Below are positions 1-64,000 of a DNA stretch of 64,000 nt, one piece after another (within the stretch, counting starts at the first letter, position 1; each line of letters starts with the position of its first letter). Position numbers and translations under genes: made by a program. The stretch comes from Fluviirhizobium alvei. Lineage in GTDB: Bacteria; Pseudomonadota; Alphaproteobacteria; Rhizobiales; Rhizobiaceae. The notes beneath the pieces were generated by a model. It did no database searches and was not told where the DNA came from. It was given only the letters and a program-made list of their open reading frames with translations. The stretch covers positions 248,001 through 312,000 of the forward strand of contig NZ_JAUOZU010000008.1 in NCBI RefSeq assembly GCF_030551875.1, written 5' to 3'.

Positions 1-2160
1 ATAGCCATATTCGAAGCCGAGCACCGCCTCTTCGGAAAGCATGGAGTTGATGACTTCATACTTCGCCTGGGTCGGCGAGAGATTGGCAAGCGGAATGTAA
101 CGCTCTTCGGTTTCCTGGTCATAGAGGACCGAGTGGCGCTGCGAGAAGGTACCGCGCTCGCAATCCTGGCCGGACAGGCGGATCTTGTGACCGTCAAGGC
201 AGAGCGAACCGAAGGCAAGTGCCTCGGCCATGGCCCAATCGATCCCTTCGCCGGTTTCGATCATCTGGGCACGGTTGTCCATGAAACGCTGGATCGTCTT
301 GTGCGCCTTGAAGCCTTCGGGGATCGTCGACAGCTTCTTGCCGAGATCCTTGAGCCCCTTCATCGGAACCGCCGTCTTGCCGCGACGCTGTTCGTCGGCA
401 TTGTCGGCGGTCCTCAGACCCGACCACAGACCATCGAGCCAATCGGCCTTGTTGGGCTTGTAGGTCTGGCCAGCCTCGAACTCCTGTTCGAGATGGGCGC
501 GCCAATCGGCCTTCATCTTCTCGAGTTCGCCCTGGGTGATCAGGCCTTCGGCAATCAGCCGCTCGCCATAGAGCTGTACCACGGTCTTGTGGCTGCGGAT
601 CACCTTGTACATCTTCGGCTGGGTGAAGGACGGTTCGTCGCCTTCATTGTGGCCGAAGCGACGGTAGCAGAACATGTCGATGACGACCGGCTTGTGGAAC
701 TTCATCCGGAATTCGGTGGCCACCTTGGCGGCATAGACCACCGCTTCGGGATCGTCGCCGTTGACGTGGAAGATCGGCGCTTCGATCATCTTGGCGACGT
801 CGGACGGATAGGGCGACGAGCGCGAGAAATGCGGGTTGGTGGTGAAGCCGATCTGGTTGTTGATGATGAAATGCATCGTGCCGGCCACACGGTGACCACG
901 CAGGCCCGACAGGCCGAGAATTTCGGCAATCACGCCCTGGCCGGCAAAGGCGGCATCTCCGTGCAGCAGCAGCGGCAGCACCTTGACGCGCTCGCGCAGC
1001 GGAATGATGTCGCCTTCCCAGACCTTGGCGAGCTGGTCCTGCTTGGCGCGCGCCTTGCCCATGACCACCGGATCGACGATTTCGAGATGCGAGGGATTGG
1101 CCGTCAGCGACAGGTGTACCTTGTTGCCGTCGAATTCACGGTCCGAGGAGGCGCCAAGATGGTACTTCACGTCACCCGAGCCTTCGACATCGTCAGGGGC
1201 ATAGGAGCCGCCCTTGAACTCGTGGAAGACGGCGCGGTGCGGCTTGCCCATCACGTTGGTCAGAACGTTCAGGCGGCCACGATGGGCCATGCCGAGCACG
1301 ATTTCCTCGAGCCCTTCGGACCCGCCGCGCTTGATGATCTGTTCGAGCGCCGGAATCAGCGATTCGCCGCCATCGAGACCAAAGCGCTTGGTGCCCTTGT
1401 ACTTGACATCGATGAACTGTTCGAAACCTTCCGCCTCGATCAGCTTGGAGAGGATGGCCTTCTTGCCGTTGGCGGTGAATTCGACGCCCTTGTCGGGGCC
1501 TTCGATGCGTTCCTGGATCCAGGCCTTGGCTTCCGGGTCCGAGATATGCATGAACTCGACGCCAATATTACCGCAATAGGTGCGCTTCAGGATGTCGATC
1601 ATCTGGCGCACGGTCGCATATTCGAGGCCGAGCACGTGATCGATGAAGATCTTGCGGTCATAATCGGCTTCGGTGAAGCCATAGTTAGCCGGCGAAAGTT
1701 CGTTGTAATCGTCGACCGGATCGGCAAGGCCGAGCGGGTCGAGATTGGCATGCAGATGGCCGCGCATGCGATAGGCGCGGATCATCATGATGGCACGGAC
1801 GGAATCGCGTGCGGCCTGCTGGATTTCGAGCGGGCTCATCGGCTTGCCTGCCGCTTCGGCCTTGACCTCGATCTTCTTGGACACGGCCTTCTCGACCACC
1901 GGCCAGTCGCCATCGAGCGCGTTGACAAGTTCGCCATTGGCGCTCAGGGGCCAGTGCTTCTTCTGCCAGGAGGCGCCGTTGGCGGCCTTTGCGACATCGG
2001 AAGGATTGTCCTGCAATGCCCGGAAGAAATCCTGCCATTCCGGGTTCACGGAGGCGGGATCATCCTGGAAGCGGGCATAAAGCTGTTCGATATAATGCGC
2101 GTTCGATCCATCGAGGAAGGACGTCGCCAGAAATTGCTGATTGGCCTCTTGCCTTGCCAT
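1..2160 (-). CDS. sucA: 2-oxoglutarate dehydrogenase E1 component (partial, C-terminus beyond the left edge)
   Basis: Thiamine-diphosphate-dependent E1 subunit of the 2-oxoglutarate dehydrogenase complex, which decarboxylates 2-oxoglutarate in the TCA cycle. The first 720 codons are present; the family is usually near 1000 residues, so roughly the last quarter lies outside. The N-terminus carries the typical segment with SFLDGSNAHYIEQLY, and the cofactor region shows GDAAFAGQG near residue 400 followed by FIINNQIGFTT near 430. The start ATG at 2160 has AAGGA about five bases upstream. It is the last visible gene of the mdh-sucC-sucD-sucA operon, 101 bases after sucD; sucB would be expected next. 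A six-pair hairpin sits directly before the ribosome site (2169-2184). Confidence 0.97.
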   Translation of the reverse strand, partial: MARQEANQQFLATSFLDGSNAHYIEQLYARFQDDPASVNPEWQDFFRALQDNPSDVAKAANGASWQKKHWPLSANGELVNALDGDWPVVEKAVSKKIEVKAEAAGKPMSPLEIQQAARDSVRAIMMIRAYRMRGHLHANLDPLGLADPVDDYNELSPANYGFTEADYDRKIFIDHVLGLEYATVRQMIDILKRTYCGNIGVEFMHISDPEAKAWIQERIEGPDKGVEFTANGKKAILSKLIEAEGFEQFIDVKYKGTKRFGLDGGESLIPALEQIIKRGGSEGLEEIVLGMAHRGRLNVLTNVMGKPHRAVFHEFKGGSYAPDDVEGSGDVKYHLGASSDREFDGNKVHLSLTANPSHLEIVDPVVMGKARAKQDQLAKVWEGDIIPLRERVKVLPLLLHGDAAFAGQGVIAEILGLSGLRGHRVAGTMHFIINNQIGFTTNPHFSRSSPYPSDVAKMIEAPIFHVNGDDPEAVVYAAKVATEFRMKFHKPVVIDMFCYRRFGHNEGDEPSFTQPKMYKVIRSHKTVVQLYGERLIAEGLITQGELEKMKADWRAHLEQEFEAGQTYKPNKADWLDGLWSGLRTADNADEQRRGKTAVPMKGLKDLGKKLSTIPEGFKAHKTIQRFMDNRAQMIETGEGIDWAMAEALAFGSLCLDGHKIRLSGQDCERGTFSQRHSVLYDQETEERYIPLANLSPTQAKYEVINSMLSEEAVLGFEYGY

Positions 2161-2168
2161 ATATCCTT

Positions 2169-2184
2169 GCGGGTTCGGACCCGC
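2169..2184 (-). promoter_or_regulatory. Stem-loop directly upstream of the sucA ribosome binding site
   Basis: On the transcribed strand GCGGGT-CCGA-ACCCGC forms a perfect six-pair stem with a four-base loop, followed at once by AAGGATAT and the sucA ATG. It could limit ribosome access or protect the message after processing. There is no U-run, so it does not look like a terminator. Function is inferred. Confidence 0.35.
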
Positions 2185-2261
2185 CTCCCAATCGTCACGT
2201 TTACGGGTCTCGCCCGGAGAATCCGAGAGGGCGGAGGCCTTTGCCACCGCCCCCGATTTCG

Positions 2262-3164
2262 TCAGCCCTTAAGGACTTCAACCAAGGTTTTTCCAAGGCG
2301 TGCCGGCGACGGCGACACCCGGATGCCGGCCGATTCCATGGCGGCGATCTTGGATTCCGCATCGCCCTTGCCGCCGGAAACGACAGCGCCGGCATGGCCC
2401 ATGGTGCGGCCCTTCGGAGCAGTACGACCGGCAATGAAGCCTGCCATCGGCTTCTTGCGGCCCTTCTTGGCTTCGTCCTTGAGGAACTGGGCCGCGTCTT
2501 CTTCTGCCGAGCCGCCGATTTCGCCGATCATGATGATCGAGGTCGTGGCTTCGTCAGCGAGGAACATTTCGAGCACATCGATGAACTCGGTGCCCTTGAC
2601 CGGGTCGCCGCCGATACCGACAGCGGTGGTCTGGCCGAGGCCTTCGTTCGAGGTCTGGAACACGGCCTCATAGGTCAGCGTGCCGGAGCGCGAGACGATA
2701 CCGACCGAACCCTTGCGGAAGATCGAGCCCGGCATGATGCCGATCTTGCATTCTTCCGGGGTCAGGATGCCCGGGCAGTTCGGTCCGAGCAGGCGCGACT
2801 TCGACTTGTCGAGCTTTTCCTTGACGCGCACCATGTCCATCACCGGAATACCTTCGGTGATGCAGGTGATGAAGGGAATTTCCGCTTCGATCGCCTCGAT
2901 GATGGCGTCAGCGGCACCTGCCGGGGGAACGTAGATCACGGTCGCGTCGGCGCCGGTCTTTTCCTTGCCTTCGGCGACGGTGGCGAAGATCGGCAGGGTT
3001 TCGCCCTTGGAGCCGGTCCAGTTTTCGCCACCCTTCTTCGGATGGATACCGCCGACCATCTGGGTGCCATAATAGGCAAGCGCCTGTTCGGTGTGGAAGG
3101 TACCGGTCTTGCCGGTCAGGCCCTGAACGAGGACCTTGGTGTTCTTGTTGACGAGAATTGACAT
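2262..3164 (-). CDS. sucD: Succinyl-CoA synthetase alpha subunit (ADP/GDP-forming)
   Basis: CoA-binding and phosphohistidine subunit of succinyl-CoA synthetase, making succinate plus a nucleoside triphosphate from succinyl-CoA. At 300 residues it has normal family length. The N-terminus [19 protein letters not shown] leads into the CoA-binding Rossmann fold with GGIHPKKGG, and [12 protein letters not shown] near residue 257 holds the histidine that is phosphorylated in the family. The chosen ATG overlaps the stop of the upstream small membrane-protein gene as TAATG, implying translational coupling. In most relatives sucD directly follows sucC; here it is separated by that extra gene. Confidence 0.97.
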
Positions 3165-3486
3165 TAGTTTGTGGACTCCGATCCGAGTTTTCCCGCAATA
3201 CCGGCGCGCAACTGAGATGCGACGCTCAACGCAGCGGCCATAAGCCAAATAAAGCCGATCACATATGCTGTAGCGGTGGCGCCGACACATTCGCTTTCAT
3301 CAATGGCGCATGAAGCATTGACGCCACTTATCAGCATCCAGACACCACCGGCCAACGCAAAAGCTGACAAGCACAATGAGAGTACGAGACCGAGCCCAAG
3401 TCTCGCAGCGATGGTCATGCCCGCTAACACCACCATGGGTGCCGCGCCAACAAACCAGAGCGGGATTTGGGCTTCGGTCATTGTCC

Positions 3487-3490
<4 letters not shown>
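3164..3490 (-). CDS. Small membrane protein of unknown function inserted between sucC and sucD
   Basis: A 108-residue protein with about three hydrophobic segments (roughly residues 9-27, 30-54 and 73-95) and a short polar loop with two cysteines ([11 protein letters not shown]). I do not recognise a family. It starts at ATG 3490, overlapping the sucC stop as ATGA, and ends in TAATG shared with the sucD start, so it is coupled to both neighbours. This arrangement argues that it is expressed with the TCA operon and is not an artefact, although sucC and sucD are usually adjacent in related bacteria. No antisense gene competes for the space. A second in-frame ATG lies at 3481. Confidence 0.75.
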
Positions 3491-4680
<1,190 letters not shown>

Positions 4681-4707
4681 GTTGATCGTTCCTGTTTCAG
4701 GGTCGGC

Positions 4708-5757
<1,050 letters not shown>

Positions 5758-5767
5758 TTAAAAATTC

Positions 5768-5803
5768 AACCGATAATTTTCAAGCGAGAAAATTCAATCG
5801 GTT
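5768..5803. repeat. AT-rich inverted repeat between zapE and mdh
   Basis: AACCGAT-AATTTTC, a six-base loop, then GAAAATT-CA-ATCGGTT: two seven-pair stem halves on each side, broken only by a two-base bulge. On the minus strand it is followed by T-rich sequence (GAATTTTTAACTTTTT), so it could end zapE transcription. It also lies where the mdh promoter should be and could be an operator. Confidence 0.5.
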
Positions 5804-5848
5804 AGAACAAGAAACTCTTACGTAAACGTCAAATAATTGGATGTATTT

Positions 5849-7012
5849 TCACGAGGAAACAGACCGATTCCCGGTCGCAGAGAGATAGTCTTCACTTCGC
5901 ATTTCGAACAGGCGCGAAACTGTCCTGTCAAATTCGAAGCCTTCCGTCCCACGCCGGACCGGGAGAAGATCCTCTGGCATGGCTTCAGAAGAGGCGACAA
6001 GCCTGATCCCGGCATCGTAAAGCGCATCGACCAGAATGATGAACCGTTTGGTTTCGTTGCGCATTTCCGGTGTCATCACCGGGATGTTCTCGACGAAGAG
6101 CGTTGAATAGCGTTCTGCGATCGCAAGGAAATCGGCCGCGCCGAGCGGTGTGGCACAGAGATCGCGGAAGCTGAAACGGGCAGCATTTCCCGCCGCCATC
6201 GGGACCTCGATGAAGCGGCCCTGCCGTTCGATGCGGTCCGGATGGACTGTGTTTTTTGACGAAATTGCACGCCAGGCTTCGTCCATGCGCCTCTGGTTGG
6301 CATCGTTGAGCGGCGTCAGCCAGACCGGCAGGCTTTTGGTTTTCTCCATGCGGTAGTCGGTGTCGGTATCGAGGCTGACGATATCGGCATTGGCTTTCAG
6401 CAGAGTGATGAAGGGCAGGAAGAGTTGGCGGTTGAGACCATCCCGGTAAAGATTGTCCGGCTCGACATTGGAGGTGGCGATCAGAACACAGCCGCGCGCG
6501 AAGAGTTCGGTGAAGAGTCGTGACAGGATCATCGCATCGGCGATATCCGTCACCGTGAATTCGTCGAAGCAGAGAAGTACGGCTTCCTTGAACAGGGCTT
6601 CGGCTACCGGCGGTACGGGGTCGGCCTGCTTTGTTTCGCCGCGTTTCAACTTCTGGCGATGTTCGTGAATGCGCTGATGGACGTCAGCCATAAACTCATG
6701 GAAATGGGCGCGCCGCTTGCGCTCGATCGGTGCGAGCGAGAAGGTCATGTCCATGAGCATGGTCTTGCCGCGGCCGACGCTGCCGTGAATGTAGAGCCCG
6801 TGGATCGGATCGCCGGTGCGGCGCCGCTTGGCAAACAGCCAGCCGAGTGCGCTCGATTTCGACGCCTTGTGACGCGTGCGCAAGGCTTCGATGACGACAT
6901 CGAGCTTGTGGGCAATCTCGAACTGGTTAGGGTCGCGGGTGATCTTGCCTTCCGCGACGAGGCAGCTCAGCTTTTCCTCGACGCTTGAGCTGTAGTCGGG
7001 GATGGCATCCAT
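5849..7012 (-). CDS. zapE: Cell division ATPase ZapE (AFG1-like)
   Basis: AFG1/ZapE-family P-loop ATPase, in bacteria linked to Z-ring stability at late cell division and in mitochondria to turnover of respiratory-complex subunits. The 387-residue protein has Walker A GSVGRGKTMLMD near residue 80 and Walker B-like LLCFDEFTVTDIADAM near 168, then the sensor-like ATSNVEPDNLYRDG. It lies upstream of mdh on the same strand with a 178-base gap that probably contains the mdh promoter. The start MDAIPDYSSSVEEKL fits the family N-terminus. Confidence 0.93.
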   Translation of the reverse strand: MDAIPDYSSSVEEKLSCLVAEGKITRDPNQFEIAHKLDVVIEALRTRHKASKSSALGWLFAKRRRTGDPIHGLYIHGSVGRGKTMLMDMTFSLAPIERKRRAHFHEFMADVHQRIHEHRQKLKRGETKQADPVPPVAEALFKEAVLLCFDEFTVTDIADAMILSRLFTELFARGCVLIATSNVEPDNLYRDGLNRQLFLPFITLLKANADIVSLDTDTDYRMEKTKSLPVWLTPLNDANQRRMDEAWRAISSKNTVHPDRIERQGRFIEVPMAAGNAARFSFRDLCATPLGAADFLAIAERYSTLFVENIPVMTPEMRNETKRFIILVDALYDAGIRLVASSEAMPEDLLPVRRGTEGFEFDRTVSRLFEMRSEDYLSATGNRSVSS

Positions 7013-7039
7013 GAAATATCCGGTCGTGATGGAGGCGGA

Positions 7040-7567
7040 TCAGCGCGACAGGCTGAGGGGCTGACCCGAAGCGAGCGATCCGTCATAACGATTGTCCGCG
7101 GTCTTGTAGAGGCGGCCGAGTGTATTGCCGTCACGATCCTTGAGAACGACCTGCTTGCCGGCGACTTCCCAGGACCCCATCATCTGCAACTCGCCTGAGC
7201 AGCCGCGGGTGCCGCCGCGCGAGCCGGATCCTAGGTTTGTCAGGGTCAGGAACATGTCGCAGTTCGCGCCGCCGGCATTGACCTTCCAGCCGCCGACCAT
7301 CGTTTCCTTCTTGATGTCCATGGCTGTGGCCGGTGCGACATCGGTTGGCGTCTGGCCCAATGCGGGGTCGGTTACCGGCTTGGTCGGGAATTGCGAGGTG
7401 TCGGTCGCCGGATCCGGCAACTGGCCGGCTTCGACGGGAGCGACCGGTTGCGCCTCGAGCGGGGCGGGCCTGAGCGATGTGTCTGGCGTTTCCATGCGGT
7501 CGCTGCTGGCACAGCCGGCGACAAACACACCCACAGACAGGACCGCAGCCAAGCTGGAAATCCGCAT
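7040..7567 (-). CDS. Omp19-like lipoprotein, AprI/Inh-type protease inhibitor domain
   Basis: A predicted outer-membrane lipoprotein of 175 residues. The start at 7567 (MRISSLAAVLSVG) gives a clean lipoprotein signal ending in VAGC with Cys19 as the lipidated residue; it is preferred over an upstream methionine. A proline-rich linker follows, then a C-terminal beta-barrel domain of about 85 residues (GGWKVNAGGANCDMFLTLTN onwards) that matches the AprI/Inh protease-inhibitor family and Brucella Omp19. The cysteine pair NCDMF and RGCSG could form the family disulfide. It probably inhibits proteases at the cell surface; this is inferred from the family. Confidence 0.85.
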   Translation of the reverse strand: MRISSLAAVLSVGVFVAGCASSDRMETPDTSLRPAPLEAQPVAPVEAGQLPDPATDTSQFPTKPVTDPALGQTPTDVAPATAMDIKKETMVGGWKVNAGGANCDMFLTLTNLGSGSRGGTRGCSGELQMMGSWEVAGKQVVLKDRDGNTLGRLYKTADNRYDGSLASGQPLSLSR

Positions 7568-7654
7568 TTCCCTCTCCTTCAAACACAAGCCGAGTTCTTC
7601 AAGAACCCGGCGAATATGGCGGAATTAGCGTAGATTGCCATGGTTAACAAGCCA

Positions 7655-8482
7655 TTACTCTCCATGAGCGCCATGTGAGGGCACCGATCTGCCGTAGAAT
7701 TCTTCGGCCTGTCGATAGCGATCCATCTGCTTTGAACGCACGTGGTCGGAAACACCAGGCGGCTTGGCTGCATAACGTTCAATGGTCATTCCAATGAATT
7801 GGGCGATTGCATCCGGGACTTTCCCTGAACCCATCTCGCGAGTCACTTTCTTCGCTTCGATCAAATCGTGGATTTCATTTCGCAGATCAGCGCTGATTTC
7901 AATGCCGTCAAGAAGGGCCGCGATGTCCATCGGTGGAAGCTGGTTGAAATTTCTCTCCTCAAGATATTTCAACGCCAACGCTGGCCGAAGCCCATAAAGA
8001 AGTTTCTTCCGCTTCGTTTCGGATAAGTCTTCCGGAACATGTCTCCTGACCAGGCCAATATAGTGTTGCGCCGTCAGTTCAACCGGGACGATGTCATTCA
8101 AGAGGTCTCGAAATGTGGCTAAAAAGCCAGGCGTTTCCCGATAGACAAGCGGTGAATGCGCCCATTCGGCAATGACGGCGTTTCCCTTGAGTGCGAGTTG
8201 CAGCGCCTTCCTCAAATCCCAGCCGCTTACATCGATATCGCCTTCGATCGGGAACTCGATCACATCCTTCTGAACCTGCAAGACGAAATGCTGTTCAGGA
8301 GGCCTGATGTAGACGAAGCGACAATCATAGTCGCTGTCAGGTGATGGAAATCCCCAAGCGCGGCTGCCGCTCTCAATAGCAAAAAGCAGGTTCACGCCAT
8401 CGGCGCGAACCTGCTCCAGTCTTTGTTCGATCTCTCCCAGAGCAGCGGCGGAAAAGCCGCTCCGGATCAGATCGCTTTTCAT
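7655..8482 (-). CDS. Predicted nucleotidyltransferase, RlaP/YcgL-like (DNA polymerase beta superfamily)
   Basis: A 275-residue protein with the polymerase-beta nucleotidyltransferase signature GSRAWGFPSPDSDYD (GS at 39-40, aspartates at 49, 51 and 53), matching the COG3541 / RlaP family associated with RNA repair. A helical C-terminal region follows with RHVPEDLSETKRKKLLYGLRPALALKYL. The start ATG lies three bases after the sdhB stop, so it appears to be read with the sdhCDAB operon, a setting I do not know from relatives. No RNA ligase or other RNA-repair partner is nearby. The substrate cannot be deduced. Confidence 0.82.
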   Translation of the reverse strand: MKSDLIRSGFSAAALGEIEQRLEQVRADGVNLLFAIESGSRAWGFPSPDSDYDCRFVYIRPPEQHFVLQVQKDVIEFPIEGDIDVSGWDLRKALQLALKGNAVIAEWAHSPLVYRETPGFLATFRDLLNDIVPVELTAQHYIGLVRRHVPEDLSETKRKKLLYGLRPALALKYLEERNFNQLPPMDIAALLDGIEISADLRNEIHDLIEAKKVTREMGSGKVPDAIAQFIGMTIERYAAKPPGVSDHVRSKQMDRYRQAEEFYGRSVPSHGAHGE

Positions 8483-8485
8483 CGG

Positions 8486-9265
8486 TCAGAACCGACGCTC
8501 GACCATCATCTTCTTGATTTCTGCGATCGCCTTGGCCGGATTGAGGCCCTTCGGGCAAGCCTGGGCGCAGTTCATGATCGTGTGGCAGCGATAGAGCCGG
8601 AACGGATCCTCGAGATTGTCGAGGCGCTCGCCCTTGGCTTCGTCACGGCTGTCGATCAGCCAGCGATAGGCCTGCAGCAGAACGGCGGGACCGAGATAGC
8701 GGTCGCCGTTCCACCAGTAGCTGGGGCAGGAGGTGGAACAGCAGGCGCAGAGAATGCACTCGTAGAGGCCGTCGAGCTTTTGGCGATCCTCGTGGCTCTG
8801 CTTCCATTCCTTGGCCGGCGTCGGCGATACCGTCTTCAGCCAGGGTTCGATCGAGCGATGCTGGGCATAGAAGTTGTTGAGGTCCGGGATCAGGTCCTTC
8901 ACCACCGGCATATGCGGCAGCGGATAGATCTTCACCGTCCCCTTCACCTCATCCATGCCCTTGGTGCAGGCAAGCGTGTTGGTGCCGTCGATGTTCATGG
9001 CGCAGGAGCCGCAGATGCCTTCACGGCAGGAGCGACGGAAGGTCAGCGTCGGGTCGATCTTGTTCTTGATGTAGATGAGCGCATCGAGAACCATCGGGCC
9101 GCAATCATCGACATCGATGTAATAGGTATCGATGGTCGGGTTCTTGCCGTCGTCCGGCGACCAGCGGTAGATCCGGTATTCGCGCAGGTTCTTGGCGCCG
9201 GCCGGCTTCGGCCAGACCTTGCCTTCGGAGATCGTCGAGTTCTTCGGGAGAGCGAGTTCAACCAT
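8486..9265 (-). CDS. sdhB: Succinate dehydrogenase iron-sulfur subunit
   Basis: Electron-transfer subunit of succinate dehydrogenase (complex II), carrying electrons from FAD to quinone; 259 residues. The [2Fe-2S] ligands are in [13 protein letters not shown] and the following LAC. The [4Fe-4S] and [3Fe-4S] ligands are in [16 protein letters not shown] and [14 protein letters not shown]. It follows sdhA by nine bases in the operon sdhC-sdhD-sdhA-sdhB. The downstream rlaP-like gene begins three bases after its stop. Confidence 0.98.
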
Positions 9266-9274
9266 GGCGCTGCC

Positions 9275-11116
9275 TCAATATACACGAGCCTTCGGCGCGA
9301 TCTTCTTGGGATCGATGCCGTCGGCAATCAGGTCGGTATGGACCGGGCGGTAGTCGAGCTTGACCTCGCCGGCATCGCTGACCCAGGCCAGCGTATGCTT
9401 GCGCCAGTTCTCGTCGTCACGGCCAGCGAACGGACCATCGGTATAGTCCTCGCGAGCATGAGAGCCACGGCTTTCCTTGCGGGCCTCGGCGCCATAGACG
9501 GTGGTGATGGCGTTTGCCATCAGGTTTTCGAGTTCCAGCGTTTCGACCAGATCCGAGTTCCAGATCAGCGAACGGTCGGTTACCTTGACGTCCGGCAGTT
9601 CCTTCCAGATCGCGGACATACGGCGGCAGCCGCTTTCGAGCGATTCCTGGGTGCGGAACACGGCTGCATCTTCCTGCATGGTGCGCTGCATCTTTTCGCG
9701 CAGCACAGCCGTGGGCGTCGAGCCGTTGGCATGACGCAGGCGGTCGAAGCGCTCCATGATCTTGTCGCAGGCAGCGACATTGAGCTGCGGCACCGGCTCG
9801 GCGCGGTTGATGACTTCACCGGCGCGAATGGCAGCGGCGCGGCCGAACACGACGAGGTCGATCAGCGAGTTGGAGCCCAGGCGATTGGCGCCATGCACCG
9901 AGGCGCAACCGGCTTCGCCGACGGCCATCAGGCCGGGTGCCAGACGCTCCGGGTTCTGGCTGTCGGCATTGAGCACTTCACCCCAGAAATTGGTCGGGAT
10001 GCCGCCCATGTTGTAGTGCACGGTCGGCAGGACCGGGATCGGTTCGCGGGTCACATCAACGCCGGCGAAGATCTTGGCCGATTCCGAAATGCCCGGCAGC
10101 CGCTCATTGAGCACAGCCGGATCGAGATGGTCGAGATGCAGGAAGATGTGATCCTTGTTCTTGCCAACGCCGCGGCCTTCACGGATTTCCATCGTCATGC
10201 AACGCGATACGACGTCGCGCGAGGCGAGGTCCTTGGCGTTCGGCGCGTAGCGCTCCATGAAGCGCTCACCCTCGGAATTGACGAGGTAGCCGCCTTCGCC
10301 GCGGGCGCCTTCGGTGATCAGGCAGCCGGCGCCGTAGATGCCGGTCGGATGGAACTGCACGAACTCCATGTCCTGCAGGGGCAGGCCGGCACGAGCAACC
10401 ATGCCACCACCGTCACCGGTGCAGGTATGGGCCGAGGTAGCCGAGAAGTAGGCGCGGCCATAGCCACCGGTCGCCAGCACGACCATCTTTGCCGAGAAGC
10501 GATGGATGGTGCCGTCATCGAGGTTCCAGGCGACGACGCCGGTGCAGCGACCGTCATTTTCCATGATCAGGTCGAGCGCGAAATACTCGATGAAGAATTC
10601 GGCATTGTTGCGCAGCGACTGGCCATAAAGCGTGTGCAGGATGGCGTGGCCGGTGCGGTCGGCGGCAGCGCAGGTGCGCTGTACGGGCGGGCCTTCGCCG
10701 TAATTCTGCATGTGGCCACCGAACGGGCGCTGGTAAATGCGACCGTCTTCGGTACGCGAGAAGGGAACGCCGTAATGCTCGAGCTCATAGACGGCCTTGG
10801 GAGCCTCCATGGCGAGATACTGCATGGCATCGACGTCACCGAGCCAGTCGGAACCCTTGACGGTGTCATAAAGGTGCCACTGCCAGGAGTCCGGCGTCAT
10901 GTTCTTGAGCGAGGCGGCAATGCCGCCCTGGGCTGCGACGGTGTGCGAGCGGGTCGGGAACACCTTGGTGATGCAGGCGGTCTTGAAACCCTGTTCGGCC
11001 ATGCCGAGCGTGGCGCGGAGGCCGGCGCCACCGGCACCGACGACGACGACGTCATAGACGTGATCGACATATTCGTAGGCCTTGCCGCCGGCGGCGGGAG
11101 TGGAAGCTGCTGCCAT
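9275..11116 (-). CDS. sdhA: Succinate dehydrogenase flavoprotein subunit
   Basis: Catalytic FAD subunit of complex II, oxidising succinate to fumarate. About 613 residues, with [17 protein letters not shown] (FAD fold), the covalent flavin histidine in [10 protein letters not shown], and the substrate region [18 protein letters not shown]. Two in-frame ATGs exist: 11122, overlapping the sdhD stop as TAATG, and 11116. I chose 11116 because AGGA is eight bases upstream, a better distance than from the first ATG. The C-terminus [11 protein letters not shown] is typical of the family. Confidence 0.97.
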
Positions 11117-11121
11117 GACCA

Positions 11122-11502
11122 TTATCCTGCAAAACCGATCTTGAGCACGGCGAACAGACAGAGCGCGCCGACCAGGACCGTAAAGAACGTGTTCAGCATC
11201 AGGAGGACCACTTTCTGGCCTTCATGATGCACATAGTCTTCGATAATCACCTGCATGCCGAGCCGCATATGAACGAGGCCCGAAATCACCACCAGGCCCA
11301 TCAGAACGGCGACGAGCGGGTGGGAGAGAGCGGCGCGGACTTCCGCATAGGGCGCGCCGGCATAACAGATGATGAAACCGACAAAGAAGATCATTAGCGG
11401 CACGTTGGCAGCAGCCGTCAGGCGCTGGCGCCAGAAATGATCGGTGCCTTCCTTTGCCGAACCCAAGCCGCGAACCTTGCCGAGAGGCGTACGCATATCC
11501 AT
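11122..11502 (-). CDS. sdhD: Succinate dehydrogenase membrane anchor subunit D
   Basis: Hydrophobic membrane anchor of complex II, helping to form the quinone and heme b site. The 126-residue protein has three hydrophobic helices (about residues 31-50, 60-80 and 97-120) and the segment [24 protein letters not shown], which holds the expected histidine and the DY pair of the family. AGGAG lies seven bases before ATG 11502. Its stop codon overlaps the upstream-most sdhA start, so the two are probably translationally coupled. Confidence 0.95.
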
Positions 11503-11517
11503 GGAATCTCTCCTAAC

Positions 11518-11910
11518 TCAGCGAACCAGATAGCCGATGACCCAGAGCAGGATCGTCAGCACGATGGAGGTTGCAAAGGTTGCCTTGGCGAGGCGGGTGC
11601 TGAAATGCTTTTCGAACCCGTAGCCGAAGTCCCACATGAAATGGCGCAGGCCGCCCAGCATGTGCTGGATGAGAGCCCAGGTATAGCCGAACAGAATCAG
11701 CTTGCCGATGATGGAGCCGAAGACGGCATTGACGAGATCGAAATAGGGTTCGCCGGTTGCGGCGGCGATCAACCACCAGGCGACGAGAACGGTGCCGAAA
11801 TACAACGCACCGCCAGTAATGCGGTGGATGATCGAGCTCATCATCGTCGGAATGGGCTTGTAAATCTGCAAATGAGGAGACAAAGGCCGGTTCTTAGCCG
11901 CGTTCGCCAT
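11518..11910 (-). CDS. sdhC: Succinate dehydrogenase cytochrome b556 subunit
   Basis: First gene of the sdhCDAB operon: the cytochrome b556 anchor of complex II. The 130-residue protein has the family entry motif RPLSPHLQIYKPIPTMMSSI with SIIHRITG, three membrane helices, and the heme region HMLGGLRHFMWDFGYG. The start at 11910 (MANAAKNRPLSP) has GGGAGG about seven bases upstream; an upstream in-frame methionine lacks this site. The promoter should lie in the 300 bases upstream. Confidence 0.95.
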   Translation of the reverse strand: MANAAKNRPLSPHLQIYKPIPTMMSSIIHRITGGALYFGTVLVAWWLIAAATGEPYFDLVNAVFGSIIGKLILFGYTWALIQHMLGGLRHFMWDFGYGFEKHFSTRLAKATFATSIVLTILLWVIGYLVR

Positions 11911-12215
11911 CGTGAAACCTCCCAAGGGGCAAGCTGGGTCGCCAATATTTCAGGCAATGTCGTGGAACAATGTTGCAGCAGGACTGTGTGCATTGCGTCA
12001 AAACGGTGTTTAATCGTGCGATTGCGCCACCGCAAGCCCTGCGAAAGGCCAATTTCTGATTAAATCGATTATTTGCTCGGCAGCCTCAGCGCGCCGATGC
12101 CAAGATGTTAACGATAAATGAAGAATGGCCGGCGCTGGCCTGCATCCGGATTGCCGGATGGTGAATGCAGTGTTAACTTTTTGTTAACTTTCGTACTTGG
12201 TTTTCGGGATCCCTC
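11911..12215. promoter_or_regulatory. Divergent intergenic region between sdhC and the secreted-protein gene
   Basis: About 305 bases with no open reading frame I trust. It should hold the sdhCDAB promoter on the minus strand, though I could not settle on clear -35/-10 boxes. On the plus strand it contains the CtrA-type box at 12173-12187 and another GTTAAC near 12107. Confidence 0.5.
12173..12187 (+). promoter_or_regulatory. Perfect CtrA-type box, TTAA-N7-TTAA
   Basis: TTAACTTTTTGTTAA matches the full CtrA recognition pattern of alphaproteobacteria (TTAA, seven bases, TTAA) and is itself flanked as GTTAAC on both sides. It ends 28 bases before the ATG of the small secreted protein, a position suited to control of that promoter by the cell-cycle regulator. 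Confidence 0.6.
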
Positions 12216-12566
12216 ATGTTCAAGCGTTTCGGGTTTCTTCTTGCAGTGGTTGCAATTTCCTTGTCGGCAGCACCTTTCGTTTCGCCGGCTGCGGAGCGGC
12301 ACCGTAAAATCGTCAAGAATCGGCCGACAACGGTGGTTCACATCAACATCAGGGATCGCCGCCTGCCAAAGCGGCCCTATGGAACCTATTCGGGCAACGT
12401 CAATATCATTCAGGTTCCGGGGCTCGGCAGCTGGTCCTATGGCTATATCGGCCGGCTTCTTCGCCCGGCACTCGAAATCCCGAGCGCCAAGATCATCGAT
12501 GTCGGTTCGGCCCTGACGAAAAGCCCCTGCTCCATGGAAGCTGGGGTCTGCGTCATTCGCCCCTGA
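12216..12566 (+). CDS. Small secreted protein of unknown function
   Basis: A 116-residue protein with a signal peptide (MFKRFGFLLAVVAISLSAA, likely cleaved near residue 25). The mature part is basic (RHRKIVKNRP, RDRRLPKRPYG) and has a C-terminal cysteine pair (residues 105 and 112) that could form a disulfide. I do not recognise a family. It stands alone behind a perfect CtrA-type box, suggesting cell-cycle-dependent expression of an envelope protein. Its TGA abuts the hisC stop on the other strand. Confidence 0.75.
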   Translation: MFKRFGFLLAVVAISLSAAPFVSPAAERHRKIVKNRPTTVVHINIRDRRLPKRPYGTYSGNVNIIQVPGLGSWSYGYIGRLLRPALEIPSAKIIDVGSALTKSPCSMEAGVCVIRP

Positions 12567-13631
12567 TCAACGGGCCTTCAGGATATCGTCGAGCGCGGCC
12601 ACAAGGGCTGAACATTCAGCGTCTGTTCCGATCGAGATCCGCAGAAAATCAGCAATGCGCGGCTTGGCGAAATGGCGCACAAGTACCGCGCGATCCCGCA
12701 GCGCCTGCATGAGGGCAGCGCCGTCATGATCCGGATGGCGGGCGAAGACGAAATTGGCCTGCGAGGGAAGCACCTCGAAACCGCGCGCCTCAAGCTCGCC
12801 GATCAACTTGTCGCGCGAGGCGATGACCTTGCCGCAGGTCTCGACAAACCAGGCGCCATCCTCGATGGCTGCCGTCGCGGCGGCTTCCGCCAGCCGGTCG
12901 ATCGGATAGGAATTGAAGGAATCCTTCACCCGTTCGAGCGCATCGATCAGCGGGCGCTGGCCGATGGCAAAACCAAGCCGCATGCCGGCCAGAGACCGGG
13001 ATTTTGACAGGGTCTGGACGACAAGGACATTGTCGTATTTCCGGGTCAGCGGAACAGCGCTTTCGCCACCGAAATCAACATAGGCTTCGTCGATCACCAC
13101 CGGAATATCGGGATGCGCGCGGACCAGATCTTCGATTTCCGCTAGCGGAAGACCGATGCCGGTGGGCGCATTGGGATTGGGCAGGATGATTGCGCCGAGA
13201 TCGTCGCCATAGTCGGCCGTACGAATCCGGAATTGTTCATCGAGCGGCACGATCCGGGTTTCGATGCCGTAAAGCAGGCTGTAGACCGGATAGAAGGAAT
13301 AGGTGATGTCGGGAAAGGCGAGCGGCTTTTCGTGCTTCAAGAGGCCCTGAAACACATGCGCCAGCACCTCATCGGAGCCGTTGCCAACAAAGACCTCCTC
13401 TATCGCGACGCCGAAGCGGTTCGCGATCGCCTGCCGGAGACCGGTCGAAACCGGATCCGGATAAAGCCGTAGCCGATCATCCGCGGCGGCCTTGATTGCG
13501 GCGATCGCTTTCGGTGAGGGCCCGTAGGGGTTTTCGTTGGTGTTGAGCTTGATGAGATTGGCAATGCGCGGCTGTTCACCTGCGACATAGGGTTTGAGCG
13601 TCGATACGATCGGCGACCAGAAGCGGCTCAT
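12567..13631 (-). CDS. hisC: Histidinol-phosphate aminotransferase
   Basis: PLP-dependent class I/II aminotransferase of histidine biosynthesis, converting imidazole acetol-phosphate to histidinol-phosphate. At 354 residues it starts [21 protein letters not shown], with [11 protein letters not shown] near residue 33, GNGSDE near 85 and the PLP lysine in [17 protein letters not shown] near 216. The start at 13631 lies one base after the stop of the polyprenyl synthase gene, so the two are cotranscribed. HisC-like proteins can also accept aromatic substrates, which sequence alone cannot exclude. Confidence 0.9.
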
Positions 13632-13632
13632 T

Positions 13633-14541
13633 TCATTTTTCCCGTTCGGCAACATAGATGGCGAGTGCGCGCAGCATGGCGGCCTTTTCGCCATAGGGGG
13701 CGAGGAGCGTCTTGGCCTCCTCGATCAGCTCGCCGAGGCGCGCTTGGGTCCAGGCGATGCCATGGAGCGAAGGCAAGGTTCCCTTGCCGCGCGCGGCATC
13801 CTTGCCGGTGGCCTTGCCCAGGGTCGCGGCATCACTTGTGAGGTCGAGAAGATCGTCGCGCAACTGGAATGCCAGCCCGACCACTTCGCCGAACCGGCGC
13901 ATGCGCAGGCGATCCGCTTCGGACGCGCCGGTGGCGATCGCACCGGCCTCGCAGGCAAAACGGATCAACGCCCCGGTCTTCATTGCCTGCAGTGTGATGA
14001 TCTCGGCTTCACTCAGTTGGCGTGTCTCGGCCTCGAGATCCAGTGCCTGGCCGCCGGCCATGCCGCCGATACCGGCCGCCTGGGCAAGCGCAAGCACCAG
14101 GGATGCGCGGATCGAACCGTCGGCTGTGGTTTCCGGTGCGGCTGCGATTTCGAAAGCGATGGTGAGGAGGCTATCGCCTGCCAGGATCGCTGCGGCTTCG
14201 TCGAAAGCCTTGTGCACGGTGGGTTGGCCGCGGCGGGTGTCATCATCATCCATGGCCGGCAGATCGTCATGGATCAGCGAATAGCAATGAATGCATTCGA
14301 GCGCGGCGGCGACACGAAGTGCAGTCTCTTTCGGAGCGCCGAACAGGGCGGCCGATTCCAGCACGAGCGAGGGCCGCAGGCGTTTGCCGCCATTGAGCAC
14401 GCCGTGGCGAATGGCCGCCATCAACCGCGGCGGTCTGGCGATCTCGCCGGGCCGGGAAATATCTGAGAGCAGATCTGCCAGCAGCGCTTCCACCGAAGCT
14501 GCGTTGGCCCTGATGCGATTGTGGAAATCTTCGTCCTGCAT
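13633..14541 (-). CDS. ispA: Polyprenyl (farnesyl-type) diphosphate synthase
   Basis: Class I trans-prenyltransferase that condenses isopentenyl diphosphate with allylic diphosphates, feeding quinones and undecaprenyl phosphate. The 302-residue protein has the first aspartate-rich motif [14 protein letters not shown] near residue 90, [10 protein letters not shown] near 52, and the second motif QLRDDLLDL near 225. I chose [13 protein letters not shown] at 14541 because the earlier methionine adds residues without family character. It is followed one base later by hisC. IspA is the most likely assignment from its length and aspartate-rich motif; chain length is inferred. Confidence 0.85.
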
Positions 14542-14708
14542 GATTGGCTCTTTGGCATGGGTGAAAAGGGCATGCAACGGGCAATCCTTGCCCGCGTTAA
14601 CAATTATTGGTCAAGAAGCTGGCATTGAACCCGCCTTAAAGTTATGAAGGCTTCTGGAAGCAGGGATCGCCGGGGCCTTGAAATTTGGACGTCGCACAGG
14701 AAACAGAG

Positions 14709-15455
14709 ATGCCAGTCATTCCGGCCGAATTCGGCCGCGATGCAGCACCTCTGGCCGCAAATGATGGCAGGACGGCGACGATGAAGCTCTGGATCCGTCG
14801 GATTGCGAAGGGCGTCGCTGCCCTTTTGGTCCTGCCCTACATCCTCATCCTGTTCTATGCCATCGGGTTTGTCCGACCGGTCTCGACGCTGATGCTGTGG
14901 GACCTTGCGACATTCCAGGGTTACGATCGCCGCTGGGTCGAGTTCGAGGACATTTCCCCTGCGCTGGTCCAGTCGGTCATGGTATCGGAAGACGGCCAGT
15001 TCTGTATGCATTCCGGCGTCGACTGGGTGCAGATGAACGGCGTCATTCAGGATGCGCTCGAAGGTGAAGCCACGCGCGGCGCCTCGACCATTCCGATGCA
15101 GACGGCCAAGAACCTTTTCCTCTGGAACGGTCGGTCCTTCATCCGCAAGGGGCTGGAACTGCCGCTGGCGCTAGGGGCCGATCTCGTCTGGTCGAAGAGG
15201 CGGCTGATGGAGATCTATCTCAATATCGCCGAATGGGGGCCGGGTATCTACGGGATCGAAGCTGCGGCGCAACACCATTTCAAGGTTTCGGCGAAAAAGC
15301 TGACGCGCAGACAGGCCGCACTTCTGGCCGTTTCGCTGCCCAATCCGATCACCCGCATCGCCTCCAAGCCCTCGCGCGGCATGAAGCGGCTCGCAAGCGT
15401 AATCGAAAGACGGGCCCGTGCTGCCGGTCCATATATCAAATGTCTTTATAGCTGA
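14709..15455 (+). CDS. mtgA: Monofunctional biosynthetic peptidoglycan transglycosylase
   Basis: GT51 glycosyltransferase that polymerises lipid II into glycan strands at the inner membrane. It has an N-terminal membrane anchor (about residues 31-52, [16 protein letters not shown]) and the catalytic [14 protein letters not shown] with the first glutamate near residue 97, then [17 protein letters not shown] and [20 protein letters not shown]. At about 248 residues it lacks a transpeptidase domain, as expected for MtgA. ATG 14709 has a GGA/AGAG-like site upstream; a TTG at 14685 and an ATG at 14781 are alternatives. Confidence 0.93.
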
Positions 15456-15528
15456 CAGCAATTCAATGCGATTGTCCGGATGCTCTGGCCTGGTTTAATC
15501 TCTGGTCTGGTCAACCGAAAGAACGTCC

Positions 15529-16170
15529 ATGCTCAAGCTCTATGTCGGCAACAAGAACTACTCGTCCTGGTCCATGCGCCCCTGGCTTGCGCTGAAGGCT
15601 GCAGGCATTCCCTTTACCGATGAGGTGATCCCGTTCGATTTTCCGGCGGGCAATCCCGCCATCCGCGCCATTTCTGAGACCGGTCGCGTTCCGCTTCTCA
15701 TCGATGGTGATTTCAAGCTATGGGAATCGCTGGCGATCATCGAATATGTCGCCGAGCTCTTTCCGGAAAACGCTGTCTGGCCCTCGAACCGTAAGGACAG
15801 AGCGCTCGCCCGCGCCTATAGCATGGAAATGGCAACCGGCTTTCGCGGGATCCGCAATGCCTGCCCGATGAATCTCCGGCGACCGCAGAAGCCGATGCCG
15901 ATCACGGACGAGATGCGACAGGACATCGACCGGATCGAAACGATCTGGCATCGCAGCCTGGCCAAGAGCGGTGGTCCCTATCTCTTTGGTAATTTTTCGG
16001 CAGTGGATGCGATGTTCGGTCCGGTGGTAAACCGGTTCGAGGCCTATTGCCTGACCGAACATCCTGTTTCGTTGGCCTATATCGCTGCGGTCAAGGCGCA
16101 TCCCGCCTGGCAGGAATGGGCCGCTGACGCTGCCAAGGAATCATGGATCGTTCCGGAGGACGAGGCGTAA
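15529..16170 (+). CDS. Glutathione S-transferase family protein
   Basis: A 213-residue cytosolic GST-fold protein. The N-terminal thioredoxin-like half starts MLKLYVGNKNYSSWSMRPWLALKAAG, with the serine-rich SSWSMRP where the catalytic residue would lie, and contains RVPLL and ESLAIIEYVAELFP for glutathione contact. The C-terminal half is helical and ends AHPAWQEWAADAAKESWIVPEDE. The substrate is unknown. It is monocistronic, 73 bases after mtgA. Confidence 0.87.
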   Translation: MLKLYVGNKNYSSWSMRPWLALKAAGIPFTDEVIPFDFPAGNPAIRAISETGRVPLLIDGDFKLWESLAIIEYVAELFPENAVWPSNRKDRALARAYSMEMATGFRGIRNACPMNLRRPQKPMPITDEMRQDIDRIETIWHRSLAKSGGPYLFGNFSAVDAMFGPVVNRFEAYCLTEHPVSLAYIAAVKAHPAWQEWAADAAKESWIVPEDEA

Positions 16171-16331
16171 TCGTTTGCTCACCCCAGTTTTTCAACAAAT
16201 TTTCGTTGGGGGACTGGTCAAAGCCTCAGGGCGCATGTATAAGCGCGCCAAATTTTCCGGCATAAAACACAAGCCATATCCGGCCGTTCGGGCCGACCGG
16301 TGTGTTGCCCGGCCAAGATTGGAGTAAGAAA

Positions 16332-16517
16332 ATGGCAGTACCGAAGAGAAAAACCAGCCCGTCCCGCCGTGGCATGCGCCGCTCCGCCGATGGCCTGAAG
16401 GCACCGACCTACGTCGAAGACAAGAACTCCGGCGAATTGCGCCGCCCGCACCATGTCGATCTGAAGACCGGCATGTATCGCGGCCGCCAGGTGCTGACGC
16501 CGAAGGAAAACGGCTGA
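16332..16517 (+). CDS. rpmF: 50S ribosomal protein L32
   Basis: Small L32 protein of the large ribosomal subunit, 61 residues. The N-terminus [20 protein letters not shown] is the family hallmark. The alphaproteobacterial form seen here lacks the zinc-binding cysteines, having [16 protein letters not shown] at the C-terminus. ATG 16332 has GGAG just upstream (TTGGAGTAAGAAA). A strong Rho-independent terminator follows at 16540. Confidence 0.97.
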
Positions 16518-16539
16518 TCAAGCCGCAATGGTGTTTTGG

Positions 16540-16570
16540 AAAAGGCCGGTGTGAACCGGCCTTTTCTTTT
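16540..16570 (+). terminator. Rho-independent terminator after rpmF
   Basis: AAAAGGCCGGT-GTGA-ACCGGCCTTTT forms a perfect eleven-pair stem with a four-base loop, followed by CTTTT. It begins 22 bases after the rpmF stop. Confidence 0.9.
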
Positions 16571-16655
16571 GCGTTTCTGTTGACGCAACCTTGCTTTCGA
16601 CCGACAACCGCTCCTAATCTGCGCACCGTCGCAAGATGCCAATCGGGACAGAACA

Positions 16656-17060
16656 ATGTTTGCCATACCGCTGATGATCGTGCCGTTCGTTCTCTACAAT
16701 CTGGCCATGTTCGGCCTGATGGGGCAGGGAGGTATCGCATCTCTCAATCGCGAGATCACGAGCGTTGCGATGATGTCCGGGACAACCTGGACCATGAGCC
16801 TCGGCGATCTTCTGATCGTGATCGGGCTTTTCGTGTTGTTGATCGAGATCTTCAAGGCGACACGACGCGCTTCGGCATCGATCCTCGATCACCTTCTGTC
16901 GATGCTGCTCTTCATCGTGTTTCTGGTCGAATTCCTGCTGGTCGGAAGTGCGGCGACCCAGATCTTCTTCATCCTGATGCTGATTGCGTTCATCGACGTG
17001 ATCGCGGGCTTCATCATCTCGATCAAGTCCGCCAGCCGGGACGTTGCGATCGGCCTTTGA
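16656..17060 (+). CDS. Conserved membrane protein of unknown function
   Basis: A 134-residue integral membrane protein with about four hydrophobic segments (roughly residues 2-22, 48-66, 78-98 and 102-122) joined by short polar loops (EIFKATRRASASILDH; IKSASRDVAIGL). The fourth segment carries an aspartate, LIAFIDVIAGF. I do not recognise a family. It stands between the rpmF terminator and the convergent phaR gene, 48 bases from its end, where a stem-loop lies. Confidence 0.8.
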   Translation: MFAIPLMIVPFVLYNLAMFGLMGQGGIASLNREITSVAMMSGTTWTMSLGDLLIVIGLFVLLIEIFKATRRASASILDHLLSMLLFIVFLVEFLLVGSAATQIFFILMLIAFIDVIAGFIISIKSASRDVAIGL

Positions 17061-17073
17061 TCGCAACGGCATT

Positions 17074-17099
17074 GTCACGGGCGCGCCTGCGCCAGTGAC
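17074..17099. terminator. Stem-loop between convergent genes (possible bidirectional terminator)
   Basis: GTCAC-G-GGCGC, loop GCCT, GCGCC-A-GTGAC: ten pairs with a single G/A mismatch between the membrane-protein gene and phaR. No T-run follows on either strand, so termination is a weak inference from its convergent position. Confidence 0.35.
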
Positions 17100-17108
17100 C
17101 GCTCCGCA

Positions 17109-17693
17109 TTACATATTCTCGATCTTGGTCTGCAGGGCGCGGAGCTGTTCCTTCAGTTCCTCGATATCCTTGGCTTCCGCCTTGCGGCCTTCGGTCGGCT
17201 CGGCCTTGGGCGCCGTTACCGAAAAGGGCGAGAAGACTTCGAGCGCCTGACGGAAGATTTCCGTGTTGCGCTTGATCTGCTCTTCCATCAGCTGCATCGG
17301 GATCTGCAGGTTCTTGGCAAGCGGCGTATCGCCGAGCGTCTTGGCCATATGCTCGCGAATTTGCGACTGCTGTTCGCCAAAAGCATGCATCGACTGCTCG
17401 AGGTAAGAGGGAACGAAGGTCTGCATCTGGTCGCCATAATAGGAGATCAGCTGGCGCAGGAAGGAGATCGGCAGAAGCGTGTTGCCGTTCTTCGATTCCT
17501 GCTCGAAAATGATCTGAGTCAGCACAGAGTGGGTGATGTCGTCACCGCTCTTGGCGTCCTGGACCACGAAATCCTCGCCGCGCTTGACCATATGGGCAAG
17601 GTCGTCAAGCGTCACATAGGTGCTCGTGCCGGTGTTGTAGAGCCGCCGGTTGGCGTATTTCTTGATGACGATCTGCCCATCATTCTTGGCCAT
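17109..17693 (-). CDS. phaR: Polyhydroxyalkanoate synthesis repressor PhaR
   Basis: Transcription regulator of polyhydroxybutyrate metabolism (also called AniA in rhizobia); family members bind both DNA and PHB granules. The N-terminal PHB/PHA accumulation domain is plain: VIKKYANRRLYNTGTSTYVTL, then DLAHMVKRGEDFVVQDAKSGDDIT. The middle matches the PHB_acc repeat (FLRQLISYYGDQMQTFVPSYLE), and the C-terminus is a predicted coiled coil (DIEELKEQLRALQTKIEN). At 194 residues it has family length. It is divergent from phbAB, its expected target. Confidence 0.95.
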   Translation of the reverse strand: MAKNDGQIVIKKYANRRLYNTGTSTYVTLDDLAHMVKRGEDFVVQDAKSGDDITHSVLTQIIFEQESKNGNTLLPISFLRQLISYYGDQMQTFVPSYLEQSMHAFGEQQSQIREHMAKTLGDTPLAKNLQIPMQLMEEQIKRNTEIFRQALEVFSPFSVTAPKAEPTEGRKAEAKDIEELKEQLRALQTKIENM

Positions 17694-18038
17694 CTATTCC
17701 TCCTGATCCGATGCAAAACAACACGTTGGGCGCCGCTCCCCGATTTTGCAATCCAGCGCCCGCTGCAGTCTAAGCGAAATCAAAAGACAAACACAATCGC
17801 TTTTGTGCAATGCGGCGCGGGATTTGCTGCAGCCTTTTTGCGCAACATGGAACGGTTGTACTTGCTCTTCCGTCTTAGGGCTAAAGTTGAAGTGCGGATG
17901 GTCTCCACAAAGCCTGTGGTTTGCGGCAATGTGAAAGCGGGAGTGGAGAGGTCGCGGGGACAGCCTGCGGCAGCGTCGCATTGACAGGGGCAGGTCGGTT
18001 TGCCACTGTCGCGCCAACAGGTTCAGGAGGATCCAACC
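17694..18038. promoter_or_regulatory. phaR-phbA divergent control region
   Basis: A 345-base region without a credible gene. It holds several short TGC/GCA dyads: CTGCAG at 17763, TTGTGCAA at 17803, CTGCAG at 17827, TTGCGCAA at 17838 and CTGCGGCAG at 17965. PhaR proteins of this family are known to prefer TGC-rich dyads, so these are candidate operators. AGGAGG precedes phbA at its 3' end. Confidence 0.45.
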
Positions 18039-19217
18039 ATGAGCACGTCTATCGTCATAGCCAGCGCGGCCCGCACGGCCGTCGGTTCTTTCAACGGCGC
18101 ATTCGCCAACACACCGGCCCATGAACTCGGCGTGGCCGTCATCCAGGCTGTTCTTGCCCGAGCCGGCGTCGATGCCGCCGATGTCGATGAGGTCATCCTC
18201 GGTCAGGTGCTGCCGGCCGGCGAAGGCCAGAACCCGGCTCGTCAGGCCGCCGTCAAGGCCGGCCTTCCGCTTGAAGCAACCGCAATGGGCATCAACCAGC
18301 TCTGCGGTTCGGGCCTGCGTGCCGTAGCACTCGGCTTGCAGCAGATTGCCAATGGCGATGCCAAGATCATCGTTGCCGGCGGCATGGAATCGATGTCGAT
18401 GTCGCCGCATTGCCAGTATCTGCGCGCCGGCGTGAAGATGGGTGATGTCAAACTCGTCGACACGATGATCAAGGACGGTCTCACGGATGCCTTCCATGGC
18501 TATCACATGGGCATCACCGCCGAGAATGTTGCCCGTCAGTGGCAGTTGAGCCGCGACGAACAGGATGCCTTTGCACTTGCTTCGCAGAACAAGGCAGAGG
18601 CAGCCCAGAAGGCCGGTCGTTTCGCCGATGAAATCGTGCCTTTCGTCATCAAGGGCCGCAAGGGCGACGTGACCGTCGATAGCGACGAATATATCCGTCA
18701 CGGCGCCACGCTCGATTCACTCGCCAAGCTGCGTCCTGCTTTCGACAAGGAAGGCACCGTGACCGCGGGCAATGCTTCCGGCATCAATGACGGCGCCGCC
18801 GGCGTTCTCCTGATGACCGAAGAGGAAGCGGTTCGCCGTGGTCTGACGCCGATGGCACGCATCGCATCCTGGGCGACGGCCGGCGTCGATCCGAAGATCA
18901 TGGGCACGGGTCCGATCCCGGCATCGCGCAAGGCGCTCGCAAAGGCGGGTTGGTCGATCGGCGACCTCGATCTGGTGGAAGCCAACGAGGCTTTTGCCGC
19001 CCAGGCGCTGGCGGTCAACAAGGATCTCGGCTGGAACCCGGATATCGTCAACGTCAATGGCGGTGCGATTGCCATCGGCCATCCGATCGGCGCATCGGGC
19101 GCCCGCGTGCTGAATACGCTCCTGTTCGAGATGAAGCGGCGTTCCGCTGCCAAGGGCCTTGCCACGCTCTGCATCGGCGGCGGCATGGGCATCGCCATGT
19201 GCGTCGAGGCCATGTGA
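18039..19217 (+). CDS. phbA: Acetyl-CoA acetyltransferase (beta-ketothiolase)
   Basis: Condenses two acetyl-CoA to acetoacetyl-CoA, the first step of PHB synthesis. At 392 residues it has the full catalytic set: nucleophile C89 in [11 protein letters not shown]348 in [16 protein letters not shown], and C378 in [13 protein letters not shown] 18039 follows AGGAGGATCCAACC, an almost ideal ribosome site. It is followed 80 bases downstream by phbB, so PHB precursor synthesis is encoded as a pair, with phaR divergent. Confidence 0.97.
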
Positions 19218-19297
19218 TCATCATTTGATCTATGAGTCGGCCCTGGCGATGGGTAGGGCCGACCCCAAACAAACTTGCAGAGGGAGGAAAACAGGGG

Positions 19298-20023
19298 ATG
19301 AGCAAGGTAGCATTGGTCACTGGCGGATCGCGCGGTATCGGCGCCGCCATTTCGGTCGCACTCAAGAATGCGGGCTACAGCGTTGCTGCAAATTATGCCG
19401 GCAATGACGATGCCGCAAAGGCATTCACAGCCGAAACAGGCATTCCGACCTACAAGTGGGATGTTTCGAGCTATGAAGCCTGTGGCGAGGGAATTGCCAA
19501 GGTCGAGGCCGATCTTGGTCCGGTCGTGGTGCTGGTCAACAATGCCGGCATTACCCGCGACGCGATGTTCCACAAGATGACGCCCGATCAGTGGAATGCG
19601 GTGGTCAACACCAATCTCACGGGCCTGTTCAACATGACCCATCAGGTCTGGAACGGCATGCGGGATCGCTCGTTCGGCCGGGTGATTAATATCTCGTCCA
19701 TCAATGGCCAGAAAGGCCAGATGGGGCAGGCGAACTACTCCGCCGCCAAGGCTGGCGATCTCGGCTTCACCAAGGCGCTGGCGCAGGAGGGCGCTGCCAA
19801 GGGTATCACCGTCAATGCCATCTGCCCGGGCTATATCGGCACCGAAATGGTGCGCGCCGTGCCGGAGAAGGTGCTCAACGAGCGGATCATTCCACTGATC
19901 CCGGTTGGCCGCCTCGGCGAGCCTGAGGAGATTGCGCGCTGCGTCGTTTTCCTGGCGGCCGACGATGCCGGATTCATTACCGGTTCGACGATTTCGGCCA
20001 ACGGCGGCCAGTATTTCGCCTGA
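19298..20023 (+). CDS. phbB: Acetoacetyl-CoA reductase
   Basis: NADPH-dependent short-chain dehydrogenase giving (R)-3-hydroxybutyryl-CoA for PHB polymerisation. The 241-residue protein starts MSKVALVTGGSRGIGAAIS with the cofactor motif TGGSRGIG, has NNAG near residue 85, and the catalytic Ser134, Tyr147 and Lys151 in NISSINGQKGQMGQANYSAAK. The end VFLAADDAGFITGSTISANGG is typical. GGAGGAAA lies upstream of ATG 19298. A hairpin follows its stop. Confidence 0.96.
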   Translation: MSKVALVTGGSRGIGAAISVALKNAGYSVAANYAGNDDAAKAFTAETGIPTYKWDVSSYEACGEGIAKVEADLGPVVVLVNNAGITRDAMFHKMTPDQWNAVVNTNLTGLFNMTHQVWNGMRDRSFGRVINISSINGQKGQMGQANYSAAKAGDLGFTKALAQEGAAKGITVNAICPGYIGTEMVRAVPEKVLNERIIPLIPVGRLGEPEEIARCVVFLAADDAGFITGSTISANGGQYFA

Positions 20024-20037
20024 TTGCGCGCTTTTAA

Positions 20038-20063
20038 TCCGGCGGGTGGCCAAACCCGCCGGA
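20038..20063. terminator. GC-rich hairpin between convergent phbB and the DHFR-like gene
   Basis: TCCGGCGGGT, loop GGCCAA, ACCCGCCGGA: a perfect ten-pair stem located just after phbB and touching the end of the convergent gene. T-runs are short (TTAAAAG on one side), but position and strength suggest a bidirectional terminator. Confidence 0.6.
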
Positions 20064-20065
20064 CT

Positions 20066-20602
20066 TCACGTCCGGATCCGATAGGTCGACTGGACCAGGC
20101 CGGAGGGGAAATGTCGTGTCTCGAGATGGTCGAGATCGATATCCCGGGCGAGATCACCGAAAAGTGGGCGACCTTTGCCAATGAGCACGGGAATGCGTGT
20201 CACGGTCATTGTTTGTATGAGCCCTTCCCGCAGGAAGGACTGGATGATCCTGCCGCCGTCAATGTAGGCCTTCCGAATTCCCTTTTCCGTCAAGTCCCGC
20301 ATGATATCACGCGGGCCAAGTGCACTGATCTGGACTTTGTCGACCAGCGCTTCAGGACGCTCCTCGCTCCTCAATGTCGAGCTCAGAACCACCACCGGTT
20401 TGCTGTATGGCCAGGAATCAAAGGTCAGAACTGTCTCGTAGCTCTGGCGGCCCATGAGGATGACATCCATATCGGCGATGAAGGCATCATAGCCATGGTC
20501 TTCGCCTTCAACCTGTTGACGCATCAGCCAATCAATCGAGCCATCCGTACGCGCGATATAGCCATCGAGGCTTGTTGCGATGAAAACATGTCCTGAGACC
20601 AA
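20066..20602 (-). CDS. Dihydrofolate-reductase / RibD C-terminal domain family protein
   Basis: A 178-residue reductase-fold protein related to bacterial DHFR and the RibD C-terminal domain: FIATSLDGYIAR near the N-terminus, DVILMGRQSYETVLTF, KPVVVLSSTLR, and AYIDGGRIIQSFL with the nucleotide-binding glycines. The true reaction is unknown; such stand-alone proteins are rarely the essential DHFR. The start is TTG at 20602: GGAGGA lies six bases upstream and the first ATG is already inside the conserved domain. It is monocistronic and convergent with phbB. Confidence 0.85.
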   Translation of the reverse strand: MVSGHVFIATSLDGYIARTDGSIDWLMRQQVEGEDHGYDAFIADMDVILMGRQSYETVLTFDSWPYSKPVVVLSSTLRSEERPEALVDKVQISALGPRDIMRDLTEKGIRKAYIDGGRIIQSFLREGLIQTMTVTRIPVLIGKGRPLFGDLARDIDLDHLETRHFPSGLVQSTYRIRT

Positions 20603-20666
20603 GGGTTTCCTCCTTACGACATGAGTGGGAAAGCTGGTTATTTTATGGTTAACAAATTGTTATTCA

Positions 20667-20731
20667 ACAATATTTTGTGGTGAACAGGTCCAGAACACTG
20701 TGCCAATTCCGATTCGTCGATGATTCGTTCC
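20667..20731 (+). repeat. GATTCGT repeat, copy 1
   Basis: Shares the frame ACAATAT (0), GAAC (+15), GATTCGTC (+44) and GATTCGTT (+55) with the copies at 20960 and 21206. The two GATTCGT boxes at 20711 and 20722 are eleven bases apart, about one helical turn. Confidence 0.75.
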
Positions 20732-20959
20732 GTCTTTATACCGGTACTCGTCGATGTTCCTGCTTTCCCGCCGCAGCGAGATTTCTGTCTGAACATGTAG
20801 AATTCAAATGGGGCCGCCTATGGACATGGTTGGCCTGCCACAGACGCCCAACTCCCGGATCCGTGTTCTTCGAATTGCAACGGTGGCGCCTCCGGCGTCG
20901 CTCTCGTTTTCATGCTGAAAACCACTCAGAAACTCTTATGGTTAATAATTTCATAAAAC

Positions 20960-21024
20960 ACAATATATAGTCGTGAACAAAACGGGAATACAGTGACCAT
21001 TCCGATTCGTCAGCGATTCGTTCA
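20960..21024 (+). repeat. GATTCGT repeat, copy 2
   Basis: ACAATATAT at 20960, GTGAAC at 20973, GATTCG boxes at 21004 and 21015: the same internal spacings as copies 1 and 3. A further single GATTCGTT lies at 21051. Confidence 0.75.
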
Positions 21025-21205
21025 GGGTCGGTTCCGATGAATATCGGCTCGATTCGTTGAGCTTCATTTTTCAATATTTACAATTTATTAACCATGTTTT
21101 CGCTTGCGCTTTGACGGCATTTTTCCCTGTTTTTCCGCGTTTGGGGCTCGGGACGGCCGGATCAGTGAGCTTTTGTCGATTCTTGATCCCGAAACGGCAC
21201 AAACT

Positions 21206-21270
21206 ACAATATATGGTATAGAACGTTTGATGAACGAGATGGAGTCATCGATTCGTCGCCGATTCGTTCC
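21206..21270 (+). repeat. GATTCGT repeat, copy 3
   Basis: ACAATATAT at 21206, GAAC at 21221, GATTCG boxes at 21250 and 21261: the same internal spacings as copies 1 and 2. The overlapping short open frame here is judged spurious. Confidence 0.75.
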
Positions 21271-21408
21271 GAGCCTGTTCCAGCGCCTCCCGGAAAGAGC
21301 AGCATCAGACTTTATGTTGGGGTGCGGCTTGCAATTCCTCCGGCGGGGGTGCATCCATGCCGCCGAAACGATCACGATGCTGGACTGGATAATTTGACCT
21401 CCGATCCC

Positions 21409-24400
21409 ATGATCCTGAGTGGCCGCGGCGTAACCGCGGTTCTCGGCCCGACCAATACCGGCAAGACCCATTATGCCATCGAGCGTATGGTGGCCCATTC
21501 TTCCGGGGTCATTGGCTTGCCGTTGCGCCTTCTGGCGCGTGAGGTCTATGGCCGTGTGGTCGACAAGGTCGGGGTCGCGAATGTGGCGCTGATTACCGGC
21601 GAAGAGAAGATCGCTCCCCCCAATGCGCGTTATTCGGTCTGCACGGTCGAGGCGATGCCCGACGAAACCCGGGCCGCCTTTGTCGCCATCGACGAGGTGC
21701 AGTTGGCAGGCGATCTCGAACGCGGCCACGTCTTTACCGATCGAATTCTGAGACTGCGCGGACGCGAGGAAACGCTGCTTCTCGGATCGGCCACGATGAA
21801 GTCGATCCTCATGCATATCCTGCCGGGCATTCATGTGCTTGAGAGGCCGCGCCTCTCGCAGCTCTTCTATGCCGGCCAGAAGAAGATCACGCGTCTGCCG
21901 CATCGTTCGGTGATCGTCGCCTTCTCCGCCGATGAGGTCTATGCGATTGCCGAGCTGGTCAAGCGCCAGCGCGGCGGCGCCGCTGTCGTGATCGGAGCGC
22001 TCAGCCCCCGCACCCGCAATGCCCAGGTTGCGCTCTACCAGGAGGGCGATGTTGAATATCTGGTGGCGACCGATGCGATCGGCATGGGCCTCAATCTGGA
22101 TGTCGATCACGTCGCCTTTGCCCAGGATCGCAAGTTCGACGGCTTCCAGTATCGCAATCTGAATTCGGGCGAACTCGGCCAGATCGCCGGCCGTGCCGGC
22201 CGCCATACCCGCGATGGCACCTTCGGGGTGACGGGCCACACCCAGCCGTTCGACGATGAAATGGTCGAGCGTATCGAGGCGCATGAGTTCGATCCGGTCA
22301 AGGTCATGCAATGGCGATCGCCCGCGCTCGACTTCTCCTCGCTCGCGTCGCTCCGCAACAGTCTTGATGCGGCGCCGCGGGTTGTGGGTCTCACCAAGGC
22401 CCTTCCGGCGGACGACATGCAGGCTCTCGAGCATCTGTCGCGTTATCCGGACATTTTGGACCTTGCCACAACGCGCGAAAGAGTGGAAAAGCTCTGGGAG
22501 ATTTGTGCACTGCCGGATTACCGCCGGATTACATCGCTCCAGCATTCCGACCTCATCGCGGCAATCTACAAGGATGTCGTGCGAAAGGGTGCTGTCGATG
22601 AATCCTTCATGGCAGAGCAGGTCAGGCGCGCGGACCGGACGGATGGCGAGATTGATACGCTATCGGCCCGTATTGCGCAGATTAGAACATGGACCTATGT
22701 GTCAAACCGGCCGGGCTGGCTGGCAGATCCGGCACACTGGCAGGAAAAAACGCGCGAAATAGAGGATCGCCTCTCCGACGCGCTGCATGAACGGTTGACG
22801 AAACGCTTTGTGGATCGCAGGACGTCTGTGCTCATGAGGCGACTTAGAGAGAATGCTATGCTGGAAGCTGAAATCAGTGTGAATGGCGATGTCTTTGTTG
22901 AAGGGCATCATGTGGGGCAATTGTCGGGCTTCCGGTTTACCTTGGCGAGCACCGCCGATGGTCAGGACCTGAAGGCGGTGGAAAATGCCGCTGGCAAGGC
23001 GCTTGCGCTCGAGTTCGAAGCGCGCGCCGCGCGGCTTCATGCTGCCGGCAATGGCGATCTCGCGATCGGCAGCGATGGTGTCGTGCGCTGGGTAGGCGAG
23101 CCGATCGCCCGTCTCGCCGCATCCGATCACATCATGCGTCCGCGCGTCATCCTGCTGGCTGACGAACTTCTGTCCGGTCATGCCCGCGAGCATGTTCAGG
23201 CGCGCATCGAACGTTTCGTCAATCATCATATTGCTACGGTCCTCAAGCCGCTTGACGATCTGACGCGTGCGGAAGATCTGCAGGGCATTTCCAAGGGAAT
23301 TGCCTACCAGATCGCTGAAAACCTCGGCGTGCTCTTCCGTCGCGACGTTGCCGATGATGTCAAGGCGCTCGACCAGGACGGCCGCGCTTCCCTGCGCAAG
23401 TATGGTATCCGTTTTGGCGCCTACCACATCTTCATGCCAGCACTTCTGAAGCCGGCGCCGGCCGAACTGATTACCCTGCTCTGGGCGCTGAAGAACGACA
23501 TGATGGCAAGCCCCGGCTATGGCGATCTCATTCCTGCGCTCGCCGCCGGTCGCACGTCGATCGTGACCGATCCGAGCTTCGAACGCGACTTTTACAAACT
23601 GGCCGGTTTCCGGTTCCTGGGCAAGCGGGCGGTGCGCATCGATATTCTCGAGCGTCTGGCCGACATTATCCGGCCGCTGCTGCAATGGAAGCCGGGTTCG
23701 GCTGCGCGTCCTGACGGCGCCTATGATGGCCGCCGCTTCACCACGACGCCTGCAATGCTCTCGATCCTTGGCGCCACGGCCGATGATATCGAGGAAATCC
23801 TGAAGGGCCTCGGTTATCGCGCCGACAGCGTCAAGGCGGAAGAGGCTGCAGCTCACCTTGCGGCGATGGCTCCGGCTGCGCCCGGGGCTGCGGCATCGGA
23901 AGAAAAGGCACCCGCCGAAGGCGCTGAGGCCGAAGCAGACAGCAGCGAGACCACCGAAGTGGAGTCCGTTGCAGTCGAACCGGTCGAGGCTCCTGCTATT
24001 GACCAGGCTGCTGCCGAGCCGGTCGAAGAGAAGCGCGTCCTCCTATGGCGTCCGGGTGGCGGCAAGCCGCAGAATGAGCGCGGCCGCGAACAGGGCCAAC
24101 GCGAACAGGGCCAGCGTCGCGAACGCAGCGGCGAGCAGCCGCATGGCCGCCGCAATGACAATCGCCAGGGTCAGCCGAACGGTAATCGGGGCGAGGAAAA
24201 GCGCGAAGGCCGCAAGGACAATCGCGATGGTCATCGGGACGGGCGGGGCGGCGAGCGTGGCGATAGGCCACCGCGCAACGACCAGCGCCAGGATCGTTCC
24301 GACCGTCCGCAAGCGCCGCGTCGTGACAACAAGGGCAAGCCCGCACAGCCGGCTCATTTTGAAGCCAAGCCGCGCAAGGACAAGCCGATGGATCCGGATT

Positions 24401-24447
24401 CGCCCTTCGCAAAACTCGCGATCCTGAAGGAACAGATGAAGAAGTAA
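21409..24447 (+). CDS. SUV3-like ATP-dependent RNA helicase with RG-rich C-terminal tail
   Basis: Superfamily 2 helicase close to the mitochondrial SUV3 type found in alphaproteobacteria, probably acting in RNA unwinding or decay. Walker A GPTNTGKTHYAIERM is near residues 12-26, the DEVQ box near 95, SATM near 125, and motif [12 protein letters not shown] near 258. A long middle region is followed by an acidic alanine-rich linker (about 815-875). Last comes a roughly 130-residue tail rich in Arg, Gly, Asn and Gln (GREQGQREQGQRRERSGEQP), a likely unstructured RNA-binding arm. The 1012-residue length assumes ATG 21409; TTG 21394 is possible. An S4 RNA-binding gene follows after one base. Confidence 0.88.
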   Translation: MILSGRGVTAVLGPTNTGKTHYAIERMVAHSSGVIGLPLRLLAREVYGRVVDKVGVANVALITGEEKIAPPNARYSVCTVEAMPDETRAAFVAIDEVQLAGDLERGHVFTDRILRLRGREETLLLGSATMKSILMHILPGIHVLERPRLSQLFYAGQKKITRLPHRSVIVAFSADEVYAIAELVKRQRGGAAVVIGALSPRTRNAQVALYQEGDVEYLVATDAIGMGLNLDVDHVAFAQDRKFDGFQYRNLNSGELGQIAGRAGRHTRDGTFGVTGHTQPFDDEMVERIEAHEFDPVKVMQWRSPALDFSSLASLRNSLDAAPRVVGLTKALPADDMQALEHLSRYPDILDLATTRERVEKLWEICALPDYRRITSLQHSDLIAAIYKDVVRKGAVDESFMAEQVRRADRTDGEIDTLSARIAQIRTWTYVSNRPGWLADPAHWQEKTREIEDRLSDALHERLTKRFVDRRTSVLMRRLRENAMLEAEISVNGDVFVEGHHVGQLSGFRFTLASTADGQDLKAVENAAGKALALEFEARAARLHAAGNGDLAIGSDGVVRWVGEPIARLAASDHIMRPRVILLADELLSGHAREHVQARIERFVNHHIATVLKPLDDLTRAEDLQGISKGIAYQIAENLGVLFRRDVADDVKALDQDGRASLRKYGIRFGAYHIFMPALLKPAPAELITLLWALKNDMMASPGYGDLIPALAAGRTSIVTDPSFERDFYKLAGFRFLGKRAVRIDILERLADIIRPLLQWKPGSAARPDGAYDGRRFTTTPAMLSILGATADDIEEILKGLGYRADSVKAEEAAAHLAAMAPAAPGAAASEEKAPAEGAEAEADSSETTEVESVAVEPVEAPAIDQAAAEPVEEKRVLLWRPGGGKPQNERGREQGQREQGQRRERSGEQPHGRRNDNRQGQPNGNRGEEKREGRKDNRDGHRDGRGGERGDRPPRNDQRQDRSDRPQAPRRDNKGKPAQPAHFEAKPRKDKPMDPDSPFAKLAILKEQMKK

Positions 24448-24448
24448 C

Positions 24449-24850
24449 ATGGCCGAGGAGCAGGGCCCGGGACGCCAACGCATCGACAAATGGCTGTTCT
24501 TTACCCGAATGGCCAAATCCCGAAGCCTTGCTCAGACCTGGATCGAAGCCGGACATGTCGCCGTCAACGGAGACAAGGTCCGGCGCTCGAGCCTCGAAGT
24601 TAAAGTCGGGGACAGGGTCGAGGTCGTGGATCGGGACCGGAACATGGTTCTGATCGTCAAGGCGCCGGGCGAACGGCGGGGGCCTTATGAGGAGGCTCGG
24701 TTGCTCTATGAAGACCAGAGCCCTCCGCGCCAGAAGACCACGCCCTACGAGCAGGCCATTCGCGAGGCAGGATCCGGTCGGCCGGAAAAGAAAGACCGTC
24801 GCGAGATCGATCGTCTGCGCAATCGTTTTTCCCCGTTTGAAGATCCATGA
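24449..24850 (+). CDS. S4-domain RNA-binding protein (HslR-like)
   Basis: A 133-residue protein with an S4 RNA-binding domain: RIDKWLFFTRMAKSRSLAQTWIEAGHVAVNGDKVRRSS followed by VKVGDRVEVV. This matches the Hsp15/HslR group, which binds stalled 50S subunits carrying peptidyl-tRNA. The C-terminal part is charged and proline-containing. It begins one base after the helicase stop, so both are expressed together; the pairing suggests a joint role in RNA or ribosome handling. Confidence 0.88.
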   Translation: MAEEQGPGRQRIDKWLFFTRMAKSRSLAQTWIEAGHVAVNGDKVRRSSLEVKVGDRVEVVDRDRNMVLIVKAPGERRGPYEEARLLYEDQSPPRQKTTPYEQAIREAGSGRPEKKDRREIDRLRNRFSPFEDP

Positions 24851-24988
24851 AGCGAGCAGGGCAGAATTGCAAATCCTGCATGGCTCATATCACGCTCTCG
24901 GTTCTTGCAAAGACCGCTCAAAGTCGTTAGTGACGGGCGCAAACCGGGCGAAGCCTTGGCGGCCCAACGCGAACTTACGGAGCGCTTC

Positions 24989-25327
24989 ATGACCTATGTC
25001 GTGACCGACAACTGCATCCGCTGCAAATACACGGATTGTGTGGAAGTCTGCCCTGTCGACTGCTTTTACGAGGGCGAGAATTTTCTCGTCATCCATCCGG
25101 ATGAATGCATCGACTGCGGTGTCTGCGAGCCGGAATGTCCTGCCGAAGCCATCAAGCCCGATACCGAGTCCGGTCTCGACAAGTGGCTGAAAGTCAACGC
25201 GGAATATGCTGCGATCTGGCCGAACATCACCCAGAAGCGTGATGCCCTGCCGGAAGCCAAGGACATGGACGGCGTCGAAGGCAAGTTCGAGAAGTATTTT
25301 TCAGAGAAGCCCGGTACGGGCGATTGA
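24989..25327 (+). CDS. fdxA: Ferredoxin, 7Fe type (FdxA)
   Basis: A 112-residue bacterial ferredoxin with two clusters. The first region reads [21 protein letters not shown] and the second [16 protein letters not shown]; the spacing fits a [3Fe-4S] plus [4Fe-4S] ferredoxin. The C-terminal extension ([19 protein letters not shown]) is usual in this group. ATG 24989 has GGAG six bases upstream; earlier in-frame codons lack family character. The gene lies between the S4 protein and carD, an order seen in rhizobia. Confidence 0.95.
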
Positions 25328-25759
25328 TATCGGCCCGGGCAGCGGACGGGCTTTGATCCGGCCGCTGCAGTTGCCCACCGGGCCGGGAAACGTGATGATG
25401 ATCACAAATCGCCCTCCGGTCTTTGCGACGCGATTCACCATAGGAATCCGTACCTGACGCGCCTTGCCGTCAGGTCAAAGCAAATTATTGATTTCCACTG
25501 TTTTTTGTGTTAGGTAAGCGGACACTGATCCCGAGATGGGGCTTTTTGCCCGTAAATCACGAAAGCTACGATCCCTTGAAGCGGATTTTCCACAAAATGC
25601 ACCCTTCAGGCTGCCAGCTTTCAGCTCGTGTCTGCCCAAGACATTGTTTCGATTTGAAAATCGCGGATTCGGTCTGCAGCTAGGCAGCATCGCCTCAATT
25701 TTCGGCCATTCCCGGCCGCCCCGGACCCTCCGGAAGCATATAGGGAGTTTGTGAAAAGC
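25328..25759. other. Intergenic region between fdxA and carD
   Basis: About 430 bases with no convincing gene. It has a perfect eight-pair stem-loop ACCTGACG-N8-CGTCAGGT at 25452-25475, a candidate end of the fdxA transcript though no T-run follows. It also has a small dyad CGATTT-GA-AAATCG near 25650. The carD promoter should lie in its second half. Confidence 0.4.
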
Positions 25760-26326
25760 ATGACAACCCAGATGAAGAAAACCGCCGCGCGCCATGGTTT
25801 CAAGACCGGTGAGTCCATCGTCTATCCCGCGCATGGCGTCGGGCAGATCGTGACCATCGAGGAGCAGGAAGTGGCGGGCATGAAGCTCGAGCTTTTCGTG
25901 ATCGATTTCGAAAAGGACAAGATGCGTCTGAAGGTTCCGGTGGCCAAGGCTGTCAGCATCGGCATGCGCAAACTGTCCGAGACCGATTTCGTCGATCGGG
26001 CGCTGAAGGTTGTCCAGGGCAAGGCCCGCGTCAAGCGCACCATGTGGTCGCGTCGCGCGCAGGAATATGATGCCAAGATCAATTCGGGCGACCTGATCTC
26101 GATCGCAGAAGTGGTGCGCGACCTTTTCCGTGCCGAAAACCAGCCGGAACAATCCTATTCCGAACGCCAGCTCTATGAGCAGGCGCTTGATCGCATGGCG
26201 CGCGAAATTGCTGCCGTCAACAAGATGTCGGAAACCGAAGCTGTCCGCCTCGTGGAAACGCACCTGGCCAAGAGCCCGCGTCGCAGCAAGGCGACCGACG
26301 AAGACGATCAGGAAGAAGCTGCCTGA
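25760..26326 (+). CDS. CarD-family transcription regulator
   Basis: CarD/CdnL-type RNA-polymerase-binding regulator that stabilises open promoter complexes, here 188 residues. The N-terminal Tudor-like RNAP-interaction domain reads FKTGESIVYPAHGVGQIVTIEEQEV, followed by KMRLKVPVAKAVSIGMRKLS. The helical C-terminal DNA-binding part has RRAQEYDAKINSGD and SERQLYEQALDRMAREIAAV. ATG 25760 is chosen; a GTG nine bases earlier is closer to GGGAG and remains possible. A strong terminator follows. Confidence 0.92.
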   Translation: MTTQMKKTAARHGFKTGESIVYPAHGVGQIVTIEEQEVAGMKLELFVIDFEKDKMRLKVPVAKAVSIGMRKLSETDFVDRALKVVQGKARVKRTMWSRRAQEYDAKINSGDLISIAEVVRDLFRAENQPEQSYSERQLYEQALDRMAREIAAVNKMSETEAVRLVETHLAKSPRRSKATDEDDQEEAA

Positions 26327-26356
26327 TCTTCAGACTTTCCTCTTCGGGAAATCGAG

Positions 26357-26385
26357 GCCGGATCCGAAAGGATCCGGCTTTTTGG
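26357..26385 (+). terminator. Rho-independent terminator after carD
   Basis: GCCGGATCC-GAAA-GGATCCGGC, a perfect nine-pair stem with a GAAA tetraloop, followed by TTTTTGG. It lies 30 bases after the carD stop. Confidence 0.9.
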
Positions 26386-26426
26386 CTTTTAGGGGACACC
26401 AAGCGTGCGCAGGAGCGAAGTGAGAA

Positions 26427-27653
26427 ATGGCCGGAAAGTCTGAAGATGCGTCAAGTCTCGACGAAGCTACACCCTGCCAATGGTATATCTATGGCGACCT
26501 GCTTGAGAGCCGGGGGCAATCGGACGCGGCACTAGCCGCTTATAAACTTGGATGTGCAAAGGCTGAGGCGATTGAGAACGGCACCTACCTCGTGACGGGC
26601 TATGACAGGATCGCGGTACTGACGGAGCGGGCTGGTAATTTATCTGCTGCCATAACGTCCTTTGAAAACAGCCTTGCCCTGACGGAGATAATGTTGGAGG
26701 AAAATCCGGGCGACGAGCAGTTGCAGCGTGATGTTGCCATTTGCCACGATTCTCTCGGCAGGGTCCATCTCAGAGACGGGAACATCGTTGCCGCTCGCGC
26801 AGCCTATGAGGCTAGCCTCGCGATAAGCGAACAGTTGGTCGCTACTGCACCTGATGACTTGGAAAGGAAACGCGATCTTCTGATTTGCTACAACAATCTC
26901 GGTGATGCCGCCATGGAGCAAGGAGACCTGCCGGCTGCGCGCGGCTGCCACGAACGAGCACTCGCCATAGCGGAACAGCTTTTGGCAAGTGCCCCTGAAA
27001 ACACACAGTGGCAACGTGATATTACAATCTGTCATTTCAGGCTCGGCGATATGGCAATGCAGGAACATGATTTTGTGGTCGCGCGCAGCGCATACGAAGC
27101 CAGTCTTGCAATCCGCCAGCGCTTGTTTTCCGCCGATCCTGAGAATGAAGACCGACAGATCGATCTCGTTTCCAGCTATGATAAAATGTACCGTCTCTGC
27201 ATTGCAGAAGGTGATTCGGTTAGCGCGCGCCTGGCTTGCGAGGCGGCCCTGCCGATCGAGGAAAAGATGGCCTCGACTGAGATGGACAAAGCGTCCTTAT
27301 ACCTCGATGTTTTGTTTCGCCTCCAAATGATCGGAGATCTGATTGCAGCGGAAGGCAATGACAACGCGTTGCCTCCATATTTTGAGACCGGCTTGGCTCG
27401 CGTGATCGCCTTTGCCAGCAAAAATGATCTGGATTCGTACGATCAGACAGAGTTCGCGTCTGGAATGAAGAGCATGGGAAACCTGTTGCTGAGGCTTGGC
27501 GATAAGGCTGCCGCCCTTAGTGCCTTTCAAGCCAGTCTTGCATTGGACGAGAGGCTTCACTCCCTTGATCCGCAGAATGTGACACTGCAGCACGCTCTTG
27601 ATACGACGCGCAAAGCAATTTCTGACCTGGAATCCACGAAACAGCTTTCTTGA
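26427..27653 (+). CDS. Tetratricopeptide-repeat protein of unknown function
   Basis: A 408-residue, apparently cytosolic protein without a signal peptide, built of TPR-like helical repeats. At residues 70-230 the repeat period is about 50 rather than 34, each unit of the form GDL-AAR-YEASLAI-EQLLA-P-QRD-ICH-LG. It has no catalytic domain. Such long-period TPRs occur as partner-binding parts of signalling proteins in rhizobia, but here the module stands alone. Base use looks less GC-rich than neighbouring core genes. The start ATG 26427 is taken from the frame; the ribosome site is weak. Confidence 0.75.
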   Translation: MAGKSEDASSLDEATPCQWYIYGDLLESRGQSDAALAAYKLGCAKAEAIENGTYLVTGYDRIAVLTERAGNLSAAITSFENSLALTEIMLEENPGDEQLQRDVAICHDSLGRVHLRDGNIVAARAAYEASLAISEQLVATAPDDLERKRDLLICYNNLGDAAMEQGDLPAARGCHERALAIAEQLLASAPENTQWQRDITICHFRLGDMAMQEHDFVVARSAYEASLAIRQRLFSADPENEDRQIDLVSSYDKMYRLCIAEGDSVSARLACEAALPIEEKMASTEMDKASLYLDVLFRLQMIGDLIAAEGNDNALPPYFETGLARVIAFASKNDLDSYDQTEFASGMKSMGNLLLRLGDKAAALSAFQASLALDERLHSLDPQNVTLQHALDTTRKAISDLESTKQLS

Positions 27654-27685
27654 AATAAAAAGCCGCCGGAATCGCTCCCGGCGGC
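27652..27685 (-). terminator. Rho-independent terminator of acnA (shared with the convergent TPR gene)
   Basis: GCCGCCGG, an eight-base loop, CCGGCGGC; on the minus strand the hairpin is followed by TTTTTATTTC. It starts 23 bases after the acnA stop. Confidence 0.9.
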
Positions 27686-27707
27686 CATGTCTGTTCGTCG
27701 ATGCCGA

Positions 27708-30401
<2,694 letters not shown>

Positions 30402-30578
30402 GGAATAACCCGTCTCGTCTGATCAGCTGAACTGACGTGCGAACGCCCGGCGCCCGAAAGCGCTTTATGGGATGCGGGTGCAACCATTTCCGCTGTCCGC
30501 ACGCGAAATTGCCCTCCGCAATTCCAAGTTCGGCACAAGGATGATAATCACGCCGGCTGCTGGCGTGGTTGCGGGCCT

Positions 30579-30595
30579 TATAGATAATTTCTAAA
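30579..30595. promoter_or_regulatory. Irr-box (ICE)-like dyad between acnA and ccmA
   Basis: On the minus strand this reads TTTAGAAATTATCTATA, matching twelve of fourteen conserved positions of the rhizobial Irr box pattern TTTAGAA-N3-TTCTAAA as I recall it, with a perfect first half-site. A second partial half, TTCTAAG, lies at 30618-30624. Irr controls iron-using genes such as aconitase and heme/cytochrome genes in rhizobia, which fits both neighbours. Confidence 0.5.
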
Positions 30596-30672
30596 CAGGG
30601 TGCCAGACCCACTAAGGTTCTAAGACAAATATTTTTTTGCATTGCGGCGAGGAACGCCGCCCGGAGGCAAGC

Positions 30673-31314
30673 GTGTTGACTTTGGAAGTCCACCGAATGG
30701 CGGTCAAGCGCGGCGACGAGCGCCTGTTCTCCGATATTTCCTTTCGTCTTGCGGCCGGCGAGGCGCTGGTGATTACCGGGCGCAACGGCACGGGAAAATC
30801 GACCCTGATTCGGGCAATCGCCGGGCTGCTGCCGGCTGACGAGGGAGAGGCGATCGTCACGGTCGGTGATGCGGTCTGCCCGCGTGCGGCCGAAGCCTGT
30901 CACTATCTCGGCCATCGCAATGCCATGAAGCGGGAAATGAGCGTCGAGGAAAATCTCGCGTTCTGGAAACGGTTCATGGGTGATTTCGAAGGCGGATCGG
31001 GTCTTGAGCCGGAAGAGGCTGCAGACAGGCTTGGACTGGCCGCCCTTTTGCATCTGCCATTCGGCTATCTTTCCGCTGGCCAGCAGCGCCGCATGGCGAT
31101 GGCAAAGCTGTTGACCGCGTGGCGGCCGATCTGGCTTCTCGACGAACCGACGGCAGCGCTCGACGTGCAATCGGAAGCACTTTTTGCGGATCTCATGCGC
31201 AGCCATCTTGCAGCCGGAGGCATCGTCGTTGCGGCGACGCACCAGCCGCTCGGGCTCGAAGCGATCCAATCGCTTGTCATGCAGGGATTTACCTATCAGG
31301 AGGAGCTTGCATGA
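30673..31314 (+). CDS. ccmA: Heme/cytochrome c maturation ABC ATPase CcmA
   Basis: ATP-binding subunit of the CcmABCD system, which releases heme-loaded CcmE for cytochrome c maturation. About 213 residues with Walker A GRNGTGKSTL, signature LSAGQQRRM and Walker B WLLDEPTAALD. Start is GTG 30673 (or TTG 30676); GGAGG lies five to eight bases upstream and no suitable ATG exists. It overlaps ccmB as ATGA. It opens the operon ccmA-B-C-D-G, divergent from acnA. Confidence 0.95.
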   Translation: MLTLEVHRMAVKRGDERLFSDISFRLAAGEALVITGRNGTGKSTLIRAIAGLLPADEGEAIVTVGDAVCPRAAEACHYLGHRNAMKREMSVEENLAFWKRFMGDFEGGSGLEPEEAADRLGLAALLHLPFGYLSAGQQRRMAMAKLLTAWRPIWLLDEPTAALDVQSEALFADLMRSHLAAGGIVVAATHQPLGLEAIQSLVMQGFTYQEELA

Positions 31315-31970
31315 TCTCGCTGTTCCTCCGTGATCTCAAGCTTGGCATTCGAGCCGGCGGTGGCGCCATGACCGGCGTGCTTTTCTTCATGACCGTGGTC
31401 ACCATCATTCCGTTCGGTGTCGGGCCCGATCTCAATCTGCTTTCCCGAATCGGTCCGGCCATCCTCTGGACCGGGGCGCTGCTGGCCTCATTGCTCGGGC
31501 TCGATCGCCTGTTTCAGGCCGAGCGCGAGGATGGATCGCTCGATCTCCTGACCATGCAGGAAACGCCACTGACGCTGATCGTCTTCGTCAAATGCCTGGC
31601 GCACTGGACGACGTCGGTCCTGCCGCTCATCATAGCCTCGCCGCTTCTCAGCCTTTTCATGAACATGAACGAGGTGCAGATCGGCGCACTTGCCGCGACG
31701 CTTCTGGTTGGTTCGCCCGCCATCACCTTTATCGGGGCGGCGGGGGCGGCGGTGGCCGTGTCGCTGCCGCGCGGTGGTCTGATCGTTTCGATTCTTGTCT
31801 TGCCGCTCACCATTCCGGTGCTGATTTTCGGCGTTTCGGCGGTCTATGCAGCGGTCGAAGATCCAGCGCCCTTCCTGCCGCCGTTTCTGGCCCTGATAGC
31901 ACTCAGCCTGTTTTTCGCCGTCATCGGTCCTTTTGCTGCAGCGCTGGCGCTGCGATCCTCGGCAGAATGA
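31311..31970 (+). CDS. ccmB: Heme exporter membrane protein CcmB
   Basis: Membrane subunit of the CcmAB transporter, 219 residues with six hydrophobic helices. It starts MISLFLRDLKLGIRAGGG and has DRLFQAEREDGSLDLL in the cytosolic loop typical of CcmB. ATG 31311 overlaps the ccmA stop (ATGA) and AGGAGG lies upstream. Helix-rich stretches include LNLLSRIGPAILWTGALLAS and the last, LIALSLFFAVIGPFAAALAL. Confidence 0.95.
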   Translation: MISLFLRDLKLGIRAGGGAMTGVLFFMTVVTIIPFGVGPDLNLLSRIGPAILWTGALLASLLGLDRLFQAEREDGSLDLLTMQETPLTLIVFVKCLAHWTTSVLPLIIASPLLSLFMNMNEVQIGALAATLLVGSPAITFIGAAGAAVAVSLPRGGLIVSILVLPLTIPVLIFGVSAVYAAVEDPAPFLPPFLALIALSLFFAVIGPFAAALALRSSAE

Positions 31971-32027
31971 CGCTTTTGTGAGCCCCAGTTTGACCGGGAT
32001 CAATTGCAGCAGTTCGGCAAAACCGCT

Positions 32028-32807
32028 ATGGAAACGCCCATGACGACGATGAGCCTCGCCCTGACCAAACTGACCGAACTCGCCAATCCCACGCGCTTTC
32101 TGGCGCTTTCGGGAAAGGTCCTGCCATGGCTCTGGGCGGTTACGCTGCTGCTTTTGGCGATCGGGACCTACCTCAGCTTTACCACTGAGGGCGATTACCA
32201 GCAGGGCGAGACGGTGCGGATCATGTATATCCATGTGCCCTCGGCCTGGCTGTCGATGATGTGCTATTCGATCATGGCGATCTCCGCACTCGGAACGCTC
32301 GTCTGGCGCCATCCGCTCGCCGATGTCTCGGCCAAGGCTGCTGCACCGATTGGCGCGATTTTTACCTTCCTGGCGCTGATCACCGGTTCGCTCTGGGGCA
32401 AACCGATGTGGGGCACCTGGTGGGAATGGGATGCGCGGCTGACCTCGGTGTTCGTGCTTTTCCTGATGTATCTCGGCCTGATTGCGTTCAATCGCGCGAT
32501 GGATGATCCGAGCCGCGCGGCCAAGGTCAGCGCCATCATGATCCTGGTGGGGTTCGTCAACATTCCGATCATCAAGTTCTCGGTCGAATGGTGGAATACG
32601 CTGCACCAGCCGGCCAGCGTCATGCGGCTCGATGGGCCGACCATCGATCCTGAATTCCTGCGCCCGCTGCTGGTGATGGCGATTGCCTTTACGCTTTTGT
32701 TTTTCGCGCTGCATCTGACGGCGATCCGCAACGAGATCTGGCGCCGCCGCATCGGGGTCATGCGCCGCAATGCCGCCCGTGCGGCGCAAGCCGGCGCGGA
32801 GGGCTGA
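32028..32807 (+). CDS. ccmC: Heme exporter/handling protein CcmC
   Basis: Inner-membrane protein that attaches heme to CcmE. The sequence has six helices, the periplasmic tryptophan-rich WWD segment WGTWWEWDARLTS, and heme-binding histidines in YIHVPSAWLSMM and the later FFALHLTAIRNE. The start is uncertain among ATG 32028, ATG 32040 and a TTG at 32004; none has a strong ribosome site. I used 32028. ccmD begins three bases after its stop. Confidence 0.93.
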   Translation: METPMTTMSLALTKLTELANPTRFLALSGKVLPWLWAVTLLLLAIGTYLSFTTEGDYQQGETVRIMYIHVPSAWLSMMCYSIMAISALGTLVWRHPLADVSAKAAAPIGAIFTFLALITGSLWGKPMWGTWWEWDARLTSVFVLFLMYLGLIAFNRAMDDPSRAAKVSAIMILVGFVNIPIIKFSVEWWNTLHQPASVMRLDGPTIDPEFLRPLLVMAIAFTLLFFALHLTAIRNEIWRRRIGVMRRNAARAAQAGAEG

Positions 32808-32810
32808 GCC

Positions 32811-32984
32811 ATGAACCACGCTTTCTACATCTATGCGTCCTGGGGCGTGACGGTGGTCGCGCTGACCATCGTCACCGGATACTATTTCATCGAAAGCCGC
32901 CGGCTCCAGCGTGAGTTGAAGCGTCTTGAAACGATGGGCATTCGTCGTCGTTCGGAGCGGGCGGCACAGGGAGAAACAGCGTGA
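32811..32984 (+). CDS. ccmD: Heme exporter protein CcmD
   Basis: A 57-residue single-span membrane protein: MNHAFYIYASWGVTVVALTI is the hydrophobic N-terminal helix, then a basic cytosolic tail (ESRRLQRELKRLETMGIRRR). It matches CcmD in position, size and topology, and in that system helps CcmC and CcmE interact. It starts three bases after ccmC and its TGA overlaps the GTG of ccmG (GTGA), so it is coupled with both. Confidence 0.9.
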   Translation: MNHAFYIYASWGVTVVALTIVTGYYFIESRRLQRELKRLETMGIRRRSERAAQGETA

Positions 32985-33580
32985 GTGCTGCGGATCAGGG
33001 TACAGGCCCGTCCGGGCGCGGGCGGCGTATCGTCGTCGCATTGCTGCCGCTGGCCGTGTTCATCGGGCTTGCCGGGGTTTTTGCCTACCAGCTAACCTCG
33101 GGCAAGGATAATTCCGTTATTCCGTCAGCATTGATTGGAAAGCCTGCTCCAGCGCTTGAACTAGAACCATTGTCCGGTGCCGTTCGCCGCGGTCAGCCGG
33201 TCCCGGCTCTGACGTCGTCTGCCATCAAGGGCAAGCTGACGCTCGTCAATGTCTGGGCATCCTGGTGCGTTCCCTGCCGTCAGGAGCATCCGATCATCCT
33301 CGGTCTGTCAGAAGATGACCGGCTCAACGTGGTTGGCATCAATTACAAGGACAAGAACGATGCGGCGCTCGCCTTTCTTGGCGAGCTCGGCAATCCATTC
33401 GGCGCGATCGGTGTCGACCCCAACGGAGCCGCAGCGATCGACTGGGGCGTGTATGGGATCCCGGAAAGCTTCCTCGTCAGCCCGACGGGCGAGATCCTCT
33501 ACAAGCATGTCGGCCCCTTCGACGACAATTCCGTGCGCAACGAGTTGCTGCCGGCGATCGAAAAGGCCTTAAGGCAGTAA
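32981..33580 (+). CDS. ccmG: Thiol:disulfide interchange protein CcmG/DsbE/CycY
   Basis: Membrane-anchored periplasmic thioredoxin-like reductant for apocytochrome c. The 199-residue protein has an N-terminal anchor (about residues 13-35), then a thioredoxin fold with the active site VNVWASWCVPCRQEHP (C96 and C99) and the family acid in VVGINYKDKNDAA. The GTG start at 32981 overlaps ccmD by four bases. It closes the ccmABCDG operon; ccmE, F, H and I are not in the window. Confidence 0.95.
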   Translation: MSAADQGTGPSGRGRRIVVALLPLAVFIGLAGVFAYQLTSGKDNSVIPSALIGKPAPALELEPLSGAVRRGQPVPALTSSAIKGKLTLVNVWASWCVPCRQEHPIILGLSEDDRLNVVGINYKDKNDAALAFLGELGNPFGAIGVDPNGAAAIDWGVYGIPESFLVSPTGEILYKHVGPFDDNSVRNELLPAIEKALRQ

Positions 33581-33636
33581 GTCTTTGAGGGCCCGGTTGC
33601 GGACCTGACTTCAGGTTGAAAAATGGTTGCATTGAT

Positions 33637-33673
33637 CTCCTGACTGGTATCTCTATATGATACCAGTCAGGAG
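33637..33673. promoter_or_regulatory. HigBA promoter/operator: perfect 15-bp inverted repeat
   Basis: CTCCTGACTGGTATC, a seven-base spacer, GATACCAGTCAGGAG, with no mismatch. It covers a candidate -10 (TATGAT at 33656) with TTGATC 18 bases upstream as -35, and its right end AGGAG is the toxin ribosome site, five bases before the ATG. Binding by the antitoxin would block transcription. Confidence 0.8.
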
Positions 33674-33678
33674 ATTAG

Positions 33679-33963
33679 ATGATCCGTTCTTTCAAGGGGC
33701 AAATGACTGCCTTGGTAGCGAAAGGGCAGATTGCCAAGGGTTTCCCCGCAAACGTCGTACGTTCTGCGCAACGTAAGCTAAAGATGCTTGATGAAGCGGG
33801 CGAAATTGCCGATCTTCTTTCTCCGCCGGGTAATCGGCTTGAAGCATTGAAAGGTGATCGCAAAGGACAATATTCAATTCGCATCAACGATCAATGGCGC
33901 ACTTGTTTTGTTTGGACTGAAGACGGGCCGAGAGACGTGGAGATAGTCGATTACCATGTTTAG
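33679..33963 (+). CDS. higB: HigB-like toxin, RelE/ParE superfamily
   Basis: A 94-residue type II toxin of the HigB group, probably a ribosome-dependent mRNA endonuclease. Features include ANVVRSAQRKLKMLDEAGEI, DLLSPPGNRLEALKGDRKGQYSIRINDQWRTCFVW and DVEIVDYHV: the RelE-fold basic and aromatic residues. It precedes its antitoxin gene (the HigBA order) and overlaps it by eight bases. A perfect inverted repeat overlaps its promoter and ribosome site. The pair has lower GC than the surrounding genes, consistent with transfer. Confidence 0.92.
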   Translation: MIRSFKGQMTALVAKGQIAKGFPANVVRSAQRKLKMLDEAGEIADLLSPPGNRLEALKGDRKGQYSIRINDQWRTCFVWTEDGPRDVEIVDYHV

Positions 33964-34279
33964 TGAAAAACAAGTCACGTTACGTTCGCTGCTCCCTGCC
34001 ATTCATCCAGGTGAGATTCTTCGCGAAGAATATCTCGAACCTCTCAAGATGACGCCTTATGCACTGGCCAAGAAACTCAAGGTCCCGCGCACGCGCATCG
34101 AACGCATAGTGGCTGAAAAGATCGGGATCAGTGCAGATACCGCTTTGCGTCTTGGACGGTACTTCAAGACAACGCCGCAGTTCTGGCTGAACATGCAAAC
34201 AAGCTACGATATCAAAATGGCGCAGGATGCGCTTGGCAAGGAGCTTCAGGCAATTCCGGAGATCGAAGTCGCAGCCTGA
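33956..34279 (+). CDS. higA: HigA antitoxin, XRE-family DNA-binding protein
   Basis: A 107-residue antitoxin with the HigA pattern HPGEILREEYLEPLKMTPYALAKKLKVPRTRIERI, a helix-turn-helix with AKKLKVPRTRIE, then ADTALRLGRYFKTTPQFWLNMQ, the family signature. It neutralises HigB and should bind the inverted repeat at 33637-33673. ATG 33956 overlaps the toxin gene, so translation is coupled. It ends 23 bases from the convergent yciB. Confidence 0.94.
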   Translation: MFSEKQVTLRSLLPAIHPGEILREEYLEPLKMTPYALAKKLKVPRTRIERIVAEKIGISADTALRLGRYFKTTPQFWLNMQTSYDIKMAQDALGKELQAIPEIEVAA

Positions 34280-34302
34280 ATGCCGTTACTGCCCGGGACT
34301 TT

Positions 34303-34941
34303 TCATTCAGTGCCTGTCTCGATCGAATGTTTCATGATCAGCGGCATCTGGCTGAGCGTGAAGAGGAAGGTGATCGGCATCGTGCCCCAGACCTTGAAGG
34401 TGACCCAGGCATCAGTTGAGAAATTTCGCCAGACCACTTCGTTCAGGACGGCAAGGAACAGGAAGAACAGGCCCCAGCGCAGTGTCAGCTTGTTCCAGCC
34501 GGTCGCATCAAGCTGGAAGGCCGAATTGAAGACATAGCCCAAGAGCGACTTGCCGAAGAACATGCCGCCCAGGAGCACGACACCGAACAGGCTGTTGATG
34601 ATGGTTGGCTTCATCTTGATGAAAACCTCATCCTGAAGCCAGATCGACAGCGCCCCGAACACCAGCACGATGACGCCAGACACCATCGGCATCAGCGGCA
34701 GTTTGCCGGTCAGGATCTTCGAGGCGATCAGCGAGGCAACCGTCGCGGCCATGAAAAGCCCGGTGGCGATGAAAAGCGGGCCGCCGAGCGATGTCAGCGC
34801 CGGCAGGAGCTTCGTAAGCCTGTCGCCATAGGAATTGGCAAAGAAGAAGACGAGAAGCGGCCCAAGCTCAAGCGCCAGTTTCAGCGCCGGATTTTCCTTA
34901 TGTTCGGCCGGTTGGCTCTGGCTGTCGCTGTTTCCGCTCAT
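34303..34941 (-). CDS. Inner-membrane septation protein A (YciB/IspZ)
   Basis: Intracellular-septation protein family (YciB, formerly IspZ), 212 residues with five or more membrane helices. It reads [41 protein letters not shown] and [23 protein letters not shown], all family segments. I chose ATG 34941 ([15 protein letters not shown]); an in-frame TTG lies 15 bases earlier. It is the last gene of the minus-strand dapF-mtaB-ftsY-yciB group, 63 bases after ftsY, as in other rhizobia. Confidence 0.93.
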
Positions 34942-35004
34942 CTGGGACTGGTCCAATCACTACGCGGCACAAGGCCGATTTCGCCGCGCCATGGCGGCAT
35001 TAGT

Positions 35005-36378
35005 TTATCTGTTCTCAGCCGAAAGGCCGGCAATCGCCTCGGCAAAATCCTGGGCGTCGAAGGGTTCTAGATCATCGATGCCTTCGCCAACGCCGATGAA
35101 ATAGACCGGCAATTTGTGCCGGGCGGCGATCGATACCAGAATACCGCCGCGGGCAGTGCCGTCGAGCTTGGTCATCACAAGACCGGAGACACCGGCGATG
35201 TTGCGGAAGATCTCTACTTGGTTGAGCGCATTCTGGCCGGTTGTTGCATCGAGCGTCTGCAGCACCGTATGCGGGGCGTCCGGATCGAGCTTACCGAGCA
35301 CGCGGACGATCTTCTCGAGCTCCGCCATCAGTTCGGTCTTGTTCTGCAGCCGACCGGCCGTGTCGATGATCAGCACGTCGCTGCCCTTGGCGCGCGCCTT
35401 TTCGAACGCATCGTAGGCGAGGCCCGCCGCATCGGCGCCGAGCTTGGTCGATACGATGTCCGATCCGGTCCGGTCAGCCCAGATATGCAGCTGTTCGATG
35501 GCCGCGGCGCGGAACGTATCGCCGGCCGCCAGCATGACCTTGAGGCCCGAGCGCGACAGTTTCGCCGCCAGCTTGCCGATGGTCGTCGTCTTGCCGGTGC
35601 CATTGACACCGACAACGAGGATGACATGCGGCTTGTGATTGAGATCGAGTTCCAGCGGACGGGCAACCGGCTGCAGGACCTTGCCGATTTCGCTGGCCAT
35701 GATGCGGGCGACATCGGTGCCGCTCACATCCTTGCCATAACGTTCCGCGGCCAGCGTGTCGGAAATCCGCATGGCCGTTTCGACGCCAAGATCGGCCTGG
35801 ATCAACAGATCTTCAAGCTCCTGCAACGTGTCGTCATCCAGCTTTCGCTTGGTGAAGAGGCTGGCGATCTGGGCGCCGAGCTGGGCGGAGGAACGGGCAA
35901 GCCCCTGTCGCAAACGCTGCAGCCAGGAGAGTTTCCTGGCCGGCTCTTCCGCAACCGGTTCCGGTTCTTTCGATCCGGTCGAAAAGGCGAAACCTTCGGG
36001 TGCGCTCGGCCGCTCGCCTGGCGTAATGCCGGCAACCGGCTCGCGTTCTGCAACTGGCGGGTTCTCGTCGGTCTCGGCCTGTTCCGGCAGGGCTTCGAGC
36101 ACGGTCTCGGTCATGTCGAGATCGGTCTGCGCTATCTCATCGCCGTCTGCCTCCGCCTCGTTGGCAATGGTCTGGGGATGGTGCTGCTGGCTCTCATCGG
36201 CAATCGGCGGTTCGCCGCCGAATTCGGCTTCCAGCGGTTCCGGTGTTGAGAGCGCCTCGGTCGTTTCCGCAGTGAATTCCGGCGCGCCGTCGTTCTCCGG
36301 CACTGCCGGTGCCTCATTGCCGGGCGAGGGCTCGTCCTTGCCGAAGGAAAAGATCTTTTTGATGAAGCCGAGCGCCAT
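35005..36378 (-). CDS. ftsY: Signal recognition particle receptor FtsY
   Basis: SRP-receptor GTPase at the inner membrane, partner of Ffh in co-translational protein targeting. The 457-residue protein has a long acidic, low-complexity N-terminal A domain (about 1-140), then the NG domain: GVNGTGKTTTIGKLA near 258, DTFRAAA, DTAGRLQNK and TKLDGTARGG. It ends FIGVGEGIDDLEPFDAQDFAEAI. It follows mtaB by 18 bases. ffh is also encoded in this window (40732). Confidence 0.97.
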   Translation of the reverse strand: MALGFIKKIFSFGKDEPSPGNEAPAVPENDGAPEFTAETTEALSTPEPLEAEFGGEPPIADESQQHHPQTIANEAEADGDEIAQTDLDMTETVLEALPEQAETDENPPVAEREPVAGITPGERPSAPEGFAFSTGSKEPEPVAEEPARKLSWLQRLRQGLARSSAQLGAQIASLFTKRKLDDDTLQELEDLLIQADLGVETAMRISDTLAAERYGKDVSGTDVARIMASEIGKVLQPVARPLELDLNHKPHVILVVGVNGTGKTTTIGKLAAKLSRSGLKVMLAAGDTFRAAAIEQLHIWADRTGSDIVSTKLGADAAGLAYDAFEKARAKGSDVLIIDTAGRLQNKTELMAELEKIVRVLGKLDPDAPHTVLQTLDATTGQNALNQVEIFRNIAGVSGLVMTKLDGTARGGILVSIAARHKLPVYFIGVGEGIDDLEPFDAQDFAEAIAGLSAENR

Positions 36379-36396
36379 TACTTTTCGTCCTCAGTC

Positions 36397-37671
36397 TCAG
36401 GCCGCGCTCTGGTGGGCAAAGCGGGCGAGAAGGTGTCTGCCATTGTGGCCGGTAATGGCCGCTTCCGTCAGCGTCCCGGCGGCCAGGCCCTTGGCCTCCA
36501 CCAGGGTGAAGTTTTCCGTATGCGCCAAACCGCTGTTTTCGACAAGCACCATCTGGCGTGAACCGATCATGCTCTGCAGATGGGCATGATGGAGCCGTTC
36601 GCCAAGGGCGCGCAGTGTTGCGGCCCGTTCCTTGATCACGCCACGGTCGAGTTGCGGCATGCGGGCTGCCGGTGTGCCCGGACGCGGCGAATAGGGAAAG
36701 ACATGCAGTCTGGTAATGTTGCAGGTCTCCACCAGCCGGACCGAGTTTTCGAACATCGCCTCGGTTTCGGTCGGAAAGCCGGCGATGATGTCCGCGCCAA
36801 AGGTCATGTCCGGACGAAGCATCCTGGCCCGTTCGACAAATTTGACCGCGTCGTCATGAGAATGGCGCCGCTTCATGCGCTTGAGGATCAGGTCATCGCC
36901 ATGCTGCAGCGATAGATGCAGATGCGGCATGAACCGTTGTTCTTCTGCGATCAGCGCCCAGAGGTAATCATCGGCCTCGACACTGTCGATCGATGACAAT
37001 CTGAGGCGTGCGATCTCCGGGACATGGTCGAGAATGGCGCGCGCCAGTTGCCCGAGCGATTGCCGGCCGGGCAGGTCGGCACCATAACTCGTGGCATCGA
37101 CACCGGTGAGGACGATTTCGCGGTAGCCGTTTTCGGCGAGATGACGGGCTTGTTCGACTACCGCACCCATCGGCACCGATCGCGAATTGCCGCGTCCATA
37201 GGGAATGATGCAGAAGGTACAGCGATGGTCGCAACCATTCTGGACCTGGATGAAGGCGCGCACATGCCCGTCGATCACATCAACCATCTGGGGCGCGGTG
37301 GCGCGGATGCTCATGATATCGTTGACGCGCAGCTTTTCCTCGGCCGCAACGCCGAAATCCGGGATCGCGCGGTAGGATTGGGCCGTGAGCTTTTCCTCGT
37401 TACCGAGCACGGCATCCACCTCTGCCATCGCGGCAAAGCCGGCGCCGTCCGTCTGGGCGCCGCAACCGGTAACGATGATGCGCCGGTCGGGATCTTCGCG
37501 CCGGGCACGACGGATGGCCTGACGCGCCTGCCGCATCGCTTCGCCCGTGACGGCACAGGTATTGAAGATCAGGGCGTTCTCCAACCCTGCCTTGCCGGCC
37601 TCGGCCTTGATGATCTCGGATTCATAGATGTTGAGACGACAGCCGAAGGTGATGACTTCGACATCCTTCAC
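36397..37671 (-). CDS. mtaB: tRNA (t6A37) methylthiotransferase MtaB
   Basis: Radical-SAM methylthiotransferase that makes ms2t6A at tRNA position 37. The 424-residue protein has the N-terminal UPF0004 domain with cluster cysteines in [20 protein letters not shown] and VTGCGAQ, and the radical-SAM motif [19 protein letters not shown]-terminal TRAM-like region follows ([19 protein letters not shown]). It starts at GTG 37671, overlapping the dapF stop by four bases, so it is translationally coupled to dapF. Confidence 0.95.
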
Positions 37672-38558
37672 CGCGCCACAGCCTCGCTCTGGTCGCGGCG
37701 GTAGCTTCCGGTGGCCGGATCAAGAAGCCCCGACCATTCCCATTCGGCGGGGCCGGTCATCACCACATGGTCGTCCTGGCGCCAGTCGATCATGAGATGG
37801 CCGCCGCTCGGCATTGTCACAGTCACCTGCCGTCCGGTGCGGCCTGTCCGTGCGGCTGAAACAGCGGTCGCACAGGCGGCAGAGCCGCAGGCGAGCGTCA
37901 GGCCAGCGCCGCGCTCCCAGGTCCTGAGATCGAGCGCTTCGCGCGAGCGGACATGGGCAATCGAGATATTGGCGCGTTCCGGGAACATCGGATGATTTTC
38001 GAGCAAAGGTCCGAAACGACCGAGGTCATAGTCCCAGACATCCTTGTCGACCCAGAAGATCGCATGCGGATTGCCCATCGATGCGACTGAAGGCGAATGC
38101 AGCACCGGTGCATCGATCGGCCCGATCTGCAATTCAATGCGGCTCGTATCGTGGAACTCTTCCGACAGAGGAATGCGGTTCCATTCGAAAACCGGCTTGC
38201 CCATATCGACCGAGATCAGCCCATCCTCATGTTCCTCGGCATTGAGAACTCCGGCAATCGTGAGGAAAGTGAAACGCTTGCGTCCGGTTTCGGCGGCGAG
38301 CGCCTGCACCACGCAACGGGTGCCGTTGCCACAGGCCTGCGCGAGCGAGCCATCGCAATTGATGATGTCGATCCAGGCATCGGTGCCTTCCGCGCGCGGA
38401 TCGTAGATCGCCATGATCTGATCGAAGCTGGTCTCGGGTTGGCTGGCCAGTGCGATCGCCGCTGCCGGGGCGACCTTGTCCTTGCGGCCGCGCATATCCA
38501 CGACCAGGATCTTGTTTCCCAGTCCGTTCATCTTGGCGAATTGCGCAGTCTCGGCCAT
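37668..38558 (-). CDS. dapF: Diaminopimelate epimerase
   Basis: Epimerises LL- to meso-diaminopimelate for lysine and peptidoglycan. The 296-residue protein has both catalytic cysteines: C76 in [10 protein letters not shown] and the second in [16 protein letters not shown] near 223. The N-terminus [12 protein letters not shown] has lysine where many relatives have GND, a variant common in rhizobia. Start [10 protein letters not shown] at 38558 is chosen; the in-frame upstream extension is not family-like. It is the first gene of the dapF-mtaB-ftsY-yciB operon. Confidence 0.96.
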
Positions 38559-38628
38559 CTCGTGTCCAGTCGTCAGAATTTCGCCTGTATATGGAGCAAA
38601 AGGCGCCCGATTTCCAGTGTTTTCCGGC

Positions 38629-39636
38629 CTAGAGGGCGGGTATATCCAGCCACTCGCCCGGATGCATTGCGCGAAACCGTTCGACTTCGACACCATGGTG
38701 GCTCAGGGCTCTTGCGAGCGCGGCACGCGGCTCGTCCCAGGGCTCATTGGTGAGGCGGAAGGTTCCCCAATGGTGGCCAACGGCATGGGCGGCATTGCAG
38801 AGTTTCATTCCCTGGACGGCCTCATCCGGATTCTGGTGCTGCCCCTGCATGAACCAGCGGGGTTCGTAGGCGCCGATGGGAAGAATCGCCAGCCGGAAGC
38901 CACCATGTTTCTCCGCTGCGGCGCGATAGTTGATGCCTTCGTGAAAACCGGTATCGCCGATATGATAGATGGAGCCATGAGGGGTTTCGATCACGAAGGC
39001 CGCCCACAGTGCCATGCGGCGATCGCGGGAGCCGCGCGCAGACCAATGATGGCACGGTTCGGTATGGATCGTGATGCGATCCATGAAACGGGTGGCGTCA
39101 CCCCAGTCGGTGACGGTGATCGCCGCATCCGGTATCGCCTTGCGGATGATCGTGTCGTTGCCAAGCGGTGTGATGATCGGCGCCTTGTGCCGCGCCTGCA
39201 GTTTCTTCAGAGTCGCGACGTCGAGATGATCATAATGGTTGTGCGTCACCAGAACGAGGTCGATCGGCGGCAGATCATCGAAGGCAATTCCCGGCGGATT
39301 GAAGCGCTTCGGTCCGGCAAAGGCGAAGGGGCTGACACGGTTTGACCAGACCGGATCGGTGAGGATGTTGAGGCCAGCCGTCTGGATCAGCAGACTGGCG
39401 TGGCCGATCATCGTGACCCTGAGGTTAGCCGCATCTAGCCGGCTTTCCGGTTTGGAATTTGGAAAGGGGCTATCGATCCGCGACGGCCATTTCGTGCCTC
39501 GATCACCAAATTGCCATTTGAGGAGATCGCGAAAACCGGCTGGTCGAATCCCGCCCGGGTTGAAGAAGCGGGTGCCGTTGTAATGGTCGGTTTTCGGCCC
39601 TTGATAATATGGGTTGCGGACGGTCTCGTTTGTCAT
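38629..39636 (-). CDS. Metallo-beta-lactamase-fold hydrolase (UlaG / NAPE-PLD-like)
   Basis: A 335-residue cytosolic MBL-fold protein. The metal motif THNHYDHLD is at about residue 140, with further ligands in EPCHHWSAR and [11 protein letters not shown]. The pattern [27 protein letters not shown] is typical of the YcbX/UlaG-like group that includes N-acyl phosphatidylethanolamine phospholipase D. ATG 39636 is chosen ([13 protein letters not shown]); upstream in-frame residues look random. It is divergent from a sulfotransferase-like gene. Substrate unknown. Confidence 0.9.
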
Positions 39637-39730
39637 GGGCTGGCGTCGACTTTCTCGGAGTTGGCTGTCCCGCGATTGCGCGTCTTTTGGCCATATGGTA
39701 CGCCGCCGGCTGTTTCCAATGGTGTCGCGC

Positions 39731-40501
39731 ATGATTGAGTACGAAAACTTCATCTATCTGGATGTTTACAAGACGGGTAGTACTCATGTCGTCGATCTCC
39801 TGAAGCGGGTCACAGCGGGGCGCGCGGTCACGAAGAGCAGGCATTCTCCGTTGCGGCGCGGGCTGTTGAATTTTGGCAAGCCGGGCAAATTTACCTTCGC
39901 GACGGTCCGCAATCCGTGGGACTGGTATGTCTCGATGTGGGCCTATGGCCACACAACGGAAAACCCGCTCTACCAACATATTCTCGATGCGCTCGGGCCT
40001 GAGAGGCACGCCGCTCTTTACGATACCGACAATCCGAAAGCTGCATTCTCCGACTGGCTGCGGTCAATCCATGATCCCGCTTTTCTCGCCGTAGCGCTCA
40101 AGAAGTTCAGGTTGCCGCGCACCGGCTTGACCCCTTTCATGGGTTTCTACACTTATCGATTCATGAAAGTGACGTTGCCTTCGCCGGAAATCCTGCTGCG
40201 ATGGCCTTTTGTCCGCTCGATGGATGGCGCGATCGCTTTTCAGAAGCGGTGGGCGATGTATGACAGCGTCCTCAAGACTGAAACACTTGATGACGATCTG
40301 CGCCGTCTGGCGGAAACGAATGGTCCGGCTCTCGGGTTCAAGCCCAATGCGGTGGCGATCATTGACCGAATGGCCGCCGATCACAAGAACCTGTCCAAAC
40401 GTAGTCTTGCCTCTTACCGTGACTATTACAGCGATGAACTTCGCGATCTGGTTGCCCGTCGAGACCGGCTGGTGATCGATCTTTTCGGCTACAGTTTCTG
40501 A
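39731..40501 (+). CDS. Sulfotransferase-like protein (PAPS-dependent family 2)
   Basis: A 256-residue protein with two PAPS-binding features of sulfotransferases: FIYLDVYKTGSTHV (5'-phosphosulfate loop, KTGST at 14-18) and FATVRNPWDWYVSMW (3'-phosphate site, Arg60). The middle and C-terminal parts are helical and unassigned. The acceptor may be a surface glycan or lipid, as in other rhizobial sulfotransferases; this is inference. The start is uncertain: ATG 39731 gives the conserved N-terminus, while 39719 or 39695 are possible. It is divergent from the MBL-fold gene. Confidence 0.72.
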   Translation: MIEYENFIYLDVYKTGSTHVVDLLKRVTAGRAVTKSRHSPLRRGLLNFGKPGKFTFATVRNPWDWYVSMWAYGHTTENPLYQHILDALGPERHAALYDTDNPKAAFSDWLRSIHDPAFLAVALKKFRLPRTGLTPFMGFYTYRFMKVTLPSPEILLRWPFVRSMDGAIAFQKRWAMYDSVLKTETLDDDLRRLAETNGPALGFKPNAVAIIDRMAADHKNLSKRSLASYRDYYSDELRDLVARRDRLVIDLFGYSF

Positions 40502-40731
40502 GCCGAAATGCTGCAAGGCTTGACATTGGCGGGCATTTGATGTTTACCCCCCGCCAATCTGCCCGTCCGTAACAGGTGACAGCAGCCGACCGGGACGCGT
40601 CTTGACGTCGATCCCGGAGGTCAACATCCGACAGCGCGTTGCGCCCTCGGGTGCTTTTCGGCTTATGCCCTTGTTTTCGGCGGCAAGGATACCGATGTTC
40701 CGGGAAACTCCCTGGGCAAGAGGATAAATGG
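40502..40731. other. Region upstream of ffh with two dyads
   Basis: About 230 bases without a credible gene. It holds ATTGGCGGG-N16-CCCGCCAAT (40525-40558) after the sulfotransferase gene and a second stem based on CCGGGA and TCCCGG (40590-40617) with a CGTC/GACG inner stem. Neither is followed by a T-run. The ffh promoter is expected here. Confidence 0.35.
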
Positions 40732-42279
40732 ATGTTTGAAAATCTCCAGGAGCGCTTGGGCGCCATTCTGAACGGGCTGACCGGCCGCGGTTCGCTTTCC
40801 GAGGCCGATGTCTCGGCGGCGCTGCGCGAGGTTCGCCGCGCGCTTCTGGAAGCCGACGTCGCACTCGAAGTGGTGCGCTCTTTCACCGATCGCGTTCGCG
40901 AGAAGGCCGTCGGCGCCGAAGTCTTGAAATCGATCAAGCCCGGCCAGATGGTCGTCAAGATCGTCCATGACGAACTGGTCGAGATGCTGGGCGCCGAAAG
41001 CTCGTCGGTCGATCTCAATGCCGCAGCTCCGGTCGTTATCATGATGGTCGGTCTGCAGGGTTCCGGTAAAACCACGACCACGGGCAAGATTGCGCTGCGC
41101 CTGACTAACCGCGAGCGCAAGAAGGTCCTGATGGCCTCGCTCGACACGCGCCGTCCTGCCGCACAGGAGCAGTTGCGCCAGCTGGGCGTTCAGACCGGCG
41201 TCGATACGCTGCCGATCATTGCCGGCCAGTCGCCGGTCGATATCGCCGCCCGCGCCGTTCAGGCTGCCAAGCTCGGCGGCCATGATGTCGTGATCCTCGA
41301 CACCGCCGGTCGTACCCATATCGACGAGCCTCTGATGCTCGAGATGGCCGAGATCAAGCGCAAGTCCAATCCGCATGAAATCCTGCTGGTGGCCGATGCG
41401 CTGACCGGTCAGGATGCCGTCAATCTCGCCCGCAATTTCGATGATCGCGTCGGTATCACCGGTCTCGTGCTGACCCGCATGGACGGTGATGGCCGCGGCG
41501 GTGCAGCGCTTTCGATGCGTGCCGTCACCGGCAAGCCGGTGAAGCTCATCGGCGCCGGCGAAAAGATGACGGATCTGGATGAATTCCATCCGCGTCGTAT
41601 CGCCGACCGCATACTCGGCATGGGCGACATCGTTTCGCTGGTCGAGAAGGCTGCCGAGACGATCGACGCCGAAAAGGCGGCGGCCATGGCCCAGAAGATG
41701 GCCAAGGGCAAGTTCGACCTCAACGATCTCGCCGAGCAGCTCAAGCAGATGCAGAAGATGGGTGGCATGGGCGGCATCATGGGGCTGATGCCCGGCATGA
41801 GCGGCATGAAGGACAAGCTGGCCGGCGCCGGCTTCGACGACAAGACCATCAAGCGCCAGATCGCCATCATCCAGTCGATGACCAAGGCCGAACGGCTCAA
41901 TCCGGATCTTCTCAAACATTCACGCAAGAAGCGCATAGCAGCCGGTTCCGGTACGGATGCTGCGGAAATCAACAAGCTTCTCAAGATGCATCGCGGCATG
42001 GCCGACATGATGAAGGCAATGGGCGGCGGCAAGGGTGCCGGCCTGATGAAGCAGATGATGGGCGGCCTCGCCGGCAAGATGGGTCTTGGCGGCATGGGTG
42101 GAATGGGCGGCATGCCCGATCTTTCGAAGATGGATCCCAAGCAGCTTGAAGCGCTCGCCAAGCAGGCCGAAGCTGCTGGCCTGAAGCCGGGTGGTGGTCT
42201 TCCCGGTCTGGGTGCGCCCAAGCTGCCGGGTCTTGGCGGTGGTTTTCCGGGCCTTCCCGGCCTGCCGAAGAAGAAGTGA
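40732..42279 (+). CDS. ffh: Signal recognition particle protein Ffh
   Basis: SRP54 GTPase that binds signal sequences and, with FtsY, targets nascent membrane proteins; 515 residues. NG domain: GLQGSGKTTTTGKIA near 108, DTRRPAAQEQL, DTAGRTHID and TRMDGDGRGG. The methionine-rich M domain begins near 336 (KQMQKMGGMGGIMGLMPGM). The C-terminal tail is unusually Gly/Met/Leu-rich with GMGGMGGM and GLPGLGAPKLPGLGGG. ATG 40732 follows AGAGGATAAATGG. It heads the run with chorismate mutase, rpsP, rimM and trmD. Confidence 0.98.
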   Translation: MFENLQERLGAILNGLTGRGSLSEADVSAALREVRRALLEADVALEVVRSFTDRVREKAVGAEVLKSIKPGQMVVKIVHDELVEMLGAESSSVDLNAAAPVVIMMVGLQGSGKTTTTGKIALRLTNRERKKVLMASLDTRRPAAQEQLRQLGVQTGVDTLPIIAGQSPVDIAARAVQAAKLGGHDVVILDTAGRTHIDEPLMLEMAEIKRKSNPHEILLVADALTGQDAVNLARNFDDRVGITGLVLTRMDGDGRGGAALSMRAVTGKPVKLIGAGEKMTDLDEFHPRRIADRILGMGDIVSLVEKAAETIDAEKAAAMAQKMAKGKFDLNDLAEQLKQMQKMGGMGGIMGLMPGMSGMKDKLAGAGFDDKTIKRQIAIIQSMTKAERLNPDLLKHSRKKRIAAGSGTDAAEINKLLKMHRGMADMMKAMGGGKGAGLMKQMMGGLAGKMGLGGMGGMGGMPDLSKMDPKQLEALAKQAEAAGLKPGGGLPGLGAPKLPGLGGGFPGLPGLPKKK

Positions 42280-42291
42280 GGATGAGAAACC

Positions 42292-42594
42292 ATGGTTGAT
42301 CCGCAGATCAAGGCGGAACTCGCCCAGTATCGCCAGTCGATCGACAATATCGATGCGGCACTCGTCCATATGTTGGCCGAACGTTTTCGCTGCACCAAGG
42401 CGGTGGGTGTTCTCAAGGCCAAATACAGTCTCCCCCCGGCCGATCCGGCTCGGGAAGAATACCAGATCAGCCGTCTGCGCCAGTTGGCGCGGGATGCCGA
42501 TCTCGATCCGGATTTCGCCGAGAAGTTTTTAAACTTCATCATCAAGGAAGTGATCCGGCATCACGAAGCCATCGCCGCCGATATGGCGGATTGA
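42292..42594 (+). CDS. Chorismate mutase, AroQ type
   Basis: A 100-residue monofunctional chorismate mutase converting chorismate to prephenate for Phe/Tyr synthesis. The AroQ helices show LAQYRQSIDNIDAALVHMLAERF, then KAVGVLKAKYSLPPADPAREE and FLNFIIKEVIRHHEAIA. The gene follows ffh by 12 bases with GAGGATGAGAAACC before the ATG. Chorismate mutase between ffh and rpsP is the usual rhizobial arrangement. Confidence 0.93.
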   Translation: MVDPQIKAELAQYRQSIDNIDAALVHMLAERFRCTKAVGVLKAKYSLPPADPAREEYQISRLRQLARDADLDPDFAEKFLNFIIKEVIRHHEAIAADMAD

Positions 42595-42661
42595 GAGAAT
42601 ACCGCCTCGCAATGAGGCGGCCCGAAACAGAAAACAGACACAGTGACCCAAGGAGAATAAG

Positions 42662-43015
42662 ATGTCCCTGAAGATTCGTCTCGCCCGTGGTGGTTCCAAG
42701 AAGCGCCCGTACTACCATGTCGTCGTTGCCGACGCCCGTTCGCCGCGCGATGGCCGCTTCATCGAGAAGCTCGGTTCCTGGAACCCGATGCTCGGCAAGG
42801 ATGATGCCAGCCGCGTGAGCCTGAACAACGAACGCATCCAGCATTGGATTGCTGCCGGCGCCCAGCCGACCGACCGCGTTCTGCGCTTCCTCGCCGACGC
42901 CGGCCTTGCCACTCGCGAAGCCCGCAACAACCCGGAAAAGGCTGCCCCGGGCAAGAAGGCCCAGGAACGTGCCAAGGAAAAGGCTGCCAAGGCTGCCGAA
43001 GCTGCTGCTGAATAA
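42662..43015 (+). CDS. rpsP: 30S ribosomal protein S16
   Basis: Small-subunit protein S16, 117 residues. The N-terminus [35 protein letters not shown] is nearly invariant in the family. The C-terminal third is an extension rich in Ala, Lys and Glu ([20 protein letters not shown]), usual in alphaproteobacteria. AAGGAGAATAAG precedes the ATG. A strong terminator follows before rimM. Confidence 0.98.
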
Positions 43016-43038
43016 TCCGTTTTCGACGGAATATGAGG

Positions 43039-43080
43039 GTCCCTCGTGCCGGTTCCGGCGCGGGGGACTTTCTTTTTTCC
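43039..43080 (+). terminator. Rho-independent terminator between rpsP and rimM
   Basis: GTCCCTCGTGCCGG pairs with CCGGCGCGGGGGAC (a few G-T pairs), followed by TTTCTTTTTT. It lies 24 bases after rpsP and would limit read-through to rimM-trmD, lowering their level relative to S16. Confidence 0.85.
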
Positions 43081-43127
43081 GGCAAAAATGAAAAGAACGG
43101 CCAGAGATTGTAAAGCGGACGATAGGC

Positions 43128-43694
43128 ATGGTGGACGGAAAACCCCGAACCAAACTCGAAAATCCCGTATTGATGGGCGTGATCGGCGGAGCACAGGGCC
43201 TGCGCGGCGAAGTGCGGGTCAAATCCTTCACCGACGACGTCATGGCAATCTCCGACTATGGTACGCTCTATGATGCCGAGGGTCGCGCCTACGAGATCCT
43301 CGATGCGCGCGAGCACAAGAACATGGTGGTGATCCGTTTCCGCGGCATCAACGACCGCAATGCTGCAGAGGCATTGAATGGCCGCGAACTGTTCGTTGAT
43401 CGCGACAGCCTTCCGGATGAGGAACTGGACGAAGAGGAATATTTCTACGCCGATCTCGAGGGGCTCGAAGCGCTCGATGCGGACGGTAATTCCTATGGCA
43501 TCATTTCCGGTATCTTCGATTTCGGCGCCGGCGACATTCTCGAACTCACGCGGCCGGGCAAGCGCTCGCAGCTCATTCCCTTTTCCGAACAGTCGGTGCT
43601 TGAGATCGATTTCGAGGGCGGCACGATCCTGATCGATCCGATGGCGGCCGGTCTAATCGACACCGAAGAAAAACCCGGTGACGGGGACGAATAA
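43128..43694 (+). CDS. rimM: Ribosome maturation factor RimM
   Basis: 16S rRNA-processing factor that binds S19 during 30S head assembly. The 188-residue protein has the RimM N-domain ([25 protein letters not shown]) and the PRC-barrel C-domain ([34 protein letters not shown]). It lies 112 bases after rpsP, with a terminator in that gap. Its TAA overlaps the trmD ATG as TAATG, so the two are coupled. Confidence 0.96.
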
Positions 43695-44383
43695 TGGCCT
43701 TCAAGGCTTCGGTGCTGACGCTTTATCCGGAGATGTTTCCGGGCTTCCTGGGTGAATCCCTGTCCGGCAAGGCGCTTGCGCGCGGCGATTGGGCGATCGA
43801 GACGGTGCAGATCCGCGATTTCGCCACCGATCGTCACCGGAGCGTCGATGATACGCCGGCTGGCGGCGGTGCCGGCATGGTGCTGAGGCCCGATGTGCTG
43901 GCCCGGGCAATCGATTCCATTGCTGACGATCCGCGTCCGCGCCTGTTGATGAGTCCGCGCGGTCGACCGCTCACCCAGGCGAAGGTTCGCGAACTGGCGG
44001 CTGGCGACGGTGTCGTCATCGTCTGCGGCCGCTTCGAGGGTGTCGACCAGCGCGTGATTGATGGACGCGCGCTTGAGGAAGTCTCGATCGGGGATTACAT
44101 CCTGTCGGGCGGCGAACCGGCGGCGATGATCCTTCTCGACGCCATCGTGCGTGTTCTGCCCGGTGTCATGGGCAATCCGCAATCCGGAACCCATGAAAGT
44201 TTCGAGAATGGCCTGCTCGAACATCCGCATTACACGCGGCCGCAAGTATTCGAAGGGCAGGAGATCCCTGCGGTGCTAACGTCCGGAAACCACGCATTCA
44301 TCGACAAATGGCGGCGAGAGCGATCACTTGAGTTGACCGCTGAACGCCGACCGGACTTGCTTCCTCAGCCTGTGACGAAGTAA
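43694..44383 (+). CDS. trmD: tRNA (guanine-N1)-methyltransferase TrmD
   Basis: SPOUT methyltransferase making m1G37 in tRNAs, guarding the reading frame. The 229-residue protein starts [21 protein letters not shown] and has knot motifs [17 protein letters not shown] and [16 protein letters not shown]. It is coupled to rimM (TAATG). Its last 19 bases overlap the convergent TSUP-family gene, leaving no terminator between them. Confidence 0.97.
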
Positions 44384-45108
44384 TAGATCGCCAGCCCAAG
44401 CCCGGCAGCGACCACGATCCAGCGCAAGAAGGCCTGTGGAGTTCTGCGGGCCGCATGGACGCCTGCCCAGCCTCCGAGTGCTACGCCCGGAATCATGATC
44501 AACGCATGCAGCCAGGATACGGCACCCGCCGTCGAAAAGACGATGATCGCGACCAGCGCGATGATGATCGACAGGAAATTTTTGAGCGCGTTGAGTCTGT
44601 GGTAATCGCCGCCGGTGGCAAGCCCGAGCGACGCCAGCATCATGATGCCCATGCCGGCGCCGAAGAAGCCACCATAAAAGGCTGTCAGCGTCTGGATGAA
44701 GAGGCCGAGCGGTGTGGCCGGGTGATCGCCGGTCTTCTTCGGCTTCAGCCAGGGGCCAGCGGCAAAGACGGCGGTTGCGGCAAGCAGCAGCCAGGGCACC
44801 AGCCGGCGGAACGAGGGATTGGAGAGCGACATGAGAAACAGGGCGCCGCACAGAGCCCCGACAATCGACACGATTGCCAATGCGACCGCGCCCTTCCAGA
44901 ATTGGCGGATCTCCTTCAGATAGGCGAGCGAAGAGGAAATGTAGCCGGGGAACTGGATGATCGAAGAGGTTGCATTGGCTGTCACCGATGGCAGGCCGAT
45001 GAGCGTCAGCACACCGAATGTCAGAAATGTGCCGCCGCCGGCGATGGCATTGATGGCGCCGGAAAGGAAGGCGGCGACGAACATGAGGGCGATGAGTGAC
45101 AGCGACAT
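44365..45108 (-). CDS. TSUP (TauE/SafE) family membrane permease
   Basis: A 247-residue membrane protein with about eight hydrophobic segments, of the TSUP family thought to move sulfite, sulfonates or other organic acids. It has the family N-terminus [30 protein letters not shown] and the C-terminal repeat [29 protein letters not shown]. Substrate unknown. It overlaps the trmD end by 19 bases on the other strand and is divergent from rplS. Confidence 0.9.
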
Positions 45109-45363
45109 GGTGTGATCCGGTGCTTGAGCAGGCTATCGGCTTATCTTTTCGGATCCCGGGTGGCAAGATATGAAGCTTTTGGCCGGTGAGGGGGTGACAA
45201 GGCCGCTTTGTTCATGTATGTCCGCGCGCGGAATGGGTCTATCCCATCAACCAGCAATGAATGACGGACGTATCCGCTCCAGTCGAAAGGCCGGACCCGA
45301 GGCTTTGATCCAAAGGTTCTCCGCGAGCGCTCTGGCTGTCGAACCACAAATGAGGTTGAAGAC

Positions 45364-45882
45364 ATGAATATCATCCAGCAGCTGGAAGCCGAACAGGCCG
45401 CCAAGATCGCCGCCAAGCGCACCCTTCCGGATTTCTCCCCGGGCGATACCGTTCGCGTCAACGTCCGCGTTGTCGAAGGTACGCGTACCCGCGTGCAGGC
45501 CTATGAAGGCGTCTGCATCGCTCGCTCCGGCTCGGGCCTGAACGAAAGCTTCACGGTTCGCAAGATCTCCTACGGTGAAGGCGTCGAGCGCGTGTTCCCG
45601 GTTTTCTCGCCGCTCGTCGAAGGCGTTGAAGTCGTTCGTCGTGGTAAGGTCCGTCGCGCCAAGCTTTACTACCTGCGCGACCTGCGCGGCAAGAAGGCCC
45701 GCATCATCGAGAACACCAACACCCGTGCCCGCAAGCTCAATGAAGGCGAGCGTCAGGCTGCCCAGGCCGAGAAGGCTCGCATCGAAGCTGAAAAGATCGC
45801 TGCCGCCCAGGCTCTGGCTGCCGAAAAGGCCGCTGCTGAAGCTGCTGCAGCCGCAGCTGCTGAAGCCAAGACCGAAGAATAA
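45364..45882 (+). CDS. rplS: 50S ribosomal protein L19
   Basis: Large-subunit protein L19 at the 30S-50S interface; 172 residues including a long Ala/Glu-rich C-terminal extension typical of alphaproteobacteria. The core reads [35 protein letters not shown] and [17 protein letters not shown]. It belongs to the rpsP-rimM-trmD-rplS cluster but is separated from trmD by a convergent permease gene. A terminator follows. Confidence 0.98.
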
Positions 45883-45904
45883 GGTCAACCGGTCTTCCGG
45901 TTCG

Positions 45905-45940
45905 AAAGGCGGCATCTCCGGGTGCCGCCTTTTTCTTTTC
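45905..45940 (+). terminator. Rho-independent terminator after rplS
   Basis: AAAGGCGGCA, an eight-base loop, TGCCGCCTTT then TTTCTTTTC. It begins 22 bases after the rplS stop. Confidence 0.9.
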
Positions 45941-45979
45941 CGCTTTCAGAGCGTTCGTTCATGGCGCAGGGAGGCCGAC

Positions 45980-46663
45980 TTGAATACGAGGCCCATTATC
46001 CAGGACCAGCAGCTTGATCGTGGTGCCGTTGGTGATCTGAGCCTTCGCTTTGGGGGTGTCGAACTCCTCAATTGCGATCTCGACGGTGTCGATCTTTCTG
46101 ACCTGTCGCTTGTGAACTGGCAATTTCGCGATTGTCATTTCAAGCAGACGCGGTTTAACGGTGCCCGGCTTGAGGATGCCTCTTTTACCGGTTGTCGCGG
46201 CGCGTTTGCCAATTTCATGGGAGCGGATCTGTCTGAAAGCCGCTTCGAGAGTTCGGATTTCAACAATTCGAGCTTCATCGGTGCATCATTGAACGGCGCT
46301 GCGTTTCGCGATTGCAAATTGACCGGCGCGGACTTCACCGAAACCAAGTCTCTTTCCGCCAGCTTCGCCGCAACGCTTCTGAACAATGCGCGACTGATCG
46401 GTTTCAATTTCCGCAAGGATGTGATCGACAGGGTCGATTTCGGCAATGCGGATCTCGTTCGCTGCGATTTCCGCGATGCGATCTTCAAACAATCCAGTCT
46501 CAAGGATGCAAACCTGACAGATTGCCGTTTCGACGGAGCCGATCTCAGAGGCGCCGATCTTGGCGGTATCCGCCTCAACGATGCCTGTCGTTTCAGGGGT
46601 GCTACGATTTCGCGGGATCAGGCAAGCCAGCTCCTGGCCGAACTCGGCCTGAAGGTGCGGTAG
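45980..46663 (+). CDS. Pentapeptide-repeat protein
   Basis: A 227-residue protein made almost wholly of pentapeptide repeats of the A(D/N)LXX type (GADLSESRFESSDFNNSSFIGASLNG; ADLRGADLGGIRLND), forming a right-handed quadrilateral beta-helix. No membrane segment. Some family members mimic DNA and inhibit gyrase, but nothing here proves that role. The start is a TTG at 45980: GGGAGG lies about six bases upstream and no nearby ATG is in frame. It follows the rplS terminator. Confidence 0.82.
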   Translation: MNTRPIIQDQQLDRGAVGDLSLRFGGVELLNCDLDGVDLSDLSLVNWQFRDCHFKQTRFNGARLEDASFTGCRGAFANFMGADLSESRFESSDFNNSSFIGASLNGAAFRDCKLTGADFTETKSLSASFAATLLNNARLIGFNFRKDVIDRVDFGNADLVRCDFRDAIFKQSSLKDANLTDCRFDGADLRGADLGGIRLNDACRFRGATISRDQASQLLAELGLKVR

Positions 46664-46682
46664 GCTCAACAAAAGCGAGCAT

Positions 46683-46708
46683 AAAAAAGCCCGGACGAGC
46701 CGGGCTTT
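46683..46708 (-). terminator. Terminator of rpmE (bidirectional with the pentapeptide gene)
   Basis: AAAGCCCGG-ACGAG-CCGGGCTTT, a perfect nine-pair stem; on the minus strand it continues as TTTTTTAT. It lies between the two convergent genes. Confidence 0.9.
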
Positions 46709-46731
46709 CAAAACAGTCGCTATCGGTCGGC

Positions 46732-46953
46732 TCAGATGCCGAGGCCCGAGAAGCGCTTGTTGAACTTCGAGACGCGGCCGCCGCGGTCCATCAGCTGCTG
46801 GTTGCCGCCGGTCCATGCCGGATGCGACTTGGAATCGATTTCGAGGTTCATGGTCTGGCCTTCGGAACCCCAGGTCGAGCGGGTCATATATTCGGTGCCA
46901 TCGGTCATGACCACTTTGATCATGTGGTAGTCGGGATGAATTTGGGCTTTCAT
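46732..46953 (-). CDS. rpmE: 50S ribosomal protein L31
   Basis: Large-subunit protein L31, 73 residues, starting [29 protein letters not shown] and ending [19 protein letters not shown]. It lacks the CxxC zinc site of classical L31, the usual form in alphaproteobacteria. It is monocistronic, convergent with the pentapeptide gene and divergent from an ABC exporter gene. Confidence 0.96.
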
Positions 46954-47150
46954 GACATTGTCCTGCAGAGGTCAGTGGTCTTTTGCCGCATGGCTTGCAG
47001 CTTCGGAGCCAAACGAATACATGAAGCCGCATTCCGTTTTGGCATACGGCTCCGTTTGATGGCGAGGCCTATACATGAAGCGGCCCATGATAACAAGTGC
47101 CTGCGGTCAGGATTCCTCGCGGGTTGACGTCAAACTGGAGGCGATCGCCG

Positions 47151-48944
47151 GTGTCGGAAGAAAACAAAGGGTCGGGCGGCAACAAGTTCCGCCCGTTGAC
47201 GAAACTGTTCCCCTATATTCTGCGATATCGCAAGCTGGTCGCCGGTGCGATCGTCGCTCTGGTGATTGCGGCCTCCACCACGCTGATCCTGCCGCTCGCC
47301 GTAAGGCGCATGATCGACCATGGGTTCACCCATTCCGATTCCAGCTTCATCAATACCTATTTCATGATGTTGATGGCGCTTGCGGTGGTGTTGGCACTTG
47401 CTTCGGCCCTGCGATACTATTTCGTCATCACGCTCGGCGAACGTATCGTGGCGGATCTCCGGCGCGATGTCTTTGCCCATGTGACCCGTCTCTCGCCCGC
47501 CTTTTTCGACGTCAACCAGACCGGTGAGATCGTGTCGCGTCTCACCGCAGATACCGTGCAGATCAAATCCGCTGTCGGCGCATCGGCCTCGCTTGCGCTA
47601 CGCAATCTCATTCTCTGTCTCGGCGCCATGGCGATGATGGTCTATACCAGCCCCAAACTGTCCGGGCTGGTGTTGATCGCGCTGCCGCTGATCGTTTTCC
47701 CACTGGTGGGCTTTGGTCGATCGGTGCGCAAGCGTTCGCGCACCGCCCAGGATCAGCTCGCTGCAGCAACGGCCTATGCATCCGAAGCGATCGGTGCGAT
47801 CCGTACGGTCCAGGCATTCAATGCCGGTGAACTGGCGCGCGGCCGGTTCGGGCAGGCAGCCGAAGTAGCGTTCGATGCTGCGCGTGCATCCACCCGCCAG
47901 AGGGCTTTCCTCACCGCCTTTGCCATTACCATGGTGTTCGGATCGGTCGTGGCGGTGCTGTGGTACGGCGCGCAAAGCGTTCTCGCAGGCACGATGAGCG
48001 GCGGTACGCTCGGCCAGTTCCTGCTCTATTCGGTCATGGCAGCAGGTGCGTTGGGGGCCCTGTCTGAAGTCTGGAGCGAAATCAGCCATGCGTCGGGTGC
48101 TGCATCCCGCCTCGTTGAGCTTCTGGCCGAAGTGCCGGCCATCCGAGCGCCGGCGGCACCGGTGCGGCTGCCCGAGCCGCCGCTCGGCAAGGTGGAGTTT
48201 GCTGGCGTCAATTTCGCCTATCCGACTCGCCCTACCGTCAGCGCTCTCAACGGTCTCACCATGACCATCAAGCCCGGCGAGCGCGTCGCCGTTGTCGGTT
48301 CGTCCGGCGCCGGCAAGAGCACGCTGTTTGCGTTGATCCTGCGCTACTACGATCCTGTCTCCGGTCAGGTGCTGATTGACGGTGTGGATGTCGCCCAGGC
48401 CGATCCGGAAGATCTCCGCGCCCGCATTGCCATCGTACCCCAGGATGTCAATATTTTCGCCGCCTCCATCCATGACAACATTGCCTTTGGCGCTACCGGT
48501 GCCACGCGCGCCGATGTCGAGGCTGCGGCGCGCGCTGCCCATGCGGAGGAGTTCATTCTCCGGCTGGAAAATGGGTTCGATACGGAAGTGGGCGAGCGCG
48601 GCATCATGTTGTCGGGCGGCCAGCGCCAGCGGATCGCGATTGCCCGCGCGATCCTGCGCAATGCGCCGATCCTGTTGCTTGACGAGGCCACCTCGGCGCT
48701 CGACGCCGAAAGCGAGACGCTGGTGCAGACGGCGCTCGATACGCTGATGGCGGGTCGTACCACCATTGTTATTGCACATCGCCTGGCGACGGTTCTCAAG
48801 GCCGACCGTATCCTCGTCATGGATCAGGGTCGCGTGGTTGAGGAGGGCACCCACCAGAGCCTGGTGGAAAAGGGCGGCATCTATGCCCGCCTTGCCCATC
48901 TGCAGTTCAATGCGGCGCGGGAGGAGCGGCTTCTCGCCGAATAG
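47151..48944 (+). CDS. ABC exporter, fused permease and ATPase (MsbA/LmrA-like)
   Basis: A 597-residue half-transporter with a six-helix transmembrane domain (about 1-320) followed by the ATPase: Walker A VVGSSGAGKSTLFAL near 380, signature LSGGQRQRIAIARAIL near 487, Walker B PILLLDEATSALD near 507 and the switch histidine in IVIAHRLATV. It probably exports a lipid or drug; the substrate is not shown. GTG 47151 is chosen, with GGAGG nine bases upstream; an earlier GTG is possible. Transcribed alone, divergent from rpmE. Confidence 0.92.
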   Translation: MSEENKGSGGNKFRPLTKLFPYILRYRKLVAGAIVALVIAASTTLILPLAVRRMIDHGFTHSDSSFINTYFMMLMALAVVLALASALRYYFVITLGERIVADLRRDVFAHVTRLSPAFFDVNQTGEIVSRLTADTVQIKSAVGASASLALRNLILCLGAMAMMVYTSPKLSGLVLIALPLIVFPLVGFGRSVRKRSRTAQDQLAAATAYASEAIGAIRTVQAFNAGELARGRFGQAAEVAFDAARASTRQRAFLTAFAITMVFGSVVAVLWYGAQSVLAGTMSGGTLGQFLLYSVMAAGALGALSEVWSEISHASGAASRLVELLAEVPAIRAPAAPVRLPEPPLGKVEFAGVNFAYPTRPTVSALNGLTMTIKPGERVAVVGSSGAGKSTLFALILRYYDPVSGQVLIDGVDVAQADPEDLRARIAIVPQDVNIFAASIHDNIAFGATGATRADVEAAARAAHAEEFILRLENGFDTEVGERGIMLSGGQRQRIAIARAILRNAPILLLDEATSALDAESETLVQTALDTLMAGRTTIVIAHRLATVLKADRILVMDQGRVVEEGTHQSLVEKGGIYARLAHLQFNAAREERLLAE

Positions 48945-48976
48945 GCGAGAGTGCTCCCCTTTAGGGACGAGGCCGC

Positions 48977-50620
48977 TCAGCGGCCGACGCTGCGGCCCGC
49001 ATTGCGGCCAGAGAAGATACAGCCGCCGAGGAACGTTCCCTCAAGCGCATTGTAGCCATGGACGCCGCCGCCGCCGAAGCCCGCCGCTTCGCCGGCTGCC
49101 CAGAGGCCGGGAACCGGGTTTCCGGTTCCATCGAGCACGCGTGATTCAAGATCGGTATGCAATCCGCCCAAGGTTTTGCGAGTCAGGATGTTGAGCTTGA
49201 CCGCAATCAGCGGGCCGGCTGACGGATCGAGAATACGGTGCGGCTTGGCAGTCCGCATGATCTTGTCGCCAAGATAGTTCCGCGCGCCACGGATCGCGGT
49301 CACCTGCGCATCCTTGCTGAACCTGTTGTCGATCTCGCGATCGCGCGCTTCGATCTGGGTACGGATCTTTCCTGCATCGAGCGGCCTGACATCAGGCAAT
49401 GCGTTCATGCCCGCCACCAGATCCTCAAGCCGATCGCGAACGATGAAATCGGCTCCCTTGTCCATGAAGGCCTGCACAGGCGGCGCCGGGTTCTTGCCGA
49501 GCCGTTTCATCAACAGGCCGATATCCTTGCCGGTCAGATCGGGGTTCTGTTCCGAGCCGGACAGGGCAAATTCCTTCTTGATGATGGCCTTGGTGAGGAT
49601 GAACCAGGAATAGTCATATCCGGTCGCCATGATCGCCTTCAGCGTTCCAAGCGTATCGAAACCCGGCAGGTAAGGTGCAGGGAAGCGATTACCCTCGGCA
49701 TCGAACCAGAGCGAGGATGGTCCCGGCAGAATGCGGATACCGTGATTGGGCCAGATCGGATCCCAGTTCCGCAGGCCTTCGGTATAGTGCCACATCCGGT
49801 CGGAATTGATGATGGCGCCACCGGCGGCTTCCGTGATGGCCAGCATGCGGCCATCGACATGGGCCGGAACGCCGGCGACCATGAAACCAGGCGGCTTGCC
49901 CAGACGTTCGACCGGCCAGTTCCTGCGCACCAGATCATGGTTGCCGCCGATGCCACCGGAAGCAACGATCACGGCACCGGCAGAAAGATCAAAGGCGCCG
50001 ATCACATCGCGGCTGCTCTTCTGGCCCCGCGCGACCGGATCCGCCTTGAGGATCGAACCCGTCGCACCGGTGACCGTGCCGTTCGTCACGGTCAAGCCGT
50101 CGACCTGATGGCGAAAACGGAACTCGACCCGGCCGTTGGCTTCATGATCTTTTAGCCGGCGAATGAATGGGGCCAACACCCCCGGGCCCGTGCCCCAGGT
50201 GACGTGGAAGCGCGGTACCGAATTGCCATGGCCGCTGGCCAGCGCGCCGCCGCGTTCGGCCCAGCCAACCACCGGGAACCAACGCATGCCTTGCTGGTGC
50301 AGCCAGCTACGTTTCTCACCGGCTGCAAAATCGAGATAGGCTTCGGCCCAGAGGCGTGGCCAATGATCCTCGGCACGGTCGAAGGCGGCCGATCCCATCC
50401 AGTCCTGGCGGGCAAGCGCCAGAGTATCGCGGATGCGCATGCGCCGCTGCTCGGGACTGTCGACAAAGAAAAGTCCGCCCAGCGACCAGAAGGCCTGGCC
50501 GCCGAGATTCTGCTCGCCTTCCTGGTCGAGCACGATGACTTTCAGATTTCGGTCGGCAGCTTCTGCTGCTGCCACGAGGCCGGCCAGTCCGCCGCCGATG
50601 ACGAGAACATCACAATCCAC
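48977..50620 (-). CDS. FAD-dependent dehydrogenase/oxidoreductase (FAD_binding_2 family)
   Basis: A 547-residue flavoprotein related to fumarate reductase/3-ketosteroid dehydrogenases. FAD-binding VLVIGGGLAGLVAAAEA at residues 5-21, then LGGQAFWSLGG; the C-terminal FAD motif is GLWAAGEAAGFGGGGVHGYNALEGTFLGGCIFSGRNA. The substrate is unknown. GTG 50620 is chosen: GGGAGG lies eight bases upstream and the flavin fold starts three residues in. It ends 32 bases from the convergent ABC exporter gene. Confidence 0.88.
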   Translation of the reverse strand: MDCDVLVIGGGLAGLVAAAEAADRNLKVIVLDQEGEQNLGGQAFWSLGGLFFVDSPEQRRMRIRDTLALARQDWMGSAAFDRAEDHWPRLWAEAYLDFAAGEKRSWLHQQGMRWFPVVGWAERGGALASGHGNSVPRFHVTWGTGPGVLAPFIRRLKDHEANGRVEFRFRHQVDGLTVTNGTVTGATGSILKADPVARGQKSSRDVIGAFDLSAGAVIVASGGIGGNHDLVRRNWPVERLGKPPGFMVAGVPAHVDGRMLAITEAAGGAIINSDRMWHYTEGLRNWDPIWPNHGIRILPGPSSLWFDAEGNRFPAPYLPGFDTLGTLKAIMATGYDYSWFILTKAIIKKEFALSGSEQNPDLTGKDIGLLMKRLGKNPAPPVQAFMDKGADFIVRDRLEDLVAGMNALPDVRPLDAGKIRTQIEARDREIDNRFSKDAQVTAIRGARNYLGDKIMRTAKPHRILDPSAGPLIAVKLNILTRKTLGGLHTDLESRVLDGTGNPVPGLWAAGEAAGFGGGGVHGYNALEGTFLGGCIFSGRNAGRSVGR

Positions 50621-50755
50621 CAGCAATTCCTCCCATTTCCGCAACCATTTTATGGAAGCGGATTGGGAAGGCAATCACTCGATATGCGAAATTATGACTG
50701 ATGCTCATATTGCGGGGAGGCCCCGCAATATGGATCCGGCCGATCGGGCCTTCTG

Positions 50756-51559
50756 TCAGGCCTTGGGAATCGGACGGTTGGCGACGTCGAGAAGTGCTTT
50801 ATGGGTATGTTCGTTGCCGGCGAGAATGGAGCCGGACTCCAGAATGTCGGTGCCGCCGCTGAGATTGGAGACGAAACCGCCCGCCTCGCGGATCATCACG
50901 ATGCCGGCCGCGATATCCCAGGCTGACAGGCCTTCTTCCCAGAAACCGTCCATCCGGCCTGCGGCAACATAGGCGAGGTCGAGTGCCGCGCTGCCCATGC
51001 GGCGGACGCCGGCAACTTCGCCCATCACATGGCGAAGCTGGATCAGATATTTGCCGTGCTGGCCGCGGCCGAGATGCGGGATTCCGGTGCCGATCACGCA
51101 ATCGGACAGGCTACGGCGCGAGGAAACGCGCAGACGACGGTCGTTCACATAGGCGCCGCCGCCCTTTTCTGCAGTGTAGAGTTCATCCGTCGCCGGATTG
51201 TAGATGACGCCGGCAACCATCTCGCCATTGCGCTCGAGGCCGATCGAAACCGCGAACATCGGAATGCCATGCAGGAAGTTTGTGGTGCCATCGAGCGGGT
51301 CGACGATCCAGCGATGCGCACCGTCGGTGCCCTTGATCTCGCCTTCGGTTTCCTCGCCGAGATAGCCATAGGTCGGACGGGCCTTCATGAGCTCATCCTT
51401 GACGATCTTTTCCGATTTCCGATCGGCCTGCGACACGTAATCGCCGGGGCCTTTCAGCGAGACCTGCAGGTTCTGCACTTCGCCGAAATCGCGAGCGAGC
51501 GACTTGCCGGCCTTCAGCGCTGCCTGGACCATGACATTCAAGAGGGCGGAACGGGCCAT
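50756..51559 (-). CDS. suhB: Inositol-monophosphatase family protein (SuhB-like)
   Basis: Mg-dependent, lithium-sensitive-type phosphatase of 267 residues. Metal ligands are visible: E69/E70 in LGEETEG, D87 and D90 in WIVDPLDGTTNF, and the last aspartate in LSAWDIAAG. Family members act on myo-inositol-1-phosphate and related sugars, and SuhB also binds RNA polymerase in transcription of rRNA operons. MARSALLNVMVQAAL at 51559 has AAGGA upstream. It follows the Sel1 gene on the same strand after a 149-base gap. Confidence 0.88.
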   Translation of the reverse strand: MARSALLNVMVQAALKAGKSLARDFGEVQNLQVSLKGPGDYVSQADRKSEKIVKDELMKARPTYGYLGEETEGEIKGTDGAHRWIVDPLDGTTNFLHGIPMFAVSIGLERNGEMVAGVIYNPATDELYTAEKGGGAYVNDRRLRVSSRRSLSDCVIGTGIPHLGRGQHGKYLIQLRHVMGEVAGVRRMGSAALDLAYVAAGRMDGFWEEGLSAWDIAAGIVMIREAGGFVSNLSGGTDILESGSILAGNEHTHKALLDVANRPIPKA

Positions 51560-51583
51560 CGGCGGAAATCCTTCAAAGTGAAG

Positions 51584-51601
51584 CGGCCCCAAGCGGGGCC
51601 G
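51584..51601 (-). other. Stem-loop between the Sel1 gene and suhB
   Basis: CGGCCCC-AAGC-GGGGCCG: a perfect seven-pair stem with a four-base loop, 24 bases upstream of the suhB ATG. It has no T-run, so its role (leader structure, weak terminator) is open. Confidence 0.4.
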
Positions 51602-51708
51602 TGAGCGTAGTTACGGGACCTCAGGGGTCCGGAAGCGATGTTTGGCCGCTCAAGACCATAAAAATGGGCATTTTTCAAGCCAATTCGACGATCGGACGCC
51701 GCAACGGC

Positions 51709-52824
51709 TCACCTTGCCAGAAAGGCGTCCGCCCTTTTGATCGCTTCCTGCTGCTGTTCGTCATTGATGCCGAGGAAGAAATCCTCGAGATCGAGGTCCG
51801 CATAGCCGGCGCGGCGCGACAGGACATACCACTTGGCGGCTTCGACCGGATCGGGTCGGGTGCCGATCGCGTTGACATAGAGATGGGCCACCTTGTTCTG
51901 TGCGGCGATATTGCCGCGAATGGCAGCGCGCAACATCCAGCGGAAACCTTCTTCGTAGTTGCGATCGCCGCCGATGCCATTCACCAGCCAGACGCCCATA
52001 TCGTAGAGCGCCGTGTCGAAGCCGGCGAGGGCGGCTCTTTGCAGCCAATAGCGCGCCTGCTCCCGCTTTTCAGGCGGTAGGATCAGGCTGGAATAGAGCT
52101 GCGAGAGCGCATATTGCGCATCTGGAACGCCCTGTTTGGCCGATTTTTCGTACCAGGGGAGTGCATCCAACAGACCCTTTTCGCCCGGGCTCGCGGCGAC
52201 GAGAACCTGGGCAAGGTTGAACTGGGCTTCCTTGTTGCCGCCTTCGGCGGCCTTGCGCATCAGTTCGTCGGCGCGTTTCATGTCGCGCTTGACCTGTTTG
52301 CCTTCCATCAGCATCAGGGCGAAGCGGTATTGCGCGTTGGGGTCTCCGCCATTGGCCGCCTGCTCGAACCAGAAGGACGCATCGGTGGGATTGCGCCTTG
52401 TACCAAGCCCGTTCATCATCAGTTCGGCGACAAGTGTTTGCGAAGCCACATCGCCTTTCTGCGCATCCGGCAACGCCAGATCGAGCGCTGTCTTGTAGAA
52501 ACCGCGCTGGTAAGCACCAAAGGCGCGCTGCACCTTGCCGAGAAACGGCTTTTCCGGGGGTAGATCAGGAAGCTCGGCGCCCATGCGGGCATAAAGGTCA
52601 AGCCCGGCATTCGATTCGTTGATGAGGCTTTCGCCGGGACGGGCGAATTTGGGCGTCTTGCCCTTCTCCACGGCCTGCATCAGGCGACCGCGCTTGACCA
52701 CCGATTGCGGGCTGTCCGAGGCTGTCTCGTCTGCAATCGCCGCAGTCCCGCAGGCAAACAGCCCCGTCAGGCAGGCTGCCGACAGCAGGGCGAAGATGCG
52801 GATGCGGCGATCGATGATTGTCAT
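51709..52824 (-). CDS. Secreted Sel1-like repeat protein
   Basis: A 371-residue protein with an N-terminal signal peptide or anchor (IFALLSAACLTGLFACGTAAIA) and several Sel1-like TPR repeats (GLGTRRNPTDASFWFEQAANGGDPNAQYRFA; YEEGFRWMLRAAIRGNIAAQNKVAHLY). The GLFACG could also be a lipobox. Sel1 proteins act as scaffolds for envelope or signalling complexes; the partner is unknown. It begins nine bases after the ThiE-like gene, so they are cotranscribed. Confidence 0.83.
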   Translation of the reverse strand: MTIIDRRIRIFALLSAACLTGLFACGTAAIADETASDSPQSVVKRGRLMQAVEKGKTPKFARPGESLINESNAGLDLYARMGAELPDLPPEKPFLGKVQRAFGAYQRGFYKTALDLALPDAQKGDVASQTLVAELMMNGLGTRRNPTDASFWFEQAANGGDPNAQYRFALMLMEGKQVKRDMKRADELMRKAAEGGNKEAQFNLAQVLVAASPGEKGLLDALPWYEKSAKQGVPDAQYALSQLYSSLILPPEKREQARYWLQRAALAGFDTALYDMGVWLVNGIGGDRNYEEGFRWMLRAAIRGNIAAQNKVAHLYVNAIGTRPDPVEAAKWYVLSRRAGYADLDLEDFFLGINDEQQQEAIKRADAFLAR

Positions 52825-52833
52825 GACGGCCTG

Positions 52834-53487
52834 TTAAGCGTCAAAGCGTGGCGCTTTTTCGTCAAGCAGGGCATTAATTTCCTGCACGATCGCACCAGCG
52901 CGCTCGGGCTCGGAAAAGACTGCCAGCCTGAGGGCGGCAAATTCGGCTCCCGACTGCGCAATCGTGAGTGCCGATGCCGGATCGGTCCCGCCCATCACGA
53001 TACAGGGAATCTCGACCATGGAGGCCCACCATTCGCCAAGCGCGACATTCTTGGGATGTGCCTCCGGCTTGATATCGCCATCGATCTTGCCAAAGAAGAT
53101 ATAGTCGGGCTGCAACTCGCCGATCTCGAGCGCCTTGTGGCGATCCTGTGCATTGCCGCCGCCGACAATGAGCTTGGGAACGTGTTTTTCAATCGCATCG
53201 GCCAGTTCTTCGTTGTTGCCGGCAATATGCAGACCATCGGCACGGGTGCGACCGGCGACGCGGCTGTCGCCTGAAATCAGAGCCGCAGCTCCGGCGTCCT
53301 GGATCACAGGAACCAGCTTTTCAGCGCGTTTCTGGAACTGCGAATCATCGTGGCCATATTGAGGAATGATCACGGAGGCCACGTCACCGCCGCGCAAGGC
53401 ATCACCGACCCAACGCGTGATCTCTTCTGGCTCACCGACATCCGGCAGGATCAGGACCAGGCGGCATCGCTTTTCAATTCTAGACAT
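52834..53487 (-). CDS. Thiamine-phosphate-synthase-like protein (ThiE/TenI family)
   Basis: A 217-residue TIM-barrel protein of the ThiE/TenI family: RCRLVLILPDV at the start, DAGAAALISGDSRVAGRTRADGLHI in the middle, GGGNAQDRHKALEIGELQPDYIFFGKIDG and CIVMGGTDPASALTIAQSGAEFAALRLAVF at the phosphate-binding end. It differs from classical ThiE in several motifs, so true thiamine phosphate synthase activity is unsure. ATG 53487 is chosen, although the frame stays open 198 bases further. It is coupled by nine bases to the Sel1 gene. Confidence 0.8.
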   Translation of the reverse strand: MSRIEKRCRLVLILPDVGEPEEITRWVGDALRGGDVASVIIPQYGHDDSQFQKRAEKLVPVIQDAGAAALISGDSRVAGRTRADGLHIAGNNEELADAIEKHVPKLIVGGGNAQDRHKALEIGELQPDYIFFGKIDGDIKPEAHPKNVALGEWWASMVEIPCIVMGGTDPASALTIAQSGAEFAALRLAVFSEPERAGAIVQEINALLDEKAPRFDA

Positions 53488-53774
53488 GGTGGTTCCGCCC
53501 AATCCTCTTGTGCCGGCAGGCTTGTCACGCAGCGCAGCGGTTCCGGCGACCGTCTGCCTCTGTCTCCGATAGACCGGGACGAGGCCTGGATCAACCGTGC
53601 CATTCGAATCACGCCCGAAATCCGTTCCGGTCAGACGAATTCCGGTGAAGCTGGCCATCTCCGGGATGTCCAGTCGGATTTTCATACTTAAGTTTTATGC
53701 GGCATCGCAAAAAAGTGAATTTGCATTGCACAAAAACGCTTGTCGGTTTCACAGTCCTGTCTTAGCTTCCGGTC

Positions 53775-54032
53775 ATGAGTGCAGATCCTTTTGCCGCGAT
53801 AGCCGATCCGAACCGCCGCTTTCTCCTTGAGGAGTTGCGACGCTCCCCCCGCACTGTCAATGAACTGGCGTCGCTGTTGCCAGTCAGCCGACCGGCCGTG
53901 TCGCAGCATCTCAAGGCGCTGCTGGATAACAATCTGGTTACGGTGGAAAATCAGGGGACTCGCAGGATTTACGCGGTCAACCCTCAGGGATTCCAGAAGA
54001 TCGGCTATTGGCTGGACCAGTTCTGGTCCTGA
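53775..54032 (+). CDS. Small ArsR-family transcription regulator
   Basis: An 85-residue winged-helix regulator: MSADPFAAIADPNRRFLLEELRRSPRTVNELASLLPVSRPAVSQHLKALLDNNLV is the ArsR helix-turn-helix, followed by the wing GTRRIYAVNP. It has no cysteine metal site and is shorter than usual, with little beyond the DNA-binding fold. It is not followed by a same-strand target gene, so it may act on itself or elsewhere. ATG 53775 lacks a strong ribosome site. Confidence 0.85.
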   Translation: MSADPFAAIADPNRRFLLEELRRSPRTVNELASLLPVSRPAVSQHLKALLDNNLVTVENQGTRRIYAVNPQGFQKIGYWLDQFWS

Positions 54033-54113
54033 ATGGAACGGTCGCCGGCAACGCCCGGCTCAGCAACGATCGACACAAGAGCCCGAGCGCCGGCGACCCA
54101 TCCTCACTTATTT

Positions 54114-54290
54114 TCAATGTTCGGTATTGTTACGAAGGCGTTCGATTTCATCCTTCAGACGAAGCTTCTGTCGCTTGAGTTCGGCGATGAATGTGTCGCC
54201 AGTCGAGGGATGTAGCATTGCGTTGTGCAGCTGTTGTTCCAGCGCTCCATGCTTTTTTTCGAGCGTCGAGATATGAGCCTCAATGGTCAT
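54114..54290 (-). CDS. DUF465 (YdcH-like) small protein
   Basis: A 58-residue alpha-helical protein of the DUF465/YdcH family: MTIEAHISTLEKKHGALEQQLHNAML, then DTFIAELKRQKLRLKDEIERLR. It is probably a short coiled-coil hairpin of unknown function. ATG 54290 is used because the upstream in-frame methionine adds unrelated residues. It is divergent from a second DUF465-like gene 218 bases away. Confidence 0.88.
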   Translation of the reverse strand: MTIEAHISTLEKKHGALEQQLHNAMLHPSTGDTFIAELKRQKLRLKDEIERLRNNTEH

Positions 54291-54508
54291 AGACGATTCC
54301 TTCCCTTCTGCCCACATCCGGCCATCCATCCGCCGGATGTCTCAGGCTGTAACAGGGGGAGTGTGCCATGATATTAGAGGTTTGCGAAGCTTAAATGTCA
54401 CGAAAGGAAAACTTCCCGTAAACGGAAATTATGTGATAGGAGCAGGATGATGCGACGGCAAGCACATCACGCAGTTGCATGCCGACAGGAGAAGGGGAAA
54501 AGTGCCAG

Positions 54509-54712
54509 ATGGCGGATCAGGAACAGGCTGAACTCAGATTGAATGCGGCAAGACTGCGGCAGGAGCATGAGGATTACGATGCTGCCATCAATGCCATGAT
54601 TGCCGTTGGCTGTGAGGCGCTCCGGATCCAGCGGATGAAGAAGAAGAAGCTTGCCATCAAGGACAAGCTCAGCAAGATCGAAGACCAGATCATTCCCGAC
54701 ATCATCGCCTGA
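54509..54712 (+). CDS. DUF465-like small coiled-coil protein
   Basis: A 67-residue helical protein ([63 protein letters not shown]) of the same DUF465 type as its divergent neighbour, with the [16 protein letters not shown] end as the family signature. Function unknown. It ends ten bases before purE, so the two are probably cotranscribed. Confidence 0.87.
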
Positions 54713-54722
54713 GGCTGCCGTT

Positions 54723-55217
54723 ATGGATTATCGCAAGCCGCCTGTTGCCATTATCATGGGCAGCCAGTCCGACTGGGAAACCATGAAGAATGCGGCCGAC
54801 ACGCTCGATGCACTGGAAGTGCCTTACGAAGCGAGAATCATATCCGCGCACCGCACGCCCGACCGGTTGGTGAGTTTCTCCAAGACGGCACGCGACGAAG
54901 GGTTTCAGGTGATCATTGCCGGTGCTGGTGGTGCTGCACATCTGCCGGGCATGACGGCTGCCATGACACCGCTTCCCGTGTTCGGCGTTCCCGTGCAGTC
55001 CAAGGCGCTTTCCGGTCAGGACAGCCTGCTTTCGATCGTGCAAATGCCGGCCGGCATTCCCGTCGGCACATTGGCGATCGGCCGTGCCGGCGCTGTCAAT
55101 GCGGCGCTCCTTGCTGCTGCTGTTCTGGCGCTGCATGACGAAGACCTGGCCGACCGCCTCGACGACTGGCGCGATCAGCAATCCGCTTCGGTTGCCGACT
55201 ATCCCGTGGATAACTGA
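54723..55217 (+). CDS. purE: N5-carboxyaminoimidazole ribonucleotide mutase
   Basis: Class I PurE of purine biosynthesis, moving the carboxyl group from N5-CAIR to give CAIR. The 164-residue protein has [30 protein letters not shown] and [26 protein letters not shown], the active-site histidine being in AHR. ATG 54723 lies ten bases after the DUF465 gene. purK starts one base after its stop. Confidence 0.97.
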
Positions 55218-55218
55218 C

Positions 55219-56283
55219 ATGACCATCAAGACCATCGGCATTATTGGCGGCGGCCAACTGGGCCGCATGCTGGCGATTGCCGCAAGCCGCCTGAATTTCC
55301 GCACCATTGTGCTTGAACCGCAGGCCGATTGCCCGGCTTCGCAGCTGGCCAATGCGCAGATCGTCGCGGCCTATGATGATGAAGCTGCACTCGCCGAGCT
55401 TGCCCATCTCAGCGACGTCATTACTTACGAATTCGAAAATGTCCCGGTCAGAGCGGCGCGTTTTCTTGAGGGCCTGAAGCCGGTTCATCCACCGTCCAAG
55501 GCGCTGGAAGTTGCGCAGGATCGTATTGTCGAGAAGCGATTCCTGAATGCTGCCGGCATTATGACGGCGCGCTTTCACGCTATCGACAGCCAGGCAGACC
55601 TTGAAGCCGGCCTGGCCGATTTTGGCGGAGAGGGCGTCCTGAAGACCCGACGGCTCGGTTACGACGGCAAAGGCCAGCGCGTGTTTCGCAAGGGCGATAC
55701 GGCGGATGGCGCCTTTGCGGCGCTCGGTTCTGTGCCGATGATTCTCGAAAGCTTTGTGCCGTTTGCCTGTGAAATCTCGGTAATTGCCGCGCGGGCGGTC
55801 GATGGCAGCATTGCCTGCTTCGAACCGGCCGAGAATGTCCATCGAAACGGCATTCTGCACACATCCACCGTGCCCGCCTCGGTGCCGCAGTCTGTGCGCG
55901 ACGAGGCCCGTTCGGCTGCAGAACGTCTGCTTGCCGCCCTCGACTATGTCGGCGTACTCGGCATCGAATTCTTCGTCGGCAAGGATGGCAGCCTGATCGC
56001 CAACGAGATCGCACCGCGAGTGCACAATTCCGGCCACTGGACGGAAGCTGCCTGCGTGATCTCGCAGTTCGAGCAGCATATCCGCGCTGTCGGAGGCCTC
56101 CCGCTGGGAGATCCGTCGCATCACAGCGCCTGCGTGATGCAGAATCTGATCGGCGATGACATCTTTTCAGTCGAGGAATGGGCGCGGCAAAAGGATGTGC
56201 TCATCCATCTCTACGGCAAGACAGAGCCGCGTCCGGGTCGCAAGATGGGCCATGTAACACGGCTGACAGGCCGGGTTGGCTGA
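55219..56283 (+). CDS. purK: N5-carboxyaminoimidazole ribonucleotide synthetase
   Basis: ATP-grasp enzyme that makes N5-CAIR from AIR, bicarbonate and ATP, feeding PurE. The 354-residue protein starts [22 protein letters not shown], has [15 protein letters not shown], the grasp segment [18 protein letters not shown] and [26 protein letters not shown]. It is tightly linked to purE. A 134-base gap precedes the next gene. Confidence 0.97.
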
Positions 56284-56417
56284 GGTCCTTTTCGGTTTCT
56301 TCTCGCCTATGGGAAAAACAGTGCGGAAATGGCCGGAGATTCGAACCAATCTTCCCTTGCAATCGCGCGGATGATTGTGACAGTTTCATTCGCCACAAAA
56401 AATTCGGAGTCAGTATC

Positions 56418-57215
56418 ATGATCCTTCGCCGCGGCATGCTTGCCGGTCTTGCTCTTCTCGCCCTGTCACCCTTTGCCGCCTTTGCGTCCGATCTGCCCGA
56501 TCTCGGCGGCAAGAAGGTGGTCGTGGTGACCGAGAATGCCTACCCGCCGCTGCAGTTCGTCGATCCCAAGACCGGCCAGCAGATTGGCTGGGAATATGAT
56601 GCGATGAACGAAATCGCCAAGCGGCTGAATTTCAAGGTCGAATATCAGAACACCTCCTGGGATGCGATGATCCAGTCCGTGTCCGATGGCCAGTATAACA
56701 TCGGCATGACCGGCATCACCATCAAGGAAGACCGCAAGGAAAAGGTCGATTTCTCCGAACCCTACATGCGCTCCGAGCAGTTCATGCTGGTCCGTGGCGA
56801 TGAGAGCCGCTTCAGCGATGCCAAGACCTTTGCGGAATTCAAGGATGGTCTCGTTGGTGCCCAGCCCGGCACGACACCCTTTTACACTGCAGTCTATTCG
56901 GTGCTGGATGGCAACGAGCAGAATTCGCGCATCAAGCTGTTTGAGACCTTCGGCGCCACTGTTCAGGCTCTCAAGGCTGGCGATGTCGACGTGGTTCTGA
57001 CAGATGGAACCGCCGGCAAGGGATATGTCGATGCGTCTGACGGCGGCCTGAAGCTGGTCGGTGGGCCTCTCGGCACTGAAGATTTCGGCTTCATCTTCCC
57101 CAAGGGCTCGGATCTGGTCGCGCCGATCAACGCGGCAATTGCTTCGATGAAGGCTGACGGAACCATCGATGCTCTGAACAAGAAGTGGTTCCTGGACTAC
57201 AAGATGGGCCAATAG
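56418..57215 (+). CDS. Amino-acid ABC transporter substrate-binding protein
   Basis: Periplasmic solute-binding protein of family 3 (polar amino acids), 265 residues. Signal peptide [24 protein letters not shown], then the ligand-binding lobes: [64 protein letters not shown] and [23 protein letters not shown]. The substrate is not determined. It is followed 18 bases later by the permease gene, but no ATPase gene is found beside them. Confidence 0.9.
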
Positions 57216-57233
57216 GGCTTGCGGCCCTAAGCA

Positions 57234-58058
57234 ATGGCCGTGCAACACGGTTCAAAACAGTCTTCCGAGGGCGATTTTCCATGGTGGTTGATCGCCCTTA
57301 TCGCGTTGTTCGCAGGGGTCGGCCTCGCCATCGTTGCGAGCGATCTTTACGTGCAGGTCTTCAATACCGTCGCGAAGGGCTTGGGAATCACCATCTTCGT
57401 GACGCTCGTCGGCTTCGTTCTGGCGACAACGCTCGGGCTGGCGATCGCCCTTCTCGGCCTGTCGGACTATCTCGTCCTCAGACAGTTCTCCCGCTTCTAT
57501 GTCGAAGTCATCCGCGGCATTCCGGTCCTGGTGCTGTTGTTCTACATCGCCTTCGTCGGCGCGCCGGGCTTCGTCTACGCCTATAACGCGGCCATTGCGC
57601 CGCTGATCGCGCATGGATATCTGGATGCGCTTCTGGTGCGGGACGTGTCGCTGATGTGGCGCGCCATCATCGCGCTGATGATTGCCTATTCCGCCTTCAT
57701 TGCAGAGATTTTCCGTGCGGGTATCCAGTCTGTCGACAAGGGGCAGATCGAGGCGGCCAAGGCGCTCGGTCTCAGCCGGTTCCAGCGCTTCCGCTTTATC
57801 ATCTTTCCGCAGGCGCTGCGGGTCATCTTTCCGCCGCTCTCGAACGATTTCGTGGCAATGGTCAAGGATTCCTCGCTCGTCTCCGTCCTCGGCGTTGCCG
57901 ATATCACCCAGATGGGCAAGGTCTATGCATCGGGATCGTTTCGCTTCTTCGAGACCTATTCGATCGTGGCCTATGTCTATCTGGTGCTGACGATCGGCCT
58001 CTCGCTCATTCTTCGCCAGGTCGAAAAGCGGATGCGCCAGGCTCCTATGCAACGCTGA
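57234..58058 (+). CDS. Amino-acid ABC transporter permease (HisM/GlnP type)
   Basis: Inner-membrane permease of 274 residues with about six helices; the EAA cytosolic loop is in IEAAKALGLSRFQRFRFIIFPQALRVIFPPLSNDF. It has the family start VFNTVAKGLGITIFVTLVGFVLA and end RQVEKRM. It is 18 bases downstream of its binding-protein gene. A hairpin closes the transcript, so the ATPase must come from elsewhere. Confidence 0.9.
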   Translation: MAVQHGSKQSSEGDFPWWLIALIALFAGVGLAIVASDLYVQVFNTVAKGLGITIFVTLVGFVLATTLGLAIALLGLSDYLVLRQFSRFYVEVIRGIPVLVLLFYIAFVGAPGFVYAYNAAIAPLIAHGYLDALLVRDVSLMWRAIIALMIAYSAFIAEIFRAGIQSVDKGQIEAAKALGLSRFQRFRFIIFPQALRVIFPPLSNDFVAMVKDSSLVSVLGVADITQMGKVYASGSFRFFETYSIVAYVYLVLTIGLSLILRQVEKRMRQAPMQR

Positions 58059-58059
58059 A

Positions 58060-58098
58060 AAGACAAGAGCCCGAGCTGGAGGTCTCGGGCCTTGTCTT
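58060..58098. terminator. Hairpin after the amino-acid permease gene
   Basis: AAGACAAG-A-GCCCGAG, an eight-base loop, CTCGGGC-CTTGTCTT: fifteen pairs with one bulged A, lying directly after the permease stop and before a convergent gene. The T-tract is formed by the stem itself (CTTGTCTT). Probably bidirectional. Confidence 0.7.
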
Positions 58099-58136
58099 GA
58101 AGCTTCGGGTCTGGGGATGACCGTGTGCTATCGGTC

Positions 58137-58370
58137 TCAGTTGCAGTACTTGACCTTCTTGATGTAACGGTTGCCCCAGCGATCGAACCGGACGGTCTTT
58201 TTGACGAAGCAGGTCGGGTAGGCGTCAACGATGTAACGCGGTCCGAGATCGACAACGATGCCGAAATGGCCATGGTGACGGTGGTGGTGGCGCCAGCCGG
58301 CTTCCGAAACGGATGCGAAAGACAGGGTGCCGATGACGGCTGCGGTAGCGGCGATCAGGAACTTTTTCAT
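58137..58370 (-). CDS. Small secreted histidine-rich protein
   Basis: A 77-residue protein with a signal peptide (MKKFLIAATAAVIGTLSFASVSEA), then GWRHHHRHHGHFGIVVDLG, a histidine-rich stretch that could bind metal, and YPTCFVKKTVRFDRWGNRYIKKVKYCN with two cysteines that may pair. I know similar short envelope proteins of unknown function in rhizobia. ATG 58370 has GAGGAGAATGTC upstream, a strong ribosome site. Confidence 0.8.
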   Translation of the reverse strand: MKKFLIAATAAVIGTLSFASVSEAGWRHHHRHHGHFGIVVDLGPRYIVDAYPTCFVKKTVRFDRWGNRYIKKVKYCN

Positions 58371-58557
58371 GACATTCTCCTCAGGTTTGCCGGGCGATCC
58401 GGGCTGGATCAACGCCCTCTGTTGATGTGTTTGTCCCATATTCGCAGTCCACGCGCTGTCACTTCGGGAACAGGCGTCCGGCCGGGCTCGAAAAAGTGCC
58501 CGGGCTTGACATTTTTCAGTTCGAGGGCCAATCGGAAGCCCTAACGAGGATCGATCG

Positions 58558-59226
58558 ATGAACGCACTCCTGGCCGGCAAATCCTATTCCGCCTTCCTGT
58601 TTGACATGGATGGCACCCTGCTCAGTTCGATCGCGGCAGCCGAACGTGTCTGGGGGGAATGGGCGCGACGCCATGGTCTGGATGTGGCTGCCTTCCTGCC
58701 GACCATTCACGGCGTGAAGGCAAGGGAAACCATCCGGCGTCAGAACCTGCCCGATATCGATCTCGATCTCGAGGTGGAATGGGTCACGCGCGGCGAAATG
58801 GAGGATACAGACGGTATCCTTGCAATCGACGGGGTCATGCATTTCCTCAACGCGATTCCAGAAGACCGCTGGGCGATCGTCACCTCGGCGACACGCGATC
58901 TTGCCTTGAAGCGTCTGGCAGCTGCGGGAATTCATCCGCCGAAAACGATCGTCAGCGGTGAGGATGTGGTGCATGGCAAGCCGGCACCGGATTGCTTTCT
59001 TCTCGGCGCTGAACGGCTCGGCGTGGCAATCGACGATTGCCTGGTGTTCGAGGACGCGCCGGCGGGTATTGCGGCGGCCGAAGCGGCCGGCGCCGATGTC
59101 ATGGTCATAACCGCGACCCATCAGCATCCGCTCGATACCATGCATGGCACGGTTCCGAATTATCTCTCGCTTCGGCTTGATGTGACAAGCGACGCTCGGC
59201 TAAGAATCGTTCCTGTCCAAGTTTAG
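58558..59226 (+). CDS. HAD-superfamily sugar phosphatase
   Basis: A 222-residue HAD phosphatase of the DL-glycerol-3-/2-deoxyglucose-6-phosphatase type. The nucleophile is in FLFDMDGTLLSSIAAAERVW, motif II in AIVTSATRDLALKRL, motif III in HGKPAPDCFLLGAERLGV and motif IV in CLVFEDAPAGIAAAEAAGADVMVI. The substrate is probably a small sugar phosphate. ATG 58558 lies 187 bases from the divergent secreted-protein gene. It converges on the transaldolase terminator. Confidence 0.9.
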   Translation: MNALLAGKSYSAFLFDMDGTLLSSIAAAERVWGEWARRHGLDVAAFLPTIHGVKARETIRRQNLPDIDLDLEVEWVTRGEMEDTDGILAIDGVMHFLNAIPEDRWAIVTSATRDLALKRLAAAGIHPPKTIVSGEDVVHGKPAPDCFLLGAERLGVAIDDCLVFEDAPAGIAAAEAAGADVMVITATHQHPLDTMHGTVPNYLSLRLDVTSDARLRIVPVQV

Positions 59227-59264
59227 AGCACTTCCTGCCAGTTCGAACGCTCTCCCAGGGCATG

Positions 59265-59294
59265 AAAAAACCCGGATGGCGACCATCCGGGTTT
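59265..59294 (-). terminator. Rho-independent terminator of the transaldolase gene
   Basis: AAACCCGGATGG-CGA-CCATCCGGGTTT: a perfect twelve-pair stem; on the minus strand it is followed by TTTCATG. It lies between convergent genes and may serve both. Confidence 0.9.
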
Positions 59295-59319
59295 CCTGTC
59301 TATGCGCTATGTCGGTTGA

Positions 59320-59973
59320 TCAGCCGATCTTCTGTCCAGTCTTGGCCCAATCGGCGAGGAACTGCTCGAGACCCTTGTCGGTGAGCGGATGCTTGACCAG
59401 AGCCTTGAGCGTTGCCGGCGGAACGGTGGCCACATCGGCTCCGATCAGGGCGGCTTCCTTGACATGATTGACGGTGCGGATCGAGGCGGCGAGGATCTCG
59501 GTCTCGAAGCCGTAATTGTCATAGATCTGACGGATCTCGCGGATTAGGTCCATGCCGTCGATTGCGATATCGTCGAGACGACCGATGAAGGGCGAAATGA
59601 AGGTCGCGCCGGCCTTGGCGGCCAGCAGGGCCTGGTTGGCCGAGAAGCAGAGCGTGACGTTGGTCTTGTGACCGTCCGAAGTGAGGTTCTTGCAGGCCTT
59701 GAGGCCATCGAGCGTCAGCGGCAGCTTGATGCAGATATTGTCGGCGATCTTTGCGAGAACGGCGGCTTCGCGCATCATGCCGTCATAGTCCATGGCCGTC
59801 ACTTCAGCGGAAACCGGGCCTTCGACGATGCCGCAGATTTCCTTGGTGACTTCCAGAATGTCCCGGCCCGATTTCAGGATCAGCGACGGATTGGTGGTCA
59901 CGCCATCCAGAAGGCCGAGGTCGTTGAGTTCCTTGATGTCCTTCACGTCGGCGGTGTCGACAAAGAATTTCAT
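59320..59973 (-). CDS. tal: Transaldolase / fructose-6-phosphate aldolase-like (TalC/Tal class)
   Basis: A 217-residue class I aldolase of the small transaldolase group: [31 protein letters not shown] and the Schiff-base lysine K83 in [10 protein letters not shown], then [22 protein letters not shown] and [12 protein letters not shown]. In rhizobia it acts in the non-oxidative pentose phosphate path as transaldolase; whether it also cleaves fructose-6-phosphate is unclear. It is divergent from priA with 84 bases between. Confidence 0.95.
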
Positions 59974-60057
59974 GACCGTGCACTCCCTATCTATTGGATC
60001 GTTTTAAAACCTCTTTGCGGTTTTCTTTCGTCAAAAGCAAGTGCAAGGTCGCCAGCC

Positions 60058-62265
60058 ATGGGAAAAGATTCGCTCGATCTGTTTGGCGCCCCGCGTGAGG
60101 TCAGGGTGGTGCCGGTTATGGTGCCATTGCCGGTCGCCAAGCCTTATAGTTATGTGGTGCCGGATGGCATGCATGTGGAGGCCGGCTCCATCGTGCAGGT
60201 GCCGCTCGGTCCGCGTCAGGTGTTCGGGGTCGTCTGGGCAGGCGAAAGTGACGACAAGGTCGATCCGAAGAAACTCAAGTCGATTACCGCCGCTTTCGAT
60301 TGCCATCCGCTGACCAAAGACATGCGCAGTTTTCTCGACTGGGTGGCTTCCTATACGCTGTCGCCGCCCGGCCTTGTTGCACGCATGGCGCTCAGGGCAC
60401 CGGCGGCCTTCGATCCGGAGCCGATGATCGAAGGGTTGCGGCTCACCGACCAGCGGCCCGAGCGGCAGACACCTGCCCGATTGCGGGTGATTTCGCTTGC
60501 CGAAGAGGCACCCGCCTGGACACGTTCCGGCCTTTCCCATGCTGCCGGCGTCTCGACATCCGTTATCGACGGGCTCGTCGCGCAGGGCGTGTTCGAGCCG
60601 GTCTTTCTGCCGCCACCACCGGTCACCGCCTTGCCGGATCCCGATTATGGCGCAGCGCCGCTTGAGGGCGACCAGCGGGATGCGGCTGATCAATTGGTTG
60701 CTGCGGTCCGTTCGGCCAGCTTTTCCGTTTCTCTTGTTGACGGGGTAACCGGCTCGGGCAAGACGGAAGTCTATTTCGAGGCGGTGGCCGAGGCTCTCAA
60801 GCTCGGGCGCCAGGTTCTGATCCTGTTGCCCGAAATTGCGCTGACCCCAGCTTTTCTCGAGCGTTTTCAGGACCGCTTCGGCGCCAAGCCGGCCGAATGG
60901 CATTCCGATCTCGCGCCGCGTACCCGCGAAAAAGTCTGGCGTCAGGTGGGCGAAGGCCAGGTCCGCGTGGTGGCAGGCGCCCGTTCGGCGCTCTTTCTGC
61001 CGTTCGACAATCTCGGTCTTGTAATCGTCGATGAAGAGCATGATCCTGCCTACAAGCAGGAGGACCGGATTTTCTATAACGCCCGCGACATGGCGGTGGT
61101 TCGCGGGCGCATCGGTCAGTTTCCGGTGGTCCTTGTGTCGGCAACACCATCGGTCGAAAGCCGCGTCAATGCCGATCAGGGCCGCTACAGTCACATTCAT
61201 CTGCGCAGCCGTTTCGGTGGAGCCGCGCTTCCCGATCTGCATCTTGTCGATATGCGGCGCCATCCGCCGGCGCGTGGCGGCTTTCTTTCACCCGTCATGC
61301 TGCGCGCGATGGAAAAGACGCGCGAACGCGGCGAACAATCGCTCCTGTTCCTCAACAGGCGCGGTTATGCGCCGCTAACGCTCTGCCGGGTTTGCGGGCA
61401 CCGGTTCCAATGCCCCAATTGCTCGGCCTGGCTGGTCGAACATCGCTTTCGCGGCATCTTGCAGTGCCATCATTGCGGCCATAACGAAAAGACACCGGAT
61501 GCCTGCCCAGAATGCGGGACGCTCGATCATCTGGCTGCCTGCGGTCCGGGGGTCGAGCGGATCGCCGAGGAGGTGGAAAAATCCTTTCCCGAAAGCCGCA
61601 TCATCGTGCTGTCGTCGGATCTGTCCGGCGGGGTCAAACGATTGAGGCTGGAGCTCGAGGCGATTGCCAAAGGCGAGGCCGACATCGTCATCGGCACGCA
61701 ACTGGTTGCCAAGGGTCATAACTTTCCGAACATGACGCTGGTGGGCATCGTCGATGCCGATATCGGCCTCGCCAACGGCGATCCACGCGCGGCTGAACGG
61801 ACGTTCCAGCTACTATCGCAGGTCACGGGTCGTGCTGGTCGAACAGGTCTCAAGAGCCACGGATTGATCCAGACCTATCAGCCGCTGCATCCGGTCATGC
61901 AGGCGATCGTTTCAGGTGATCCGGAAATGTTCTACGAACGCGAGATCGTCGAACGGGAAAAGGCGCTGATGCCGCCGTTCGGAAGGCTGGCGGCCATCAT
62001 CATCTCGGCAGACAGTCGCGCCGATGCCGAAGCGCATGCCCGTGGGCTGCGTCAGGCAGCACCGCCGGTATCGGGCATCTCGGTCCTGGGTCCGGCAGAG
62101 GCGCCGCTGGCGCTGGTGCGCGGTCGCTATCGCTTCCGGTTGCTGGTTCACGGCCGCCGTGGCGCAGATATGCAGGGCTTCGTCAGTACCATGATCCAGA
62201 ATGGTCCGAAGGAGCGCGCCTCGCTCCATGTCCAGATCGACATCGATCCTCAGAGTTTTTTGTAG
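60058..62265 (+). CDS. priA: Primosomal helicase PriA (replication restart)
   Basis: 3'-5' helicase that loads the replisome at stalled forks, 735 residues. The N-terminal 3'-DNA-binding domain starts VRVVPVMVPLPVAKPYSYVVPDG. The helicase core has DGVTGSGKTEVYFEA near 230, VIVDEEHDPAYKQED near 322 and VTGRAGRTG. Zinc cysteines lie between residues 443 and 488 (CRVCGHRFQCPNCS, CHHCGHNEKTPDACPECG). ATG 60058 is chosen; the in-frame upstream part is antisense to the transaldolase gene. Confidence 0.97.
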   Translation: MGKDSLDLFGAPREVRVVPVMVPLPVAKPYSYVVPDGMHVEAGSIVQVPLGPRQVFGVVWAGESDDKVDPKKLKSITAAFDCHPLTKDMRSFLDWVASYTLSPPGLVARMALRAPAAFDPEPMIEGLRLTDQRPERQTPARLRVISLAEEAPAWTRSGLSHAAGVSTSVIDGLVAQGVFEPVFLPPPPVTALPDPDYGAAPLEGDQRDAADQLVAAVRSASFSVSLVDGVTGSGKTEVYFEAVAEALKLGRQVLILLPEIALTPAFLERFQDRFGAKPAEWHSDLAPRTREKVWRQVGEGQVRVVAGARSALFLPFDNLGLVIVDEEHDPAYKQEDRIFYNARDMAVVRGRIGQFPVVLVSATPSVESRVNADQGRYSHIHLRSRFGGAALPDLHLVDMRRHPPARGGFLSPVMLRAMEKTRERGEQSLLFLNRRGYAPLTLCRVCGHRFQCPNCSAWLVEHRFRGILQCHHCGHNEKTPDACPECGTLDHLAACGPGVERIAEEVEKSFPESRIIVLSSDLSGGVKRLRLELEAIAKGEADIVIGTQLVAKGHNFPNMTLVGIVDADIGLANGDPRAAERTFQLLSQVTGRAGRTGLKSHGLIQTYQPLHPVMQAIVSGDPEMFYEREIVEREKALMPPFGRLAAIIISADSRADAEAHARGLRQAAPPVSGISVLGPAEAPLALVRGRYRFRLLVHGRRGADMQGFVSTMIQNGPKERASLHVQIDIDPQSFL

Positions 62266-62284
62266 TCGGGGACACATCTCCTTT

Positions 62285-63022
62285 TCATCGGCTCCGATGT
62301 GCTTTCATCTCAGTGAGCACGGTATCGAAATCCTCACCCGCAATAGTGCGGTCGATCAATGTCAGAAGGCCGTCCTTGCCGATGGCATGATCAATATCGG
62401 CTACATTGGCGGCCGCGGCGCCATAGGCGCGTTTCCATCCGCGATCAGCCAGGAATGTCGACCAATCATAGAAACCGCGGGATTTGCGGATCCAGGCCTT
62501 GGTCTCCTCATCATGGAAAAGCGAAATCCGGTGGTCGCCAGACAGATAGGAGGCCATGCCTTCGTTGAACCAGTTGGGGATCTTTTCATCCCACAATGCC
62601 GTCGGGCCCCAACGGACCAGTAACTCGGCGTGAAACAGTTCGTGGGTCATCAGGATCCGGTCGAGCCCCCTCTCTGCAAAGGCGCGCGGTGGCAAATGGA
62701 CGATCTGCCATCCGAAGGCCTGCGCCGTATTGCCATTGAAGCCGAAGGTCTTCTCACAGCCCATTTCGCTGCAGAGAACATAGCGTGGTGAGGCTTTTAG
62801 CGTCCCGAAAAATCCCCGCATCTTTTCTTCCGCGTAGCGGATCGCCGCTAACTTTTCATCAGATCGTTCCGGTCGATCGGCGTAGACGCCAGGTGCGATT
62901 TCGGTCATTCCGTAGAGCTGTGGCGCCAACATCCGCTGGGGTCCCGGAATGGCGGCGGCGGCGATGGACATCGTCGTCAGAACGAAAACGATGCTTGCGA
63001 GAATTTGCAAAGGTCGACGCAA
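62285..63022 (-). CDS. Secreted putative metallopeptidase (gluzincin-type)
   Basis: A 245-residue exported protein with a signal peptide (LQILASIVFVLTTMSIAAAA). It has the zinc motif HELFH (H127, E128, H131), and a downstream glutamate in WFNEGMASYL (E154), the HExxH...NEG layout of gluzincin peptidases. Two cysteines (CSEMGC) may pair. The substrate is unknown; a cell-wall or periplasmic protein is likely. It converges on priA and is divergent from the next membrane gene. Confidence 0.75.
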   Translation of the reverse strand: MRRPLQILASIVFVLTTMSIAAAAIPGPQRMLAPQLYGMTEIAPGVYADRPERSDEKLAAIRYAEEKMRGFFGTLKASPRYVLCSEMGCEKTFGFNGNTAQAFGWQIVHLPPRAFAERGLDRILMTHELFHAELLVRWGPTALWDEKIPNWFNEGMASYLSGDHRISLFHDEETKAWIRKSRGFYDWSTFLADRGWKRAYGAAAANVADIDHAIGKDGLLTLIDRTIAGEDFDTVLTEMKAHRSR

Positions 63023-63090
63023 CAGAGATTCCCCCTTGGTTGGCTCTATGCCATATAGAGTGGATAATCGGGCATTTAAGAGGGTCGCCG

Positions 63091-63873
63091 ATGGAAATTT
63101 CCTTGCCGGTCTTTCCGGATGAGACAGGCGCGCAGGTCGCTTTCATCGCGATGGGATTGTTGCTGGTGATCGGACTTCTGCTCCTGGTCGTGCCGGGCCT
63201 GTTCGGGCGTCTCGTCGGTTTGGAGCGCCGTCTGCCACCCTTTACCGGCATGAGCGAATTTCGGGCTGCAGGCGCCCTGATTCTGGGGCTTGGCCTCATC
63301 GCCCTGATGTTCGATCAGCCGGTAAATTATGTGGTCGTCGGCTGCGCGCTAGCCGCGTCATTCTTTGGTCGCATGGTCTCGCTTATCATCGATCGCCAGA
63401 CGCCCGTTGCCGACCTTGCTATGCTTGTGCTGCAGGGTGGCCTGGCTGTTGCCGCACTTCAATCCTTCTTCGATATCTACGATCCTGAGCAGGCGATCAT
63501 CATGCCGGCAGAAAGTGCTGCACTGCTGGTCTTCTTTGCCTATTGGGCGCTTGTGACGCTCGGCCTGCTGATGCTGGTTGCGCCCGGAATTGCCGCCCGA
63601 GCAACAGGCCTCGTGGGTGAAGGAGGAGAAGCGGTGCGGCTGTCCTCGATCCGGGCAGGCGGTGGATTCCTCGTCGGTCTGGCGTTTTCGGGTCTTCTCT
63701 TTGCCAATCCGATGGCAGAGCTCGGGATGGCGGGTGCACTTCTGCTGGCCGTCGTCGGCCGCCTGGTCGGCCTGATTTTCGATCGCGGCTACTACGGTTA
63801 CAGATTGGCCGCACTTCTTCTTCAGGTTGTCGTTGCGGCAATCTTTGTCCGTTATGTTTCCTCGATGATGTAA
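63091..63873 (+). CDS. Membrane protein with internally duplicated domain
   Basis: A 260-residue integral membrane protein of about eight helices made of two similar halves. The first half has GLLLLVVPGLFGRLVGLERR with EFRAAGALILGLGLIALMF and FGRMVSLIIDR; the second repeats GLLMLVAPGIAARATGL, SIRAGGGFLVGLAFSGLLF and VGRLVGLIFDRG. It resembles DUF4345-type proteins. Function unknown. ATG 63091 was chosen. The 127 bases to the window edge hold no gene I can see. Confidence 0.8.
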   Translation: MEISLPVFPDETGAQVAFIAMGLLLVIGLLLLVVPGLFGRLVGLERRLPPFTGMSEFRAAGALILGLGLIALMFDQPVNYVVVGCALAASFFGRMVSLIIDRQTPVADLAMLVLQGGLAVAALQSFFDIYDPEQAIIMPAESAALLVFFAYWALVTLGLLMLVAPGIAARATGLVGEGGEAVRLSSIRAGGGFLVGLAFSGLLFANPMAELGMAGALLLAVVGRLVGLIFDRGYYGYRLAALLLQVVVAAIFVRYVSSMM

Positions 63874-64000
63874 TCGCGTTTTGAACGCCCCTGCGAAATA
63901 ATTTTGCGCGAGCGGGAATCTTCGATGCTTTCCCATGGCAAAGAAATGCGAAAGTGAGGCGATATTCGCCAATTTCCTGTGTTGCGAGTCCAAACGAGCT

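Follow-up and report, generated by a model that had tools for sequence, protein, structure and literature searches.

The array in front of the helicase gene

The window, by which we mean the whole stretch of 64,000 nucleotides analysed in this work, belongs to a host genome of 5.2 Mb in 46 contigs, in which it spans 248001-312000 of contig 45. It carries an intergenic gap which lies between a minus-strand gene with a RibD_C domain and the gene of a Suv3-type helicase, and on the 3' side the helicase gene is followed by an S4-domain gene, then an FdxA-type gene and then a CarD-domain gene. The first-pass annotation had described three equally built copies of a repeat in this gap, and we found the positions and the identical spacings as claimed. 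The copies have ACAATAT at 20667, 20960 and 21206, and the composite pattern ACAATAT-N8-GAAC-N25-GATTCGT-N4-GATTCGTT has exactly three matches in the 64-kb window and none on its opposite strand. A repeat search paired units 1 and 2 over 88 nt at 74% and recovered all three units as shorter families. The features of the array are collected in Table 1. As for the LexA-type boxes, unit 1 carries the left one, unit 2 the right one and unit 3 both, and a second NrdR box was found in none of the three units of the window, where three to four of the six core letters differ.

Table 1. Coordinates of the array, its predicted sites and the neighbouring helicase gene
Feature	Positions	Strand	Detail
Array-bearing gap	20603..21408		RibD_C-domain gene to helicase gene
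Unit 1	20633..20752	+	upstream type; -78..+41 around GATTCGTC
Unit 2	20926..21045	+	upstream type
Unit 3	21172..21291	+	helicase-proximal type
Unit 1, CtrA-type half-site	20645..20652	-	TTAACCAT
Unit 1, NrdR-type palindrome core	20668..20677		C.A.AT.T.G, 0 mismatches; 31 bp upstream 4/6 core letters differ
Unit 1, LexA-type box	20682..20696	+	GAAC-N7-GAAC
Unit 1, YGATTCG pair, CcrM/GcrA-type	20710..20730	+	GATTCGTC at 20711, GATTCGTTC at 20722
Unit 1, degenerate LexA-type box	20727..20741	+	GTTC-N7-ATAC
Unit 2, CtrA-type half-site	20938..20945	-	TTAACCAT
Unit 2, NrdR-type core	20961..20970		0 mismatches; no second box, 4/6 differ
Unit 2, imperfect LexA-type box	20975..20989	+	GAAC-N7-GAAT
Unit 2, YGATTCG pair	21003..21023	+	at 21004 and 21015
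Unit 2, LexA-type box	21020..21034	+	GTTC-N7-GTTC
Unit 3, NrdR-type core	21207..21216		0 mismatches; second box degenerate, 3/6 differ
Unit 3, LexA-type box	21221..21235	+	GAAC-N7-GAAC
Unit 3, additional CcrM site	21242..21246		GAGTC at -8, usual in proximal units
Unit 3, YGATTCG pair	21249..21269	+	at 21250 and 21261
Unit 3, LexA-type box	21266..21280	+	GTTC-N7-GTTC
Suv3-type helicase gene	21409..24447	+	PF22527 DEXQc_Suv3, PF00271 Helicase_C; putative target

Is the array richer in its motifs than its composition would predict? The annotation had named a frequency no higher than in shuffled sequence as a result that would speak against it; GATTCG occurs seven times in 20603-21408, compared with a mean of 0.65 and a maximum of 5 in 2000 dinucleotide shuffles. 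The GANTC sites give a less uniform picture. Their number in the gap, nine, was correct, but the expectation of about two depends on the yardstick, for the gap shuffles yield 4.6, with nine or more in 69 of the 2000. The density on the array is 14 per kb against 1.66 per kb for the whole window, and sliding windows of 642 bp with at least nine GANTC sites are found in only 4 of 3168 cases, every one of them on the array. The enrichment is thus high in relation to the window and only moderate in relation to the gap shuffles. The near CtrA box was likewise a claim that stood in part: ATGGTTAA, with the TTAACCAT that we label a CtrA-type half-site, is present in window units 1 and 2, but GGTTAA was seen in only 32 of 128 upstream and none of 123 proximal units among the matches listed. 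Elsewhere in the window, the only match at the Rfam gathering level was to the ffh small RNA family (RF01793), at 40610-40661 (+) with 67.3 bits.

Conservation and anatomy of the unit

The element of which the window has three copies is composite and roughly 115 bp long. When 61 genomes were searched at the DNA level, 22 gave matches, mostly as unit-length pieces, and at this sensitivity none of the 22 was outside the own family. Among the matching contigs of this study are ones from Rhizobium, Ensifer, Mesorhizobium, Brucella, Bartonella and others. From the loci found by BLAST we took those with a core of at most three mismatches and omitted nine, namely eight duplicates shifted by 11 bp and L022, which fell to a first-base filter. 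The resulting 50 distinct units from 22 genomes align without gaps around the core, although a MAFFT alignment places one-base gaps in a few of them, so the boxes and spacings whose loss in close relatives had been named as a refutation are kept. With the first G of GATTCGTC as position 0, GATTCGTC stands at 0 in 48 of these units, GAAC at -29 in 48 and GTTC at +16 in 47, while C.A.AT.T.G begins at -43 in 43 (45 if one mismatch is allowed). GATTCG is found at 0 in 49 and at +11 in 42, and positions -1 and +10 are C or T in all 50.

The search in relatives that the annotation had proposed was also positive on a wider scale: the paired core with at most one mismatch occurs in 126 of 199 genomes of the own family, whereas the reversed-pattern control gave 0 among the matches listed. 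For more distant genomes we used a sequence-only model of the unit with 120 positions, trained on the 50 units, whose matches lean toward units like those of the training set. It matched 113 of 150 genomes of the own order (E<=0.01) and 18 of 190 in the class (E<=0.001), 15 of the latter outside the own order. In the ten alignments listed from other orders, the first YGATTCG was kept in 10/10, as may be expected of a model trained on units having YGATTCG, the second GATTC in 4/10 and its GTTC in 7/10. The pairing of GATTCGT boxes at 11 bp, which the annotation had emphasized, is therefore present but partly mirrors the 11-bp phase of GTTC-N7-GTTC. One match of the model, L165 from Arthrobacter, we rejected as a chance similarity covering only about 30 model positions and lacking the helicase.

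In the own genome the perfect paired GATTCG core was found at the three places of the array only; 16 further cores have two or three mismatches, compared with four matches of the reversed pattern. The whole-unit model added two weak partial matches (E 0.004 and 0.07), a fourth and a fifth which we did not score as units, the fourth being inside a reading frame. The match with E 0.07 (L064/L247, G000:C14:69010-69049) has GATTCGTCAGTGATTCATTA upstream of a membrane-sensor-like reading frame. Another genome, G006, has two copies of the array, inverted relative to each other and both inside a 5-kb stretch of a single contig (G006:C24:414442-419248), perhaps as an assembly artefact; this assembly is 84% complete and 6% contaminated.

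Comparison of 123 helicase-proximal and 128 upstream units allowed us to describe two types. Most of these units came from a scan which required both core boxes, so the constancy of the core in this set is not evidence and only the other boxes count. All counts in this and the next two sentences are among the matches listed. GTTC-N7-GTTC was found in 115 of the 123 proximal units against 27 of the 128 upstream ones, and the NrdR-type core at -43 to -34, with at most one mismatch, in 111 and 102, respectively. The second C.A.AT.T.G of proximal units starts at -74, that is 31 bp away, and with at most two mismatches it was present at this distance in 97 of 123, the other spacings between 26 and 37 bp giving 0-16, whereas upstream units have it at 31 bp in 26 of 128 and at 29 bp in 22. 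Together with the distribution of GGTTAA, these counts show that proximal and upstream units differ in signature across genera, and such separate signatures indicate that the duplication is old.

The LexA-type elements consist of GAAC at -29 with GAA at -18 and of GTTC at +16 and +27. The left box often takes the form GAAC-N7-GAAT (GAATC in 72 and GAAC in 24 of the 123 proximal units, among the matches listed), and GANTC sites of the same units, on the same basis, are concentrated at -78 (90), -18 (73), -8 (99) and +22 (50). A consensus scan of 121 loci did not find a consensus sigma-70 promoter at a fixed place, which is compatible with a promoter that depends on an activator. We also noted words resembling DnaA boxes (TGTGGATAA and kin), of which there are 19 in 86 kb of array and 12 in 723 kb elsewhere, a density about 13 times higher. 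They lie 54-99 bp before some units, often at -54, -76, -87 and -99, and the loci that have them include L092, L102, L118, L123, L134, L141, L151 and L178.

Two further candidates were rejected. For a leader peptide the rejection applies to two of the three frames, each of which TGA closes in roughly one proximal unit in three; this TGA arises from T at -1 in 42 and at +10 in 37 of 123, among the matches listed. The general-stress promoter has the consensus GGAAC-N16/17-CGTT, and by eye the spacing of the boxes does not agree with it.

Association of the units with the helicase

If the units are regulatory, which gene do they serve? We collected 137 locus records with the N-terminus of the helicase, several of them from one genome in some cases. 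One, two, three and four units were present in 28, 73, 30 and 6 records, and within 3 kb no unit lay on the reverse strand in any of the 137. The distance from the last unit to the helicase start codon was 160-250 bp in 117 records, with a range of 75-794 bp. Downstream, a helicase on the same strand was found in 24 of the 25 best own-order loci from other families, and 14 of 16 loci from other orders showed the same arrangement. The left neighbours vary, with phbAB-like genes in many loci of the family and other genes elsewhere, and the units stay beside the helicase and on its strand when the left neighbour differs. We conclude that the cis-regulatory, helicase-linked nature of the units is well supported.

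The opposite question, whether the helicase always has a unit, received a different answer. Among 24 of the 73 family genomes without the core pattern which we tested, 20 possess the helicase, and the model found a unit at 6 of these 20 loci and none at the other 14. Of the 37 order genomes that the model did not match, 20 were tested; 18 of these possess the helicase and 17 of the 18 have no detectable unit, the remaining one showing a weak partial match. The four family genomes that lack the helicase are small (1.1-2.6 Mb). Several lineages thus retain the helicase without a detectable unit, which counts against a strict tie.

Some single records are worth mentioning. Some other families also have units at second places that do not lie immediately before the helicase (L249, L251, L252, L254-L256, L259 and L260), which speaks against the units as an operator of the helicase. 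Model matches without the helicase were seen at L133, L149 and L154; here and at the second places the neighbours were inspected as reading frames. The records from Methylopila and Chelatococcus (L133 and L154) show an incomplete unit whose GAACGAATC/GATTCGTTC is inverted, close to a different gene and in a stretch without the helicase. Finally, record L116, titled Marinicella sp. W31, encodes a helicase about 85% identical to that of the window, and its name may be wrong.

In the chromosome, the array lies 47-483 kb from hemE, which we take as a marker of the replication origin, in 11 of 11 genomes inspected, but these are all related and share a common gene order, so the distances are not independent.

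Predicted inputs of the units and competing readings

The annotation had left open whether the repeats are a methylation-sensitive array controlling the helicase, a family of small-RNA promoters or the operator of an unknown regulator. The first option fits best, as the units track the helicase and YGATTCG is kept, and the last holds only in part, since the majority of the conserved boxes look like binding sites of regulators that are known but that the annotation had not named (LexA, NrdR). On balance we lean toward a tandem array of composite operator units which would control the helicase through NrdR, LexA and CcrM/GcrA. The contacts with NrdR, LexA and GcrA are predicted from the geometry of the motifs, and the start site, the sign of each input and the role of the helicase are likewise inferred.

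According to this model, NrdR loaded with dATP/ATP would repress from its predicted box when dNTPs are plentiful, and the predicted LexA-type boxes, GAAC-N7-GAA(C/T) and GTTC-N7-GTTC, would be cleared after DNA damage. At the YGATTCG CcrM site within the GANTC cluster, the action of GcrA with sigma-70 polymerase may depend on methylation, and when this region near the origin is replicated its methylation would change and with it the binding of GcrA. Sites of repressor type (NrdR, LexA) and of activator type (CcrM/GcrA) would thus be adjacent or overlapping, in fixed phase and repeated. High dATP and intact DNA would keep the helicase low, and its level would be highest while DNA is replicated or damaged and dNTPs are short. 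Where upstream units have CtrA half-sites, the cell cycle may be a further input.

How well do the boxes agree with known sites? For NrdR, the cryo-EM work on its complex with DNA describes conserved GC pairs at 9/18 in box 1 and 40/49 in box 2, with the boxes about three turns apart. NrdR-box pairs, as at nrdRJ of S. coelicolor and nrdJ of the relatives, share with the units a C and a G that are 9 apart in the palindrome and, with most proximal units of relatives, boxes 31 bp apart. The differences are that the target here is a helicase and not a reductase, NrdR being described as specific for ribonucleotide reductase (RNR) genes in the literature we consulted, and that the pair is found only in proximal units of relatives, the window units being single-boxed. 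As a control we scanned 17 of 30 nrdJ-type loci, and a box pair at 31 bp with at most one mismatch was present in 12 of the 17, compared with three in 763,610 background bases. Many nrdJ loci (L044, on the reverse strand, and others) also have a further C.A.AT.T.G about 245 bp upstream, 31 bp before CTTGAC.

The published LexA box of Alphaproteobacteria is given as GTTC-N7-GTTC. The units resemble LexA/SOS operators of this class in having GTTC-N7-GTTC and GAAC-N7-GAA at fixed places, and differ from them in that each unit has two oppositely oriented boxes and the units are in tandem. Upstream of recA in the relatives (14 of 15 loci were scanned), a perfect GAAC-N7-GAAC was found at 0 of 14, and 12 of 14 have GAACAAA-N4-GTAC, with one mismatch allowed, which resembles the LexA-type boxes of the units but is different from them. 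The count of GTTC-N7-GTTC in the own genome (190, and 99 for the reversed pattern) was too unspecific and was dropped as evidence.

For GcrA an extended motif TGATTCG / YGAKTCK has been described, and the same article reports that a preference for it was not found in Brevundimonas (PMC7987155). The units share with CcrM/GcrA promoters such as ctrA P1 of Caulobacter the extended YGATTCG motif and a cluster of GANTC sites; they differ in that there are up to six GANTC sites per unit and no sigma-70 promoter is visible at a fixed distance. GcrA proteins, that of S. meliloti among them, are reported to bind in a methylation-dependent manner, and the time spent hemimethylated is reported to be linked to the distance from the origin (PMC3667746). 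In growing Ensifer, GANTC methylation is described as rising from ori to ter (PMC8725594), and hypomethylated GANTC sites of S. meliloti as shielded by bound protein (PMC5172544). Related datasets are GcrA ChIP-seq (PMC6813329), CtrA (PMC4433202) and start sites (PMC3616915).

Could the array still be an operator of the helicase but be bound mostly by other proteins, its likeness to LexA, NrdR and GcrA sites being partly incidental? The binder might then be a single regulator that is so far uncharacterised, or a response regulator of the OmpR type on the repeats TTCGTC/TTCGTTC spaced by 11 bp. We consider this rather unlikely, although it would explain why GATTCGTC-N3-GATTCGTTC varies less than LexA or GcrA motifs alone would demand (GATTCGTC in 48/50), why GAAC-N7-GAAC is imperfect in many units and why upstream units are without the NrdR pair. 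It accords poorly with the 31-bp NrdR geometry, which is backed by the nrdJ control, with the presence of GTTC-N7-GTTC in almost all listed proximal units, and with the units of other orders, which lose the second GATTC and keep its GTTC more often.

A chromosomal titration or timing site close to the origin, with the helicase merely adjacent, appears improbable to us. The model for such a site is datA of E. coli, a multi-site cluster near, but away from, the origin. The array is like datA in being a multi-site cluster near the origin, and the distances from hemE, the several units with their higher density of DnaA-like words and the missing fixed promoter would all suit this explanation. Unlike datA, it is bound to one gene and one strand, as the loci with exchanged left neighbours demonstrate, and the DnaA-like words are present in some loci only, most having none; the relatedness of the 11 genomes lessens the weight of the hemE distances.

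Tandem copies in an intergenic gap and a short conserved core could also belong to a tandem family of small RNAs in which each unit is a promoter with its start, the remaining option of the annotation, which the evidence made very improbable. Consensus folding of the 50 units gave 0 conserved base pairs, and terminator-like sites follow 21 of 252 units, compared with 15 for the reverse strand and 13 for shuffled sequence. Because of the absence of conserved RNA pairs and of a clear excess of terminators, we regard the units as DNA sites and not as small-RNA genes. In addition, the region +42 to +59 has no conserved positions and Rfam gave a single sub-threshold chance match in the gap. We also compared the units with the NfeR1/alpha-r14 small-RNA promoters of rhizobia, which likewise lie in intergenic regions of rhizobia and have a conserved motif upstream. 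NfeR1 is described with the motif TGCA-N6-GCAT and an RNA with three CCUCCUCCC hairpins, and this candidate was rejected as motif and RNA both differ, the units here being without RNA structure. A dispersed or mobile repeat that landed here by chance is barely conceivable: two to four similar copies do occur in one gap, far apart in some genomes, but the own genome has no other good copies, proximal and upstream units have their separate signatures and a plasmid search gave no match.

We return to the composite operator for NrdR, LexA and GcrA. Each kind of site is already known; for their combination, the tandem units and the helicase as target we found no description in the open-licence papers searched, and the article that compares GcrA proteins (PMC7987155) does not use the word 'helicase' in its main text. 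As a wider and more tentative proposal, which we put forward as a possibility, the array may be an ancient tandem integrator operator. NrdR as a sensor of dNTPs, LexA as a sensor of damage and GcrA as a reader of methylation would dock on it in a fixed helical phase, and some lineages would have CtrA half-sites or DnaA-like boxes in addition. The NrdR network would then include this helicase as a conserved member outside RNR, and in Alphaproteobacteria the helicase gene would count among those for replication stress.

If the composite operator is real, a single DNA element would couple an uncharacterised helicase to the level of dNTPs, to damage of the DNA and to replication-dependent methylation, and the reach of NrdR would extend to a non-RNR gene across many families. 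It would also predict when the helicase is needed, making the function of this protein testable. The array would also be a natural, deeply conserved system in which to study how methylation-dependent GcrA competes with repressors where GANTC and GTTC sites overlap.
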